A stretch of 51,415 bases of DNA from Natrinema gari JCM 14663 (GTDB lineage Archaea; Halobacteriota; Halobacteria; Halobacteriales; Natrialbaceae): contig NZ_AOIJ01000035.1 in assembly GCF_000337175.1 (NCBI RefSeq), positions 1 to 51,415 of the forward strand, written 5' to 3'. The position numbers and the translations under genes are program-made. The notes under the pieces were generated by a model. That model did not search any database. It was not told the DNA's origin and was given only the letters and a program-made list of their open reading frames with translations. This document shows positions 1-51,415 of the stretch, piece by piece (the first letter of the stretch is position 1; each line of letters begins with the position of its first letter).

Positions 1-8
1 GCCATCAG

Positions 9-27
9 AGATGTGTATAAGAGACAG
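9..27 (+). other. Residual Nextera/Tn5 mosaic-end adapter
   Basis: Bases 9-27 match the 19-base Tn5 mosaic end used in Nextera libraries exactly (AGATGTGTATAAGAGACAG). The first 27 bases are therefore library adapter, not genome. Open frames that begin in it (peptides starting MCIRDR or MYKRQ) are artefacts known from untrimmed assemblies. Confidence 0.97.
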
Positions 28-413
28 GTGTCGACCTCTCCGTTCGGCCCTCGGGCGGTCGGTGTGGGGGACTCGAGGGGATGGTCGCTCGTCGCTCCGC
101 ACGTCGGTCGGTCGAGGCCGCGGCGCGGGTCCGTCGGCCGCCGGAGCCCGTCCGGCGGCGGAAGGCTCTGCCGGTCTCATTCTCACTCGAGCGTACCGGC
201 CAGACTCATATAGACAGCACCGACAGTTCAGAAATCTAGGGGACAACTAACGATCGGGCGCCGCCGACCCGACCGCGTCGCGCCGTTACGAGTGGCGGTC
301 GCCGAGTAATCTCTCGAGACGCCGACACAGTGGCGATGACGGACCGAAACCGTGGCCCGGCTGTCGTCGTTAACCCGTGCATAGTAAGGCACGCGCCGCT
401 CTCAGAAGCGGCT
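28..413. other. Gene-free stretch before glmM
   Basis: No convincing gene is seen in these 386 bases. The frames here are Arg/Ser-rich shadows or start inside the adapter. The last part must hold the glmM promoter; a weakly AT-rich patch lies at about 370-390, but no clear TATA box is visible. Confidence 0.6.
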
Positions 414-1739
414 ATGTTCGGAACCAGCGGCATTCGCGGACGGGTCGGAAGCGACGTGACGGCGGAGTTGGCACTGTCGGTCGGCCGAGCGGTCGCCTCG
501 GAGGGATACGAGCGCGTCGTCGTCGGTCGCGACGTCCGCGAGAGCGGTTCGATGCTCGTCGACGCGGTCAGCGCGGGACTGCGCGAGTGCGGGGCGGACG
601 TGATCACGGTCGGCGTCGAGGCGACGCCGACGGTCGCGCGAGCGATCCCCCATCTCGATGCCGATGCGGGCGTCGTCGTCACGGCATCGCACAACCCGGC
701 GACGGACAACGGGCTCAAACTCTGGACGCCGTCGGGGAAGGCGTTCGGACCCGCCCAGCGCGAGGCGATCGAACGGCGACTCCGCGAGGACGAGTACGCG
801 CTGGCCGCGTGGGACGGCGTCGGCGATCGCTCACATCGGACCGGCGTTCGGGACCGGCACGCCGACTCGATCCGGGACGCGGTCGCCCTCGAGCGGTCGC
901 CAAGCGTCGTCGTCGATAGCGGCACCGGTGCCGGCGGCGTGACGGCGGCGGTCCTCGACGATCTCGGGTGCCGTGTGCGGACGCTGAACGGGCAGGAGGA
1001 CGGCTCGTTCCCCGGCCGGCCAAGCGAGCCGACCGAGGACACCCTCGAGACCCTGTCGGCGCTCGTCGCGGAGACCGACGCCGAGGTGGGAATCGCACAC
1101 GACGGCGACGCCGACCGGATGGTCGCGGTCGACGAGACGGGGTCGTTCGTGCCGAAGGACGTGCTTCTTGCCATCTTCGCCGGAGAAGCCGCGGGCGAGG
1201 GCGACCGCGTCGCCGCTCCCGTCGACACCAGTCTCGCCGTCGACGACGTACTGGCCGACGTCGGCGCGTCGCTGACCCGGACGCGAGTGGGAGACGTCTA
1301 CGTCGCGGAGCGAACGACCGACCCCGATGTCGTCTTCGGCGGGGAGCCAAGCGGTGCCTGGATCTGGCCCGAGGAGACGCGGTGCCCGGACGGACCGCTG
1401 GCGGCCTGCAAGCTGGTCGAGCTGGTCGCCGACGGAGGGCCGTTGTCCGACCGCGTCGCCGGAATCGATCGGTATCCGATCCGGCGAACGTCCCTCGAGG
1501 TCACGGACAAAACGGCGGTGATGGCCGGCGTGACTGAGCGGGTTCGAACGCGATACGAGGAGGTCGACACGCTCGACGGCGTCAGAGTCGAGACCGAGGA
1601 CGGTTGGTTCCTGCTTCGCGCCAGCGGAACCCAGCCGCTGATCCGGGTAACTGCGGAGGCGCGGTCGGAATCGGACGCGGCGGACCTGTTCGAGACCGCG
1701 AAGGGACTCGTCACCGAGACGACGGCGGCAGACCACTGA
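414..1739 (+). CDS. glmM: Phosphoglucosamine mutase (phosphohexomutase family)
   Basis: An alpha-D-phosphohexomutase of 441 residues, probably converting glucosamine-6-phosphate to glucosamine-1-phosphate on the way to UDP-GlcNAc in the cytoplasm. Visible motifs are the phosphoserine loop TASHNP (Ser92), the Mg-binding loop DGDADR (230-235), the sugar loop GEPSG (310-314) and the phosphate-binding RASGTQP near 402-408. The start was placed at the ATG giving MFGTSGIRG, because family members begin there; an in-frame ATG at 330 would add 28 unlike residues. The family also includes phosphomannomutases, so substrate is inferred. The nearby glmS on the other strand supports the GlmM reading. Confidence 0.88.
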   Translation: MFGTSGIRGRVGSDVTAELALSVGRAVASEGYERVVVGRDVRESGSMLVDAVSAGLRECGADVITVGVEATPTVARAIPHLDADAGVVVTASHNPATDNGLKLWTPSGKAFGPAQREAIERRLREDEYALAAWDGVGDRSHRTGVRDRHADSIRDAVALERSPSVVVDSGTGAGGVTAAVLDDLGCRVRTLNGQEDGSFPGRPSEPTEDTLETLSALVAETDAEVGIAHDGDADRMVAVDETGSFVPKDVLLAIFAGEAAGEGDRVAAPVDTSLAVDDVLADVGASLTRTRVGDVYVAERTTDPDVVFGGEPSGAWIWPEETRCPDGPLAACKLVELVADGGPLSDRVAGIDRYPIRRTSLEVTDKTAVMAGVTERVRTRYEEVDTLDGVRVETEDGWFLLRASGTQPLIRVTAEARSESDAADLFETAKGLVTETTAADH

Positions 1740-1823
1740 GGGGACAGCGAGGAACGGTCCGAGTCAGTTCGATACCGGGACGGCAGCGCCAGCGGCGCTC
1801 GAGGGCGGACATCCGGAGACCGG

Positions 1824-2030
1824 CTATCTGGCTTCTTCGGGAATGAAATCGGAGGTCTTCATCTCGCGGTACGTCGCACAGTCGGGACAGGCGTGGACGA
1901 CGTCGCGGTTATCACCGAAGACGCGGGCGAACTGACGCGTCACCTGGTTGCCGCAGTTGACACAGCGAGGGGCGCTCGTTTGCGATCGTGACGACATCGG
2001 CGTCCACTTCGCGGATTGATCCGTCGACAT
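1824..2030 (-). CDS. Small zinc-finger protein (CxxC...CxxC)
   Basis: A 68-residue protein with a CVNCG pair and a CPDC pair about 24 residues later, a four-cysteine zinc ribbon. It resembles small haloarchaeal zinc-finger proteins of the DUF7563 type (name from memory). A TTG lies one codon upstream, but the ATG at 2030 is preferred because a TATA-like box sits about 30 bases before it, fitting a leaderless transcript. An internal Met at residue 12 is another possible start. Function is unknown; such proteins are often regulators or protein-interaction modules. It converges with glmM, separated by 84 bases. Confidence 0.82.
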   Translation of the reverse strand: MSTDQSAKWTPMSSRSQTSAPRCVNCGNQVTRQFARVFGDNRDVVHACPDCATYREMKTSDFIPEEAR

Positions 2031-2054
2031 CAACAGCCCGTACCGACAGAACGG

Positions 2055-2065
2055 TATTTACTATA
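2055..2065 (-). promoter_or_regulatory. TATA-like box for the small zinc-finger gene
   Basis: The minus strand reads TATAGTAAATA, centred about 30 bases before the ATG at 2030, the expected spacing for a leaderless haloarchaeal transcript. It decides the start over the adjacent TTG. Confidence 0.6.
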
Positions 2066-2683
2066 GACTGCATAATCAACTGGCTCGTCGTTAGTCAGTG
2101 CTTTCGCCCGTGATCTACCAGTGAACAAGACACTCCAAAAATCGAGAGTGTCGACGCCTCGCGCGAGAGAAATTACATATTTCGAACGAGTAATCCAATA
2201 TTACGCGGTCATAACACCGATTACCAGCCGGGCGGTGAGGCGTCGAAGGGTCGATCGGCTCCCCATCTCCGGACCGTCGATAAATGCCGTCGAGATCGCC
2301 CCCTCGAGTACCGGTCCGGCGGCCGCCCGTAGCTATCAGGTGTACCCTTTATATCACGGGCAATTCCTAGTTCAATTGGAGGGTATCAGTCGATACCCAT
2401 GAGCCGGGTGGTCCGTCGCCGCGGCTCGATCGCACAGACCCTCCACGTTCGATTCCGACATCGTTCGAGTACGGGTCGCGACTACCGACGCCGTGCGGAC
2501 CGGGCTACGGGGGTGGTCTCAGGTCCTGCGGCTTCGATGACCCTACTCGAGTCCGATCGGCGTCCCGTTCGTCTCACGAGCCGCGGAGCGACCCGCCTTC
2601 CTGACGGCTCGTCACGGCGCGCCGATAGCTGTCGGTGAGTACTGTCCGCGACCGGTCGGAACGGAGGATCGAGAGCGGCCGTC
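2066..2683. other. 618-base gene-free region
   Basis: The left part (2070-2220) is AT-rich for this genome. The right part is GC-rich with only Arg/Ser-rich frames that do not look like proteins. A TATA-like TTTATAT lies at 2348-2354 and a perfect hairpin at 2381-2398, so a short non-coding transcript reading rightward is possible. No coding gene can be supported. Confidence 0.6.
2381..2398. repeat. Perfect inverted repeat GGGTATC-4-GATACCC
   Basis: Seven-base arms are separated by AGTC. It lies about 27-47 bases after the TATA-like box at 2348-2354 and directly before an ATG whose frame is not protein-like. It may be an operator or the 5' hairpin of a small RNA. Confidence 0.55.
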
Positions 2684-4495
2684 CTACTCGACGGTGACGC
2701 TCTTGGCGAGGTTACGGGGTTTGTCAATCGGCCGATCGAGGAGGTCGGCGGCGTAGTACGAAACGAGTTGGAGTTGGACGTTCGCGAGCAGGCCGGCCAG
2801 ATCGGGTTCGGTCTCGGGAATCGCGAGCTGCTCGTCGGCGGCCGCGACGGCCGGATGGTCGTCGGGACAGACCGCGATCACGGGCGCACCGCGGGTCTGG
2901 GCCTCCTCGGCGTTTTTCAGCGTCTTTTCGTCCTCCTGACCGGTGAAGATCGCGAACACCGGCGTCTCGGGCGTGACCAGCGCCAGCGGCCCGTGTTTGA
3001 GTTCACCCGAGGCGAAGCCCTCGGCGTGCTCGTACGTGATCTCCTTGAACTTCAACGCGCCCTCGAGCGCCACGGGGTAGCCGAGTCCGCGTCCGATAAA
3101 GAAGTACGACTGACTCTCGCGGTACCGCTCGGCGATCAGGTCGGCGTCGGACTCGTCGAGCAGGGTTTCGATCCGCCCGGGCATCGACTCGAGTTCCGGA
3201 AGGAGGGTCTCGAGGTCGGCCGCCGACGCGCCCCGAAGGTCGCCGGCGATGCGCTGGGCTAGCAGCGTGAGCATGACGGCCTGCGAGGAGAACGTCTTCG
3301 TCGCCGCGACGCCGATCTCCGGGCCGGCGCGGATGAAAAGGGCGTCGTCGGCCTCGCGGGCAGCCGTCGACCCGACGACGTTCGTCACCGTGAGCGTGGC
3401 CGCGCCCTCGGCTCGGGCTCGCCGGAGCGCGTTGAGCGTGTCGGCCGTCTCGCCGCTCTGTGTCACCGCGATCACCAGCGTGTCGTCGTCGATCGGCGGG
3501 GCCGAGACGCTGTACTCGTTGGCCAGGAGCGCAGCCGACTGCACGCCGGCCTGGTTCAGCGCCAGCGAACCGTAGAGCGCGGCGTGATACGACGTGCCAC
3601 AGGCGACGAACTGGACGCTATCGATATCGTCGAAGGTGCCCGGTTCGAAATCGGACAGGGCGATCCGTCCGCTCGTCGGATCGACCCGCCCTTCGATCGC
3701 CTGAGCCAACGAGGTCGGTTGCTCGGTGATCTCCTTGAGCATGAAGTGATCGTACTCACCCTTGCCCGCCTGCTCGGGGTCCCACTCGACCGTCTCGGAC
3801 GAGCGCGTGACCGGGTTCCCGTCGAGATCCGTGAATTCGACGCCGTCTTGGTCGACGATGACGATATCGCCGTCCTCGAGATAGACCACGCTGTCAGTGT
3901 ACTCGAGGAAGGCCGGCACGTCGCTCGCGAGGAAGTACTCGCCGTCCTCCATGCCGACGACGAGCGGCGAGCCCTGGCGGGCCGCGTAGAGGACGTGCTC
4001 ACCGGAAACCATCGCGGTGACGGCGTAACTGCCCTCGAGTTCGTCGATGGCCTGGCGAAACGCCGCCTCGCTGTCGAAGCCGGCGTCGAGGTAGTACTGG
4101 ACGAGGTGGGGAATGACCTCGGTGTCGGTGTCGCTCGTGAACTCGTAGCCGGTGGCCGCCAGTCGGTCCCTGAGCGCGGCGTAGTTCTCGATGATCCCGT
4201 TGTGGACGACGGCGACGTCTTCGCTCTCGTCGGTATGGGGATGGGCGTTCGCGTCAGTCGGCGGCCCGTGCGTGCTCCAGCGCGTGTGGCCGATCCCGAC
4301 CGTCCCCCGAATGGGGTCCCCGATCGACTCCTTGAGTTCCTCGACCCGCCCGGAGCGTTTTGCCACGTTGATTCCCGAGCCGTTCTGGACGGCGACGCCG
4401 GCCGAGTCGTAGCCACGATACTCGAGGTTCTCGAGTCCCGTCAGCAACGGCTCGAGCGCGTTTCCGTCGCCGACATGACCGATGATTCCACACAT
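2684..4495 (-). CDS. glmS: Glutamine-fructose-6-phosphate aminotransferase (isomerizing)
   Basis: 603 residues, the usual GlmS length. It makes glucosamine-6-phosphate from fructose-6-phosphate and glutamine, the committed step toward UDP-GlcNAc. The N-terminus MCGIIGHVG supplies the Cys2 nucleophile of the class II glutaminase domain (about 1-220), followed by two SIS sugar-isomerase domains. The C-terminus ends in PRNLAKSVTVE, typical of GlmS. The start was set at MCGIIG because Cys must be residue 2; the frame runs 57 codons further upstream but that part is not conserved-looking. A purine-rich GGTGA lies 12 bases upstream. The nearest promoter-like sequence is about 200 bases upstream, implying a long leader. 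Confidence 0.96.
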   Translation of the reverse strand: MCGIIGHVGDGNALEPLLTGLENLEYRGYDSAGVAVQNGSGINVAKRSGRVEELKESIGDPIRGTVGIGHTRWSTHGPPTDANAHPHTDESEDVAVVHNGIIENYAALRDRLAATGYEFTSDTDTEVIPHLVQYYLDAGFDSEAAFRQAIDELEGSYAVTAMVSGEHVLYAARQGSPLVVGMEDGEYFLASDVPAFLEYTDSVVYLEDGDIVIVDQDGVEFTDLDGNPVTRSSETVEWDPEQAGKGEYDHFMLKEITEQPTSLAQAIEGRVDPTSGRIALSDFEPGTFDDIDSVQFVACGTSYHAALYGSLALNQAGVQSAALLANEYSVSAPPIDDDTLVIAVTQSGETADTLNALRRARAEGAATLTVTNVVGSTAAREADDALFIRAGPEIGVAATKTFSSQAVMLTLLAQRIAGDLRGASAADLETLLPELESMPGRIETLLDESDADLIAERYRESQSYFFIGRGLGYPVALEGALKFKEITYEHAEGFASGELKHGPLALVTPETPVFAIFTGQEDEKTLKNAEEAQTRGAPVIAVCPDDHPAVAAADEQLAIPETEPDLAGLLANVQLQLVSYYAADLLDRPIDKPRNLAKSVTVE

Positions 4496-5121
4496 CGGCT
4501 GGTCACCGATCGACGGGCCGGTGGGGATGCTCGTGTGGCCCGGACACAGTGTCAGTTCCTGGGGGTGACGCGCTGGTAGCTCGGTCCCCCACCGACGACG
4601 GCAGGAGCGGCAATATGATATCCTGCCGATCCATCGTACGTAATCGAGATGGTAGACGGTACGCAACCATGAGCGGAATTCATCCCTCCTGAACCCATTA
4701 CTATAGACGGACTACTGCGTCCTGTAGTCCGCAGGTACTTCTCCGCCGACTGTCGGTGACAGCCGTTTCGAGTAGCGCAGCCTGACTGTCTCTGCTGCGA
4801 GTGCGTTCCGCAATACGGCGGTTTGAGGCTCGCTCACGGCGTTGTTTCGGACTGAGGGCGAACGTCCGAAAAGTATGATACTCGAACAGCTGACCGCGAT
4901 TCGTGTACGGAACGTCGAACGCCCGGTATCGGCCCCCCAACGATCGGTAGGGAAGGGAAACGAACGGACACTGATCGTCGCCGCGCCGAGCGCGGCCGTC
5001 GATCCGGCGGCGCGACTCGAGACGCCCGCGAGCGACGGCCGTCGGCCGCGTTGCGCGGTGGGCCACCGCCGATGATGGAACGAACCGCCACACCTTTTGC
5101 GGTGGGGCGGGACGTGTGCAT
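4496..5121. promoter_or_regulatory. glmS leader/promoter region and gene-free stretch
   Basis: No gene is seen in these 626 bases. A TATA-like CTATAGTAAT on the minus strand at about 4697-4706 would start transcription near 4673, giving glmS an untranslated leader of about 175 bases, unusual for haloarchaea. Just upstream of that box is a perfect inverted repeat (4708-4731, arms CGGACTAC/GTAGTCCG, 8-base loop), a possible operator. The rest, toward the small gene at 5122, shows nothing definite. Confidence 0.45.
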
Positions 5122-5301
5122 ATGGGTTTTGGTAGCTACGACGAATCCGAACAGCAAGAGCAGACGACGGACGACGAGGACGTAGAGGCAGTCAACGTCC
5201 ACGAAAACGACCATCAGGGCGAAATGTCGTTCGAGTCCGACGTCTCGACGGACGAGCTGGTCGATCAGCTCGGGTCGATGAAAGACGACGACGAGGAGTA
5301 A
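5122..5301 (+). CDS. Small acidic haloarchaeal protein (DUF5786-like)
   Basis: 59 residues, MGFGSYDESEQQ..., extremely acidic and ending DDDEE. The opening MGFGSYDES is characteristic, from memory, of the small haloarchaeal DUF5786 family. No membrane segment or metal site is visible. A GTG two codons upstream (5116) is in frame, but the ATG at 5122 gives the typical N-terminus. Function is unknown. The region before it is GC-rich with no obvious TATA box. Confidence 0.8.
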   Translation: MGFGSYDESEQQEQTTDDEDVEAVNVHENDHQGEMSFESDVSTDELVDQLGSMKDDDEE

Positions 5302-5481
5302 AGACCGCCGCGGAACGGGGTCGATGGCGACCGGAATCGGACATCCTCGACCGACGCGCCTCGAGACGACCGCGAACTGCTACGGTTCGATACGATCGGC
5401 GAATCGCTTTGTCTCGCGCACGAACTCGCGACAGCGTTGCCACGGCCGAACATCGCTTGCGGTCGCGATAGGGCCGTGCGG

Positions 5482-6246
5482 TCAGGGAAGCGTCGCGGCG
5501 CACAGTTCGCCGATCGCCCGCCGTAGTCGCTGGGAAACCGCCGACTTCGAGACGTCGAGCCGTTCCGCGAGTTCGTCCTGCGAGATGCCCCGCGGCACGT
5601 CGAAGTATCCCTCTTCGTGGGCGACGGTGAGGAGTGCCTGTTGTTTGTCGGTCAGGGCGACGACGCCGTCGCTCTCGTCGTCGGAAACCCGAAGGTGATC
5701 GACCGTGACCGAAATGTCGTTCTCTCGGCAGTAGTCGTTGAACGCGACGAGCCGCTCGCGGTCGGGAAAGCGAAGCTGGACGAGCCAGCCGTCCCGGGAA
5801 CTCGAGAGGTCGAGCAGGCGACCTCCGAGCGCGGCGGTTTCCTCCGTAACCGTCACCGTACGGTCGGTAAGCGTCACGCGGTAGACTCGGCTGTCGGGGT
5901 AGCGATCGACGAGTACCGGATCGGCGACGGTCGGATCGGCCGCGAGAGCGGCTTCGAAGGGGTCGAACTCGCGTCCGTAGACGGTGACGAAGACGACCGT
6001 CCGTCCGGGTTCGATGGTGGTCCAGTACTCCGGTTCGACGGTGACCGCCGGCGCGTCTCGCAGGGTCGGCCGCAGGAACAGGGCCGCGTGATCGAGGCGG
6101 AGTTGGGCGACGATGCCGCCCTCGGCCTGGGAACGAATCCCCTGCTGCTCGCCATCGGAATCCGGATCGCGGACGGTCTCGGCACCGGTCACCCCAGCGG
6201 TCGAGACGCTCTCGGTCTCGGTCGCGTCCTCGGAACCGGTGCTCAT
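5482..6246 (-). CDS. Bat-type helix-turn-helix transcriptional regulator
   Basis: 254 residues. The C-terminal 55 residues (LTDKQQALLTVAHEEGYFD...DELAERLDVSKSAVSQRLRRA) are the HTH_10 domain of the bacterio-opsin-activator family, a haloarchaeal DNA-binding module. The N-terminal ~190 residues resemble the beta-rich sensory part found before this HTH in short family members. The start at MSTGSEDATE was chosen; the 51 codons upstream look untranslated. A perfect inverted repeat GTAAGT-ACG-ACTTAC lies 33-47 bases before the start and may be its own operator. Target genes are unknown. It lies downstream of a second, much longer family member on the same strand. Confidence 0.85.
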   Translation of the reverse strand: MSTGSEDATETESVSTAGVTGAETVRDPDSDGEQQGIRSQAEGGIVAQLRLDHAALFLRPTLRDAPAVTVEPEYWTTIEPGRTVVFVTVYGREFDPFEAALAADPTVADPVLVDRYPDSRVYRVTLTDRTVTVTEETAALGGRLLDLSSSRDGWLVQLRFPDRERLVAFNDYCRENDISVTVDHLRVSDDESDGVVALTDKQQALLTVAHEEGYFDVPRGISQDELAERLDVSKSAVSQRLRRAIGELCAATLP

Positions 6247-6278
6247 CGAGCCATCCCCCGCCCGGAGGGACGGCCGTC

Positions 6279-6293
6279 GTAAGTACGACTTAC
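6279..6293. promoter_or_regulatory. Inverted repeat upstream of the Bat-type regulator
   Basis: GTAAGT-ACG-ACTTAC has perfect six-base arms with a three-base spacer, 33-47 bases before the ATG at 6246. The position fits an autoregulatory operator near the promoter. Confidence 0.45.
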
Positions 6294-6502
6294 CTCGAAC
6301 GCGCTCATTGAATGGCTTATTCGGAGCCGAGTACATGATCGTGGACGCTATATACGGACACCGGCTCGAGTTCGCCCTCAATATTGATTCAGCAGTCAAT
6401 TCGCTACGATGTTTTGACGGCGCGGAAAGAACGTGTTACCGGGCCGAAACACGTCGGTAAAAGCGTACTACCGATCGAAATCCGCCGGCCGCCGGTACCG
6501 TC

Positions 6503-9500
6503 TCAATCCTCGGCCGCATCGAACACCGAGGCGAAGAGCTTGCGCTGTGCGATCCGGAGATGCCGGCTGAACGTCGGCTGCGAGACGCCGAGGGACTCGG
6601 CGACCTCCTCGCCGGTGTGCTCGCGGGGCCACTCGAAGAACCCGCCGTGGTAGGCCGCTTCGAGCGTCCGTCGCTGTCGCTCCGAGAGGGACTCGGCCAG
6701 CGTCTCGAACGGCCGGGTCGAGCGTGGCGGCCGCTCCCGCTCCCGGCGAGCGACCAGTTCCGTGCCCGAGTGAGCCGCCTCGAGCCCGCGGAGGAACGAG
6801 CGGACATCGATCGGCTCCCCGAGATCGATCACGACGCTGGTCCGATCGTCGACCGGCGCAACCGATCGGAGGACGCCGCCGTGGTCCGCGACCGTCCGTG
6901 CGATGGACGGCGCGGTTGCCTCGGCCAGTCGAATCTCGACGACGGGGTCGCCGTTCTCGTGCCCGACGATCGACACCGAGTCGACCGCCGGCAGCGAGCC
7001 GACGGCCTCGTGGATACCCTCCGCGTCGGCGTCGCGGACCGAACAGAACACCGTCGAACCGCCGGCCGACCGCGGAATCACGGCCCGAACGTCGATTCGA
7101 CGATCGAGTCGCGCTGCGATCGACGAGAGCGGGTCCGACTCGTCCCGAAGCACGACCTCGAGTTCCGTGACGCGATCGGCGAGGAACGCGCGTTTCGTCT
7201 CGATCGCAGCGATCGCATCGCCGGCCACCGCCACGAGGTGCTCGCAAGCCCGGCGGGTAGCGTCGTCGAACGCCGACGGTCGCGTGGCGTACGCGGTCAG
7301 CGTTCCGTATCGGAGCGCGCCCGATTCGAGCGGGAGGCTCATTGCGGACCGAATCCCCCGCTCGAGGAGCGGTTGCCGCCACGCTCGCTCCGTGGCGTCC
7401 CCGTCCCCCCGGCCGGTGTCGGCGACCTCGAGCGTCTCGAGAACGACCGGCTCGCGGGTCGACGCGGCGTCCGCCGTCGGCGACCCGGTGTGTCGGTCGA
7501 GCGAGATTCGAACCCCCTCGAGAAACTCGGCGTCACGACCGGCCCACGTCTCGGGAACGATTCGCTGGCCACCGTCGTCCGCGTGGCCGACCCAGGCGAG
7601 TTCGATTCCGCCGGCGGACTCGACGGACGGTAGAGCGACGATGGCCTCGCAAAGCCGTCGTTCGACCGCGTCGCGGGTCGGCGCGTCCAGCAGCGATCGC
7701 GTCGCCTCCCGGACCCGCTCCGCTCGTGCCGTGCGGGTCCGTAGTCGCTCCCGGTCGCGCTGACAGTCGTCAAGAGCAGCGACGCGCTCGAGCCCCTCGA
7801 GCGTCAGTACGGCCGCGTCCGCCAAGGTTTCGATCGGGGCTGTGTCCAGCCCGTCGAACGCCATCGGCTCCGTGCTGGTCGCGAGGACGAGCCCCCGATC
7901 CCCGATCGGGACGGCCAAGAACTGTTCGGCCCGGAGCCCGGACCGGGTGAGGGCGTCGTCGAGATGTCCGCCTTCGGAGACGGTCGGTTCGCCGCTCTCG
8001 AGGGCGTCGGCCAGCGGAGCGTCGTCGGGATCGATCGCAGGCGGCTCGATCGCGTCCCGTTCGCGTTCGGGCGTTCGTTCCGTCGCCACCGTCGCCGGAC
8101 GGAGGCGGTCGTCGACGAGATACCAGACGGCGACGTCGGCGTCGGTACACTCGCGAACGGCACCGGTGACGGCGTCGCGAACGGGACCCGGTGAGTCGGC
8201 ACGGCGGAGGGTCGCGACGGTTGCCCGGACCGTCGATACCGCGGCGGCCCGCGAGCCGCGTCGGTCGCGGATCACACAGAGCGTTCGATCGGACGCCGGC
8301 AGCGGGACGACGGAGACGTCGACCGGCCGGGGCCGGCCCACGTCGGTCGCGAGTTCGCCCGTCACGGGCTCCATCCACCTGACGACGGGCGACCGCGCTC
8401 GCTCTCGGACCGTCGCGGCGAGTTCGTCGTCGAACAAGTCCTCGAGGTCGCGGCCGACGAGCGCATCCGCTTCCGCGAGTTCCAACAGCGCCGTGTTGGC
8501 CAGCCGAACCGTCGGTCCCTCGAGCACGGCGATGCCGTCGTCTATCGCGTCGACGACGCCCTCGAGGAGCGCGCGGCGATCCCGATCCGATGCCGCCGGG
8601 ACGGCGGTCTCGGCGGGCCGCTCCTTCGCGGAAACCGAGACGCCGTCGTCGCCGGGATAAACAGTGACGGAGAGTCGGCGCTCGCGATCGGGCAGTGCGG
8701 TCTCGAACGCGACGGGCTCGCCCGTGGTGTCGGCCTCGCGGAGCCGATCGGCGAGCCGATCGCCGAATCGATCGGGGAGCAGGTCCCAGATGACCATCCC
8801 CGTCGGGACGGCGTCGTCGTCCGGTCGGTCGCCAGCGGTAACCAGTTCCCGTGCCGCCTCGTTGGCATACCGAACCTCGCGCCGTGGACCGAGGATGAAC
8901 AACGCGTCTCCAAGGCGATCGAGTCCCGCTCGTAGCTCGTCGTTGATTGCCGTTTCGACCCCCGGGGCGTCCGTCCGCGTGACGACGATCCCCTCGACGG
9001 CCGGGTCCTCGAGTCTGTTCGTACAGGTCAGTGTCGCGACCTGCCAGGTGCCGTCGGCGTGACCCAGCCGGCAGGTGAGCCGTTCGGTCGTCCCGATCGG
9101 GGCGGCGGCGACGGCGGCGAGCGTCTCGCGAACCGCCTCGCGATCGGCCGGCCGGACGAGCCGCGTGAGCGTGGTTCGCTCGAGTTCCGTCGGCGTATAC
9201 CCCAGCCGGGACTCGACGGCCGGGCTCGCGTACTCGATCTCGCCGTCGGCATCGAGCACCCAGACGACCGCCGCGGCGTGCTCGAGGATCGACCGCGGAC
9301 GCGCATCTGTGGCTGCCGCGGCCAGCCGGTATCGTTCTCGCTCGGCGGCGGTCCTGACGCGGGCAGTCAGGACCGCGTCGGACGCGGTCGGCTCGACGAC
9401 GTCGCTTGCGCCGGCCGCGAGCGCTCGAGCGGCGTCCCCGTCGTCGACGAGGGCCACGATCGGCCGCTCGCCGGTTTGGGCGGCCAGTTCTTCGAGGGGC

Positions 9501-9730
9501 GCGTCGGTGGCGGGCGATCCGCCGTCCGCGCTCGCGAACGGACAGACCAGGCAGTGGATCGCTCCAGCGGCGAGTCGCTCGAGCGCATCCTCGAGCGTTC
9601 GTGCTCTGAGCAGCGCCCCGTCGTCGAACGCCGCGGCGAGTGTGGTCATCGCGTCGTCGGCGGAGTCGGAGGTACCGACGACCAGGACACGGAGCGTATC
9701 GTGGACGACGGTGGCGGTGCCGTCGCTCAT
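6503..9730 (-). CDS. Multi-sensor Bat-family regulator (receiver-like, PAS, GAF, HTH)
   Basis: 1075 residues. In order: a degenerate receiver-like domain (about 12-135), PAS-like modules (about 145-255, 265-370 and 385-490; 'YASPAVESRLGYTPTE' is a clear PAS motif), two GAF-like domains (about 500-640 and 680-840), a Bat beta domain (about 850-1010) and a C-terminal HTH_10 (SERQRRTLEAAYHGGFFEWPRE...). It should be a cytoplasmic one-protein sensor-regulator; ligands are unknown. There is no histidine kinase core. It lies on the same strand as the shorter family member at 5482-6246, 256 bases away, so the two probably have separate promoters. Confidence 0.9.
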   Translation of the reverse strand: MSDGTATVVHDTLRVLVVGTSDSADDAMTTLAAAFDDGALLRARTLEDALERLAAGAIHCLVCPFASADGGSPATDAPLEELAAQTGERPIVALVDDGDAARALAAGASDVVEPTASDAVLTARVRTAAERERYRLAAAATDARPRSILEHAAAVVWVLDADGEIEYASPAVESRLGYTPTELERTTLTRLVRPADREAVRETLAAVAAAPIGTTERLTCRLGHADGTWQVATLTCTNRLEDPAVEGIVVTRTDAPGVETAINDELRAGLDRLGDALFILGPRREVRYANEAARELVTAGDRPDDDAVPTGMVIWDLLPDRFGDRLADRLREADTTGEPVAFETALPDRERRLSVTVYPGDDGVSVSAKERPAETAVPAASDRDRRALLEGVVDAIDDGIAVLEGPTVRLANTALLELAEADALVGRDLEDLFDDELAATVRERARSPVVRWMEPVTGELATDVGRPRPVDVSVVPLPASDRTLCVIRDRRGSRAAAVSTVRATVATLRRADSPGPVRDAVTGAVRECTDADVAVWYLVDDRLRPATVATERTPERERDAIEPPAIDPDDAPLADALESGEPTVSEGGHLDDALTRSGLRAEQFLAVPIGDRGLVLATSTEPMAFDGLDTAPIETLADAAVLTLEGLERVAALDDCQRDRERLRTRTARAERVREATRSLLDAPTRDAVERRLCEAIVALPSVESAGGIELAWVGHADDGGQRIVPETWAGRDAEFLEGVRISLDRHTGSPTADAASTREPVVLETLEVADTGRGDGDATERAWRQPLLERGIRSAMSLPLESGALRYGTLTAYATRPSAFDDATRRACEHLVAVAGDAIAAIETKRAFLADRVTELEVVLRDESDPLSSIAARLDRRIDVRAVIPRSAGGSTVFCSVRDADAEGIHEAVGSLPAVDSVSIVGHENGDPVVEIRLAEATAPSIARTVADHGGVLRSVAPVDDRTSVVIDLGEPIDVRSFLRGLEAAHSGTELVARRERERPPRSTRPFETLAESLSERQRRTLEAAYHGGFFEWPREHTGEEVAESLGVSQPTFSRHLRIAQRKLFASVFDAAED

Positions 9731-9862
9731 CCGGCGACACCCTCGTAGACGAGCGGACGAGCGGGTGCGGTGAGGTGCCCGTCACCGTACCGTATGGCGT
9801 GTGTCGAATTCGTACCGACGCGTCGCACGGGAGTCGGTGTCCGGGTCACTGGAACTGCGTCG

Positions 9863-10285
9863 TTAGGGTGTGTCGCGAACGGTGAGAACCGGAACCGGTG
9901 CGTTCCGAACGATTTCCTCGGCGACGCTGCCCGAGATCAGGTGGTCGAGCCCGGATCGGCCGGCCGTCCCGACGATGACCATATCGATCGGGTTCGTCTC
10001 CGCGAAGTCGACGACCTGTTCCTGCGGAACGCCGTGGCGGATGTCCGTCGTGACGTCGACGTCCGCATGGTCCGCCGTCTCCGTTGCGCGTTCGGCGGCC
10101 GAAACGGCCTCGTCCTCCGGCTCGGACCGCAACCGGTCCTGTTTCTCCGCGGCATGGGGGCCGTCCTCGGAGACCGACAGGACGTGGAGCGTCGCGTCGA
10201 GGTCCCGCGCGAGTTCGACGGCGTGATCCGTCGCTCGTTGGGCGACGTCGCTGCCGTCCGTCGCAAGCAATAGGTCCTGATACAT
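9863..10285 (-). CDS. Universal stress protein, UspA family
   Basis: 140 residues, a single Usp domain. The start MYQDLLLATDGSDVA and the ATP-binding motif G106-x2-G109-x9-G119-S120 near the end place it in the ATP-binding subclass. The frame extends 48 codons upstream, but family members begin exactly at MYxxLLLATDGS. A perfect 8-base-arm palindrome lies five bases upstream of the ATG, where it would overlap the core promoter or form a 5' hairpin. Role in stress tolerance is inferred from family only. Confidence 0.93.
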   Translation of the reverse strand: MYQDLLLATDGSDVAQRATDHAVELARDLDATLHVLSVSEDGPHAAEKQDRLRSEPEDEAVSAAERATETADHADVDVTTDIRHGVPQEQVVDFAETNPIDMVIVGTAGRSGLDHLISGSVAEEIVRNAPVPVLTVRDTP

Positions 10286-10290
10286 TGCTT

Positions 10291-10308
10291 GTCTCCCGTT
10301 CGGGAGAC
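10291..10308. promoter_or_regulatory. Palindrome abutting the usp start
   Basis: GTCTCCCG-TT-CGGGAGAC has perfect 8-base arms with a 2-base spacer, ending 5 bases before the usp ATG. If the transcript is leaderless this covers about -6 to -23, between TATA and start, an ideal repressor site. If there is a leader it would be a hairpin close to the start codon. Confidence 0.55.
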
Positions 10309-10438
10309 GGGAGGATAGGTTTCGGACCTGCCGTTGCCTGCCGGGTTCCGTTCGACGGCCGCCCACGCGACTACGGAGACGGCCCGTCGCTCCGGTATGC
10401 ACGGAGACGGCCACGCCGTCGACCGGCACCGCTTCGGC

Positions 10439-11122
10439 TCAGAAGACGCCGAACACGTCGAGCTCGACGACCGCGAGATAGAGCTGCCCGACTCCGGCGA
10501 CGATCATCACGACTCCCGCAACGCGTTTTACGAGTCCAGTATAGGCCGCGAGTCGACCGGCGCTCGCGACGAGTCCCATCCCCGTCGCAACGGTCAACGA
10601 AACCATGAGGGCCACGAAACTACCCACGTACGTTCCGAGGAGAATCGCCGCCTCGGTCGTCGGCAGCGACAGTGACCGGGTGACCACGCCGATGAATATC
10701 GGCGCGACACAGCCTGCCGCCGCCAGCGCGTAGCCGACCCCGAAGATCGCGAACCCGAGCACGCTCGAGCGTCGCTTGGGGAGCGTGATCGACAGCGTCG
10801 GCGCTCGTTCGAAGACGACCAACAGACCGAACGCGATCAGGACGACTCCGGCGACGACTTCGAACCACTTGACCGTCGACAGCGTCGCGTGACCGACCCA
10901 GAACGTCGCCCCGAGCAGGGCGCTGAACGTGACGAGGACCCCGAGCCCGGCGAGTAGCCCCCGACCCAAGGCACCGCCGAGGGACGCGCGCTCGCCGTCG
11001 GTCTGACTGACGTAAAAGCCGACATAGCCCGGCAGAAGCGGGAACGAACACGGAGAGAAGAAGGTCCCGACCCCGGATATCAGCCCGAACGTGAGGGTCA
11101 TGACGAGCGTCGAGTCGACCAT
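10439..11122 (-). CDS. ccdA: CcdA/DsbD-type thiol-disulfide transmembrane protein
   Basis: 227 residues with about six hydrophobic membrane segments. It carries the two CcdA cysteines: Cys25 in FFSPCSFPLLPGY and Cys138 in AAAGCVAPIF. The family carries reducing power from cytoplasmic thioredoxin to outside thioredoxin-like proteins. It is the last gene of a three-gene operon; its ATG follows the TlpA stop by one base. The TlpA-like protein just before it is the likely electron acceptor. Confidence 0.9.
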   Translation of the reverse strand: MVDSTLVMTLTFGLISGVGTFFSPCSFPLLPGYVGFYVSQTDGERASLGGALGRGLLAGLGVLVTFSALLGATFWVGHATLSTVKWFEVVAGVVLIAFGLLVVFERAPTLSITLPKRRSSVLGFAIFGVGYALAAAGCVAPIFIGVVTRSLSLPTTEAAILLGTYVGSFVALMVSLTVATGMGLVASAGRLAAYTGLVKRVAGVVMIVAGVGQLYLAVVELDVFGVF

Positions 11123-11123
11123 C

Positions 11124-11714
11124 CTATTCGGCCTCGTTCGCTGATTCGCTCGCCTCGAGTGCTCGTTCGATACCGGCGACGAGTTCGTCCGCAGTCTTGA
11201 TCCCGGTTTCGGACCATCGAACTGTCCCCGTCGCGTCGATCGACACGGCGGACGGGTAGGGCGTTCCCCAGTATCGGGACGTGAGTTCCGCGGTCGGGTC
11301 GAGACCGATCGTCCAGTTGCCGTCGTGTTTCACCCACCAGTCCCTGAGTTCGGCGTCGCTGATCGACTCGGTCGTTACGGACAGGAAGAGGACCTCGTCG
11401 CTGACGCGCTCGTGTGCCGTCGCGAGCGCGTCCATCTGTTTGATACAGGGCGAACACCAGGTCGCAAAGAAGTCGATGAACGTCGGTCGATCCGGGGTCG
11501 GAACGCGGACTGTGCCGGCCTCGCTACCCGGGGCGTTGACGGTCTCGATCTCGTAGGGGTCGTGTTGTTTCCCCACGATACCGGACGAGTCGCCGCCATC
11601 GTCCTCCTGCTCGGTGACGGTGCCCGGAGACGGGACACCGAACGCAGCGACCGCACCGCCGCCGGCAATCACGCCCGCACTGCCGAGTCCAGCGAGGAGG
11701 TCGCGGCGACGCAT
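11124..11714 (-). CDS. Tat-exported TlpA-like thioredoxin
   Basis: 196 residues. The N-terminus MRRRDLLAGLGSAGV... is a twin-arginine signal. The thioredoxin-like domain contains FFATWCSPC with redox cysteines Cys87 and Cys90, and a cis-Pro region WGTPYPSAVSID. It should act on the outer face of the membrane, reducing Cys pairs in partner proteins. It sits between the SCO1-like gene (2-base gap) and ccdA (1-base gap), a complete export-side thiol-reduction module, most likely for copper-site assembly in SCO1 or a cytochrome oxidase. Confidence 0.92.
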   Translation of the reverse strand: MRRRDLLAGLGSAGVIAGGGAVAAFGVPSPGTVTEQEDDGGDSSGIVGKQHDPYEIETVNAPGSEAGTVRVPTPDRPTFIDFFATWCSPCIKQMDALATAHERVSDEVLFLSVTTESISDAELRDWWVKHDGNWTIGLDPTAELTSRYWGTPYPSAVSIDATGTVRWSETGIKTADELVAGIERALEASESANEAE

Positions 11715-11716
11715 CG

Positions 11717-12445
11717 CTACTCGTCCACCCCCACGACCGTTCTCGTGTCGTCGACCATCACCTGCGTGTTGACCGCGTCGCGCTGGGTCGCCGCTTTCGG
11801 ATACGCCCGCTCGACGATGCCGCGCTCGTTGACGAGTTGGACGAGCGCCGAGTGCGTGAACGTGTACGCATTGCCGGCGTCCGCTGACTCGTTGTCCGAT
11901 GTGGCGGTCGATTCACCGTCGTCTCGTCTGAGCGGCAGCCCGAACGTCTCCTGGAGCATTGTCTTGGCCGTCTCGTTGTCTTCCGGGCGAAGGAAGTGCC
12001 AGTGCCCCGCATCGACATCGATGCCCATTTGTTCGCCGTGCGTGCGAAGGGCGTCGGCCGTATCGCGATCGGGATCGAACGTAAACGCGAGCAACGCGAG
12101 ATCGTCCTCGTACCCGCTCTCGAGGGCGTCCGCCTGTATTCGATGGAGATGCTGGAGCAGTTGCTGGCACATCCCGTCGGGACAGGACGCATAGAAGTAC
12201 GTGATGACGAACGGGCGTTCGTCGATGACGTCCTCGAGCGAGATCGTCTTGTCGGCGAGCGGGTCCCGAATGGAAAACTCCGGAAAGTCGTCGCCGTGAA
12301 CCGGATACGAGGGGTCCCCGCGTTGCTGTTCTGGCGGATCGAGCACGGTATCGCTTGTTCCGCCACCGAGCGTGTCACCAAGACAACCGGCAACGCTTGC
12401 GAGTCCCGCGATTCCGACCGTGCCGAGATATGTCCGCCGGTCCAT
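11717..12445 (-). CDS. SCO1/SenC-family copper chaperone lipoprotein
   Basis: 242 residues. The signal MDRRTYLGTVGIAGLASVAGC has twin Arg and a lipobox ending at Cys21. The thioredoxin-like SCO fold shows the copper site as Cys88-PDGM-Cys93 and the distal His198 in YTFTHSALVQLV. The Cys pair is CxxxxC, one residue longer than the classic CxxxC. The family delivers copper to the CuA site of cytochrome oxidases or acts as a thiol reductase. The frame extends far upstream, but the ATG at 12445 gives the lipoprotein signal. It is the first gene of the operon with tlpA-like and ccdA genes. Confidence 0.9.
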   Translation of the reverse strand: MDRRTYLGTVGIAGLASVAGCLGDTLGGGTSDTVLDPPEQQRGDPSYPVHGDDFPEFSIRDPLADKTISLEDVIDERPFVITYFYASCPDGMCQQLLQHLHRIQADALESGYEDDLALLAFTFDPDRDTADALRTHGEQMGIDVDAGHWHFLRPEDNETAKTMLQETFGLPLRRDDGESTATSDNESADAGNAYTFTHSALVQLVNERGIVERAYPKAATQRDAVNTQVMVDDTRTVVGVDE

Positions 12446-12616
12446 GTCTGACTCGAGGGAACGACCGATGAAAGGTTCATTGGTTCGGTTCACGAAGATC
12501 GAACGTTTATCGAGGGGGAGTGCGAGCGGCGTGGGGTGGCTGTCGGCGGTCGGAGCACTGCACCCCTCGTGGAGCGTTCGATCGGCGAGGGTGTTTGATC
12601 GGCGAACCAACAGGCG

Positions 12617-12623
12617 TTTTATC
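12617..12623 (+). promoter_or_regulatory. TATA-like box for the P19/Tp34-like lipoprotein gene
   Basis: TTTTATC is centred 26 bases before the ATG at 12646, implying a leaderless transcript. It lies in the 200-base divergent region shared with the SCO1-like gene. Confidence 0.6.
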
Positions 12624-12645
12624 GCCGGCGGTGAAGGGCCGCCCA

Positions 12646-13761
12646 ATGAATCGCCGGGGCTTTCTCCGCAGAACAGCGACGATCGGAGCCGTCGGAACCG
12701 TCGGAACCGCCGGCTGTCTCGAGGGACTGGGGTTCGAAGAAGAATCCGCCTGGGCGAACCCGCCGCTCGTCGAAAACCGCCCCGACGCCGTCTACCTTCC
12801 ATCCTCGCGCGAGGAGATGCGGACCTACGGGATGGCGACCGACGGCGACTACGCCGTTGCACTCTCCTATACCTTTCCACACCGGTTCTGGACCGTCGAG
12901 GCAACCAGCGACGGGAAGCAACGCGTCGAGGTCGCGACCGACGATACGCACCATCTCATGACCACCCTCTGGGATCGCGAAACGCGGACCGTCCTGCCGG
13001 TGGATATGCGACTCGAGCTCCTGCAGGACGGGTCGCCGGTCGACGCGGGCATCTCGTCGCCGTGGCCGATGCTCTCCCAGCGGATGGGCTTTCACTACGG
13101 CGACAACGTCGGATTGCCCGGCGAAGGCGAGTATACGGCCCGCATCCGGACCAGTCCCGTCACGCTCGATCGAACCGGCGCGTTCGAGGGACGGCTGGAC
13201 ACCGCGGCCTCGTTCGAGATCGACTTCGAGTACGCCCGCTCCGATATCAACGAGCTCTCGTTCGAGACGCTCGACGAGAGCAAGTGGGGCAACCGTGATG
13301 CCTTGTCGCTGATGGACCACGGCGACGGCAGCGGTTCCCACGGCGGTGATCTCGGCCCGCCGCCGACGGGACAGGAGCCGCGGATCGCGGACATCCCCGG
13401 CGACTCGCTTGGGACCAAACGCAGCGGCGACGCGGCGATCACCGCGTTCGTGACCGACGCCAACCGGTTCACCGACGACGGCTCGTACCTTGCGGTCTGT
13501 CCGAGAACGCCGTACAACGGCATTATCCTCCCACTTACCTCGTTGTCCGTTGCCGTCGAACGCGACGGTGAGATCGTCCGTGAGGCGAGGCTCGTGGAAA
13601 CGCTCGACGGCGAGATCGGCCACCATTACGGCCTCGAACTCGACGCGCTCGTGGCGGGCGATCGGGTGACGGTTACCGTCGATTCGCCACCACAGGTATC
13701 CCGTCACGACGGCTACGAGACGGCGTTTTTCGAGTTCAACGAGATCACGTACACGATCTAA
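12646..13761 (+). CDS. Tat lipoprotein with two P19/Tp34-like metal-binding domains
   Basis: 371 residues. MNRRGFLRRTATIG... ends in a lipobox with Cys24. The middle (about 60-210) resembles periplasmic Fe2+/Cu-binding P19/Tp34 proteins: PHRFW, then MGFHYGDNVGLPGEGEYT (His150) and a closing SFEIDFEY strand. The C-terminal part (about 250-371) repeats a shorter HHYG element (His326/His327) and may be a second related domain. Haloarchaeal proteins of this kind are, from memory, filed as DUF7350. It diverges from the SCO1-TlpA-CcdA operon. In bacteria P19 is linked with an FTR1 permease and TlpA-type thioredoxins, suggesting metal uptake; no permease is visible here. Confidence 0.72.
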   Translation: MNRRGFLRRTATIGAVGTVGTAGCLEGLGFEEESAWANPPLVENRPDAVYLPSSREEMRTYGMATDGDYAVALSYTFPHRFWTVEATSDGKQRVEVATDDTHHLMTTLWDRETRTVLPVDMRLELLQDGSPVDAGISSPWPMLSQRMGFHYGDNVGLPGEGEYTARIRTSPVTLDRTGAFEGRLDTAASFEIDFEYARSDINELSFETLDESKWGNRDALSLMDHGDGSGSHGGDLGPPPTGQEPRIADIPGDSLGTKRSGDAAITAFVTDANRFTDDGSYLAVCPRTPYNGIILPLTSLSVAVERDGEIVREARLVETLDGEIGHHYGLELDALVAGDRVTVTVDSPPQVSRHDGYETAFFEFNEITYTI

Positions 13762-13782
13762 TCGTCCGGACGCTGTCCGTGG

Positions 13783-13826
13783 GGGTCGTGCCGTCCGAAA
13801 CCCGTGAGGGTCGTGTCGTCCGAAAC
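13783..13826 (+). repeat. Two 19-base direct repeats, period 25
   Basis: GGGTCGTGcCGTCCGAAAC and GGGTCGTGtCGTCCGAAAC, one mismatch, at 13783-13801 and 13808-13826. They lie just after the lipoprotein gene in a 342-base stretch (13762-14103) where no gene can be supported. Confidence 0.5.
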
Positions 13827-14103
13827 AAGAGTGAGTGCGCGCCGGCGTGTTCGATGGGGACACTCGAGCGGCGGGAAGTGGAGCCCGATTGCCGATTTCG
13901 GACCGGAAAAACGGCTTTCGTGGCGGAAACAGTCCCTCCAATCGAGTCGAACCGACGGACGGGCGACCGATGGAACCGTCGCATCAGCCGCGGTCGTTTC
14001 GCGACGTAAATCGTCTCCTACGGCGATCGACCGGCCGGACGGGAGCGACAGCGGTCGCGTACGGCTCCGATAACTAACGGGGAGCGCCGAATACGCTCGA
14101 GCG

Positions 14104-14280
14104 ATGTCCCGGACAGGTCAGACGGAAATGCGGATCGGCTGCCCGGAATGCGAGACGACGGTCAGCGCCACCGTTCCGTCGGGACCGGGTATCCATTCGG
14201 AGAGCGATTCGAACCCGCTCCTGGGAACGGAGACTCGGTGTCGGAACTGCGGTCACGAACTCGAACTCTACTACTACTGA
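14104..14280 (+). CDS. 58-residue zinc-ribbon protein
   Basis: The frame starting at ATG 14104 encodes MSRTGQTEMRIGCPECETTV... and ends ...CRNCGHELELYYY. Two cysteine pairs, CPEC (13 and 16) and CRNCG (46 and 49), form a zinc ribbon. The clean separation of the pairs, high third-position GC and a TATA-like GATAACTAAC about 30 bases upstream support a real gene. Met9 is an alternative start. It borders the left ORB cluster of the origin. Function is unknown. Confidence 0.75.
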   Translation: MSRTGQTEMRIGCPECETTVSATVPSGPGIHSESDSNPLLGTETRCRNCGHELELYYY

Positions 14281-14523
14281 ATCTGACGGCGACTGCCCGC
14301 GACTGCCGAAATCGATGTCGAATACCGGAGCTGACTGGCATCGAACGTCGAAACCGACTGCCGAACCGGCCGGTTGATGGACCGAGCGGTCCACGGGGTT
14401 CGATTACGAGTGCCGAGCGACGCAGCCACCAAAACACCCTTGGCTTTGTCTCTCCCCCGTTGGCTCTGCCCTCCCTTGACTGCTCCCGGCTCCACCCTCG
14501 ACTGTTCTCTTCCGTATTGTACC

Positions 14524-14544
14524 CACACCGGGTTTCCGGTGAAA
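14524..14544 (+). repeat. Origin recognition box 1
   Basis: CACACCGGGTTTCCGGTGAAA, one difference from the consensus, right-facing, outermost box of the left cluster. Confidence 0.9.
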
Positions 14545-14590
14545 TCCGATCAGTCACCGGAGACACGAGGCTGGGGCCGGGACGGGGGCA

Positions 14591-14611
14591 CACACCGTGT
14601 TTCCGGTGAAC
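14591..14611 (+). repeat. Origin recognition box 2
   Basis: CACACCGTGTTTCCGGTGAA then C, matching the consensus except the last base, right-facing. Confidence 0.9.
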
Positions 14612-14649
14612 AGCCTTCGGCGGACTCCGATTGAAGTCCGGGGAGTCGG

Positions 14650-14670
14650 CACACCGGATTTCCGGTGAAT
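14650..14670 (+). repeat. Origin recognition box 3
   Basis: CACACCGGATTTCCGGTGAA then T, slightly diverged in the centre, right-facing. Confidence 0.88.
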
Positions 14671-14741
14671 TTACCGACCGCGGCGTCCATGGAATATCGG
14701 GAACACCCGGGCGGATCAAAGTGGTGTGAACTGGTCTCACC

Positions 14742-14762
14742 CACACCGGGTTTCCGGTGAAA
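14742..14762 (+). repeat. Origin recognition box 4
   Basis: CACACCGGGTTTCCGGTGAAA, identical to box 1, right-facing. Confidence 0.9.
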
Positions 14763-15091
14763 CGACATCGAGTTGCGGACCGGTGTCGAACGGGCGGAGA
14801 ACTCGAGACTCCCGACCGTAGCTGACTTAGACTGACCGATTCAGGGCTCCAACGGTGCTGCTTAGACCGATTCGGGCTGTACTCGCGGGTGGATTGGCGG
14901 TCGGCTCCGCGGGCGGTCGGCTCCGCGATTAGAGAACGAACAGAGGCGGACTCGAGGCGACATCGCGTGACAACGATAGCGTGGCAAAGCGACGGAAGGC
15001 GACGACAAACGAGATGCGACCGCCGACTGAACTCGAGTCCGTACTCGGCTCTGTCCACTGGTCCGAGCGGCCGCCGCCGCTCGTTCGGACA

Positions 15092-15112
15092 CACACCGTG
15101 TTTCCGGTGAAA
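15092..15112 (+). repeat. Origin recognition box 5
   Basis: CACACCGTGTTTCCGGTGAAA, the consensus, right-facing; the box nearest the AT-rich element on the left, 330 bases from box 4. Confidence 0.92.
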
Positions 15113-15185
15113 GGACTCGGAAAGGCCGTTCGATCACGCTGTTTTGCGCTGTGCCGATTGTACCCTAAGCCGACCACGGATTGCC

Positions 15186-15235
15186 AAACTATTTCGAGTC
15201 TATAGAAATATATAAACAGTATCTATGAGAAAAGT
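15186..15235. other. AT-rich DNA unwinding element
   Basis: About 50 bases dominated by A and T, including TATAGAAATATATAAACAG, the strongest AT run near the boxes, lying between the right-facing and left-facing ORBs. This is the expected site of initial strand opening. Confidence 0.82.
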
Positions 15236-15429
15236 TCGCCAAGTGAATCGGACTTCTCTTCTCCAGTGATCGGAGAAGGCGAGCGATGAGATATCCCGCT
15301 CCCGTCACTGGTTTCGGTCGTTATCGCCCGTCGATACCAGTCGTTTCTGCATGGACAGCCACGGATAACGGAGTCCCGGCATGTCGGAACCTCCGTTTCA
15401 ACTGGACCCGTGTTACGCCGCTCTCCCCC

Positions 15430-15450
15430 TTTCACCGGAAACACGGTGTG
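15430..15450 (-). repeat. Origin recognition box 6
   Basis: TTTCACCGGAAACACGGTGTG on the plus strand, the exact complement of box 5, left-facing toward the AT-rich element. Confidence 0.92.
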
Positions 15451-15624
15451 TGTTCGCAGCCGATCGTGTACGGCTCACTTTGCCGAACGAAACAGTTCCG
15501 GACCGGCACGTCGAATCCGAATCCGCCACACAACCGGTCCACAGCCGCTACATGACCGGTCTGCAGGGTTGTGTCACCGCGTTCAGCTCGCCGCTCGAGT
15601 CGCCGGTGGCAAACGGAAGGGCTA

Positions 15625-15645
15625 TTTCACCGGAAACACGGTGTT
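15625..15645 (-). repeat. Origin recognition box 7, in the orc1 promoter
   Basis: TTTCACCGGAAACACGGTGTT on the plus strand, ending 5 bases before the orc1 ATG and abutting a TATA-like CTATTT at 15622-15627. Orc1 binding here could both join origin assembly and repress its own gene. Confidence 0.9.
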
Positions 15646-15650
15646 CGACT

Positions 15651-16856
15651 ATGTCGAGTTCCGGCGACGACCTGTTCACACGCGACGACCCGATCTTCGA
15701 GAACAAGGAACTCCTCGAGATCAATCATCTCCCAGCGGAGGGCCGGATCGTCGGTCGAGACGACGAGATTTCGGAACTCGCGAACGCGGTCAACCCCGCG
15801 ATTTTCGGGCAAAGCCCGAGTAATCTCCTCATCTACGGGAAGACGGGGACTGGGAAGTCCCTCTGTGCGAAGTACATCTCGGAACGGGCCGTCCGCGTCG
15901 CGGGGGACGAAGATGTCACCTCCGCGTTCGCCTACGTGGACTGTGCACAGGACAACACGGAGACGCAGGCCGTCCAGACGATCGCCCACTCGCTGAACGA
16001 GCCGGCGATCACCGATATCAGAATCCCGGACAAGGGGCTCAGCACCTCGACGTACTACAAGCGCCTCTGGACGGTGCTTGACACCCAGTACGATGTCGTC
16101 CTCGTGATCCTCGACGAAGTCGACAAACTCGATGACGACGATATCCTCATGCAACTCTCGCGTGCGGGCGAGGCCGGCAAACTCGAGTCGTGCAAGATCG
16201 GCGTCATCGGGATCAGTAACAAGATCAAGTACAAGGACCGACTCGACGAGCGAGTCAAGTCGAGTCTCTGTGAACGCGAGTTCGTCTTCCCCCCGTACGA
16301 CGCGAACCAGCTTCGGGACATCATGCAGGCTCGCAGCGACGCGTTCAAGGACGGCGTCCTCGAGCCGTCAGTCATTCCGCGGGCCGCAGCCCTCGCGGCC
16401 CGCGAACACGGCGACGCACGGAAGGCGATCGACATCCTCCGATACGCCGGGGAAATCGCCCAGTCGAAAGGCAACGAGACGGTTCGGGAGGAGTTCGTCG
16501 TCCAGGCGCGCGAGCGGGCCGAAACTGATCGGTTCCGGGAACTCATCCGCGGCTCGACGCCCCACTCCCGGTACGTCCTGCAGGCCCTTGCCGTCCTCTC
16601 GCTCAATGCGGCCGACGAGGACGGGTTCCGAACGACGAAAATCTACGACGTCTACGAGGAAATCTGCCGCCAGGAACGCTCTGACCCCCTCTCGCTCCGG
16701 CGAGTTCGCGATCTGCTGAAAGAACACGCGTTCCTCGATATCTTAGAGCAGACCCGTCGGAGCGGCGGGAGCGCGGAGGGGAGCTACACGGAACACCAGT
16801 TGCTCGAGGACCCGGATGTCGTCCGGACGGTGCTCGTCGAAACCGACGAGTCGTAG
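15651..16856 (+). CDS. orc1: Orc1/Cdc6 replication initiator
   Basis: 401 residues, normal for archaeal Orc1/Cdc6. It binds ORBs and recruits the replicative helicase. An AAA+ domain shows Walker A GKTGTGKS (63-70), Walker B VILDEVDKL (Asp155-Glu156) and a sensor-1 region GVIGISNKIKYKDRL. A C-terminal winged helix (about 300-401) begins near STPHSRYVLQALAVLS. The start MSSSGDDLFTRDDPIFENKE is typical; the frame stays open for 90 codons upstream, but that part translates ORBs 6 and 7 and is not coding. Its place directly beside the ORB array marks it as the cognate initiator of this origin. Confidence 0.97.
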   Translation: MSSSGDDLFTRDDPIFENKELLEINHLPAEGRIVGRDDEISELANAVNPAIFGQSPSNLLIYGKTGTGKSLCAKYISERAVRVAGDEDVTSAFAYVDCAQDNTETQAVQTIAHSLNEPAITDIRIPDKGLSTSTYYKRLWTVLDTQYDVVLVILDEVDKLDDDDILMQLSRAGEAGKLESCKIGVIGISNKIKYKDRLDERVKSSLCEREFVFPPYDANQLRDIMQARSDAFKDGVLEPSVIPRAAALAAREHGDARKAIDILRYAGEIAQSKGNETVREEFVVQARERAETDRFRELIRGSTPHSRYVLQALAVLSLNAADEDGFRTTKIYDVYEEICRQERSDPLSLRRVRDLLKEHAFLDILEQTRRSGGSAEGSYTEHQLLEDPDVVRTVLVETDES

Positions 16857-16921
16857 CCGTCCGCCACCGCCGACGCGGCCCGGGAGATCAAGGAACATGC
16901 GCCAGTCGCAATGGGCCGACA

Positions 16922-16942
16922 TTTCACCGGAAACCCGGTGTC
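16922..16942 (-). repeat. Outlying origin recognition box 8
   Basis: TTTCACCGGAAACCCGGTGTC on the plus strand, left-facing, 65 bases after the orc1 stop and about 1.3 kb from box 7. It matches the G-variant boxes 1 and 4 except at the last base. It lies in the 210-base gap between convergent orc1 and the M24 peptidase gene. Confidence 0.88.
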
Positions 16943-17066
16943 CCCGTTCGACGCGGTCGAGCCATCGACGTGATCCGGACGCAACTCATACGGACCGCTG
17001 TCAGTCAGTGCCGCGAACCCACGGCCCGGCTGTGGGGTTGTCGGGAAATCGGGACCGCAGACCGAA

Positions 17067-18215
17067 TCAGCGACCGCTTTCCCAGCCTCGCGGCGTGTCG
17101 TTCAGTCGCTCGGCACCGTCGTCGGTCACGACGACGAGATCCTCGATTCTGACGCCGAACTGCCCATCGAGGTAGATCCCCGGTTCGACGCTGAAGACCA
17201 TGCCGGGCTCGAGTTCGCGGTCGTTGCCGGCGACGATGTAGGGCGGTTCGTGGACCTCGAGCCCGACGCCGTGACCGGTTCGGTGGACGAAGGCGTCGCC
17301 GTAGCCGGCCGCTTCGATGACCGACCGGGCGGCGCGATCGACCGCGCCGGCTTCGACGCCGGGTTCGACGGCGTCGATCGCGGCTTCCTGTGCCTCCCTG
17401 ACGGTTTCGTGGACGTGCTCGTACGTCGCGGGGGGGTCGCCGACGACGATCGTTCGCGTTTGATCGCCCGGATACCGGCCCGTTCCGCCCTCGAGGTCGG
17501 CCGGGACGAACGCGCCGAAATCCAGGACGATCGGGTCGCCGGCCTCGATCGGCCGCGAGCCGCTGTGGTGGTGTGGCCGGGCTCCGTTCGGGCCGGCGGC
17601 GACGATCGTTTCGAAGGCGGGCTCCTCGCCCCCGTGGGCGGCGAGCAGGCGGTCGATCTCCGCTGCCAGCTCCGCTTCGGTCGTCCCGACGAGGTCGTCG
17701 CCGCGGTCGCGGATCTCGAGTGCCACCTGGTCCGCGATCGCGCCGGCCCGCCGGAGCGCGTCGAGTTCGACGTCGTCTTTCCGGATTCGTAGCGGCTCGA
17801 GGGCGGTACTGGCGAGCCCGAACTCGGCGTCCGGACACAGTTCCCGGAGGTCCTGGGTGAACGTTGCCCACAGTCGGTCGTCGACGAGGACGGTCGCCGG
17901 GTCGGAGCCGTCGAGGGCATACCCCTCGAGCACGGCCGCGATCTCCTCGAGCGGATCGTCCGCGTCGGTCCACGGCCGCAGCTGCAGGGTCGGGATCGGG
18001 AGGTCGGAGAGTTGGTTCTCGTACATCGCCGGCGCGACGAGGGCAGGATCGCCGTGCTCGGGAACGAACAGCAAGAGGTGTCGTTCGGACGGCGTCTCCT
18101 CGAAGCCGGTCAGATAGGTCAGATTCGGACTCGGGAAGCAGACGGCCAGGTCGGCCTCCGCGTCCTCGAGTCGGCGCTGACAGGCTGCGATCCGGTGCTC
18201 GAACGGGGGTTGCAT
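17067..18215 (-). CDS. M24 metallopeptidase (Xaa-Pro aminopeptidase-like)
   Basis: 382 residues: a creatinase-like N-domain (about 1-150) and a pita-bread catalytic domain. The five dinuclear metal ligands are all present: Asp232 (VLDFGAF), Asp251 (DQTRT), His315 (GHGVGLEVHE), Glu344 (SVEPGIY) and Glu358 (RIEDLV). It should remove N-terminal residues before proline in cytoplasmic peptides; dipeptidase specificity cannot be excluded. The start was set at the ATG giving MQPPFEHRI; the frame upstream is unlike protein. It converges on orc1. Confidence 0.92.
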   Translation of the reverse strand: MQPPFEHRIAACQRRLEDAEADLAVCFPSPNLTYLTGFEETPSERHLLLFVPEHGDPALVAPAMYENQLSDLPIPTLQLRPWTDADDPLEEIAAVLEGYALDGSDPATVLVDDRLWATFTQDLRELCPDAEFGLASTALEPLRIRKDDVELDALRRAGAIADQVALEIRDRGDDLVGTTEAELAAEIDRLLAAHGGEEPAFETIVAAGPNGARPHHHSGSRPIEAGDPIVLDFGAFVPADLEGGTGRYPGDQTRTIVVGDPPATYEHVHETVREAQEAAIDAVEPGVEAGAVDRAARSVIEAAGYGDAFVHRTGHGVGLEVHEPPYIVAGNDRELEPGMVFSVEPGIYLDGQFGVRIEDLVVVTDDGAERLNDTPRGWESGR

Positions 18216-18518
18216 GGGCGGGACTTCGCTCGAGTGAGAAATCAACGTTTGGTTCTGGTGACATCGGCCGCGGGGTGTCGTCGGCTCCCGACTGCCACCG
18301 AGCACCGGTCGCGTCGCCAGCTGGGTGTGTCGCTCGCGTCTCGTTTCCAGCGCCGCGGCACACGCCTCGCGTCCCGGCGCGTCCGAGACCGATCCCGAGC
18401 GGTGACCCTCCCGGTGGTCGAACAGTCGGGACGCCGCGAGTACTAGCGGGAACGTATTAACCCCCTGGCGATCGCAAGCGGCGAAGCAACCCGTCGTGAT
18501 GCTGTGGTCTTTCAGCGA

Positions 18519-20222
18519 ATGCGAGTTACCGAGCGGTTGTCGTCGAGGACTGTACGAAATCGACAGCGACGGGCCGACGGCCGCGGCCGAACGGACGAGG
18601 AGTCCGCGTCCGACGGGCCCAGCTGTCCCGGTTCGCTGATCGTTGTTTCGAACCGGCAACCGTATCGTCACGAGTACCGAGACGAGGACGCCACCGCACC
18701 GTCGGACGACGACGCTACGAGCCCCGACGGAACGGGGCACCCACGGACGGGGACGGACGGTGATGGCCGTTCCACAGCCGGGACGAGACCGATCACGGTC
18801 GACGAGCCGACCGGCGGTCTGACCGCCGGTCTCGATCCCGTTATGCAACGAACCGACGGGACCTGGATCGCCTGGGGCGACGGCGACGCGGACTTCGATG
18901 TGACCGACGAGCGGAACTGCGTGGCCGTCCCGCCGGATGAGGGAGCCTATACGCTCCGTCGACTGGATCTCTCGGACGACGCCGTCGACGCCTACTACTA
19001 CGGGTTCAGCAACCGCGTGCTCTGGCCGCTCTGTCACGGCTTTCCCGACCTGATCGAGGACCGGCCGACCGACTTCGACTGGTACCGGACAGTCAACGAG
19101 CGCTTCGCCGAGGCGGTGGCCGACCATGCGACAGGCGAGTCCGTCGTCTGGATACAGGACTACCACCTCGCGCTCGCGCCGCGGATGATTCGGGACTCGG
19201 TGCCCGCCGGGGCGACCGTCGCGCACTTCTGGCACATCCCGTGGCCGTCGCCGGCGACGTTCCGGCAGTGCCCCGCCGCCGGCCGCGTTCTCGAGGGATT
19301 ACTGGGCAACGACCTGATCGGCTTCCACGTCGATCGGTACGCCGAGCAGTTCCTGCACTGCATCGATCGCTGCCTCCCGACCGCAATCGTCGACCACTCC
19401 CATGGAACGGTTCGCTACGATGGGCACACGACTCGCGTCGTGGCGACGCCGATGGGCGTCGACGCCGACGCCTACGAGCGGGACGCCCGGGCGGGCGATC
19501 CCGACCGGCTTTCGGACCTGTTCGATGAGTACGGGATTCCCCAGGGGACGACGATCGGGCTGGGGTTGGATCGGCTCGACTACACGAAAGGCATCCCCGA
19601 ACGGTTGGCGGCCCTCGAGCGGCTCCTCGAGCGGAATCCCGACTGGTGCGGCGCGTTCACCTTCATCCAGAAGGCGACACCCTCCCGGACCGACATCGAG
19701 ACCTACGAGCGATACGGCGAACTCGTCCGCAGCGAGGTCCGGCGGATCAACCGCCGCTTCGAAACCGACGACTGGCAACCGATCGTCTACACCGAGGACA
19801 TGCTGTCCCAGGCGGACATCTGTGCGCTCTACCGCCGCGCGGACGTGATGGTGATCAGTCCGCTGATCGACGGCATGAACCTCGTCGCACAGGAGTTCGT
19901 CGCCGCGAGCGTCGACGGCGACGATGCGCTGGTGCTGAGCGACCGGACCGGGGCACACGAACGCCTCGGGTCGCACGCGCTGACGATCGACCCGACCGAT
20001 ACCGACGGGTTCGCGGCGCAACTCGAGCACGCGCTCTCGATGTCGCCGTACGAACGGCGACGACGGATGAACACGCTCCGCCAGCGCGTGTTCGACGACG
20101 ACCTCGAGTCGTGGATGGCGACTCAGTTCGACTGGATCCGGCGGGTACACGGCGATCGTGAGCGCAGCGACACGACCACTGACACCGACTCCGATTCCCG
20201 GGAACGGACACCGCCAGTGTAG
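18519..20222 (+). CDS. otsA: Trehalose-6-phosphate synthase
   Basis: 567 residues, a GT20 glycosyltransferase joining UDP-glucose (or another NDP-glucose) to glucose-6-phosphate. Motifs seen: QDYHLALAPRMIR, FWHIPWPSP, GFHVDRYAEQFL, GLDRLDYTKGIPER (from about 350) and ISPLIDGMNLVAQEFVAA. Compared with bacterial OtsA (about 470 residues) it has a long polar N-terminal extension and an Asp/Thr/Gly-rich insert at about 60-95 after the SNRQPY motif. ATG 18519 was chosen; a GTG five codons upstream (18504) is also in frame. Two bases separate it from otsB. It makes the precursor of trehalose, an osmolyte in some haloarchaea. Confidence 0.93.
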   Translation: MRVTERLSSRTVRNRQRRADGRGRTDEESASDGPSCPGSLIVVSNRQPYRHEYRDEDATAPSDDDATSPDGTGHPRTGTDGDGRSTAGTRPITVDEPTGGLTAGLDPVMQRTDGTWIAWGDGDADFDVTDERNCVAVPPDEGAYTLRRLDLSDDAVDAYYYGFSNRVLWPLCHGFPDLIEDRPTDFDWYRTVNERFAEAVADHATGESVVWIQDYHLALAPRMIRDSVPAGATVAHFWHIPWPSPATFRQCPAAGRVLEGLLGNDLIGFHVDRYAEQFLHCIDRCLPTAIVDHSHGTVRYDGHTTRVVATPMGVDADAYERDARAGDPDRLSDLFDEYGIPQGTTIGLGLDRLDYTKGIPERLAALERLLERNPDWCGAFTFIQKATPSRTDIETYERYGELVRSEVRRINRRFETDDWQPIVYTEDMLSQADICALYRRADVMVISPLIDGMNLVAQEFVAASVDGDDALVLSDRTGAHERLGSHALTIDPTDTDGFAAQLEHALSMSPYERRRRMNTLRQRVFDDDLESWMATQFDWIRRVHGDRERSDTTTDTDSDSRERTPPV

Positions 20223-20224
20223 CG

Positions 20225-21043
20225 ATGACTGCCACAGAGACACCACCACGGCCGCTCGAGGAGGAGTTGCCGCGGGTGCGGGCGACGCTCGTGGACGCCA
20301 CCGGACTGCTGGTCTGTCTGGATTTCGACGGGACGCTCGCGCCGATCGTCGACGATCCGGATGCGGCGGTCCCGACCGAGTCGAATCAACGGGCAGTGAC
20401 CGCGCTCGCGGAGACGCCGGGCGTGACGACGGCGGTCGTCAGCGGGCGCGCGCTGACGAACGTCCGCGAGCGGATCGACGGCCCGACGATCTACGCCGGC
20501 AATCACGGATTGGAACTCGCTCGGAACGGATCGGTCGCCGTCCATCCAGTCGCCCGCAAACGCGCGACACGAGTCGAGCGACTCTGTGCGATGCTCGAGA
20601 CCGTGCTGGCGTCCGTGCCGAACTGTCGGGTCGAGAACAAGCGCCTGACCGGGACGGTCCATCTCAGATCCGTTCCGGCGGCCGCCGAAACGACCGTCCG
20701 TCGGATCACCCACGATCTCGTCGACCGCTTCGGCGGTGACGCCCTCGAGATTTCGACCGGGAAACGAATCCTCGAGATCGGACCCGACATCCCGTGGGGC
20801 AAGGGCGATGCGGTCGAGTTGATCGCCGCCGACGAGCCCCCCGGAACGGCCGTCGTCTACATCGGGGACGACGTTACCGACGAATCGGCGTTCCGTGCCG
20901 TCGAACCGGACGGGATCGGCATCCGGGTCGGCGACGACGCGCCCTCGAGCGCGTCCTATCGGGTCGCATCACCCGCCGACGTCGCGTCGGTTCTCTCGTG
21001 GCTCGAAACGATCCAGAACGAACGCGGCGAACGAGTACGGTGA
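20225..21043 (+). CDS. otsB: Trehalose-6-phosphate phosphatase
   Basis: 272 residues, a HAD-superfamily phosphatase completing trehalose synthesis. The nucleophile motif DFDGTLAP has Asp33 and Asp35; later landmarks are VVSGRAL, GNHGLE, GKGDAVELI and GDDVTDESAF with the metal-binding acids. Length matches OtsB. The ATG follows the otsA stop by two bases, so the genes are co-transcribed and probably translationally coupled. Confidence 0.94.
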   Translation: MTATETPPRPLEEELPRVRATLVDATGLLVCLDFDGTLAPIVDDPDAAVPTESNQRAVTALAETPGVTTAVVSGRALTNVRERIDGPTIYAGNHGLELARNGSVAVHPVARKRATRVERLCAMLETVLASVPNCRVENKRLTGTVHLRSVPAAAETTVRRITHDLVDRFGGDALEISTGKRILEIGPDIPWGKGDAVELIAADEPPGTAVVYIGDDVTDESAFRAVEPDGIGIRVGDDAPSSASYRVASPADVASVLSWLETIQNERGERVR

Positions 21044-21367
21044 CGGGGACGCGAGTCGGCTCTCGATAGCGGCTCGTGACCGCGTCTCGATTACGAGGAA
21101 AACGGGAACGGCTAGAGGGGGTGGGTGGGAGCCGAGTATGGGCAAGTCATGACCGAGTCCGGTATGGGGGAGCGGCGTACCGGGGCTCTGCTCGGTCTGG
21201 CACTGACGGTCGGGGAGCCGTCCGCGATCGCTCGGCCCACCCACCAAAACCGTATGAACGCCCACCACTTAAACACACCGATAGGAATAACCAACAGAAA
21301 CAACTCGTCTCGAGCCGAAAGTATTAGTTACCACTGGAAATATAGACCGGTACGAGAGTGAACGAGA
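21044..21367. other. Gene-free stretch between otsB and a regulator gene
   Basis: 324 bases. Nothing coding is convincing: a minus-strand frame beginning with a hydrophobic run starts at TTG and loses protein character after 30 residues. The right third is AT-rich and contains the promoter of the next gene. Confidence 0.6.
21338..21344 (+). promoter_or_regulatory. TATA-like box for the PhiH1-like regulator
   Basis: GAAATATAG is centred 27 bases before the GTG at 21368, which makes that GTG the likely leaderless start. Confidence 0.6.
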
Positions 21368-21721
21368 GTGAAACTCCGCCAACCAACTGATTTCCTGATC
21401 CTCGAGGCGCTCGAGGACAAGGGACGAAACGTCGCAACGAACCTGGCTGCACACACGGGAAAGAGCCGAAAGAACATCAACACCAGACTGCCGGTGCTCG
21501 AGGATTACGGGCTCGTCCGGAAGATCGGTCCCGCCGAGCGATCCGGGCTCTACGAGATTTCCTCGACGGGGAAGGCGGCGCTGGTGTACCGAGACCAGTA
21601 CGACGAAGTCGACGACTTCGAAGCGCTCATCGAAGGACCAAACGCCGCCCCGGACCACCACGGAGAGTCCCAGGCCAGTTTCGCCCGCGGTGAGAACGAC
21701 GACGACGAAACCGACGAGTAA
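21368..21721 (+). CDS. Winged-helix regulator, phage PhiH1 repressor-like
   Basis: 117 residues with a GTG start fixed by the TATA spacing. The first ~80 residues form a winged helix: DFLILEALEDKGRNVATNLAAHTGKSRKNINTRLPVLEDYGLV then a wing ending YEISSTGKAAL. This arrangement is common in haloarchaeal proteins related to the PhiH1 repressor. The C-terminal 35 residues are acidic and probably disordered. It likely binds DNA as a dimer; targets are unknown. A related but distinct protein lies at the right edge of the window. Confidence 0.78.
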   Translation: MKLRQPTDFLILEALEDKGRNVATNLAAHTGKSRKNINTRLPVLEDYGLVRKIGPAERSGLYEISSTGKAALVYRDQYDEVDDFEALIEGPNAAPDHHGESQASFARGENDDDETDE

Positions 21722-21940
21722 CGGCACGGACGTTCGGTTTCGCCGTCGGCGGTTCGTTTTCGGCCGGAGTGGCAACTATCCGATCGCGATCGGGTCTCGA
21801 CCCGTTTCGATGGTGTCCGAGAAGAGTCCGCCGTTGTACGTCGCGAGTTCGCGGCGGGCACACGGCGAGAAGGCAAAGCTGAGCCGTTTCTCGAGTCCGT
21901 CCGGCGGCGGAATCGCCGACCCGCAACGACCGTGATCGGC

Positions 21941-22576
21941 CTAGTACGACGGGTCCCACGCGTAGCTACTGAGCATTGGCATCGCGGTCACGGCGTCGTC
22001 GGTGCGGATCGCCACGCCGTGTTCGTGGTCCAACCCGAGCGCGTGGCCGATCTCGTGAACGAGGACCTGCATCGTTCGCGTCGGTGCCGTGTTCGGGACG
22101 ATCCACCGCGTGCCGTCGACGAGCGACTCCTCGAACGGCTCGAGGGCGGCGATGTGTCGCGCCCCGCCGACCGATGCGATATGTGACACTCCGTATCCGG
22201 TCGGTGCCACCTCCATCCTGCCGTCGGTAACCAGCACGTTGACGTCCGCCACCGGTTCGAGATCGCGTTGGCCGAGTCCGCCCGCCACGACGGCCATCGG
22301 CTACTCTCCGCGGATCATGAGCCGGGCGGCATCCTCAGTCGAGACCGCGACGGTCCCGCCGACGGAGAGTTCGAGCGTCCAGTGCTCGACGGAACGGAGC
22401 GCCGTGAGGTACTCGCGGATGCGGTCGGTGACCCCCTCGTGGGTCGCGGCCTGCTCCGAGAGCCAGATGCGAACGGAGAGCGTTTCGGTTGGTTCGTGCG
22501 ACGCCTCCGCCAGCGTCCCGAGCGAGATCATCGAACCGAGCGCTCCGAGGACCACGCGACGCGTCGTTCGTGTCAT
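21941..22576 (-). pseudogene. Tat-exported metzincin-type zinc protease interrupted by in-frame TAG
   Basis: Two frames that are exactly in phase are separated only by one TAG (22301-22303). The first (22301-22576) encodes MTRTTRRVVLGALGSM..., a twin-arginine signal, then a beta-alpha segment ending RLMIRGE. The second, with Met two codons after the stop, holds the zinc site HEIGHALGLDHEHG (HExxHxxGxxH). Together they give about 210 residues, a believable small secreted metalloprotease. Neither half is complete alone: one lacks the zinc site, the other the export signal and first half of the fold. Either a point nonsense mutation, a sequencing error, or readthrough. Confidence 0.7.
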
Positions 22577-22615
22577 CGTACCGCTGTCCCCCCGTTGCGA
22601 GCGACCATGGACGGG

Positions 22616-22969
22616 CTACCCCTCGTGTCCGGTTCCACCGCTTCGCTCACCGTCGGCCAGCGGTGTGTGCGGTGCCGTCACGGACGTCCTCGCTCGCGTA
22701 TCGACGACTCGAGCGCGGCCGTCGGCGACGCGAATTTCGACGCCGGCGGGCAACTCGCTCGACTCGATCGCCGCGAGCAAGAGCAACGCTCCGTTCCGGG
22801 TTTCGACCAGCACCTTCTCGGGGGCCCGCTGTCGTAGACAGAGCGTCCATACCCCGGCCCGAAGCCGCCTTTCGATCTGCCAGTCGGTGACGTACCGCCC
22901 GTCGGTCCCTTCGAAAAGGGAGTCAACGGGTGGCACGAACACGCCCCTCCGCCACTCGCGGGGTGGCAC
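22616..22969 (-). CDS. Hypothetical protein upstream of the metalloprotease
   Basis: 117 residues from a GTG start, with well-mixed hydrophobic and charged residues in the middle (RYVTDWQIERRLRAGVWTL...VLVETRNGALLLLAAIE) and a polar tail. The family is not recognised. The frame stays open upstream of the GTG without an ATG, so the start is uncertain; a TATA-like GCTATATG near 23045 would give a leader. Its stop is 39 bases before the protease ATG, so the two could be one transcript. Confidence 0.5.
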   Translation of the reverse strand: MPPREWRRGVFVPPVDSLFEGTDGRYVTDWQIERRLRAGVWTLCLRQRAPEKVLVETRNGALLLLAAIESSELPAGVEIRVADGRARVVDTRARTSVTAPHTPLADGERSGGTGHEG

Positions 22970-23196
22970 GCAACGCCGGTTTCCGAACGGTCGTCGTCAT
23001 TCCCGTCGATCGATGCGCTCCCGACCGGATCGGTGCTGGGGTTCATATAGCACTCTTTGAAGGAAACGTGACTGTCAGACGAGCCCGAACGTCACACCGC
23101 AATCGAACGGCCCGGCTACGGTTGGCCGAGGGTGGGGTCGCCACGGGCTGACGGAGCCTGCCCTCGACGGCCGGCGACGGCGACCGCTCCCCGCGG

Positions 23197-25218
23197 TTAG
23201 TTGTGACCGCCGTTCTCGAAGAACTCCGCGAGAATCCCTTTGAGCCCCTTTCGAAGGTGCTGGTGCATCGTCGGCGGTGAGATATCCATCGCCTCCGCGA
23301 TCTCTTCACCGGTACTTTCGCGGGGCCAGTCGAAGAACCCGCCGTAGTATGCGAGGCGCAACGTCGTGAGCTGTCGATCGGTGAGTTGATCGAGAATTCG
23401 GCTTCGGCGCTGGGCCGCCGTCCGGACCGGTCGATCGACTTCGCGTCTGGCGACGAGGTCGGTGTCCTCGTAGATGACGGTCAGCGCCTCCGCGATTTCG
23501 CGGACATCGGCGTCCTGGGACACCTCGACGAGACAGGTCCCGATCCCCGACTCGACCGTTACGTCTCGGATCGTCGCCCCATGGTTCGCGAGGGTCCGGA
23601 CTCCGGATTTCGCCAACTGCATCTCGAGCGTACAGTTTTCCTCGCCGTCGTGGATGAGTCGACACCGCTCGATGGAGTCATGGTCCTGTGCCTTTTCGAG
23701 GACCGTCTCGCCGTCCAGTCCGTCGACCGTCACGTACTGGAAGGTCCGCCCGTTGGCCGTGGTGCCAGCCCACTCAAGTGAGCAGGTACAGTCGTACGCC
23801 TTGGAGAGGTCAAACGAGAACGTCTCGCCGCTGTCGATCCGGAACTCGAGTTCAACGACGGTATCGGCAAAGAGCAGTTGACGGTTCTTCACCGCCATGA
23901 TGGTAAAGCCGATCGTCTCCCCGAGCAGCCTGAACCCGGCCCGCTCGCGCTCGCTGAAGGCGTCGTCCCGGCTCGCGAGGACGGTGAGCACGCCGTAGAT
24001 CGCGTCCTCGTGGGTGATCGGGACGGCGATCGCGGATCTGACGTCGTCCTCGCGGGCGGCCTCCTGAAGCGGTTCGGGGATCGTCCCGTCCTCGCGGATC
24101 CGGTTTGTCGTTCGGATCTCACCGGTCTGGACCGCCTGCATGAGCGGCCGCTCCTGATCGACCGTGAGATCCCGGACGGCGTCGAGATAGTGTTCGGCCT
24201 CCCCCGCTCCGGTCCGGTAGGATAGTCGCCCGTCGCCGGCCCGTTCGGCGATCCACGACCCGCAGTAGAGGTCGGAATCGACGAGTTGCTCGCAAACCTC
24301 GCGTTCGATGGCATCCCGGGCCGGTGCCTCGACGAGCGTTTCGATCACCTGCCGGACGACCGCGTTGATCCGGTTGAGCGTCTCGAGTTGGTCCTGTCGC
24401 GATCGGAGTTGCCGTTCGCGCCGCACCCGCTCGGTGATATCCCGGGCCAGCCAGACGACGGCACGTTGTCCCTGGATTCGCTGGTCGATCGGGACGACGC
24501 GGGCCTCGAATCGACGAAGTCCCTCGGTCGTCTCCGCGTCGTACTCGACCGACTGGACATCGTCGGTTCGGAGCGCCCGTTCGATGCAATCCTGTAGCTT
24601 CGTGGCGACCTGATCGGGGAAGGCATCCTCGAGTTGGGACCCCGGAAGGTCGTCGGCCGCCGTCGAATACAGGTCGGCCGAGTCGGGCCGGGCCTTTGCC
24701 TCGAGATAGGTGCCGTTCTCGCCGATGACGAACGCTTCGTCGGGCAACTCGTTTGCGAGGATGCGGTGATATTGGCCGTCGTCGGCGGACGGCAACTGGG
24801 AGTGGGATCGGATCGTCGCGACGATCCGATCGATCGGGTCCTCGTCGCCGCCCGTCGGCACGTAGTCGGTCGCGTCGGCCCTGAGGGCGACGGTCGCGAG
24901 CCGCTCGCTTCCCTTTGGGGGTGCGACGATCGTCGGGACGGTCGCCACCCGATCGTGAACGCGCTGCAAAACCGTCTGTATGTCGCTGGGACAGTCGAGT
25001 TCGACGACGACACCGCTCGGGACGGTCGCTGCCGCGTCACCGTCCGTATCGGGCGGATCGGTCGCGTCCGTCCCGATGACGTCCTCGAGGTCCCCTGTCG
25101 CGGAGAGCGTTCGAACCTCGTGTTCGGTTGCCCGCTCGAGTCGCGAGCGGAGATCGCTTCTCTGTTTTCGACGATCCGTTACGACGACGATCGGCCCGGG
25201 TCGATGTGTAGCGGTCAT
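23197..25218 (-). CDS. Bat-family sensor regulator (receiver-like, PAS, GAF, HTH)
   Basis: 673 residues. A receiver-like N-domain (VVVTDRRKQRSDLRSRLE...), a PAS module (about 165-275, ending VVWLARDITERVRRERQL), a GAF domain (about 310-470), a Bat beta domain (about 470-610) and HTH_10 (LTDRQLTTLRLAYYGGFFDWPRESTGEEIAEAMDISPPTMHQHLRKG). ATG 25218 was chosen over a TTG 15 codons upstream. A TATA-like CTTTTATT near 25303 suggests a leader of about 55 bases. It is the third Bat-type protein in the window; signals and targets are unknown. Confidence 0.9.
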   Translation of the reverse strand: MTATHRPGPIVVVTDRRKQRSDLRSRLERATEHEVRTLSATGDLEDVIGTDATDPPDTDGDAAATVPSGVVVELDCPSDIQTVLQRVHDRVATVPTIVAPPKGSERLATVALRADATDYVPTGGDEDPIDRIVATIRSHSQLPSADDGQYHRILANELPDEAFVIGENGTYLEAKARPDSADLYSTAADDLPGSQLEDAFPDQVATKLQDCIERALRTDDVQSVEYDAETTEGLRRFEARVVPIDQRIQGQRAVVWLARDITERVRRERQLRSRQDQLETLNRINAVVRQVIETLVEAPARDAIEREVCEQLVDSDLYCGSWIAERAGDGRLSYRTGAGEAEHYLDAVRDLTVDQERPLMQAVQTGEIRTTNRIREDGTIPEPLQEAAREDDVRSAIAVPITHEDAIYGVLTVLASRDDAFSERERAGFRLLGETIGFTIMAVKNRQLLFADTVVELEFRIDSGETFSFDLSKAYDCTCSLEWAGTTANGRTFQYVTVDGLDGETVLEKAQDHDSIERCRLIHDGEENCTLEMQLAKSGVRTLANHGATIRDVTVESGIGTCLVEVSQDADVREIAEALTVIYEDTDLVARREVDRPVRTAAQRRSRILDQLTDRQLTTLRLAYYGGFFDWPRESTGEEIAEAMDISPPTMHQHLRKGLKGILAEFFENGGHN

Positions 25219-25366
25219 CCTATCTCCTCCCTGTCCCGCATGAACGCGGACGAAGTCAGCCAACGAGACTCTATTCTATCAAGACATGTTGTGGAATAAA
25301 AGCTTACTGGTCGTTTAGCGCCCGTTCGGCGAGTCACCGCGTGATTTCGTCACGGACTCGGTACCG

Positions 25367-25624
25367 TCATGCGTTTATCTCACCGCGATTCCGAAGCTCC
25401 GCGAGCAGGTCGTCGACGAGCGACTCGACATCGTCGTACGGAAAGTCGCCGCCGGACGTCTTCGCCTGCAGTTCCATCACAGTCATCGAGAACTCGTCGG
25501 ATTCGAACGTCGTCCCGGGCCCGTCCGGAAGTGCCGGAACCAGTTCCATCGGACCCGCGACCGGGTACTCAGCACCCTCGAACGCGGCGACCAGTTGCGC
25601 GCGGAGCTCGGCTTCGTCCGTCAT
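25367..25624 (-). CDS. MTH865-like small protein
   Basis: 85 residues, MTDEAELRAQLVAAFEGAEYPVAGPMELVPALPDG..., resembling the archaeal MTH865 family (four-helix, EF-hand-like fold of unknown role). The pattern AFxGAxYPV...ELVPALPxGPGTTFE...DFPYDDVESLVDDLLAELRxRGEI is typical. ATG start. It stands alone, 148 bases from the divergently transcribed Bat-family gene's start side. No cysteines or membrane segments. Confidence 0.82.
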   Translation of the reverse strand: MTDEAELRAQLVAAFEGAEYPVAGPMELVPALPDGPGTTFESDEFSMTVMELQAKTSGGDFPYDDVESLVDDLLAELRNRGEINA

Positions 25625-25731
25625 CAGGTACCATGGTTCGGCTCCGAAACGGATAAGATTGCAGGTGGCGTTCCGGTTCCGAACTGCGGTACGCGCGGCC
25701 GTCGGACACTCGGACCGGCCTGCTCCCCGAT

Positions 25732-25817
25732 CTATAGTCGCAATTGAAACGATTTACACGCTGATCGCAACGCTGTCGTGTGATCAGGTGTGCAATGACG
25801 TTCAGTTGCTACTATAG
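25732..25817. mobile_element. 86-bp hairpin element, MITE-like
   Basis: The ends are inverted: left CTATAGTCGCAATTGAAACG and right (complement) CTATAGTAGCAACTGAACG, and the similarity continues inward (ACACGCTGATC against CACACCTGATC), so nearly the whole element folds on itself. No protein is encoded. Length, terminal CTATAG and palindromic body fit a miniature inverted-repeat element or intergenic repeat; no target duplication is evident. It lies between two genes. Confidence 0.6.
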
Positions 25818-25893
25818 CAGAGCCGACTCGAGCAAGCGTTCACTGGCTCCGTTCGTTCGAGCGCCTCGGCTCCGAAACGGCGCTGAACAGTAG

Positions 25894-25905
25894 AAACAAT
25901 AATTA
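25894..25905 (+). promoter_or_regulatory. TATA-like box for the ribbon-helix-helix gene
   Basis: AAACAATAATTA is centred 29-30 bases before the ATG at 25930, fitting a leaderless transcript. Confidence 0.6.
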
Positions 25906-25929
25906 GTCAGCGGCGACCAGTATCGGGGT

Positions 25930-26319
25930 ATGGCGAAAGATACCGTCAGGTACCCCGACGACGTGGTCGAAGAGATCGACGCGCTCGTCGAAGACGGTAT
26001 GTTCGAGAGTAAATCCGAGTTCTATCGCTTCTCCGCGGAGTACGTGCTCACCCTGATCGACTCCGACCACGAGGTGAAGACGTTCAACTTCGACGAGATC
26101 AAGTCCGAACTCGATATCAGCGAGGAAGACCACGCCAAAGCGCTCGGAACCGATGGTGGCACGTTCTTCCTCGACGCGGTTATCAACGTTCGAAAACACG
26201 GTCTGCGCGGCAACTACGAAGCCGCCGAACGGTTCATCGACACCCACTACGACGAGACCGATCAAGAGTGTATCATTCTCGAGGAACTGCTCGGCACCTA
26301 TCGGGGCGAGTCGGGCTAG
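25930..26319 (+). CDS. Ribbon-helix-helix (CopG-like) regulator with C-terminal extension
   Basis: 129 residues. The N-terminus DTVRYPDDVVEEIDALVEDGMFESKSEFYRFSAEYVL is a ribbon-helix-helix DNA-binding motif: a beta strand, then two helices joined at a MFxSKSEF turn. It probably binds as a dimer. The remaining ~85 residues (FNFDEIKSELDISEE...ILEELLGTYRGESG) are conserved-looking but of unknown role, perhaps a sensing or multimerising part. A TATA-like box supports the ATG. Haloarchaea use several such proteins as global regulators, including in cell division; no assignment is made here. Confidence 0.82.
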   Translation: MAKDTVRYPDDVVEEIDALVEDGMFESKSEFYRFSAEYVLTLIDSDHEVKTFNFDEIKSELDISEEDHAKALGTDGGTFFLDAVINVRKHGLRGNYEAAERFIDTHYDETDQECIILEELLGTYRGESG

Positions 26320-26407
26320 ACCGATCGGTTCATCGCTTCGCACGCGTTCGTCGCCCGCTTCGCACCGTTCCGGACGTTTTCTCCGCCGATCGGTTCCATC
26401 GAGGTCG

Positions 26408-27991
26408 TCAGTTCAGCTCGAACGGGTCGCCGAGCGCGGCCAGATCGACGTGCTCGCCGACGAGCCGCGCCGCACGATCGTACGGCGTCGCGCCGGTCGC
26501 GTCCGCCTCGGCCGCCGCTGTAGGCATCGCACGCGCCGGCCGGTCGACGCCGGCCGTCGCCGCGACGTGCTCGAGAAACGCCGTCCGGACCGACTCGTTG
26601 TCGAACAGGCCGTGCAGATAGGTCCCGAGTACCCGTCCGCGGGCCGCGCTCGAGTCGCCGAGCGGGCGGGTCACGTCGCCGACGGCCGTCGTTCGCCCCG
26701 CGTGGATCTCGTAGCCCGAAGCGGGACCGTCGGCTCCCGAGAGCAGCGGCGAGGCGGTCCCGTCGACGGGAACCGTCGTCCGCTCGAGTCGCTTGTCCCC
26801 CTCGAAGCGGGTTTCGACGGGTAACAGCCCCAGCCCGTCGACGACATCGTCCGCGCCCGTCCCCTCGAGTGCGGCGTTGGTGATCCGGTCGCCGAGTAGC
26901 TGATAGCCACCACAGATCCCGACGATCGGCCCGTCGAAGGCCGCGAGCGCGTCGTCGAAGCCGGCGTTCCGGAGCGCCAGCAGATCGTCGACCGTGTTCT
27001 TCGTCCCCGGAATGACGACCGCATCGGCGTCGATACCAGCGAGGGGAGCAGCGTCGTCGTCGATCGGCACGTACACCACCGAAACGCCGGGCTCGTCCGC
27101 CAACGCCTCGAGATCGGTCGCGTTCGATATTCTGGGCAGGCGGGGGACGGCGATCCGAATCCGGCGGTCGGCGGGCACGCCGTCGTCCTCGCCGACGACG
27201 CCGCGTTCTTCGGTTCCGGGGAGGCCGACGCTGTCCTCCTCGGGGAGTCCCGGGTCGGCGTAGGGTATCACGCCGAGGATCGGGACGCCGGTCCTCGACT
27301 CGATCTCCTCGATCCCTGGCTCGAGCAGCGACGGATCGCCCCGAAATTTCGTAATCACTGCTCCGACGATCCGCTCGCGGATGTCCTCGGGGACGAGTTC
27401 GATCGTGCCGTAGAGGCTGGCGAAGGCCCCGCCGCGTTCGATATCGACCAGCAAGAGGATGTCGGCGTCCGCGAACGCGGCGGTTTCGACGTTCGCGAGG
27501 TCCCGATCGTGGAGGTTGATCTCGCCGATGCTGCCCGCGCCCTCGGCGACGATCACGTCGTTGTCGGCGGCCAGTCTGCGGTAGGACGCTTCGGCAGCTT
27601 CACGCGCTCGCTCCCAGTAGTCCTCGTAGTAGGTCCCGGCAGGCACGTGGTCGTGGGCCGTTCCGTGCACCACCAGTTGGCTCTCGCCGTCGCCACGGGG
27701 CTTGAGGAGGACGGGATTACAGTCCGTCGTCGGCGTGATCCGGGCCGCGCGAGCCTGCACGAACTGCGAAACGCCGATTTCGCCCCACTGGCCGCCGGTG
27801 GTTCCGTCGGAGTCGTGCTCCCGGTCGGCCGTGGTCGGCCGAGCGACGACGCGAGCGTTGTTGCTCATGTTCTGGCCCTTGAAGGGGACGACGTCGATCC
27901 CGCGGTCGGCGAGCAACCGACAGAGGCCGGCGGCGACCGTCGACTTGCCGACGTGGCTCGCGGTTCCGGCGACGAGAAGCGTTCGTGTCAT
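26408..27991 (-). CDS. cobQ: Cobyric acid synthase
   Basis: 527 residues. It amidates the corrin side chains of adenosyl-cobyrinic acid a,c-diamide using glutamine and ATP. The N-terminal dethiobiotin-synthetase-like domain starts [18 protein letters not shown] (P-loop) and contains [14 protein letters not shown] and [13 protein letters not shown]. The C-terminal class I glutaminase-like domain has the nucleophile in [10 protein letters not shown] and a HG near [11 protein letters not shown]. Family length is about 500. The ATG at 27991 gives the canonical N-terminus. With cobA 2.5 kb upstream on the same strand it forms a small cobalamin locus. Confidence 0.94.
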
Positions 27992-28163
27992 CCGCGTTGA
28001 GCGGGAATCGGGGAGCCAGGAGTATCGTCCTATCGGTTCGTGTTCGGGGAGGCGGTCGGCCGGCTTCGGGACCGAAGATTGCCTCGATCGGCGGCCTGCC
28101 GCCGGCGTCTCGCGACCGCTCGAATACCCGGCCTCGGCGGCAGAGCGAGATGGAGACAACCAG

Positions 28164-29648
28164 CTATTCCGTCCGGTATCGCGCGTCCCAGCGCGGCCCG
28201 GCGCGACTCGAGAGGACGAGTCCGACGATCCCCACGACGAGCCCGCCGAGGGCGAGCGCGACGGCAAGTGTCGCCGATGGCGGGACGACGACGAAGCCGG
28301 CGACCAGCGTTGGCACCAGCGGGACGGCGACGCCGACGGTGAACATCGCAAAGCGGACGGCGTCGAAGAGGAACTCGTTGGGGTCGAAGCCCGCGATGTA
28401 GACCGTGAGGCCGTAGTAGTACAGCGCGTAGCCCGCCAGTAGCACGGCTCCGACGGCGGCGTCGACGAGCGTCGCGTCGAACCAGACGACGGCGGCGAGG
28501 TAGGGCACTGCGACCGCCGGCGCACCCACCAGGACGAACGCGATCCGCTTCGCACGGAAGACGTCGGCGATCGAGACGGGATAGGTGAGGTAGGCCTCGA
28601 GCGAATCGAACTGGGTCAGCCAGTTGTACGTCGTAAACGCCGAGAGGCCGAGGACGCCGCCGAAGAAGATCCCCGGCGCGGGCGCGACGCCGGTGATCGA
28701 GTCGACGACGCCGACGAGCGCGGCCACGAGCGCCAACAGGATGCTCGCGGAGACGAGCGGCTTCCAGACGCCGCCCGAGGAGCGCGCGAGGTCGAGCAAC
28801 GACTTCGTGACCAGCGGGGCGTCCTCGAGCGGCAGCGCGTCACTGACCCGGGCGAAGCGATCGCTCGCGGTCCGCGAGGGCCGCCCGTAGGTGGGATCGT
28901 AGACCGCGAGCGAACTCGCCGTGACGGCGAGGGTTCCGACGGCCAGTCCGCCGGCGGCGGCCGGGGAGCCGTCGATCGGGACCAAGACCGACCGAATCGG
29001 TCCCAGTCGGCCGGTCGCCCAGCCGCCGCCGCCGGCGAGTCCGATCCCCAGTCCGATGACCCAGGACGGGACGCCCCGCGTGCGGACGGCGATCAGTGCG
29101 ACGGTGGTAGCCATCCCGACCGCGAAGACGAGAGCGAGCGAAAGCCAGAACAGGATGATCGAGAGCAGCGGCGTCGCCGACAGTCCGTCGACCGCAAGCC
29201 CTCCCAGCGACATGGGAAACACGAACACGATCGCGTAGAACAGCCCGTCTTTCAGGAGGAACGCGCCCAGCAGCCGTCGCCGCGAGAGGGGCAACGTCGT
29301 CGACGACGAGAGCAACAGCGACAGCCGCCCGAAGACGTTCTCGAGCATGTCCGACCCGGCAAAGCCCGCGGTCCCGCTGTAGAGCCCGAAGCCAACGGCG
29401 AGAACGTGCAGCCCGCCGACGACCGTCCCGGGTGCGGTGCCGGTCTCGATGAGCGCGACAGCCGCGCTCACGGTCAACAGCGCGATCACGAGCGGAAAGA
29501 GCGCGAACCGCCAGCCGCCGAACAGTTGCGTGTGGAGCCGCCATTCCTCTCGAAAGAGGATCGCGAGCAGCCGCGGGGTCGAAAGTCCGGCGTCGGAGCG
29601 GGTCGCGTCCGTCGCGCTCGCGCCGTCGGTCGATTTCGGCTCGCTCAT
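28164..29648 (-). CDS. ABC transporter permease, multi-spanning
   Basis: 494 residues with about ten to twelve hydrophobic segments and no signal peptide. After a short polar N-terminus ([19 protein letters not shown]) comes [26 protein letters not shown], a typical start of ABC-2-type permeases. Its ATG overlaps the stop of the upstream ATPase gene by four bases (ATGA), so the two make one transporter. Substrate is unknown; an exporter or membrane-stability role is usual for this arrangement. The longer open frame upstream is a shadow of the ATPase gene. Confidence 0.85.
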
Positions 29649-30400
29649 GTGTGCAGTTGCTCGAGCGCCGGCGTGTCTCGCGCGTCCTCGCCCTCGACGC
29701 GGTCGAGGAAGAGGTCGAGCAGCGACTCGTCGGTCGCGTCGTCGGCCAGGGAGCGTTCGGCCACGAGCCGACCGTCGGCGACGATGCCGACGCGGGTGCA
29801 GATCTCCTCGGCGACATCGATGTTGTGCGTCGAGACGAAGACGGCGTTGTCGTCGGCCGCGTAGGAGACGAGAAAGCGCTTGACCTGTTCCTGGACGAGC
29901 GGGTCGAGGTTCGCCAGCGGCTCGTCGATGAAGACCACGTCGGGGTCGTGGACGAACGCCTGTGCGATCATCACTTTCTGTTGTTGTCCCCGGGAGAGGT
30001 CCGTATGCAGCGTGTCGAGTTTGCTCTCGAACCCGAGCCGCTCGGCCCACGTGTCGGTCCGTTCGGCGACCCGGTCGGGATCGAGACCGCGCACCTCGCC
30101 GACGAACGCGAGGTATTCGCGGGGGGTAAGAAAGCTCGGCGGGGATTCCTGTTCCGGGAGGATACCGACCCGCCGGCGCGTCTCGATCGGGTCGGCGACC
30201 GGATCGGTTCCGAGGACGCTCACGTCGCCCGCGTCCGGCTCGATCTGTCCGGTCAAGACCCGAATCGTGGTCGTCTTGCCGGCACCGTTCGGACCGAGAA
30301 AGCCGTACACCTCGCCCCGATCGACGGCGAACGCCATTCCATCCACAGCGCTGACAGTTCCGTATGTCTTTCGCAGTCCGGCGACTCGAATCACACCCAT
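29645..30400 (-). CDS. ABC transporter ATP-binding protein
   Basis: 251 residues. Walker A GPNGAGKT (36-43), Q-loop region PEQESPPSFLTPREYL, signature DLSRGQQQK, Walker B VVFIDEPLANLDP and an H-loop STHNID are all visible, so it should be an active ATPase. GQQQ in place of GQ(R/K) is seen in exporter-type relatives. It pairs with the permease, whose start overlaps its stop. ATG 30400 gives MGVIRVAGLRKTYG; a TATA-like ATAATTATTA lies about 30 bases upstream at 30427-30437. Confidence 0.95.
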   Translation of the reverse strand: MGVIRVAGLRKTYGTVSAVDGMAFAVDRGEVYGFLGPNGAGKTTTIRVLTGQIEPDAGDVSVLGTDPVADPIETRRRVGILPEQESPPSFLTPREYLAFVGEVRGLDPDRVAERTDTWAERLGFESKLDTLHTDLSRGQQQKVMIAQAFVHDPDVVFIDEPLANLDPLVQEQVKRFLVSYAADDNAVFVSTHNIDVAEEICTRVGIVADGRLVAERSLADDATDESLLDLFLDRVEGEDARDTPALEQLHT

Positions 30401-30498
30401 TGGCTTGCCAGTCTTTCTCAGTATCTGATAATAATTGTGTTGGTCGGCACGGAGTGCTGCCGGTGGGCACGTGCGATGGCGCGTTCGCAGCGAGCCGG

Positions 30499-31188
30499 TC
30501 AGAACTCGGTTCCCCGTCGCGCCCGCTGGCCGTCGTCGATCGGATGTTTCACCTTCCGGACGTTCGTGATCAGGTCCGCACGATCGGCGAGGTAGTCGGG
30601 TTCGGTGTGACTCCCCGACAACACCAACTCGAGGGCGGCCGGCTTCGAGTCGATGAGGTCGTGTACGTCCGCTTCCGAGAGCAGCCCTCGATCCGCGGCG
30701 TAGAGCACCTCGTCGAGGAGCAGCATGTGCATGCCCGCCTCGGGCGGTGCGTCGAGGTCGATCGGCTCGCCGAGATCGGTCTCCGCGGCGGCCGCGAGCA
30801 ACTCGTGGGCGCGCTCGAGGCCGGCCTGCGCCTCGGCCTCGTGGTCGGCCTCGTCGCTCCCGTCTGCCATCCCGTGCCAGCCGTAGTGGCCGAGGTTCTC
30901 GTAACTGATGCCCGGCAGGGCGGCCATCGCGTTGTACTCGCCGCGAACGGCGTCGACGCTCGATGCCCCGCCTTTCATGAATTGGAGCATGTGGACGCGG
31001 TAGCCGTGGCCGGCGGCGCGCATTCCCATGCCCAGCGTGGCCGTCGTCTTCCCCTTGCCGTCGCCCCACCAGACCTGCACGAGGCCGAACTCCTCGGGAG
31101 CGGCTGGTTCGATCCGCTCGGCCTCGGGCGTTCGTCCCTTCCCCGGCGTGTTCTCGACCGTGGACTCGGGCGTCCGATCGTCGCTCAT
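30499..31188 (-). CDS. cobA: Cob(I)alamin adenosyltransferase (CobA/BtuR type)
   Basis: 229 residues. It transfers the 5'-deoxyadenosyl group of ATP to reduced cobalt of corrinoids. The P-loop WGDGKGKTTATLG (42-49) and LLLDEVLYAADRGLL match the BtuR/CobO family. The first ~30 residues are polar and extra relative to bacterial CobA. Two ATGs are possible: 31188 (chosen; GAGGGAACGGGT just upstream) or 31215. It precedes the ABC pair and cobQ on the same strand, consistent with a cobalamin gene group. Confidence 0.92.
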   Translation of the reverse strand: MSDDRTPESTVENTPGKGRTPEAERIEPAAPEEFGLVQVWWGDGKGKTTATLGMGMRAAGHGYRVHMLQFMKGGASSVDAVRGEYNAMAALPGISYENLGHYGWHGMADGSDEADHEAEAQAGLERAHELLAAAAETDLGEPIDLDAPPEAGMHMLLLDEVLYAADRGLLSEADVHDLIDSKPAALELVLSGSHTEPDYLADRADLITNVRKVKHPIDDGQRARRGTEF

Positions 31189-31286
31189 ACCCGTTCCCTC
31201 GGGCCGATTGCACATGTAGTTGCCCCATCGATTCGTCGCCCCCCGACGTCTCGATCCCGCTCGGTGACACCCCTAACCAAACGTGT

Positions 31287-31293
31287 CTTTAGG
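31287..31293 (+). promoter_or_regulatory. TATA-like box for an HTH regulator
   Basis: CTTTAGG is centred 30 bases before the ATG at 31320, consistent with a leaderless start. Confidence 0.5.
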
Positions 31294-31319
31294 CCTCGCT
31301 CCTAACCTCACAGCACCCA

Positions 31320-31679
31320 ATGTCCCTCGAGTTTTCCTCGTCCGACGAACCTCCCGGCTTCGGGTGCGTCATCGCCGCGCTCGACGACGAGGCGTGTCGG
31401 GAGATCATCGCGGTACTCGAGGAACCGATGACGGTCGAAGACATCGCCGAGGCGACGGACCGGCCGCTCTCGACGACCTACCGCAAACTCGACTGTCTCA
31501 CCGAGGCGGGACTCGCCGAGGAGGCCGTCGGGGTCCGCGAGGGCCGCCACCGGAAGTCCCGGTACGTCGCCAATCTCGAGGCGATTTCGATCGCCCTCGA
31601 CGACGACAACGAGTTGTGTATCGACATCGAGCGCTCCACGGCGTTTGGCATCTGGTCGGAGCTCCAGCGGGAGTTCTGA
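31320..31679 (+). CDS. ArsR-like winged-helix transcriptional regulator
   Basis: 119 residues. A winged helix spans about 15-75: VIAALDDEACREIIAVLEEPMTVEDIAEATDRPLSTTYRKLDCLTEAGLAEE, followed by a basic wing REGRHRKSRYVANLEAISIALDD. The tail (LCIDIERSTAFGIWSELQREF) may be a dimer helix. There are no metal-binding cysteines in the usual ArsR places except a lone Cys in each half, so metal sensing is not indicated. It diverges from cobA. Function beyond DNA binding is unknown. Confidence 0.82.
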   Translation: MSLEFSSSDEPPGFGCVIAALDDEACREIIAVLEEPMTVEDIAEATDRPLSTTYRKLDCLTEAGLAEEAVGVREGRHRKSRYVANLEAISIALDDDNELCIDIERSTAFGIWSELQREF

Positions 31680-31722
31680 GGGAGCCCGTTCGGCTCGAGC
31701 CCGGCCGCCGAGCCGATCGTGG

Positions 31723-32955
31723 TCAGTAGCTACTCTCGATCCCGACGAGATCGGCGTCCGTCGGTCCCTGTCCGTCGAACTCCCGAACGAACGCGTCGAG
31801 TCGGGCCGGCTCCGACGCCCCCGGCAGTTGCTCGTCCGCGGTGGAACAGTCGGCGGTTACCCCGAGCCGGTCGCAGACGTGATCCGCGGTCGCCTCGGCC
31901 ATTCGGCGGTATGTCGTCAGTTTTCCGCCGACGGTGCTACAACAGTTCGCGACGCCCTCGTCGGCGTGATCGAGCAGGTGAAAGCCCCGCGAAATCCCGC
32001 GGCCGCCGCTAGCGGCCTCCTCGGGTTCGTACAGCGGGCGGACGCCCCACCACGTCCGAACTCGGGGCGCGGTCGCGACCGGCGGCAGCATCGCCGCGCA
32101 CTCCCGAACCGTCTCCGCGATCTCCCACTCGGCTTGCTCGTAGTCGTCGGGATCGGCGACCGACACGCTCGTCGTGCCGAGGACGACCTCGCCGTCGTGG
32201 GGCACGATGATGTCGCCGTCGTCAGGCTCGCGACACCGATTGAGGACCGGCTCGAGGCCGTCGTATTCGACCGAAACCATGACGCCGCGTGTCGGACGCA
32301 TCTCGACGGTCGCCCCCATCATGTCCGCGATCCGGCCGGCATGAGGGCCGGTCGCGTTCACGACGTAGGTCGGCCGCACCGTTTCGTCGGCGTCGCCGCC
32401 GAGGGCGACGCTCGTCACCCGTCCGTCCTCGACAGTCACGTCCGTGACCGGCGCGTGCGTACGGATTCGTGCGCCGTGCTCGCGGGCATCGACCGCGTTG
32501 GCGGCGCTCAGCCGCGAGGGGAGAACGACGCCGTCGGGAACCCACATCGCTCGCTCGACATCGGCGGCGAGGTCCGGAACCGCCTCGCGGGCCGCGTCCC
32601 CGCCGACGACCTCGGTCTCGATTCCCACGTCCGCACAGGCGTCGCGCTTCGCCTCGAAGTACGCCGGCTCGTCGTCCGCGAGTTGGACGAACAGCCCGCG
32701 GGTCTCTCGAACGCACGCGCCGCCGATGCGGCGCAGGATGCGGTTCTCCTCGAGACACGCCCTGGCTTCCGGGCCGTCGGCCTCAGCGTAGCGAGCCCCG
32801 CTGTGAAGCAGGCCGTGTGACCGGCCCGACGTCCCCGACGAGAGCCCGTCCCGCTCGACCAGCGTCACATCGACACCGCGCCGCGCGAGGTCCCTGGCGA
32901 GTCCCGTCCCGGTGGCACCGCCCCCGATCACGAGGGCGTCCGTTCGGCTGTCCAT
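31723..32955 (-). CDS. GlpA-like FAD-dependent glycerol-3-phosphate dehydrogenase paralogue
   Basis: 410 residues. The Rossmann motif DALVIGGGATGTGLARDLARRG binds FAD, and SSGTSGRSHGLLHSGARYA is the hallmark of GlpA/GlpD enzymes. Later parts include YVVNATGPHAGRIADM and STVGGKLTTYRRMAEATAD. It lacks the ~150-residue cysteine-rich C-terminus of typical haloarchaeal GlpA, and no glpB, glpC or glpK is nearby, so it may be a paralogue oxidising glycerol-3-phosphate or a related hydroxy acid directly. ATG start. Substrate remains uncertain. Confidence 0.82.
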   Translation of the reverse strand: MDSRTDALVIGGGATGTGLARDLARRGVDVTLVERDGLSSGTSGRSHGLLHSGARYAEADGPEARACLEENRILRRIGGACVRETRGLFVQLADDEPAYFEAKRDACADVGIETEVVGGDAAREAVPDLAADVERAMWVPDGVVLPSRLSAANAVDAREHGARIRTHAPVTDVTVEDGRVTSVALGGDADETVRPTYVVNATGPHAGRIADMMGATVEMRPTRGVMVSVEYDGLEPVLNRCREPDDGDIIVPHDGEVVLGTTSVSVADPDDYEQAEWEIAETVRECAAMLPPVATAPRVRTWWGVRPLYEPEEAASGGRGISRGFHLLDHADEGVANCCSTVGGKLTTYRRMAEATADHVCDRLGVTADCSTADEQLPGASEPARLDAFVREFDGQGPTDADLVGIESSY

Positions 32956-33087
32956 ACTCGAGTAACGGCTCCCAGACGGACGTATCTTTCACCGTGGTGG
33001 ACGGTGTGCGGCGTCGCGAAAAATGGGGAATGTCACGAGCCGGGATCGCGGCCGTGTCGGGTTGGGTTCGTGGGACTGGTCCGTGCG

Positions 33088-33513
33088 TTACGGCCTGTAC
33101 TCCGGCGACTGGGCTTCGATCGTCGCGGCGACGTTCTCGAGTTCCTCGCCGATCGTCGCGACCAGATCGTCCAGCGTGGCGATACCCGCTAACTCGCCGT
33201 CGTCGTCGACGACCGGGAACCGACGGACGTTGTTGTCGCGGATCGCCTCCGAAACCGCGACCGGATCATCGTCCTCGTGGACCGTTACCGGCCGTTCGGT
33301 CATCACGTCCTCGACCGAGACCGACCCGACGTCGTCGTAGTCGTGGATCGCGAGCGCCGCGTCGCGGTCGGTGATCATCCCGACCGGTTCGTCGTCTTCG
33401 GTGACGACGATCGACCCGATGTTTTCCGACTCGAGCGTCGCCGTGATCTCCTCGAGTCGACTGTCCGGACTCGTCGTGACGACAGCCTGGGGGCCGAGTT
33501 TGCCAATGGACAT
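33088..33513 (-). CDS. CBS-domain pair protein
   Basis: 141 residues made of two CBS domains (about 8-60 and 70-125): SIVVTEDDEPVGMITDRD and RRFPVVDDDGELAGIATLDDL are the core strands of each. Together they form a Bateman module that usually binds adenine nucleotides or S-adenosylmethionine. No catalytic or DNA-binding domain is attached, so it would act by binding partners. It stands alone, about 100 bases downstream of the hydrolase gene on the same strand. Confidence 0.92.
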   Translation of the reverse strand: MSIGKLGPQAVVTTSPDSRLEEITATLESENIGSIVVTEDDEPVGMITDRDAALAIHDYDDVGSVSVEDVMTERPVTVHEDDDPVAVSEAIRDNNVRRFPVVDDDGELAGIATLDDLVATIGEELENVAATIEAQSPEYRP

Positions 33514-33612
33514 ACGTCGGTTCGACCGACTCCGAGCCGACTATTCAAATCGCGCCTTTCACACGAAACCGACCGCACCCGGAGCAGCCGGAATCGGCTC
33601 GAAGCGCCGTCG

Positions 33613-34632
33613 CTACCGATAGCCGAGTACCCGGAGCTTCTCCGTTACCTCGTCCTCGTCCATGCGGGCGGACTCGACCGGCGCTTCCGCAACGATCCGT
33701 CTCCGATCGTCCCCGTCGACGACGTGCCAGGGAACGCGTCGCAGTGCCTCGGCCGCCAGATACTCGAAGTGGCCGTACTTGCGGCCCGTCAAGGGAAGCA
33801 GCCGTTCGCCGAGGAGTTCGCCGTGATCCGCAGAGATGACGGCTTTCCCGTCCAACTCGCGAATCAATCGGTCGGCGTAGGGAAGGACGATCTCGAGGGT
33901 TTCCGCGTACGCGCGTCGCAGATCGTCGACGTCGATGTCGAACGCATCGTCCTCGACGATCTCGTAGAGTTGCACGTTCAGCGCGCCGAAGCGGTCCCCG
34001 CGCCCGCCGCGGGACACCGACGAAAGGTCCCGCTGGGACGCGATTTGCTGGTAGATTTCGAGTCCGGTCTCGCCGATGAGCGGGACGTGCGGTTGCAGGA
34101 AGTGGACGATCAGCCGCTTGGTGGGGTGTCGCTCGTGGGCCTCGAGCGCCGTCTCGACGACGGTTTCCGGGTCGATCACGTAACTGTCCGCAAGGAGCCG
34201 GGCGTCGAAGACGTCGGCCGCGTCGACGGCCGCCGACTCCGCGACCGGCTCGGGCGACACCGGATAGATCGCGTGAAACACGTCGTCGCCGATATCGGCC
34301 GTGAAGGCGTTGCCGCTGACGTAGACGGTGTCGTGGTGCGTTCGTCCCGTGAAATTCGCGTCGATCCACCCCGGGCTGCTAGAGCCGGCGGACAGCCGGG
34401 ACTCGAGGGTGCCGTCGATCCAGTTCAGTGCGGCAAAGAAATCGTATCGGCAGGCATCGAGGACGAGGAGCGTGTCCCAGTCCTCGGCCATGACGTCGAT
34501 ACCGCTTCCGTAGCGGAGTTCGAAGAGTTCCCGATGGGCCGACCAGAGGTACTTGCAGAGCTCCGTCCAGACGAGCCCTGGCTCCCGGATCCCGTTGCGA
34601 ACACTCTGAAGCGAGTATTTCGTAACCGGCAT
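33613..34632 (-). CDS. Alkaline-phosphatase-superfamily (sulfatase-like) hydrolase
   Basis: 339 residues. TLLVLDACRYDFFAAL near the N-terminus and SADHGELLGERLLPLTGRKYGHFEYL later are the two metal-binding halves of the alkaline phosphatase/sulfatase fold as seen in haloarchaeal cell-surface glycan loci. There is no C-x-P-S-R sulfatase signature, so sulfate ester activity is doubtful; a phospho- or glycan-modifying transferase or hydrolase is as likely. An upstream ATG (34662) overlaps the TATA box, so ATG 34632 (MPVTKYSLQS), six bases from the predicted transcript start, was chosen. No signal peptide is seen. Confidence 0.8.
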   Translation of the reverse strand: MPVTKYSLQSVRNGIREPGLVWTELCKYLWSAHRELFELRYGSGIDVMAEDWDTLLVLDACRYDFFAALNWIDGTLESRLSAGSSSPGWIDANFTGRTHHDTVYVSGNAFTADIGDDVFHAIYPVSPEPVAESAAVDAADVFDARLLADSYVIDPETVVETALEAHERHPTKRLIVHFLQPHVPLIGETGLEIYQQIASQRDLSSVSRGGRGDRFGALNVQLYEIVEDDAFDIDVDDLRRAYAETLEIVLPYADRLIRELDGKAVISADHGELLGERLLPLTGRKYGHFEYLAAEALRRVPWHVVDGDDRRRIVAEAPVESARMDEDEVTEKLRVLGYR

Positions 34633-34661
34633 TCCCACGCTAAACTGTTCCGGGAACGACA

Positions 34662-34670
34662 TATATAAAA
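34662..34670 (-). promoter_or_regulatory. TATA box that decides the hydrolase start
   Basis: The minus strand reads TTTTATATA here. Transcription would begin about 27 bases downstream, near 34638, so the ATG at 34660-34662 cannot be translated from it and 34632 is favoured. The remaining gap to the MsrA gene (34671-34942) shows no gene. Confidence 0.65.
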
Positions 34671-34942
34671 CGGGGGCGGGCTGCTGCTGGCGAGAAGGCT
34701 GATCGACCGGGCGGGGCCGGACTTCGATAGCGGGTCAGTACACGGACGCGAGACGGGACGGTCGTCGCCACCGAAGACGGGTCCGGTGGGGTATCCACGC
34801 CCCCGTCTGCCGGGTATCGGTGTTTTGGGACAGTACATCGCTCCTTCCATCGGCAGCGACACATCAGTCGAGCGCCATTCCTGTCGCCCGATCCGCTCAC
34901 TCGGGCGGGCAGCCGGGAACCCGCGGCTCGATAGAGCCGCAG

Positions 34943-35473
34943 TTACCGTTTCGCGGCGACCTTGTCGGCGAATCGCTCGCGGACCTTCTCGACTTTCGGG
35001 GCCGCGTGCATCGTACAGTAGGCGTCGTTCGGGTTCTTCTCGAAGTAGTCTTGATGTTTCTCCTCGGCGCGGTAGAACGTCTCGAGGGGCTCGAGTTCGG
35101 TCACGACGTCGTCGTCGTACTCCTCGTCGAGGGCCTCGATGTAGGCCTCGGCCTGCGTTTGCTGCTCCGCGTCGTGATACAGGACGATCGAGCGATATTG
35201 CGTGCCCACGTCCGGCCCTTGTCGATTGCGCTGGGTCGGATCGTGGGTGGCGAAGAATACCTCGAGCAGGTCGTCGTAGCCGATCTCCGCGGGGTCGTAC
35301 TCGACCTGGACGACCTCCGCGTGGCCGGTGTTGCCCGAACAGACCTCGCGATAGGTCGGCTCCTCGACGTGCCCACCCGCGTAGCCGGACGTGACCGACT
35401 CCACGCCCTCGAGTTCCTTCATCGCCGCTTCGGTACACCAGAAACAACCGCCGCCGAACGTGGCGCGTTCCAT
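34943..35473 (-). CDS. msrA: Peptide methionine-S-sulfoxide reductase A
   Basis: 176 residues. The active site GGGCFWCTE has the catalytic Cys10; TSGYAGG, GHAEVVQVEYDP and FFATHDPTQRNRQGPDVGTQYRS are the conserved MsrA blocks. Resolving cysteines may be Cys45 (EVCSGNTGH) or the one in DAYCTMHAAP. It repairs oxidised methionine in the cytoplasm. ATG start places GGGCFWC at the expected distance from the N-terminus. Confidence 0.97.
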   Translation of the reverse strand: MERATFGGGCFWCTEAAMKELEGVESVTSGYAGGHVEEPTYREVCSGNTGHAEVVQVEYDPAEIGYDDLLEVFFATHDPTQRNRQGPDVGTQYRSIVLYHDAEQQTQAEAYIEALDEEYDDDVVTELEPLETFYRAEEKHQDYFEKNPNDAYCTMHAAPKVEKVRERFADKVAAKR

Positions 35474-35557
35474 ACCCCGTCGTACGGCGCGCCCGAGGAA
35501 AGATGTGACGGGAACCCCGGTAGCTTCGGCGGACCGCCGGCCACGCCTCGCGCTCTC

Positions 35558-37432
35558 TCACCCGCCCCGTCCGTGACGCCGCGTCCGGCCGCGGTCGATT
35601 CCGACGGCCCGCCCGTCGCGTGTCGGATCGGCCGCGCCGCACAGTTCGTCGTCGCCGATTTCGATCACCTGGACGTTGCCGAAGTCTCCGCTGGACGCAT
35701 CGCTCCAGACCTGTCCGAACCGGCTCGTCGCCTCTCGGGCGCGCGCCGGGACGCCGTCTTCCCACATGATCGGCGGGCACTCCGTAGTGAACACGGTCGG
35801 TTCGGAGAGGGCCGCGAGCGGCTCGAGTCCGTAGACGTAGCGGTGAAGGAGCGTCTGTGCGACCGAAGTGATGATCGTCCAGCCGCCCGGCGAGCCCACG
35901 GTGAACTCGGGGACGCCGTCGCGCAGGACGATGATGGGGCTCATGCTGCTCAGCGGCCGCTTCCACGGCGCGACCCTGTTCGGTCCCTCGGGAACGGCGT
36001 TGAAATCCGTCAGTTCGTTGTTGAGCATGAAGCCGCGGCCGGGGACCAGCAGCCCCGACCCCATGAGCTGCTCGATGGTCGACGTGTACGAGACGGCGTT
36101 TCCGTCGGCGTCGACGACGGAGAAGTGAGTCGTCGAACCGCGCTTCGGATCGGGTGACGGCCCCCGCGTCGGAGCGACGCCGGACGGGGTGCCGGGAGCG
36201 ACGCACTCCCCTGCCTCGTAGTCCGCGAGCGGTTCTCCGGTTCGGACGAGCGCCGCGCGCGCCTCGAGATACGCGTCGGAGAGCAGGCCGTCGATCGGAA
36301 CGTCCACGAACTCGGGATCACCCATGTACTCGTTTCGGTCGGCCCAGGCCAGGCTCGTCGCCTCGCTGATCAGGTGATACATCGCTGGCGATCGTCTGTC
36401 GTACTGTCCGATGTCGAGGAACGCGAGCAGTTTCAGGATGGCCGCCACGGTGCTCGGGCCCGAACTCGGGAGCGGTTGGCCGACGATTTCGACGCCGTTC
36501 CACTCGGCGCGGACCGGGTCGTCGATCGTGACGTCGTAGGCCGCGAGATCGTCGGTGGTCATGCTGCCGCCGGCGTCCCGGACCGTCGCGGCGAGATCAG
36601 CCGCGATGGGGCCCTCGTAGAAGGCCTCGGCCCCGTCTCGCTCGATCGCCGCGAGCGTCTCGGCGAGGTCGGTGTTGACGTGCGTGTCGCCCTCCGTGAG
36701 GGGCCGCCCGTTCGCATCCGAGTAGGCCGCCTTCGCCGCGTCGTTGAACTTCTCCCAGTTCTCCGCGATCTGTGTGGCGAAGACCGCATCGATCGGAAAG
36801 CCGTCAGCTGCGAGGTCGATTGCGGGGGTGAGCAGCCGCTGGCGGGGTCGCGTCCCGTGTCGATCCAGTGCGGTTTCCAGTCCCATCACGGTCCCCGGAA
36901 CGCCCACGGCCTCGCCCAGCCGGATTCGGTCCGCGAAGGGGATCGGGTCGCCGTCCTCGTCGAGGAACATGTCCGCGGTCGCACCCCGAGGTGCGCGCTC
37001 GCGGCTGTCGATGACGTCGACCTCGTCCGCGTCGGCGTCGTAGATCACCATGAACCCGCCGCCGCCGATCCCCGAGCCGTGAGGCTGGGTGACCGTCAGG
37101 ACGTACTGCAACGCCACGGCGGCATCGACGGCGGTGCCCCCCTCGCGCAGCACGCCCGCGGCGACGCCGGAGGCGATCGGATCGACGCTCGAGACCATGC
37201 CGTCGGCCGCGGTCACCTGCCGCCCACACGTGACCTGCGGGTGCGCACACCTGACTCCGCGGGCGTCGAGGGTCGACCGTCCGTCACTCGCCGCGACGGA
37301 GCGTGTACCGATGCCGAGCGCACCGGCGGCCGTTCCGGTACTCGCCAGAAACGCGCGTCGCTCGAGTCCCGGCGGCTCGCTCGACCGTGACGTGTTCCCG
37401 TCGCCTTCGTTCCCACCGATCCGGTTTGTCAT
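35558..37432 (-). CDS. ggt: Gamma-glutamyltransferase, Tat-exported
   Basis: 624 residues of an autoprocessing N-terminal nucleophile hydrolase. The twin-arginine signal is LERRAFLASTGTAAGALG. The processing site is before Thr434 in KRGSTTHFSVVDADGNAVSYTSTIEQLMGSGLLV; the substrate loop PLSSMSPIIVLRDG and GSPGGWTIITSV follow. It would act outside on gamma-glutamyl peptides; haloarchaea use gamma-glutamylcysteine, a plausible substrate. The chosen ATG puts the signal near residue 25; an ATG directly abutting the upstream gene's stop (37609) would add 59 residues before it and is less likely. Confidence 0.93.
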   Translation of the reverse strand: MTNRIGGNEGDGNTSRSSEPPGLERRAFLASTGTAAGALGIGTRSVAASDGRSTLDARGVRCAHPQVTCGRQVTAADGMVSSVDPIASGVAAGVLREGGTAVDAAVALQYVLTVTQPHGSGIGGGGFMVIYDADADEVDVIDSRERAPRGATADMFLDEDGDPIPFADRIRLGEAVGVPGTVMGLETALDRHGTRPRQRLLTPAIDLAADGFPIDAVFATQIAENWEKFNDAAKAAYSDANGRPLTEGDTHVNTDLAETLAAIERDGAEAFYEGPIAADLAATVRDAGGSMTTDDLAAYDVTIDDPVRAEWNGVEIVGQPLPSSGPSTVAAILKLLAFLDIGQYDRRSPAMYHLISEATSLAWADRNEYMGDPEFVDVPIDGLLSDAYLEARAALVRTGEPLADYEAGECVAPGTPSGVAPTRGPSPDPKRGSTTHFSVVDADGNAVSYTSTIEQLMGSGLLVPGRGFMLNNELTDFNAVPEGPNRVAPWKRPLSSMSPIIVLRDGVPEFTVGSPGGWTIITSVAQTLLHRYVYGLEPLAALSEPTVFTTECPPIMWEDGVPARAREATSRFGQVWSDASSGDFGNVQVIEIGDDELCGAADPTRDGRAVGIDRGRTRRHGRGG

Positions 37433-37609
37433 CTTTCGGATACCCGGCCACACCTCGACGGTACCGGGCAAAACACCTTCGGCGGATACGGTGTCGCTAC
37501 CGGAGGGTCCATCGACTCCGTCCGAGTAGGGGCCGCCAACGGGCGGACTAGTGGTAGCGTACTGTCCCCGAGCCCCAGCGGTCGACGGGTCCGAGACGAC
37601 TGGGTGCAT

Positions 37610-38275
37610 TCAGCGGTCGTCGGTCTTCCAGGTCAGCAACACGCCGTCGTCGAGTCGGTCGACGGCTTCTAACTCGAGCGTCGGAAACGCCGCGACGAAC
37701 CCCTCGCCGTCGGCGAGGGTCGGCGCGTCGCGACCGCCGATGAGTGTCGGCCCGACGAACGTCCGGAGTTCGTCGACCAGCCCAGCCTCGAACAGCGAGA
37801 AGATGAGTTCGCCGCCACCCTCGACCATGATCCGCTCGAGGCCCTGTTCTTGCAGCGCTCCGAACGCTCGAAGGAGGTCGACCCGCTCGTCGCCCGCGGT
37901 GAGCAACTCGGCGCGCTCGGCGAGTGCCAGCCGCCGGTCGACGGGCGCGGCCTCGCTCAGACAGAGGTAGGTCGTCGCCGCGTCGTCGAGGACCGCCGCG
38001 TCCGTCGGCGTTCGCCCGCTCGAGTCAACGACGACCCGTGCGGGAGACGCCGATCGGCCGTCATCGCGGCGACGTGCCCGGAGCGCGTCGTCTTTGACGG
38101 TCAGATGCGGGTCGTCCGCGAGGACCGTCCCGACGCCGACGACGACGGCGTCGCGTTTCGCCCGGAGCCGGTCGACGCGCGCGAAGTCCTCGTCGCCGCT
38201 GATCGCGAGTTGCTCCCGGCGTCGCGAGGAGAGTTTCCCGTCGGCGCTCATGGCGGCGTTGACCACGACGTGCAT
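37610..38275 (-). CDS. 2,5-diamino-6-ribosylaminopyrimidinone 5'-phosphate reductase (RibD C-terminal type)
   Basis: 221 residues. It belongs to the dihydrofolate-reductase-like RibD_C family, reducing the ribosyl side chain in archaeal riboflavin synthesis with NADPH. Landmarks are VVVNAAMSADGKLSS, VVVGVGTVLADDPHLTV and the NADPH-loop-like IMVEGGGELIFSLFEAGLVDEL. It lacks the deaminase half of bacterial RibD, as expected for archaea. The start is ATG 38275; the frame upstream is not conserved-looking. Confidence 0.93.
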   Translation of the reverse strand: MHVVVNAAMSADGKLSSRRREQLAISGDEDFARVDRLRAKRDAVVVGVGTVLADDPHLTVKDDALRARRRDDGRSASPARVVVDSSGRTPTDAAVLDDAATTYLCLSEAAPVDRRLALAERAELLTAGDERVDLLRAFGALQEQGLERIMVEGGGELIFSLFEAGLVDELRTFVGPTLIGGRDAPTLADGEGFVAAFPTLELEAVDRLDDGVLLTWKTDDR

Positions 38276-38441
38276 ACCATCGCTGCGGGTGCGACGGTCA
38301 AGAACGCTGCCCTCTCGTCGCTCCGGCCATTCGAGGTACCGCGGGCGGTTGCTGTCTCGTGGGACGAACACGCCCTGCTAGGGAGGCACGCAGCGCAGCC
38401 ACTCACCGAACAGCGAACACCCGCGTTCCGCAATCAACGGC

Positions 38442-38456
38442 ATAAGTAATAATCTA
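38442..38456 (+). promoter_or_regulatory. TATA-like box for a small membrane protein
   Basis: ATAAGTAATAATCTA is centred about 30 bases before the ATG at 38481, supporting this small gene as real and leaderless. Confidence 0.6.
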
Positions 38457-38480
38457 TGCCAATGCTATTGTTGGACTAAT

Positions 38481-38669
38481 ATGGGTGCGGAAGCCACCCG
38501 GAGAGTAACCCGCACGCTGCTGTTCGTGATCGGGTTCAGTTTGCTTGCCAGCGGGCTGTTCGGATTCCCACCGCTCCCTCGAAACGGGGTCGCCCTTCTC
38601 GTCTACGGGTCTATCCTGTTTGCCATCGGAATGTGGCGCGGAACCGCTGCCGAGGACTCCCGTCGGTGA
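38481..38669 (+). CDS. Small two-helix membrane protein
   Basis: 62 residues. A basic N-terminus (MGAEATRRVTR) is followed by two hydrophobic helices, TLLFVIGFSLLASGLFGF and GVALLVYGSILFAIGMW, then a polar tail. The family is not recognised. The promoter spacing and the clear two-helix pattern support coding. It lies upstream of the phosphatase-ppk operon but with a separate TATA box between, so it is probably not part of it. Confidence 0.65.
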   Translation: MGAEATRRVTRTLLFVIGFSLLASGLFGFPPLPRNGVALLVYGSILFAIGMWRGTAAEDSRR

Positions 38670-38743
38670 TCGTCGGGGGCGCGGGACCGTCGGGAACCGC
38701 GACTCAGTTCGGCTATACGGCGCTATATACCATCGCATATCCA

Positions 38744-38752
38744 ACATATAAA
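38744..38752 (+). promoter_or_regulatory. TATA-like box for the phosphatase-ppk operon
   Basis: ACATATAAA predicts transcription from about 38775, 17 bases before the GTG at 38792. This excludes the upstream part of the open frame. Confidence 0.6.
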
Positions 38753-38791
38753 CGACTTATCCGGCTTCGCGGAATCGTTCGGACGGTACGC

Positions 38792-39484
38792 GTGACGACC
38801 GCCAACACCCCGTCCGACGACGCGGTATCGTTCGACCACCGCCACATCGACCTCGAGAACCGGGACGAGGTCTACGTCATCGGTGACGTTCACGGCTGTC
38901 TCGACGCGCTCGAGGCGTTGTTGGGGACGCTGGAGCTCGGCGCGAACGACCTCGCCGTGTTCGTCGGCGATCTGGTCCGAAAGGGACCGGAGAGCAAGGC
39001 CGTCCTCGATCGCGTCAGGCGGTCGCCGCGGCTGCTCTCGGTCCGCGGCAACAACGAGCGAAAACTGCTCGAGGGCGAGGCCTCGCTGTCGGCCCTCGAC
39101 GCGGTCGACTACCAGTATCTCGAGTCGCTGCCGACGGCGATTTCGTGGGACGGCGGCCTCGTCGTCCACGGCGGACTCGACCCCAGCCGACCGCTGTCGG
39201 GACACTCCGACGACGACGTGCTGACGATGCGGTCGCCGGCCGGCGACGGCTACGACGGTCCGTTCTGGTTCGACCGCTACGAGGGACCGCCGCGGGTCTT
39301 CTTCGGGCACACCGTCCTCGCGGAGCCGATCGAACGCGAGTGGGCGGTGGGGCTCGATACCGGGTGTGTCTACGGTGGGCAACTGACGGCGTACGACGTT
39401 CGCCGCGGGGAGGCCGTTAGCGTGACCGGAACCGGCCACGTCGAGCGGTCGTCGGAAAAGATCGTCGGTGCTGATCGCGAGTGA
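38792..39484 (+). CDS. PPP-family metallophosphatase (ApaH/serine-threonine phosphatase-like)
   Basis: 230 residues from a GTG start set by the TATA position. The metal-binding motifs of the PPP family are present: GDVHGCLDAL, FVGDLVRKGPES and RGNNERKLL (Asn-Asn instead of the usual Asn-His), then VVHGGLDP and FFGHTVLAE. It could be a protein phosphatase or a diadenosine tetraphosphatase. Its TGA is followed after one base by the ppk ATG, so the two are co-transcribed and coupled, pointing to a polyphosphate or phosphate role. Confidence 0.87.
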   Translation: MTTANTPSDDAVSFDHRHIDLENRDEVYVIGDVHGCLDALEALLGTLELGANDLAVFVGDLVRKGPESKAVLDRVRRSPRLLSVRGNNERKLLEGEASLSALDAVDYQYLESLPTAISWDGGLVVHGGLDPSRPLSGHSDDDVLTMRSPAGDGYDGPFWFDRYEGPPRVFFGHTVLAEPIEREWAVGLDTGCVYGGQLTAYDVRRGEAVSVTGTGHVERSSEKIVGADRE

Positions 39485-39485
39485 G

Positions 39486-41879
39486 ATGCAGGGGGATTCC
39501 GGACCGAACGAACGGGACGCGACGGAACGCGACGATCGGGAGTCGCCGACGGATGAACGGTCGTCCGAGGGGACACTAAGCGATGACGTGGCGGTTTCGT
39601 TTCGGGCCCTCCTCGACGGGAGCGACGCGGACGCGCCCGCCGATTCCGACGGGGCGGACGAGCGAGCGACCGACGCCGATCCCGACGCGGACTCCGTGGT
39701 CCTCGAGCGGACGGACGCGACCGACGACCTCGTCCCGGCGACGGGGTCCGACCGGGACGTGCTTCCGGTCGCCGCGTCCGCGGAGACCAACTCGGCGCGG
39801 TCGGACGTCGATCTCACGGCACCGGCCTACTACCTGAACCGCGAACTCAGCGAACTCGCGTTCCAGCGACGGGTCCTCCACGAGGCGCTCGACGGGGCCA
39901 ACCCGCTGTTGGAACGCGTGAAATTCCTCGCGATCGTCACCACGAACCTCGACGAGTTCTTCCGCAAGCGCATCGGCGGACTGAAACAGCAGATCGCGGC
40001 CGGCGTAACCGAGGCAACGCCGGACGGGCGCACGCCCGACGAGCAGTGGGCGGCTGCCCTCGAGACGGCGCGGCCGCTGTTCGAGCGTCAGGCGGCGTGT
40101 TATCGCGATGAGATCCGCCCGGCGCTGGCCGATGCCGGGATTCGGATCGTCGACTACGACGACCTCTCGGCCGGCGAGCGCCAGCAGTTGCGCGAGTACT
40201 TCGAGAGTTCCGTCCTGCCGACCCTGACCCCGCTGACGTTCGATCCGGCCCATCCGTTCCCGTTCATCTCGAATCAAAGCCTCTCGCTTGCCGTCTTGAC
40301 GCGAGAACGACCCGGCGAGGAGGTGACCTTCTCCCGCGTGAAGATCCCGCGCAATCAGGTGCGGTTCGTTCAGCTCGGCGACGACACGCGGTACGTCCTC
40401 CTCGAGGACGTCGTCCGGGCGAACCTCGAGTTGCTCTTCCCCGACGTCGAAATCGTCGACACCGCTCTCTTCAGAGTGACGCGCAACGCGGAGGTCAGAC
40501 GGGACGAAGAGGTCGCCGAAGACCTGATCGAGATGATCGAGGAGGTCATCGAGGAACGACGCTTCGCGACCGCCGTTCGACTCGAGCTCGAGCGCGACGC
40601 GCCGGAGACGGTTCGCGAGATCCTCACGCGTGAACTCGAGCTCGACGAGCGGGAGGTGTTCCACCTCGACGGCCCGCTGGATTACCGCGACTTCGCCGCC
40701 CTGACCGATCTCGATCGCCCCGACCTGAAACTCCCCGCGTGGTCGCCACAGCCCCATCCGCGGTTGGGCCGTCGGGAGGACGCGACGAACGTCTTCGACG
40801 CGATCAGCGACGGCGACGTGCTCGTCCACCATCCGTACCACTCCTTCGAAGGGACCGTCCAGCGCTTCCTCGAGGCGGCGGCCAACGACCCCGACGTGCT
40901 CGCGATCAAGGCGGCGATCTACCGCACGGCCAGCGATTCCCAGATCATCGAGAGTCTGCTCGAGGCCGCCCGGAACGGCAAACAGGTCGCCGTCATGGTC
41001 GAACTCAAAGCCCGCTTCGACGAGGAGAACAACCTCGAGTGGGCGAAGAAACTCGAGGAGGAGGGCATCCACGTCGCGTACGGGACGATCGGTTACAAGA
41101 CGCACACGAAAACCTCGCTGGTCGTCCGGGAGGAGGACGACGGGGTCCAGCTCTATTCACACGTCGGGACCGGCAACTACCACTCCGGGACCGCAAAGCA
41201 GTACGAGGACCTCGGACTGTTGACGGCCGACCGGGACATCGGCCAGGACCTCGTCAGGCTGTTCAATTACTTCACCGGCCACTCGATGTACCGGGATTAC
41301 CGACGCCTGCTCATCGCGCCCGGCAACATGCGTGATCGGTTCGTCGACCTCATTCGGGCCGAAGCCGAGCACGCACGCAACGGCGAGGACGCGCGCATCG
41401 TCGCCAAGATGAATCGGTTGGAGGACCCGGCGATCGTCAGGGAACTCTACGAGGCGTCGATGGCCGGCGTCGACATCGACCTGATCGTCCGGGACATCTG
41501 CCGGCTCCGCCCCGGGCTCGAGGGGGTCAGCGATACGATCGACGTCTACAGCGTCGTCGGCCGCTTCCTCGAGCACTCGCGGCTCTTTTACTTCCGGGCG
41601 GGCGGGGACGAACGATACTACATCGGCTCGGCGGACTGGATGACTCGCAATCTCGACAACCGGGTGGAGGCCATCGCGCCGATCGACGAACCCCGGCTCC
41701 GGAGTCAACTCGACGAGATCCTCGAGACACTGCTCTCGGACGATCGGAACAGGTGGGTGATGCGATCGGACGGGACCTACGAACGGTGCCAGCCCGCGGC
41801 CGACGGCTCGAGCACGAACGTACACGAGACACGAATGCGATCGGTGCTCTCGGAGACGCGGCGCGATGCGCGTCGGTAG
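39486..41879 (+). CDS. ppk1: Polyphosphate kinase 1
   Basis: 797 residues. It makes long polyphosphate from ATP, reversibly. The four PPK1 domains begin near residue 115 (YYLNRELSELAFQRRVLHEALD). The phosphohistidine is His540 in GYKTHTKTSLVVREE; LYSHVGTGNYHSGTAKQYEDLGLLTAD and SADWMTRNLDNRVEAIAPI complete the phospholipase-D-like catalytic halves. About 115 acidic low-complexity residues precede the core, longer than in bacteria. ATG 39486 is preferred; a GTG six codons upstream overlaps the phosphatase gene. It is the second gene of the phosphatase-ppk operon. Confidence 0.96.
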   Translation: MQGDSGPNERDATERDDRESPTDERSSEGTLSDDVAVSFRALLDGSDADAPADSDGADERATDADPDADSVVLERTDATDDLVPATGSDRDVLPVAASAETNSARSDVDLTAPAYYLNRELSELAFQRRVLHEALDGANPLLERVKFLAIVTTNLDEFFRKRIGGLKQQIAAGVTEATPDGRTPDEQWAAALETARPLFERQAACYRDEIRPALADAGIRIVDYDDLSAGERQQLREYFESSVLPTLTPLTFDPAHPFPFISNQSLSLAVLTRERPGEEVTFSRVKIPRNQVRFVQLGDDTRYVLLEDVVRANLELLFPDVEIVDTALFRVTRNAEVRRDEEVAEDLIEMIEEVIEERRFATAVRLELERDAPETVREILTRELELDEREVFHLDGPLDYRDFAALTDLDRPDLKLPAWSPQPHPRLGRREDATNVFDAISDGDVLVHHPYHSFEGTVQRFLEAAANDPDVLAIKAAIYRTASDSQIIESLLEAARNGKQVAVMVELKARFDEENNLEWAKKLEEEGIHVAYGTIGYKTHTKTSLVVREEDDGVQLYSHVGTGNYHSGTAKQYEDLGLLTADRDIGQDLVRLFNYFTGHSMYRDYRRLLIAPGNMRDRFVDLIRAEAEHARNGEDARIVAKMNRLEDPAIVRELYEASMAGVDIDLIVRDICRLRPGLEGVSDTIDVYSVVGRFLEHSRLFYFRAGGDERYYIGSADWMTRNLDNRVEAIAPIDEPRLRSQLDEILETLLSDDRNRWVMRSDGTYERCQPAADGSSTNVHETRMRSVLSETRRDARR

Positions 41880-42077
41880 GGCGGGTTATCCGAGTACTCG
41901 GCGGTGGCTTGCAGTCCGTTGGTGCCACTCGAGGGACGCGGACCCCGTTTTCGACGGCCGAGGCCGATCGGTCGGTGACGAAACCGACGCCGGCCACTAT
42001 ACCCGTATGGAGCGTACAATAGCACAATTAGCAGCCGCTTTGTACGTGTCGTCGCTCGATTCGCGTACGCGAGACAT

Positions 42078-42305
42078 ATGTCCGGACCAACCAGCGGTTA
42101 CGGCGATCGGTCGCCTCGACAGCGGCTAGCTACGGCCACGCAGTACTCGACCGACGAGACCGACCTCGAGTCGATCGTCGTCCGATACGAGGACCGGCCC
42201 GATCGGTGGACGATCACGCCGCGGGAGTGCCCGGAGTCGGACCGGATGACGACGTGGCTTTCGGTCGACGCTCAGGCCATCGTCGACCTCGACGACGTCC
42301 GATAG
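42078..42305 (+). CDS. Small haloarchaeal protein (DUF7511-like)
   Basis: 75 residues. After a polar N-terminus it reads LESIVVRYEDRPDRWTITPRE...RMTTWLSVDAQAIVDLDDVR, a pattern I associate with the small DUF7511 family (name from memory). No cysteines or membrane segment. ATG 42078; a weak TATA-like CTTTGTAC lies about 35 bases before. Function is unknown. It lies alone between ppk1 and phoU. The gap before it (41880-42077) shows nothing else. Confidence 0.68.
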   Translation: MSGPTSGYGDRSPRQRLATATQYSTDETDLESIVVRYEDRPDRWTITPRECPESDRMTTWLSVDAQAIVDLDDVR

Positions 42306-42387
42306 CCGACGCGATCCCCCGCGGTGGATCGCGCATCGATGTTTTCGTTCGGTTCGATCGGATCGGCTCCGTCTCTCGACCGCACTA

Positions 42388-42413
42388 TTCCCTATATAGA
42401 ACTATATATGGGA
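42388..42413. promoter_or_regulatory. AT-rich inverted repeat upstream of the phoU gene
   Basis: TTCCC-TATATAG-AA-CTATATAT-GGGAA is nearly perfect, with one extra base in the right arm. It is about 140 bases before the phoU ATG in an AT-rich zone (42385-42545). It could be an operator or a divergent promoter. Confidence 0.45.
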
Positions 42414-42516
42414 ACTGTTATCGATGTATGTATACGAACCAGTATTAGAAGAAAACACGCTTGAGATGGTCTCTACTAATAGATCTAATTCACAGTAAAC
42501 TCTCTATAGACAGGTG

Positions 42517-42525
42517 GATTTATAT
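42517..42525 (+). promoter_or_regulatory. TATA box for the AbrB-PhoU gene
   Basis: GATTTATAT is centred 27-28 bases before the ATG at 42549, giving a leaderless transcript and fixing the start eight codons after the first possible one. Confidence 0.65.
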
Positions 42526-42548
42526 TGTTGCAATCGGAAGCGGGGCGT

Positions 42549-43544
42549 ATGGAGACGCGCAAGGTGCAGGTCACAGGTGGGTCGACGTTCACCGTCTCGT
42601 TGCCGAAGACCTGGGCGACCGACAACGACGTCAGCAGCGGCACCACGGTCGAATTCTATCCCGAAGGGGACGAACTCCTTTTGACGCCCGAACGCGAAAC
42701 CAGACGCCAGGAAGGGACGCTGGATGTCTCGGGTCTCGAGGACGAGGAGTTGATGCGGGCCGTGATGACGATGTACGTCAGCGGCTTCGACGTCATCTCG
42801 CTCGAGGCGGGGCGGATCACGACCGAGCAGCGCAGCGCGATCCGCGACGCGACGCAGCGACTCGTCGGCGTCGAGGTGCTCGAGGAGACCAGCGACAGCG
42901 TGGTCATTCAGGACCTGCTCGACTCCTCGGAGCTGTCGATCGTCAACGCCGTTACGCGCATGCGCCTGATCGCCCAGTCGATGCTCGAGGACGCGGTGAC
43001 GGCGCTGATCGAGAACGACGACGACATCGCCCACGACGTGATCGAGCGCGACGACGATGTCGACCGGCTCTGGCTGGTCGTCTCGCGGATCTTCCGTGCG
43101 ACGCTGCGCTCGCCGCGCGCGGTCGAGGAACTCGGCGTCTCCCGCGAGGACTGTTTCGACTACCACTCGAGCGCCCGCCAACTCGAGCGGATCGCCGACC
43201 ACGCGGTCAAGATGAGCGACATCGCGCTCAAACTCGACGACCTCCCCGCCGACGTGGCCGACGCGATCCACGGGCTCCACGCCGAAGCCGGGACCGTCTT
43301 CGAACAGTCGATGGACGCGCTGTTCGCCGACGACGCCGACGAGGCCAACCGGCTGGGACACGACGCCCTCGCGGCCGTCGTCGAGATCGACGAGCACACC
43401 CGCCAGATCGACGACATGCTTCGCGACCTCGAGCCGGCACAGGCCCAGTCGCTTGGGCTGATCGTCGACTCGCTGTCCCGAAGCGCCGACTACGGCGGGA
43501 ACGTCGCCGAGACGGCACTCCAGAAAGCTGCGCCGCGTCCGTGA
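42549..43544 (+). CDS. AbrB-PhoU phosphate-responsive regulator
   Basis: 331 residues. An N-terminal AbrB/SpoVT swapped-hairpin DNA-binding domain (METRKVQVTGGSTFTVSLPKTWATDNDVSSGTTVEFY) is followed by two PhoU-like three-helix bundles with characteristic acid patches (ERDDDVDRLWLVVSRIFR; RQLERIADHAVKMSDIAL). In archaea this fusion is a regulator of phosphate uptake genes. No pst or pit genes are in the window, but ppk1 is just upstream, consistent with a phosphate-homeostasis neighbourhood. Confidence 0.92.
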   Translation: METRKVQVTGGSTFTVSLPKTWATDNDVSSGTTVEFYPEGDELLLTPERETRRQEGTLDVSGLEDEELMRAVMTMYVSGFDVISLEAGRITTEQRSAIRDATQRLVGVEVLEETSDSVVIQDLLDSSELSIVNAVTRMRLIAQSMLEDAVTALIENDDDIAHDVIERDDDVDRLWLVVSRIFRATLRSPRAVEELGVSREDCFDYHSSARQLERIADHAVKMSDIALKLDDLPADVADAIHGLHAEAGTVFEQSMDALFADDADEANRLGHDALAAVVEIDEHTRQIDDMLRDLEPAQAQSLGLIVDSLSRSADYGGNVAETALQKAAPRP

Positions 43545-43612
43545 TCGCGTCCCGGACCCGACCTAGACCAGTCCAGTCTCGGATGGGTCACGACCGCTAG
43601 CGGACGCGCACG

Positions 43613-43768
43613 GTGATCGACCGCGCACTCGAGTTCGGAATTACCTTCGTCGAGACGGCCAGCGTCTACCCACACGGCGAAAGCGAGCCGTTCCGCGGAC
43701 GCGGGACCGACAGAGACACCGTCCGCTACGAGGCGACGCTGTCACGGATCGCGATGAACCGAAAATAA
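43613..43768 (+). pseudogene. Aldo-keto reductase fragment
   Basis: A 51-codon frame begins VIDRALEFGITFVETASVYPHGESE, clearly the aldo-keto reductase block (family form: IDxALExGINFxDTAxxYGxGxSE). A TAG lies just upstream in frame, the matching sequence ends after GESE, and the rest to the TAA is not family-like. No start of a full gene and no catalytic Lys/His are present. This is a decayed remnant between phoU and the ribosomal S8e gene. Confidence 0.7.
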
Positions 43769-43775
43769 GTCTCCG

Positions 43776-44147
43776 TTACTCGACGAGAACGGCGTTGACC
43801 TGCCCGGTCTGGCCGGGACGGGACGTGACGCGGGCCTGTCCTTCCGAGGTCTCGATGACGGCCCCCTTCGTGATGATGTTCCGGCGGACGTAGTTCGGGT
43901 TGGCGTCGTTCTCGACGACGTCCTCGATCTCCGCGGAGACCGTTTCGCTGCCCTTGTTGACGCTCGCGACGTTCGTCGCGAGTGCGCGGGTCTTCGATCC
44001 GTTCCCTCGAACGTCAACGGTTCGGAACCGCGGCTCGCCGACCTCGGTCTCCGTCGGGAGGCGACCGAGTTCGTTCTTGCGGCGCTTTCGAACGTTCTTC
44101 AGTCGACCACCGGTTCGCTTGCGCGTAGAGCGTCCCTGATCTTGCAT
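43776..44147 (-). CDS. rps8e: 30S ribosomal protein S8e
   Basis: 123 residues, the archaeal short form of S8e. MQDQGRSTRKRTGGRLKNVRKRRKNELGRLPTET is the conserved basic N-terminus and NVASVNKGSETVSAEIEDVVENDANPNYVRRNIITKGAVIET the core. Function is in the small ribosomal subunit. The start is well fixed. A TATA-like AGTATAC lies at 44166-44172. A pair of inverted 11-base arms sits upstream at 44188-44238. Confidence 0.98.
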   Translation of the reverse strand: MQDQGRSTRKRTGGRLKNVRKRRKNELGRLPTETEVGEPRFRTVDVRGNGSKTRALATNVASVNKGSETVSAEIEDVVENDANPNYVRRNIITKGAVIETSEGQARVTSRPGQTGQVNAVLVE

Positions 44148-44187
44148 ACCCGATAAAAATCCGGGCGTATACTTGAATGCACTGCTA

Positions 44188-44238
44188 CGAAATTTCACCG
44201 CGGGAGCGGCGAAGCCACGATCGCAGCGTGAAATTTCG
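44188..44238. promoter_or_regulatory. Paired inverted 11-base sites upstream of rps8e
   Basis: CGAAATTTCAC (44188-44198) and its exact complement GTGAAATTTCG (44228-44238), 29 bases apart, lie just upstream of the TATA-like box of rps8e. The exact match and spacing suggest a dimeric regulator site rather than a hairpin. Confidence 0.5.
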
Positions 44239-44343
44239 ATCGAACGCACTCCGCCCGCCGCGGTGGCACCGTCGGGGCCGCCGTATCGGTCGTCGACCCG
44301 CTCCTCCCGCCGGTCGCTCGCGGGTCTTGACAGTGGCCCCGAC

Positions 44344-45798
44344 TCAGTCGTCCGGAACGAGACAGTACGCGTGACCGGACTCCTCGAGTACTGTCTCCGC
44401 GTCATCGTCGTAGTAGTGCGAGAAGTCGCCGCGCTCGGCGTAGTAGATCCGGTCACCCCGCGGGATCGCGCCGCTGGTCACGTGGCCGCGGTTTTCGACG
44501 CGCCAGCGCCGCTCGCCGGTTTCCCTGTCGAGGGCGTACAGGTGCGTATCGTAGGACCCGACGAGGATCGTCTCCGCGGTGGCGGTTATCGAGCCGATGA
44601 CCCGGCCGCCGACGTCCGTCGACCACAGGTCGTCGCCCGTTTCGGTATCGAGCGCGTACACGTGCTGATCGTCGCTCCCGACGTAGACGATCCCCTGTTT
44701 CGGATCGATCGCCGGATTCGACATGACGACGCGTCCGGTTTCGAACGCCCAGTCCTTGCTGCCGTCCGCGAGGTCGAGCCGGTAGAAGTGGCCGTCCCAG
44801 GAGCCGGCGAACGCCGCGCCGTCGTAGACCGGGATCGTCCCCTTGATCTGCGCGCCGAGATCGAACCGGCCGCCGGCCATCGAGTCGCCGTCGGGACCGC
44901 CCTCGCCGCCCGCCTGGAACGACCAAACGAACTCGAGCGAGGGGAACGCCCAGCAGTAGACGACGCCGTCGTTCGAGCCGGTGACGAGCCGGCCGGCCTC
45001 GCAGTCGATCGCCGGTGAAGGATGGGGCATCCCCCAAAGCCGGTCGTCGCTCCAGGTCGGGTTGCCGGTGGCGGCGTCGACCTCCCAGAGCGCGCCGCTG
45101 GCGGGGTGTTTGTGCTCGGTCAGGACATAGAGCGAGCCGTCGACGTACGCGGGGCTCGAGCCGATCGCGATCGCGTCGCCGAAGTCGCGGGTCCGGGTGT
45201 GCCAGACGATATCCCCGGTCGGAACGTCCACGGCGTAGAGTTCGCCGTCGTAGCCACCGATGTAGGCGGTGTCGCCGACGATCGCCGGCGTTCCGTGAAA
45301 ACCGAGGCTCCGGCCGGCACCGGTCTCGAGGGTCCAGCGGCGCTCGCCGGTCGGCGTGACGGCGTGGATCGTCCCGGTGTCGCCGGCGACGAGAACCGTC
45401 TCGCCGTCGGGCGTCGGCCGCGGCGTCGACTTGGCCGCGGTGTGTCCGATGCGGTTGACGGGGATCGACCACGCTTTCCGGACGGTCTCGGGGACGGTCG
45501 CGTCGGGATAGTAGCCGTACCGGCGCAGTCCGCGGCGGAACATCGAGCGCTCGTCGCCCGCCGGCAGCGGGACGTAGCCGTCGGCGGCGTCCGCGGCGCT
45601 GGCGACGGCCCCGCAGTCCGGCGGTGACCGGTACTGGCGGGCGGTACAGCCCGCGAGGCCGACGGCACCGGCAGTCGCCGCGGTCCCGAGCAGCGTCCGT
45701 CGAGACACGCGAGCGCCACCGGCTTCGGAGCGGTCCCGATCGGAGTCCGCGTCGTCCTGATCGGCGACACCGTCCCGAGGGGCGGCGTGCTCGCTCAC
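44344..45798 (-). CDS. PQQ-type beta-propeller lipoprotein, Tat-exported
   Basis: 484 residues. After a polar lead the twin-arginine lipobox signal reads VSRRTLLGTAATAGAVGLAGC. The rest is a repeated blade pattern: TVLVAGDTGTIHAVTPTGERRW, TAYIGGYDGELYAVDVPTGD, IVYVGSDDQHVYALDTETGD and ILVGSYDTHLYALDRETGER, as in PQQ/BamB-like propellers. It binds no recognisable catalytic site, so a scaffold or sensor on the cell surface is likely. A GTG four bases after the malic enzyme stop is the best start; the frame upstream is a shadow of that gene. It is therefore co-transcribed with it. Confidence 0.87.
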   Translation of the reverse strand: MSEHAAPRDGVADQDDADSDRDRSEAGGARVSRRTLLGTAATAGAVGLAGCTARQYRSPPDCGAVASAADAADGYVPLPAGDERSMFRRGLRRYGYYPDATVPETVRKAWSIPVNRIGHTAAKSTPRPTPDGETVLVAGDTGTIHAVTPTGERRWTLETGAGRSLGFHGTPAIVGDTAYIGGYDGELYAVDVPTGDIVWHTRTRDFGDAIAIGSSPAYVDGSLYVLTEHKHPASGALWEVDAATGNPTWSDDRLWGMPHPSPAIDCEAGRLVTGSNDGVVYCWAFPSLEFVWSFQAGGEGGPDGDSMAGGRFDLGAQIKGTIPVYDGAAFAGSWDGHFYRLDLADGSKDWAFETGRVVMSNPAIDPKQGIVYVGSDDQHVYALDTETGDDLWSTDVGGRVIGSITATAETILVGSYDTHLYALDRETGERRWRVENRGHVTSGAIPRGDRIYYAERGDFSHYYDDDAETVLEESGHAYCLVPDD

Positions 45799-45802
45799 GC
45801 GT

Positions 45803-48058
45803 TTACTCCTGTTGGGCGTCGACGACCGCGACGCCGGCCAGGTTGACGATGTCCTTGACCTCGTCGCCCCGCTGGAGGACGTGGACCGGTTCGTCCATGC
45901 CGACCAGCATCGGGCCGATGGCGTCGGCTCCGCCCAGCCGCTGGAGCAGTTTGTAGCCGATGTTGCCCGACTCGAGGTTCGGGAAGACCAGCACGTTCGC
46001 GGGCTCCTCGAGGTCGGAGAAGCCGTAGGTGCCCTCGAGGATGTCCTCGACGACGGCGGTGTCGGCCTGCATCTCGCCGTCGACCGTGAAGTCGACCTCG
46101 GGGTCGTCCTGCAACATCGTGGCTGCCTTGCGGGGTTTGCGGGTCCCCTCGTTGTCGACGCTCCCGAAGTTCGAGTACGAGAGCAGGGCCGCGCGGGGTT
46201 CAATGTTGAACCGGCGTGCCAGCTTGCCGGTCTGTTTCGTGACCTCCGCGAGGACCTCCTCGTTGGGGTCCTGATTGACCGTCGCGTCGGCCACGAAAAT
46301 CACGCGGTTCTTGAACGTCAGCATGTAGACCCCGGCGGCGTAGTCGACATCCTCGTCGGTCCCGACGACCTGCAGCGGCGGCCGCAGCGCCGAGGGATAG
46401 TGATGGGAAAGCCCGGTCAGTAGGGCGTCGGCGTCGCCCTGTTCGACCATCACGCTCCCGAAGTAGTTCGAGTCGCGCTCGATGAGTTCGCCGGCCTCGC
46501 TGCGTGTGATCCCCTTCCGGGCGCGGAGTTCGTGCAGCCGGTCGGCGTACTCCTCGTAGTCGCCGACGGACGGATCGGCGACCGTCGGATCGAAGTCCAG
46601 CCCGAGGTTGGCGGCCGTCCCCCTGATCTCGTCCTCGTCGCCGATCAGGACCGGCAGGGCAATCCCTTGCTCCTGAATCTGGTAGGCCGCGCGGATCATC
46701 TTCTCGTTTTCGCCCTCCGCGAGCGCGACCGTCTTGGGGTCGCTCTTGGCCTTGTTGAGGACGACCCGCATCATCTCGCGTGACTTGCCGAGGCGGGCCT
46801 CGAGTTCCTCCTCGTAGGCCTCGAGGTCGATCTCGGTGCGAGCGGCACCGGACTCCATCGCGGCTTCGGCGATCGCCGGCGCGACGCGGAAGAGCACCCG
46901 CGGGTCGACGGGCTTGGGAATGATGTAGTCGGGACCGTACTGAATCGGCTCGTCGCCGTAGGCCTTGACGACCGCGTCGGGAACGTCCTGTCGGGCGAGT
47001 TCGGCCAGCGCCTCGGCGCAGGCGACTTTCATTTCCTCGTTGATCTCGGTGGCGCGGACGTCGAGTGCCCCGCGGAAGATGAACGGGAACCCGAGGACGT
47101 TGTTGACCTGATTCGGGTAGTCCGAGCGGCCGGTGGCCATAATGACGGTGTCGTCGCGGGCCGCCTTGGCCGCCTCGTACCCGATTTCGGGATCGGGGTT
47201 CGCCATCGCGAAGACGATCGGGTCGGCGGCCATCGACTGGACCATCTCCTGCGAGACGATGCCGCCGATCGAGAGCCCGACGAAGACGTCGGCTCCCTCC
47301 ATCGCGTCCGCAAGCCCGCCCTCGGGAACGTCGCGAGCGAACTGCTGTTTGTACTCGTTGACCTCGCCCGCCGCGGCGCGGTCCGCGGTGATGATCCCCG
47401 TGGAGTCACACATCGTGATGTTCTCCTTCCGGACGCCCAGCGAGACGTAGAACCGCGCCGTCGCGATGGCGCTCGCCCCGGCTCCGGAGAAGACGACCTC
47501 GAGTTCGTCGAGGCTCTTGCCGGCGATGTCGGCGGCGTTGAGCAGTGCAGCACCCGAAATGATCGCGGTGCCGTGTTGGTCGTCGTGGAAGACCGGAATG
47601 TCGATCTCCTCGCGCAGCCGTTCCTCGACGGTGAAACACTCGGGTGCTTTGATGTCCTCGAGATTGATGCCGCCGAACGTCGGCTCCATCATCTTGATGG
47701 CCTCGACGAGCTTGTGGGGGTCCGAGTCGTCGAGTTCGAGGTCGAAGACGTCGATGTCGGCGAAGCGCTTGAACAGGACGCCTTTCCCCTCCATGACCGG
47801 TTTGGAGGCCTGTGCGCCGATGTCGCCGAGGCCGAGCACGGCCGAGCCGTTCGAGACGACGCCGACGAGGTTCCCCTTCGCCGTGTAGCTGTAGGCATCC
47901 GTTTCGTCCTCGTCGATCTCGAGACACGGTGCGGCGACGCCGGGCGAGTACGCAAGCGAGAGGTCCCGCTGCGTGTTCGTCGGTTTCGTGGTCGATATCT
48001 CGATCTTTCCGGGCGGATCGGTCCGGTGGTACTCCAGTGCGTCCTCGTCTAGTCCCAT
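45803..48058 (-). CDS. maeB: Malic enzyme-phosphotransacetylase fusion (MaeB type)
   Basis: 751 residues. The N-terminal malic enzyme (about 1-420; [62 protein letters not shown]) decarboxylates malate to pyruvate with NAD(P). The C-terminal ~320 residues ([28 protein letters not shown]..., [15 protein letters not shown]) are phosphotransacetylase-like, usually regulatory in MaeB. A TATA-like box at 48081-48089 on this strand gives a leaderless ATG at 48058. The PQQ lipoprotein gene follows in the same operon. Confidence 0.96.
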
Positions 48059-48080
48059 ATCGGGGACACTGCAGGGGACT

Positions 48081-48089
48081 ACTAAAAAC
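48081..48089 (-). promoter_or_regulatory. TATA-like box for the maeB gene
   Basis: The minus strand reads GTTTTTAGT here, centred 27 bases before the ATG at 48058. Confidence 0.6.
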
Positions 48090-48176
48090 AATGCGAAGGG
48101 GAGTTTCGACGGCTGTCGAAGACCCGGCATATAATGGGGCGCGCCGTTCCGTGAGAAAAGATGATGATTCGACCGT

Positions 48177-48183
48177 TTTATAC
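48177..48183 (+). promoter_or_regulatory. TATA-like box for the PPAT gene
   Basis: TTTATAC is centred 27 bases before the ATG at 48207; this favours that ATG over one four codons upstream. Confidence 0.65.
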
Positions 48184-48206
48184 GCACCGCGGGATTGACG
48201 TGGCGT

Positions 48207-48674
48207 ATGGACGTCGCGCTTGGTGGGACCTTCGACCCCGTTCATGACGGCCATCGACGGCTGTTCGAACGGGCGTTCGAACTCGGAGACGTGACGGTCG
48301 GGTTGACCAGCGACGAACTCGCGCCGAAGACACGAGACGTCGACCGGCGAGTCCGATCGTTCGACGACCGGAAGGCGGACCTCGAGACCGAACTCGAGTC
48401 GATCGCGGCCGACCACGACCGCGCGTTCGAGGTACGGAAACTCGAGTCGCCGACGGGGATCGCAACGGAACCCCAGTACGACTACCTCGTCGTCTCGCCG
48501 GAGACCCGCGAGGGCGGCACGCGGATCAACGAGATCCGCCGCGAGCGCGGCCACGATGCTCTCGACGTGGTTGTCGTCCCGCACGTCCTCGCCGACGACG
48601 GCGACATCATCTCGAGCACGCGGATCGTCGCCGGCGAAATCGACGAGCACGGAACGGTCATCGACGGCAACTGA
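48207..48674 (+). CDS. coaD: Phosphopantetheine adenylyltransferase (archaeal type)
   Basis: 155 residues. It adenylates 4'-phosphopantetheine, the penultimate step to coenzyme A. The nucleotidyltransferase motif GGTFDPVHDGHRRLF has His13-x-Gly-His16 and the second motif IISSTRIVAG is near the end. Length and order match archaeal PPAT. ATG 48207 was chosen by TATA spacing. It diverges from maeB with a shared 148-base promoter region. Confidence 0.95.
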   Translation: MDVALGGTFDPVHDGHRRLFERAFELGDVTVGLTSDELAPKTRDVDRRVRSFDDRKADLETELESIAADHDRAFEVRKLESPTGIATEPQYDYLVVSPETREGGTRINEIRRERGHDALDVVVVPHVLADDGDIISSTRIVAGEIDEHGTVIDGN

Positions 48675-48812
48675 TGTGTCGCGGTCCTCGGCGATCGCCC
48701 CACCAACTCGGTGCGTTCCGCTGGGTTCGCGATGTGGCGTCCGTTCTCGTATCGTCTCCTTATCCAGATTCAGTCCATCACTGAGCGATGCCCGAGCGGG
48801 TGTACGACGATG

Positions 48813-49121
48813 CTACCAGCGCGGCGGCTCGAGTCCGGCCGCCTCGAGCAACTCCTTCCAGCGGGATTGGATCGAGAGCCGGGAGACGTCCGCGGCCTCC
48901 GCGACCGCGCCCTGGGTGCGGCCCTCGCCGGCGACGAGCGACCCGGCATAGAGGCTGGCGGCCAACACGGCCCGTTTCGAGCGATCGGACGCCGGCACGT
49001 CAGCGAGAAAGAGGTCGACCGCACACGACCGCGCCTCCGTCGAGAGCTCCAGGCGTTCGGCGGCGGCCTCGAGGTCCTCGAGCCACGGTTCGTACTCGAT
49101 GCGATCCCGGGCGCTGTGCAT
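48813..49121 (-). CDS. Single cyclin-repeat, TFB-like protein
   Basis: 102 residues resembling one cyclin repeat of transcription factor B: AAERLELSTEARSCAVDLFLADVPASDRSKRAVLAASLYAGSLVAGEGRTQGAVAEAADVSRLSIQSRWKELLEAAG. There is no zinc ribbon, B-finger or second cyclin repeat. Upstream in-frame Mets at 49148 and 49166 exist, but a TATA-like TAGGTTTA (49149-49156) puts the start at ATG 49121. It may modulate transcription or bind DNA with its last HTH-like pair of helices; unproven. Confidence 0.75.
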   Translation of the reverse strand: MHSARDRIEYEPWLEDLEAAAERLELSTEARSCAVDLFLADVPASDRSKRAVLAASLYAGSLVAGEGRTQGAVAEAADVSRLSIQSRWKELLEAAGLEPPRW

Positions 49122-49352
49122 ACTGCCGGCTTTCGGGTCGGGCGGCATAAACCTACGGTCACCCACTCGCCGCGCCGCTTGCCGGCGGTCGCGTCGGACT
49201 GGGTCGCCAATGCTGTACTACGACTGGCAACGTTCAGGTACGAATATCTCGGAAATGCGGCCGTTCTCGGCCGGTTTCACTAGGAGACGACTACTAAACC
49301 AGCCGTCGGCCCAAGAGCGAGACGCCGGTCGCCGGGGCGGTCGCACCTGTCC

Positions 49353-49526
49353 ATGAAAGACCCAACCTGCAAACTCGTCTGTACCGGGTGCGGACTCGAG
49401 ATGCCGTACCGGGAGCGGTCGCTGGCCGAACAGGCCGCGGAACTCCATCAGCTTCGGGACCCCGAGCACGTGACGTTTATCGTTCCGCCGGACTGGTCGC
49501 CGGAGGAGCCGGTGAAACACTGTTAG
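49353..49526 (+). CDS. 57-residue zinc-finger protein
   Basis: The frame from ATG 49353 encodes MKDPTCKLVCTGCGLEMPYRERSLAEQA... and ends ...EEPVKHC. Cys6, Cys10 and Cys13 (CKLVCTGCG), with Cys57 or His32/His39/His56, could bind zinc. The helix AEQAAELHQLRD and the WSPEEP tail look like real protein and GC at third positions is high. A TATA-like CTACTAAAC at 49291-49299 would give a leader of about 30 bases. It lies just before the tRNA gene. Function is unknown. Confidence 0.72.
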   Translation: MKDPTCKLVCTGCGLEMPYRERSLAEQAAELHQLRDPEHVTFIVPPDWSPEEPVKHC

Positions 49527-49621
49527 TGCCGCTCGAGGGGCGGGTGGGACGAGCCGGCGGCCGGCGCGCCGTTAGCGTGGACCGACAGGTACTTACTCGA
49601 TTCGTGAAAACCCGGAGGTGA

Positions 49622-49706
49622 GCGCGGGTAGCCAAGCTAGGCCAACGGCGCAGCGCTTAGGACGCTGTCCCGTAGGGGTCCGCCGGTTCGAATCCGGTCC
49701 CGCGCA
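49622..49706 (+). tRNA. tRNA-Leu (anticodon UAG)
   Basis: The acceptor stem GCGCGGG pairs with CCCGCGC. The anticodon stem CAGCG/CGCTG encloses CTTAGGA, anticodon TAG, reading CUA leucine codons. The long variable arm (class II) and the T-loop GGTTCGAATCC are present. CCA is not encoded. 85 bases, no intron. Confidence 0.97.
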
Positions 49707-49708
49707 TT

Positions 49709-49737
49709 GCTGTCGCGAGCAACTCGCGAGCGACAGC
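49709..49737 (+). terminator. Strong hairpin directly after tRNA-Leu
   Basis: GCTGTCGC...GCGACAGC, 8-base arms with a further inner GAG/CTC pairing, begins 3 bases after the tRNA 3' end. It may mark transcript end or a processing site; no T-run follows, so the terminator call is tentative. No gene is seen from here to 49913. Confidence 0.4.
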
Positions 49738-49913
49738 GATCCTTAGCGTTGTGGACGAAGAGTACTGCAGACAGGAGTTCCCATCTCCCGATCGTCACAT
49801 CGGTTTCGCGAGCGGGGAACCGATACCGTCAGCCGAACTCGAAAACGGTCGTCCCGCACTCCGTTCGGATGGGATGAGGATAGACTAAAAGAGTCCGTTA
49901 CGTATGCTCCGCT

Positions 49914-50426
49914 ATGGGCGATCAGGAATCGGAAATCCGTGAAGCCATCATCACCACCGCTGTCACTGATTGGTTACAGGATTCCAATCCATTTTCGGAC
50001 ATCGTTTTCAAAGACGGCCTGCTGCGCGACGTAACTGCCGACTTTGGAGACGATGTTTCCGAGAACGATGTCGAATACGTTTGGAAACTCATGACCGAGG
50101 AGGGGTATTTTCGCCACCGCGGCAAATCACGTCGCATCACTACCAAAGAGATCGACGAAGCGGAGGAACTCGGCGTGGAGACACCCATGGATTCGACCGT
50201 TCAGGAGGAGATCCTCCAAGAACTGAAACAAGCGGAGCGGGAGAACGTGAACAAGCCGGAAGTAACCCGATCAGATCTGCTCGAGGCACTAGCGTACGAT
50301 CCGGAGACGATCGATTACAATCTCTTCTACTGCAAGTCCAAAGGATGGGCCGACGTGCAATCGTTTATCGAGCGCGCCCCATGGCGATGGGCGGAGATAA
50401 CCAAATTCGGTCGCAAACGGGTGTGA
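49914..50426 (+). CDS. Protein with two tandem winged-helix-like units, first gene of a protease operon
   Basis: 170 residues, family not recognised. It appears to contain two winged-helix-like units: residues about 1-75 (EIREAIITTAVTDWL...LLRDVTADFG...DVEYVWKLMTEEGYFRHRGKSRRITTKE) and about 95-170 (EEILQELKQ...VTRSDLLEALAYDPETIDYNLFYCKSKGWADVQ...WRWAEITKFGRKR). Each ends in a wing followed by an ITxxG-type turn. A TATA-like CTAAAA lies 27 bases before the ATG. AT content is higher than in the neighbours. Its stop is four bases before the protease gene, indicating one operon. It is probably a regulator or sensor of that protease. Confidence 0.72.
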   Translation: MGDQESEIREAIITTAVTDWLQDSNPFSDIVFKDGLLRDVTADFGDDVSENDVEYVWKLMTEEGYFRHRGKSRRITTKEIDEAEELGVETPMDSTVQEEILQELKQAERENVNKPEVTRSDLLEALAYDPETIDYNLFYCKSKGWADVQSFIERAPWRWAEITKFGRKRV

Positions 50427-50430
50427 CGAC

Positions 50431-51177
50431 ATGTCGGTTGCTGAGATAGCTGCTGCTGCGGTTCGGATCGAGATCGAAGGGACACCGCTGGGAACGGGGT
50501 TTCGATTTCTCGACGACGAGACGGTACTGACGAACGCACATGTCGTCGAGCCGACCATCCGGGAAGGGGTCCCCGTCCGAGCGAACACGGGGACGACGAC
50601 GGTCGAGTTGGAACTCGTCGATTATTCGCCCGAGCCGGAAGCCGGTGGGCACGATTACGCCATTTTAACGGCGAGCGAAGGGTTCCCGCCGGAAACGGAG
50701 CCTCTCCAGCCCTGTTTTAACTCGCTCGCTCGTGGTGACGACGTACTCTTCGCCGGCTATCCGTTCGAACTAAGCGAGGTGCTGGTCCACTCGGCTATGG
50801 TTTCCGGCGAACACGAATACGGGTTTTATCTCGATGGCTCGGTGAACTGGGGGAATTCCGGCGGCCCGATCGTAAACGCAGAGACCGGCCGGGTCGTCGG
50901 GATTATCACGGAACGTGAGCTATACCAAGATCGGAAACTCGAGGAAATAACGCACGATCTGCGACAGATCGAAAACCAACTCCTGCGAGTGCAACGCGTG
51001 TACTCGACGACTGTGAACGATATCGAACTCGAGGAATTAACCCTCAATACCGTCCAAGAAATCCAAGATGCGATAGCAATACTTCTGGAAAACGCAAACA
51101 GCGGGTTAGGAATCGGCTACGATATCGAGCACGTACTTGATGGACTCGAGGAAAACGGCATCGACACCGGTCGGTAG
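50431..51177 (+). CDS. Cytoplasmic trypsin-like serine protease
   Basis: 248 residues, no signal peptide, so it should act inside the cell. The chymotrypsin-fold triad is complete: His37 (LTNAHVVE), Asp75 (GHDYAIL) and Ser143 (NWGNSGGP). The protease domain covers about 5-165, compact like HtrA/Deg cores, but no PDZ domain follows. Residues about 165-248 are predicted helical and acidic (LRQIENQLLRVQRVY..., IQDAIAILLENANS), possibly oligomerisation or sensing. Codon use is more AT-rich than in nearby housekeeping genes. It is coupled to the winged-helix-like gene, suggesting a regulated or defensive proteolysis module. Confidence 0.85.
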   Translation: MSVAEIAAAAVRIEIEGTPLGTGFRFLDDETVLTNAHVVEPTIREGVPVRANTGTTTVELELVDYSPEPEAGGHDYAILTASEGFPPETEPLQPCFNSLARGDDVLFAGYPFELSEVLVHSAMVSGEHEYGFYLDGSVNWGNSGGPIVNAETGRVVGIITERELYQDRKLEEITHDLRQIENQLLRVQRVYSTTVNDIELEELTLNTVQEIQDAIAILLENANSGLGIGYDIEHVLDGLEENGIDTGR

Positions 51178-51194
51178 AACCCGATCCGGCCGTG

Positions 51195-51415
51195 CTACTC
51201 CGTTGCGGATAAGTTACTCGCGTCTAACTCTCCCTCGAGATATGCCGTCCCCGCGTCGGTAATCACGTAGAACCCGCGTGATGGCCGATCGACGAGGCCG
51301 TACGAGGCGAGTTTGCGGCAGCGCACGCCGATGTAGCCGTTGCTCCGATCGAGAGCGTCCGCGATTACCTTCGGAGTGCCGGCGGTTTCTGATGCAAGGT
51401 ATTCCAATATCTCGT
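51195..51415 (-). CDS. PhiH1-repressor-like winged-helix protein, N-terminus cut by window edge
   Basis: The frame is open to the window end; at least 73 residues are visible: EILEYLASETAGTPKVIADALDRSNGYIGVRCRKLASYGLVDRPSRGFYVITDAGTAYLEGELDASNL. The TPKVIA helix, the SNGYIGVRCRKLASYGLV recognition helix and the RGFYVITDAGxAYL wing are typical of haloarchaeal PhiH1-repressor relatives. A TTG inside is not a real start. It converges on the protease operon, 17 bases from its stop, and may belong to the same accessory segment. Confidence 0.82.
   Translation of the reverse strand, partial: EILEYLASETAGTPKVIADALDRSNGYIGVRCRKLASYGLVDRPSRGFYVITDAGTAYLEGELDASNLSATE

Follow-up and report, generated by a model that had tools for sequence, protein, structure and literature searches.

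The intergenic DNA beside an orc1 gene of Natrinema gari JCM 14663 is, with a probability of about 0.85, a bona fide orc1/cdc6-adjacent replication origin of a family that is mostly borne by megaplasmids or chromids and that now resides in the Natrinema chromosome. The window, the whole stretch of DNA that was analysed (51,415 bp), corresponds to positions 1–51415 of the 88,004-bp contig C35 (NZ_AOIJ01000035.1) of a genome of 4.02 Mb in 88 contigs. The features of the locus and its flanks are as follows, with scores of family ORBs taken from a matrix of relatives.

10439–13761, both strands: upstream block of genes for CcdA (−), TlpA (−), SCO (−) and a TAT-signal protein (+), syntenic with plasmid pHTUR04
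14525–14543, plus strand: family ORB 1, right-facing, exact motif, 38.0 bits
14592–14610, plus strand: family ORB 2, exact motif, 35.6 bits
14651–14669, plus strand: family ORB 3, exact motif, 31.1 bits
14743–14761, plus strand: family ORB 4, exact motif, 40.2 bits
15093–15111, plus strand: family ORB 5, exact motif, 41.5 bits
15187–15236, no strand: AT-rich element, candidate duplex-unwinding element, 76% AT
15209–15247, plus strand: conserved block TATATAA...AGTYCRYYAAGTGAA, within or beside the AT-rich element, kept in most orthologous loci
about 15365–15383, plus strand: decayed right-facing family ORB, aligned to orthologues, about 10 of 19 positions kept
15390–15407, minus strand: oriC1-type (Cdc6A-type) ORB core GTCCAGTTGAAACGGAGG, between the inner boxes, 16.5 bits
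15431–15449, minus strand: family ORB 6, the inner left-facing box, exact motif, 42.0 bits, kept in orthologues
15610–15628, plus strand: putative orc1 core promoter, BRE CAAACGGAA and TATA-like CTATTTC, from aligned Natrinema loci
15626–15644, minus strand: family ORB 7, between the TATA-like box and the orc1 start codon, exact motif, 38.0 bits
15651–16856, plus strand: orc1/cdc6 initiator gene, 401 aa, AAA+ and winged helix (TIGR02928, 438 bits)
16923–16941, minus strand: family ORB 8, downstream of orc1, exact motif, 38.9 bits
17067–18215, minus strand: M24/aminopeptidase P family gene, the first to the right of the origin block, syntenic with pHTUR04
18504–20222, plus strand: trehalose-6-phosphate synthase gene, syntenic with pHTUR04

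The family ORB has a 19-bp core, which reads ACACCGKRTTTCCGGTGAA in the right-facing boxes. The window holds eight exact copies, compared with 0.00 expected by chance (100 shuffles), and none occurs elsewhere in the 4.02-Mb genome. With a position matrix built from 274 sites of relatives, the window being left out, the eight boxes score 31–42 bits and nothing else in the window exceeds 2 bits. The initial annotation had described five right-facing and two left-facing boxes, a gap of about 330 bases between boxes 4 and 5, and a 50-base AT-rich element with orc1 beside it, and each of these is found in place, with the gap measuring 331 bp and the next best upstream 50-mer reaching 50% AT. Its count of the arms as 5 to 2 is exact for the upstream boxes but misses the eighth, which lies 66 bp past the orc1 stop codon and makes the arms 5:3; the word "complete" was thus an overstatement, because the set described omits the box downstream of orc1.

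The tail of the family ORB is GGTGT with no run of G after it, and in the 274-site matrix the tail prefers a GT repeat (GTGTGTG). A G-string has been used as a criterion for ORBs in published haloarchaeal surveys (PMC3528665). The locus is therefore a variant, rather than a typical member, of the haloarchaeal orc/cdc6-adjacent origins, and ORBs without the halophile G-string are new, in that they are not described in the cited haloarchaeal-origin literature.

The product of orc1 matches the structures of Sso Cdc6-1 (2qby_A, E = 2e-63) and the A. pernix initiator (2v1u_A, E = 1.7e-59), and is 100% identical to Orc1 of Natrinema pallidum over 401 residues. Of the features that Wu et al. (2012) used to define such origins, the locus has an adjacent orc1/cdc6 gene encoding AAA+ and winged-helix domains in more than 300 aa (401 aa here), inverted ORBs in intergenic DNA (five right-facing and two left-facing upstream, one downstream), and an AT-rich candidate unwinding element between the arms. 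Box 8, an ORB in the intergenic region downstream of the initiator gene, is in addition a feature of the oriC2 type.

The window origin is not oriC1, since its initiator is not the universal Cdc6A, which is encoded on contig C52 together with G-string boxes such as TTCCACCTGAAACGAAGGGGTGGGGGG. Cdc6A was found in 60 of the 61 family genomes searched, and scores 361 bits against Sso Cdc6-1, compared with 218 bits for the window Orc1; the two initiators are about 45% identical over their best stretch. The locus resembles oriC1-cdc6A in having inverted ORBs around an AT-rich element that adjoin an initiator gene, and differs from it in the initiator, in the contig and in its ORB. The TTCCANNTGAAACGAAGGGG-type ORBs with poly-G that serve as the criterion for oriC1 were not found at the locus, where one embedded core only is of that type.

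A layout of this type recurs in 35 orthologous loci besides the window, at 77–100% identity. Upstream of orc1, these loci have between one and seven right-facing boxes, an AT-rich stretch (placed equivalently in most of them) and an inner left-facing box, and a further left-facing box precedes the start codon at −25 to −37; downstream of orc1, most carry one to nine boxes. Many also have an extra right-facing box intact, some 65 bp ahead of the inner left-facing one; it is this extra box that is decayed in the clade of the window. In most orthologous loci, a block TATATAA...AGTCCATTAAGT is found next to the AT-rich element, with a spacing that hardly varies, and the TATATAA block occurs at a single place in the 4-Mb genome; it may be either a promoter of an origin transcript or an initiation element. 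No family ORBs were found at ten scanned relatives of about 55% identity, one of which, examined more closely, has a repeat of another kind that includes a run of G (TTCACTCTGGACGAGGGGTGT). The restriction of family ORBs to orthologues points to co-specificity of initiator and ORB, as expected under co-evolution.

Several further observations stand apart. ORB-like matches near −2000 to −4400 in relatives were judged on inspection to be codons (TVLPV) within the TAT-signal gene and were discarded. The plasmid origin of Halorientalis marina has nine family ORBs downstream of orc1, 228–462 bases past the orc1 match; seven recur with a period of exactly 39 bp, an arrangement with the look of a titration array. 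Plasmids of Salinibaculum litoreum and Halostella pelagica (100,260 and 100,265 bp) share both their orc1 and their ORB set, through either recent transfer or a mix-up of records.

In the window, the BRE/TATA-like stretch in front of orc1 reads CAAACGGAAGGGCTATTT; Natronorubrum and Haloterrigena have CCAAACAGTAAAG at the same place, and in most genera the last box is located directly between the BRE/TATA-like sequence and the start codon. The position of box 7 within the putative orc1 promoter is new. With the boxes, their restriction to the locus and the conservation of the layout established here, and weak autonomous replication known from published J7 data (PMC5350488), we propose that the dedicated Orc1 would bind the family ORBs (TTTCACCGGAAACNCGGTGT) that flank the AT-rich element, unwind that element and load MCM. 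Orc1 bound to box 7 would cover the core promoter and should block transcription of its own gene, while box 8 would help to titrate Orc1. On this model, the origin would also be used in the living chromosome.

The arrangement resembles that of oriC2-cdc6E of Haloarcula hispanica (PMC3936714), with a dedicated cdc6, ORBs upstream, a separate ORB set downstream and plasmid-like behaviour. In H. hispanica, downstream ORBs lower origin activity, and those of oriC2 have been proposed to titrate Cdc6E (PMC3936714). The two loci differ in that oriC2-cdc6E has 11 downstream ORBs compared with one in the window, and in that its ORBs were selected for a G-string (PMC3936714), which the window ORBs lack.

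The locus has already been predicted as an origin and tested as an autonomously replicating sequence in the sister strain Natrinema sp. J7. Wang et al. (2017, PMC5350488) predicted oriC5 at 1277983–1279633 and oriC6 at 1280840–1281049 of the J7 chromosome. The gap between the two is 1206 bp, the length of the window orc1; oriC6 is 210 bp, the length of window positions 16857–17066; and the reverse primer of ARS-3 matches positions 17044–17066 with one mismatch. J7 and the window thus share the locus, an orc1 of 1206 bp, a downstream intergenic region of 210 bp and the reverse primer site. The best match of the ARS-3 forward primer, at 13910, has six mismatches, indicating that J7 and the window strain are related but not identical. 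The J7 study (PMC5350488) predicted five upstream ORBs and one downstream, compared with seven and one in the window, and makes no mention of the promoter box, the oriC1-type core or plasmid relatives. The construct pFJ3, carrying ARS-3, replicated independently of the J7 chromosome (PMC5350488). In a host carrying a resident copy, the J7 orthologous locus therefore acts as an origin, though its autonomous activity is weak, and the replication origin with its own orc1 recognised in the initial annotation is upheld both by this autonomous replication and by the layout kept in the 35 other loci.

Orthologues outside Natrinema are mostly on plasmids or secondary replicons, and those in Natrinema are chromosomal. 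Among the best 39 matches in PLSDB, orthologues 73–92% identical are on plasmid records, including the 172-kb pHTUR04 of Haloterrigena, and the 4.0-Mb contig of N. ejinorense and the 3.0-Mb contig of Haloterrigena sp. H1 carry the orthologue together with the gene for Cdc6A. A tree of Orc1 places the 12 Natrinema-type rows together in a single supported group (99/93); the surrounding rows are plasmid-borne wherever they are so named, possible exceptions being a "chromosome 2" of Halovivax and two large contigs. The initial annotation's "fully interpretable chromosomal origin" accordingly went too far: the origin is not oriC1, its family is mainly plasmid-borne outside Natrinema, and its autonomous activity in J7 is weak.

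Contig C35 is colinear, with gaps, with pHTUR04 over 1.8–38.3 kb, the greater part of the first 38 kb of the window. The order ccdA-tlpA-sco-TAT gene-[origin]-orc1-M24-otsA is common to both. Specifically, pHTUR04 of Haloterrigena turkmenica has an orthologous Orc1 (91%) and the same neighbours (ccdA, tlpA, sco, M24 peptidase, otsA and otsB), and differs in being a 172-kb circular plasmid instead of a chromosome and in having a better preserved oriC1-type core. Genes of core type (shikimate kinase, chorismate mutase, dihydroorotate dehydrogenase and glutamine synthetase) and a second orc1 at 102212–103438 give this plasmid a chromid-like look. In N. ejinorense, the pHTUR04 genes that were found are chromosomal and scattered over several blocks, a dispersal that leaves a recent insertion of a whole plasmid in Natrinema unsupported. 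Capture of the origin into the Natrinema chromosome is the simplest reading; fission in the other genera is possible instead, and would fit the core-type genes of pHTUR04. Elsewhere on contig C35, which has 64% GC overall, the 5 kb at 70001–75000, outside the window, have 41% GC and are possibly a foreign insert.

The chromosomal copy could instead be what is left of a captured megaplasmid, dormant or in decay and silent in normal growth, a reading to which we give appreciable weight, though well short of even odds. The transformation data from J7 bear on it: pFJ3 gave 39 cfu per microgram, compared with about 2000 for the best J7 origins, and was about 50-fold less efficient than pFJ1, pFJ4 and pFJ6 (PMC5350488), a shortfall that could mean a weak origin, a dormant one, or incompatibility with the resident copy. 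Dormancy would also fit the plasmid location of most relatives' copies, the decay of the inner right-facing box in the clade of the window, and the precedent of dormant origins in Haloferax mediterranei (PMC4595724). The GC skew, a check named beforehand, shows no turn at the locus in C35, in pHTUR04 or in half of the 3.99-Mb N. ejinorense contig, and so does not mark it; a silent origin would be compatible with this uninformative skew. Against dormancy, all eight boxes and orc1 are intact, and Orc1 is unchanged from that of N. pallidum. The low transformation could equally stem from incompatibility, which oriC2 of H. hispanica shows in a plasmid-like form (PMC3936714), and pFJ3 may thus not be intrinsically weak.

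An addition to the main reading, tentative and less likely than not, is that Cdc6A too binds the origin, at 15390–15407, coupling it to oriC1 either as a positive co-factor or as a timing or repression signal. Most loci have between the inner boxes a sequence like AACCCCCGTTTCAACTGGAACCCC, which on the other strand is GGGGTTCCAGTTGAAACGGGGGTT; judged by sequence, this conserved element matches the Cdc6A ORB core, and it is not described in the cited haloarchaeal-origin literature. With a matrix made from the oriC1 boxes of 30 relatives and trimmed to a 16-bp core, the only site of at least 12 bits on the 88-kb contig is at 15392 (16.5 bits), and the best site on the 172-kb pHTUR04 (21.9 bits) is at the same place of its origin; in Markov sequence, a match as strong as that comes once per Mb. 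For 19 of 42 loci, the strongest core match anywhere in the locus falls 33–39 bp to the left of the inner ORB, compared with 0 or 1 of 42 for 30 column-shuffled matrices in the same position test; the 42 loci come from three families or more and are related, so that the counts are not independent. The pattern KTCCANNTGAAACGRRGG, written after both kinds of site had been seen, has four matches in the 4-Mb genome, three of them on the cdc6A contig. In addition, cdc6A is much harder to delete than oriC1 and has been proposed as a common factor for several origins (Wu et al., PMC3936714). The element is not merely a decayed family ORB, because the family matrix gives it less than 2 bits, compared with 16.5 for the oriC1-core matrix.

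Other evidence speaks against a role of Cdc6A. The window core has lost most of the G-string and scores less than 4 bits with the full 32-bp matrix, the core is decayed in several Natrinema-type loci (H1, N. hispanicum and N. limicola), and it is absent from most other orc1 loci of this genome. In H. hispanica, moreover, origins depend on the co-located cdc6, the autonomous replication of each requiring its adjacent gene (PMC3936714). The embedded core suggests, short of proof, cross-control by the housekeeping initiator Cdc6A, and is a good lead towards a possible action of Cdc6A at this site.

Cores of the oriC1 type were also seen elsewhere. Isolated ones outside oriC1 are at C52:42, C52:2489 and C52:40470, the last adjoining a tRNA-like stretch, and at 3.28–3.48 Mb in N. 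ejinorense, and they are mostly within about 200 kb of oriC1; in the 2 Mb of N. ejinorense that were sampled, five of eight core matches are at 3.28–3.48 Mb, with oriC1 at 3.47 Mb. Cores near −579 at relatives of about 55% identity were discounted, since their surroundings hardly differ from one such relative to the next, a G-string is absent, and these loci have another ORB type.

That the boxes are sites of an Orc1 acting only as a transcription factor, with no origin, is very improbable: box 7 does lie in the putative orc1 promoter, and some archaeal Orc1 paralogues are regulators (PMC9738581), but the inverted arrays around a conserved AT-rich element, the presence on many plasmids and, if the vector truly replicated from its insert, the J7 result (PMC5350488) all speak against it.

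The locus is of wider interest in several respects. Real haloarchaeal ORBs could escape surveys that demand a G-string. The locus offers a natural example of an origin family that is plasmid-borne in most relatives and main-chromosomal in one genus. It bears on how several origins and replicons are coordinated within an archaeal cell, and on why cdc6A is nearly indispensable when oriC1 is not (PMC3936714). If this plasmid-type origin does carry a conserved Cdc6A site, which is less likely than not, the start of replication on secondary replicons, and on the Natrinema chromosome once the origin had been captured, might be tied to oriC1; the conserved oriC1-type core within this plasmid-type origin provides a concrete cis element to mutate.
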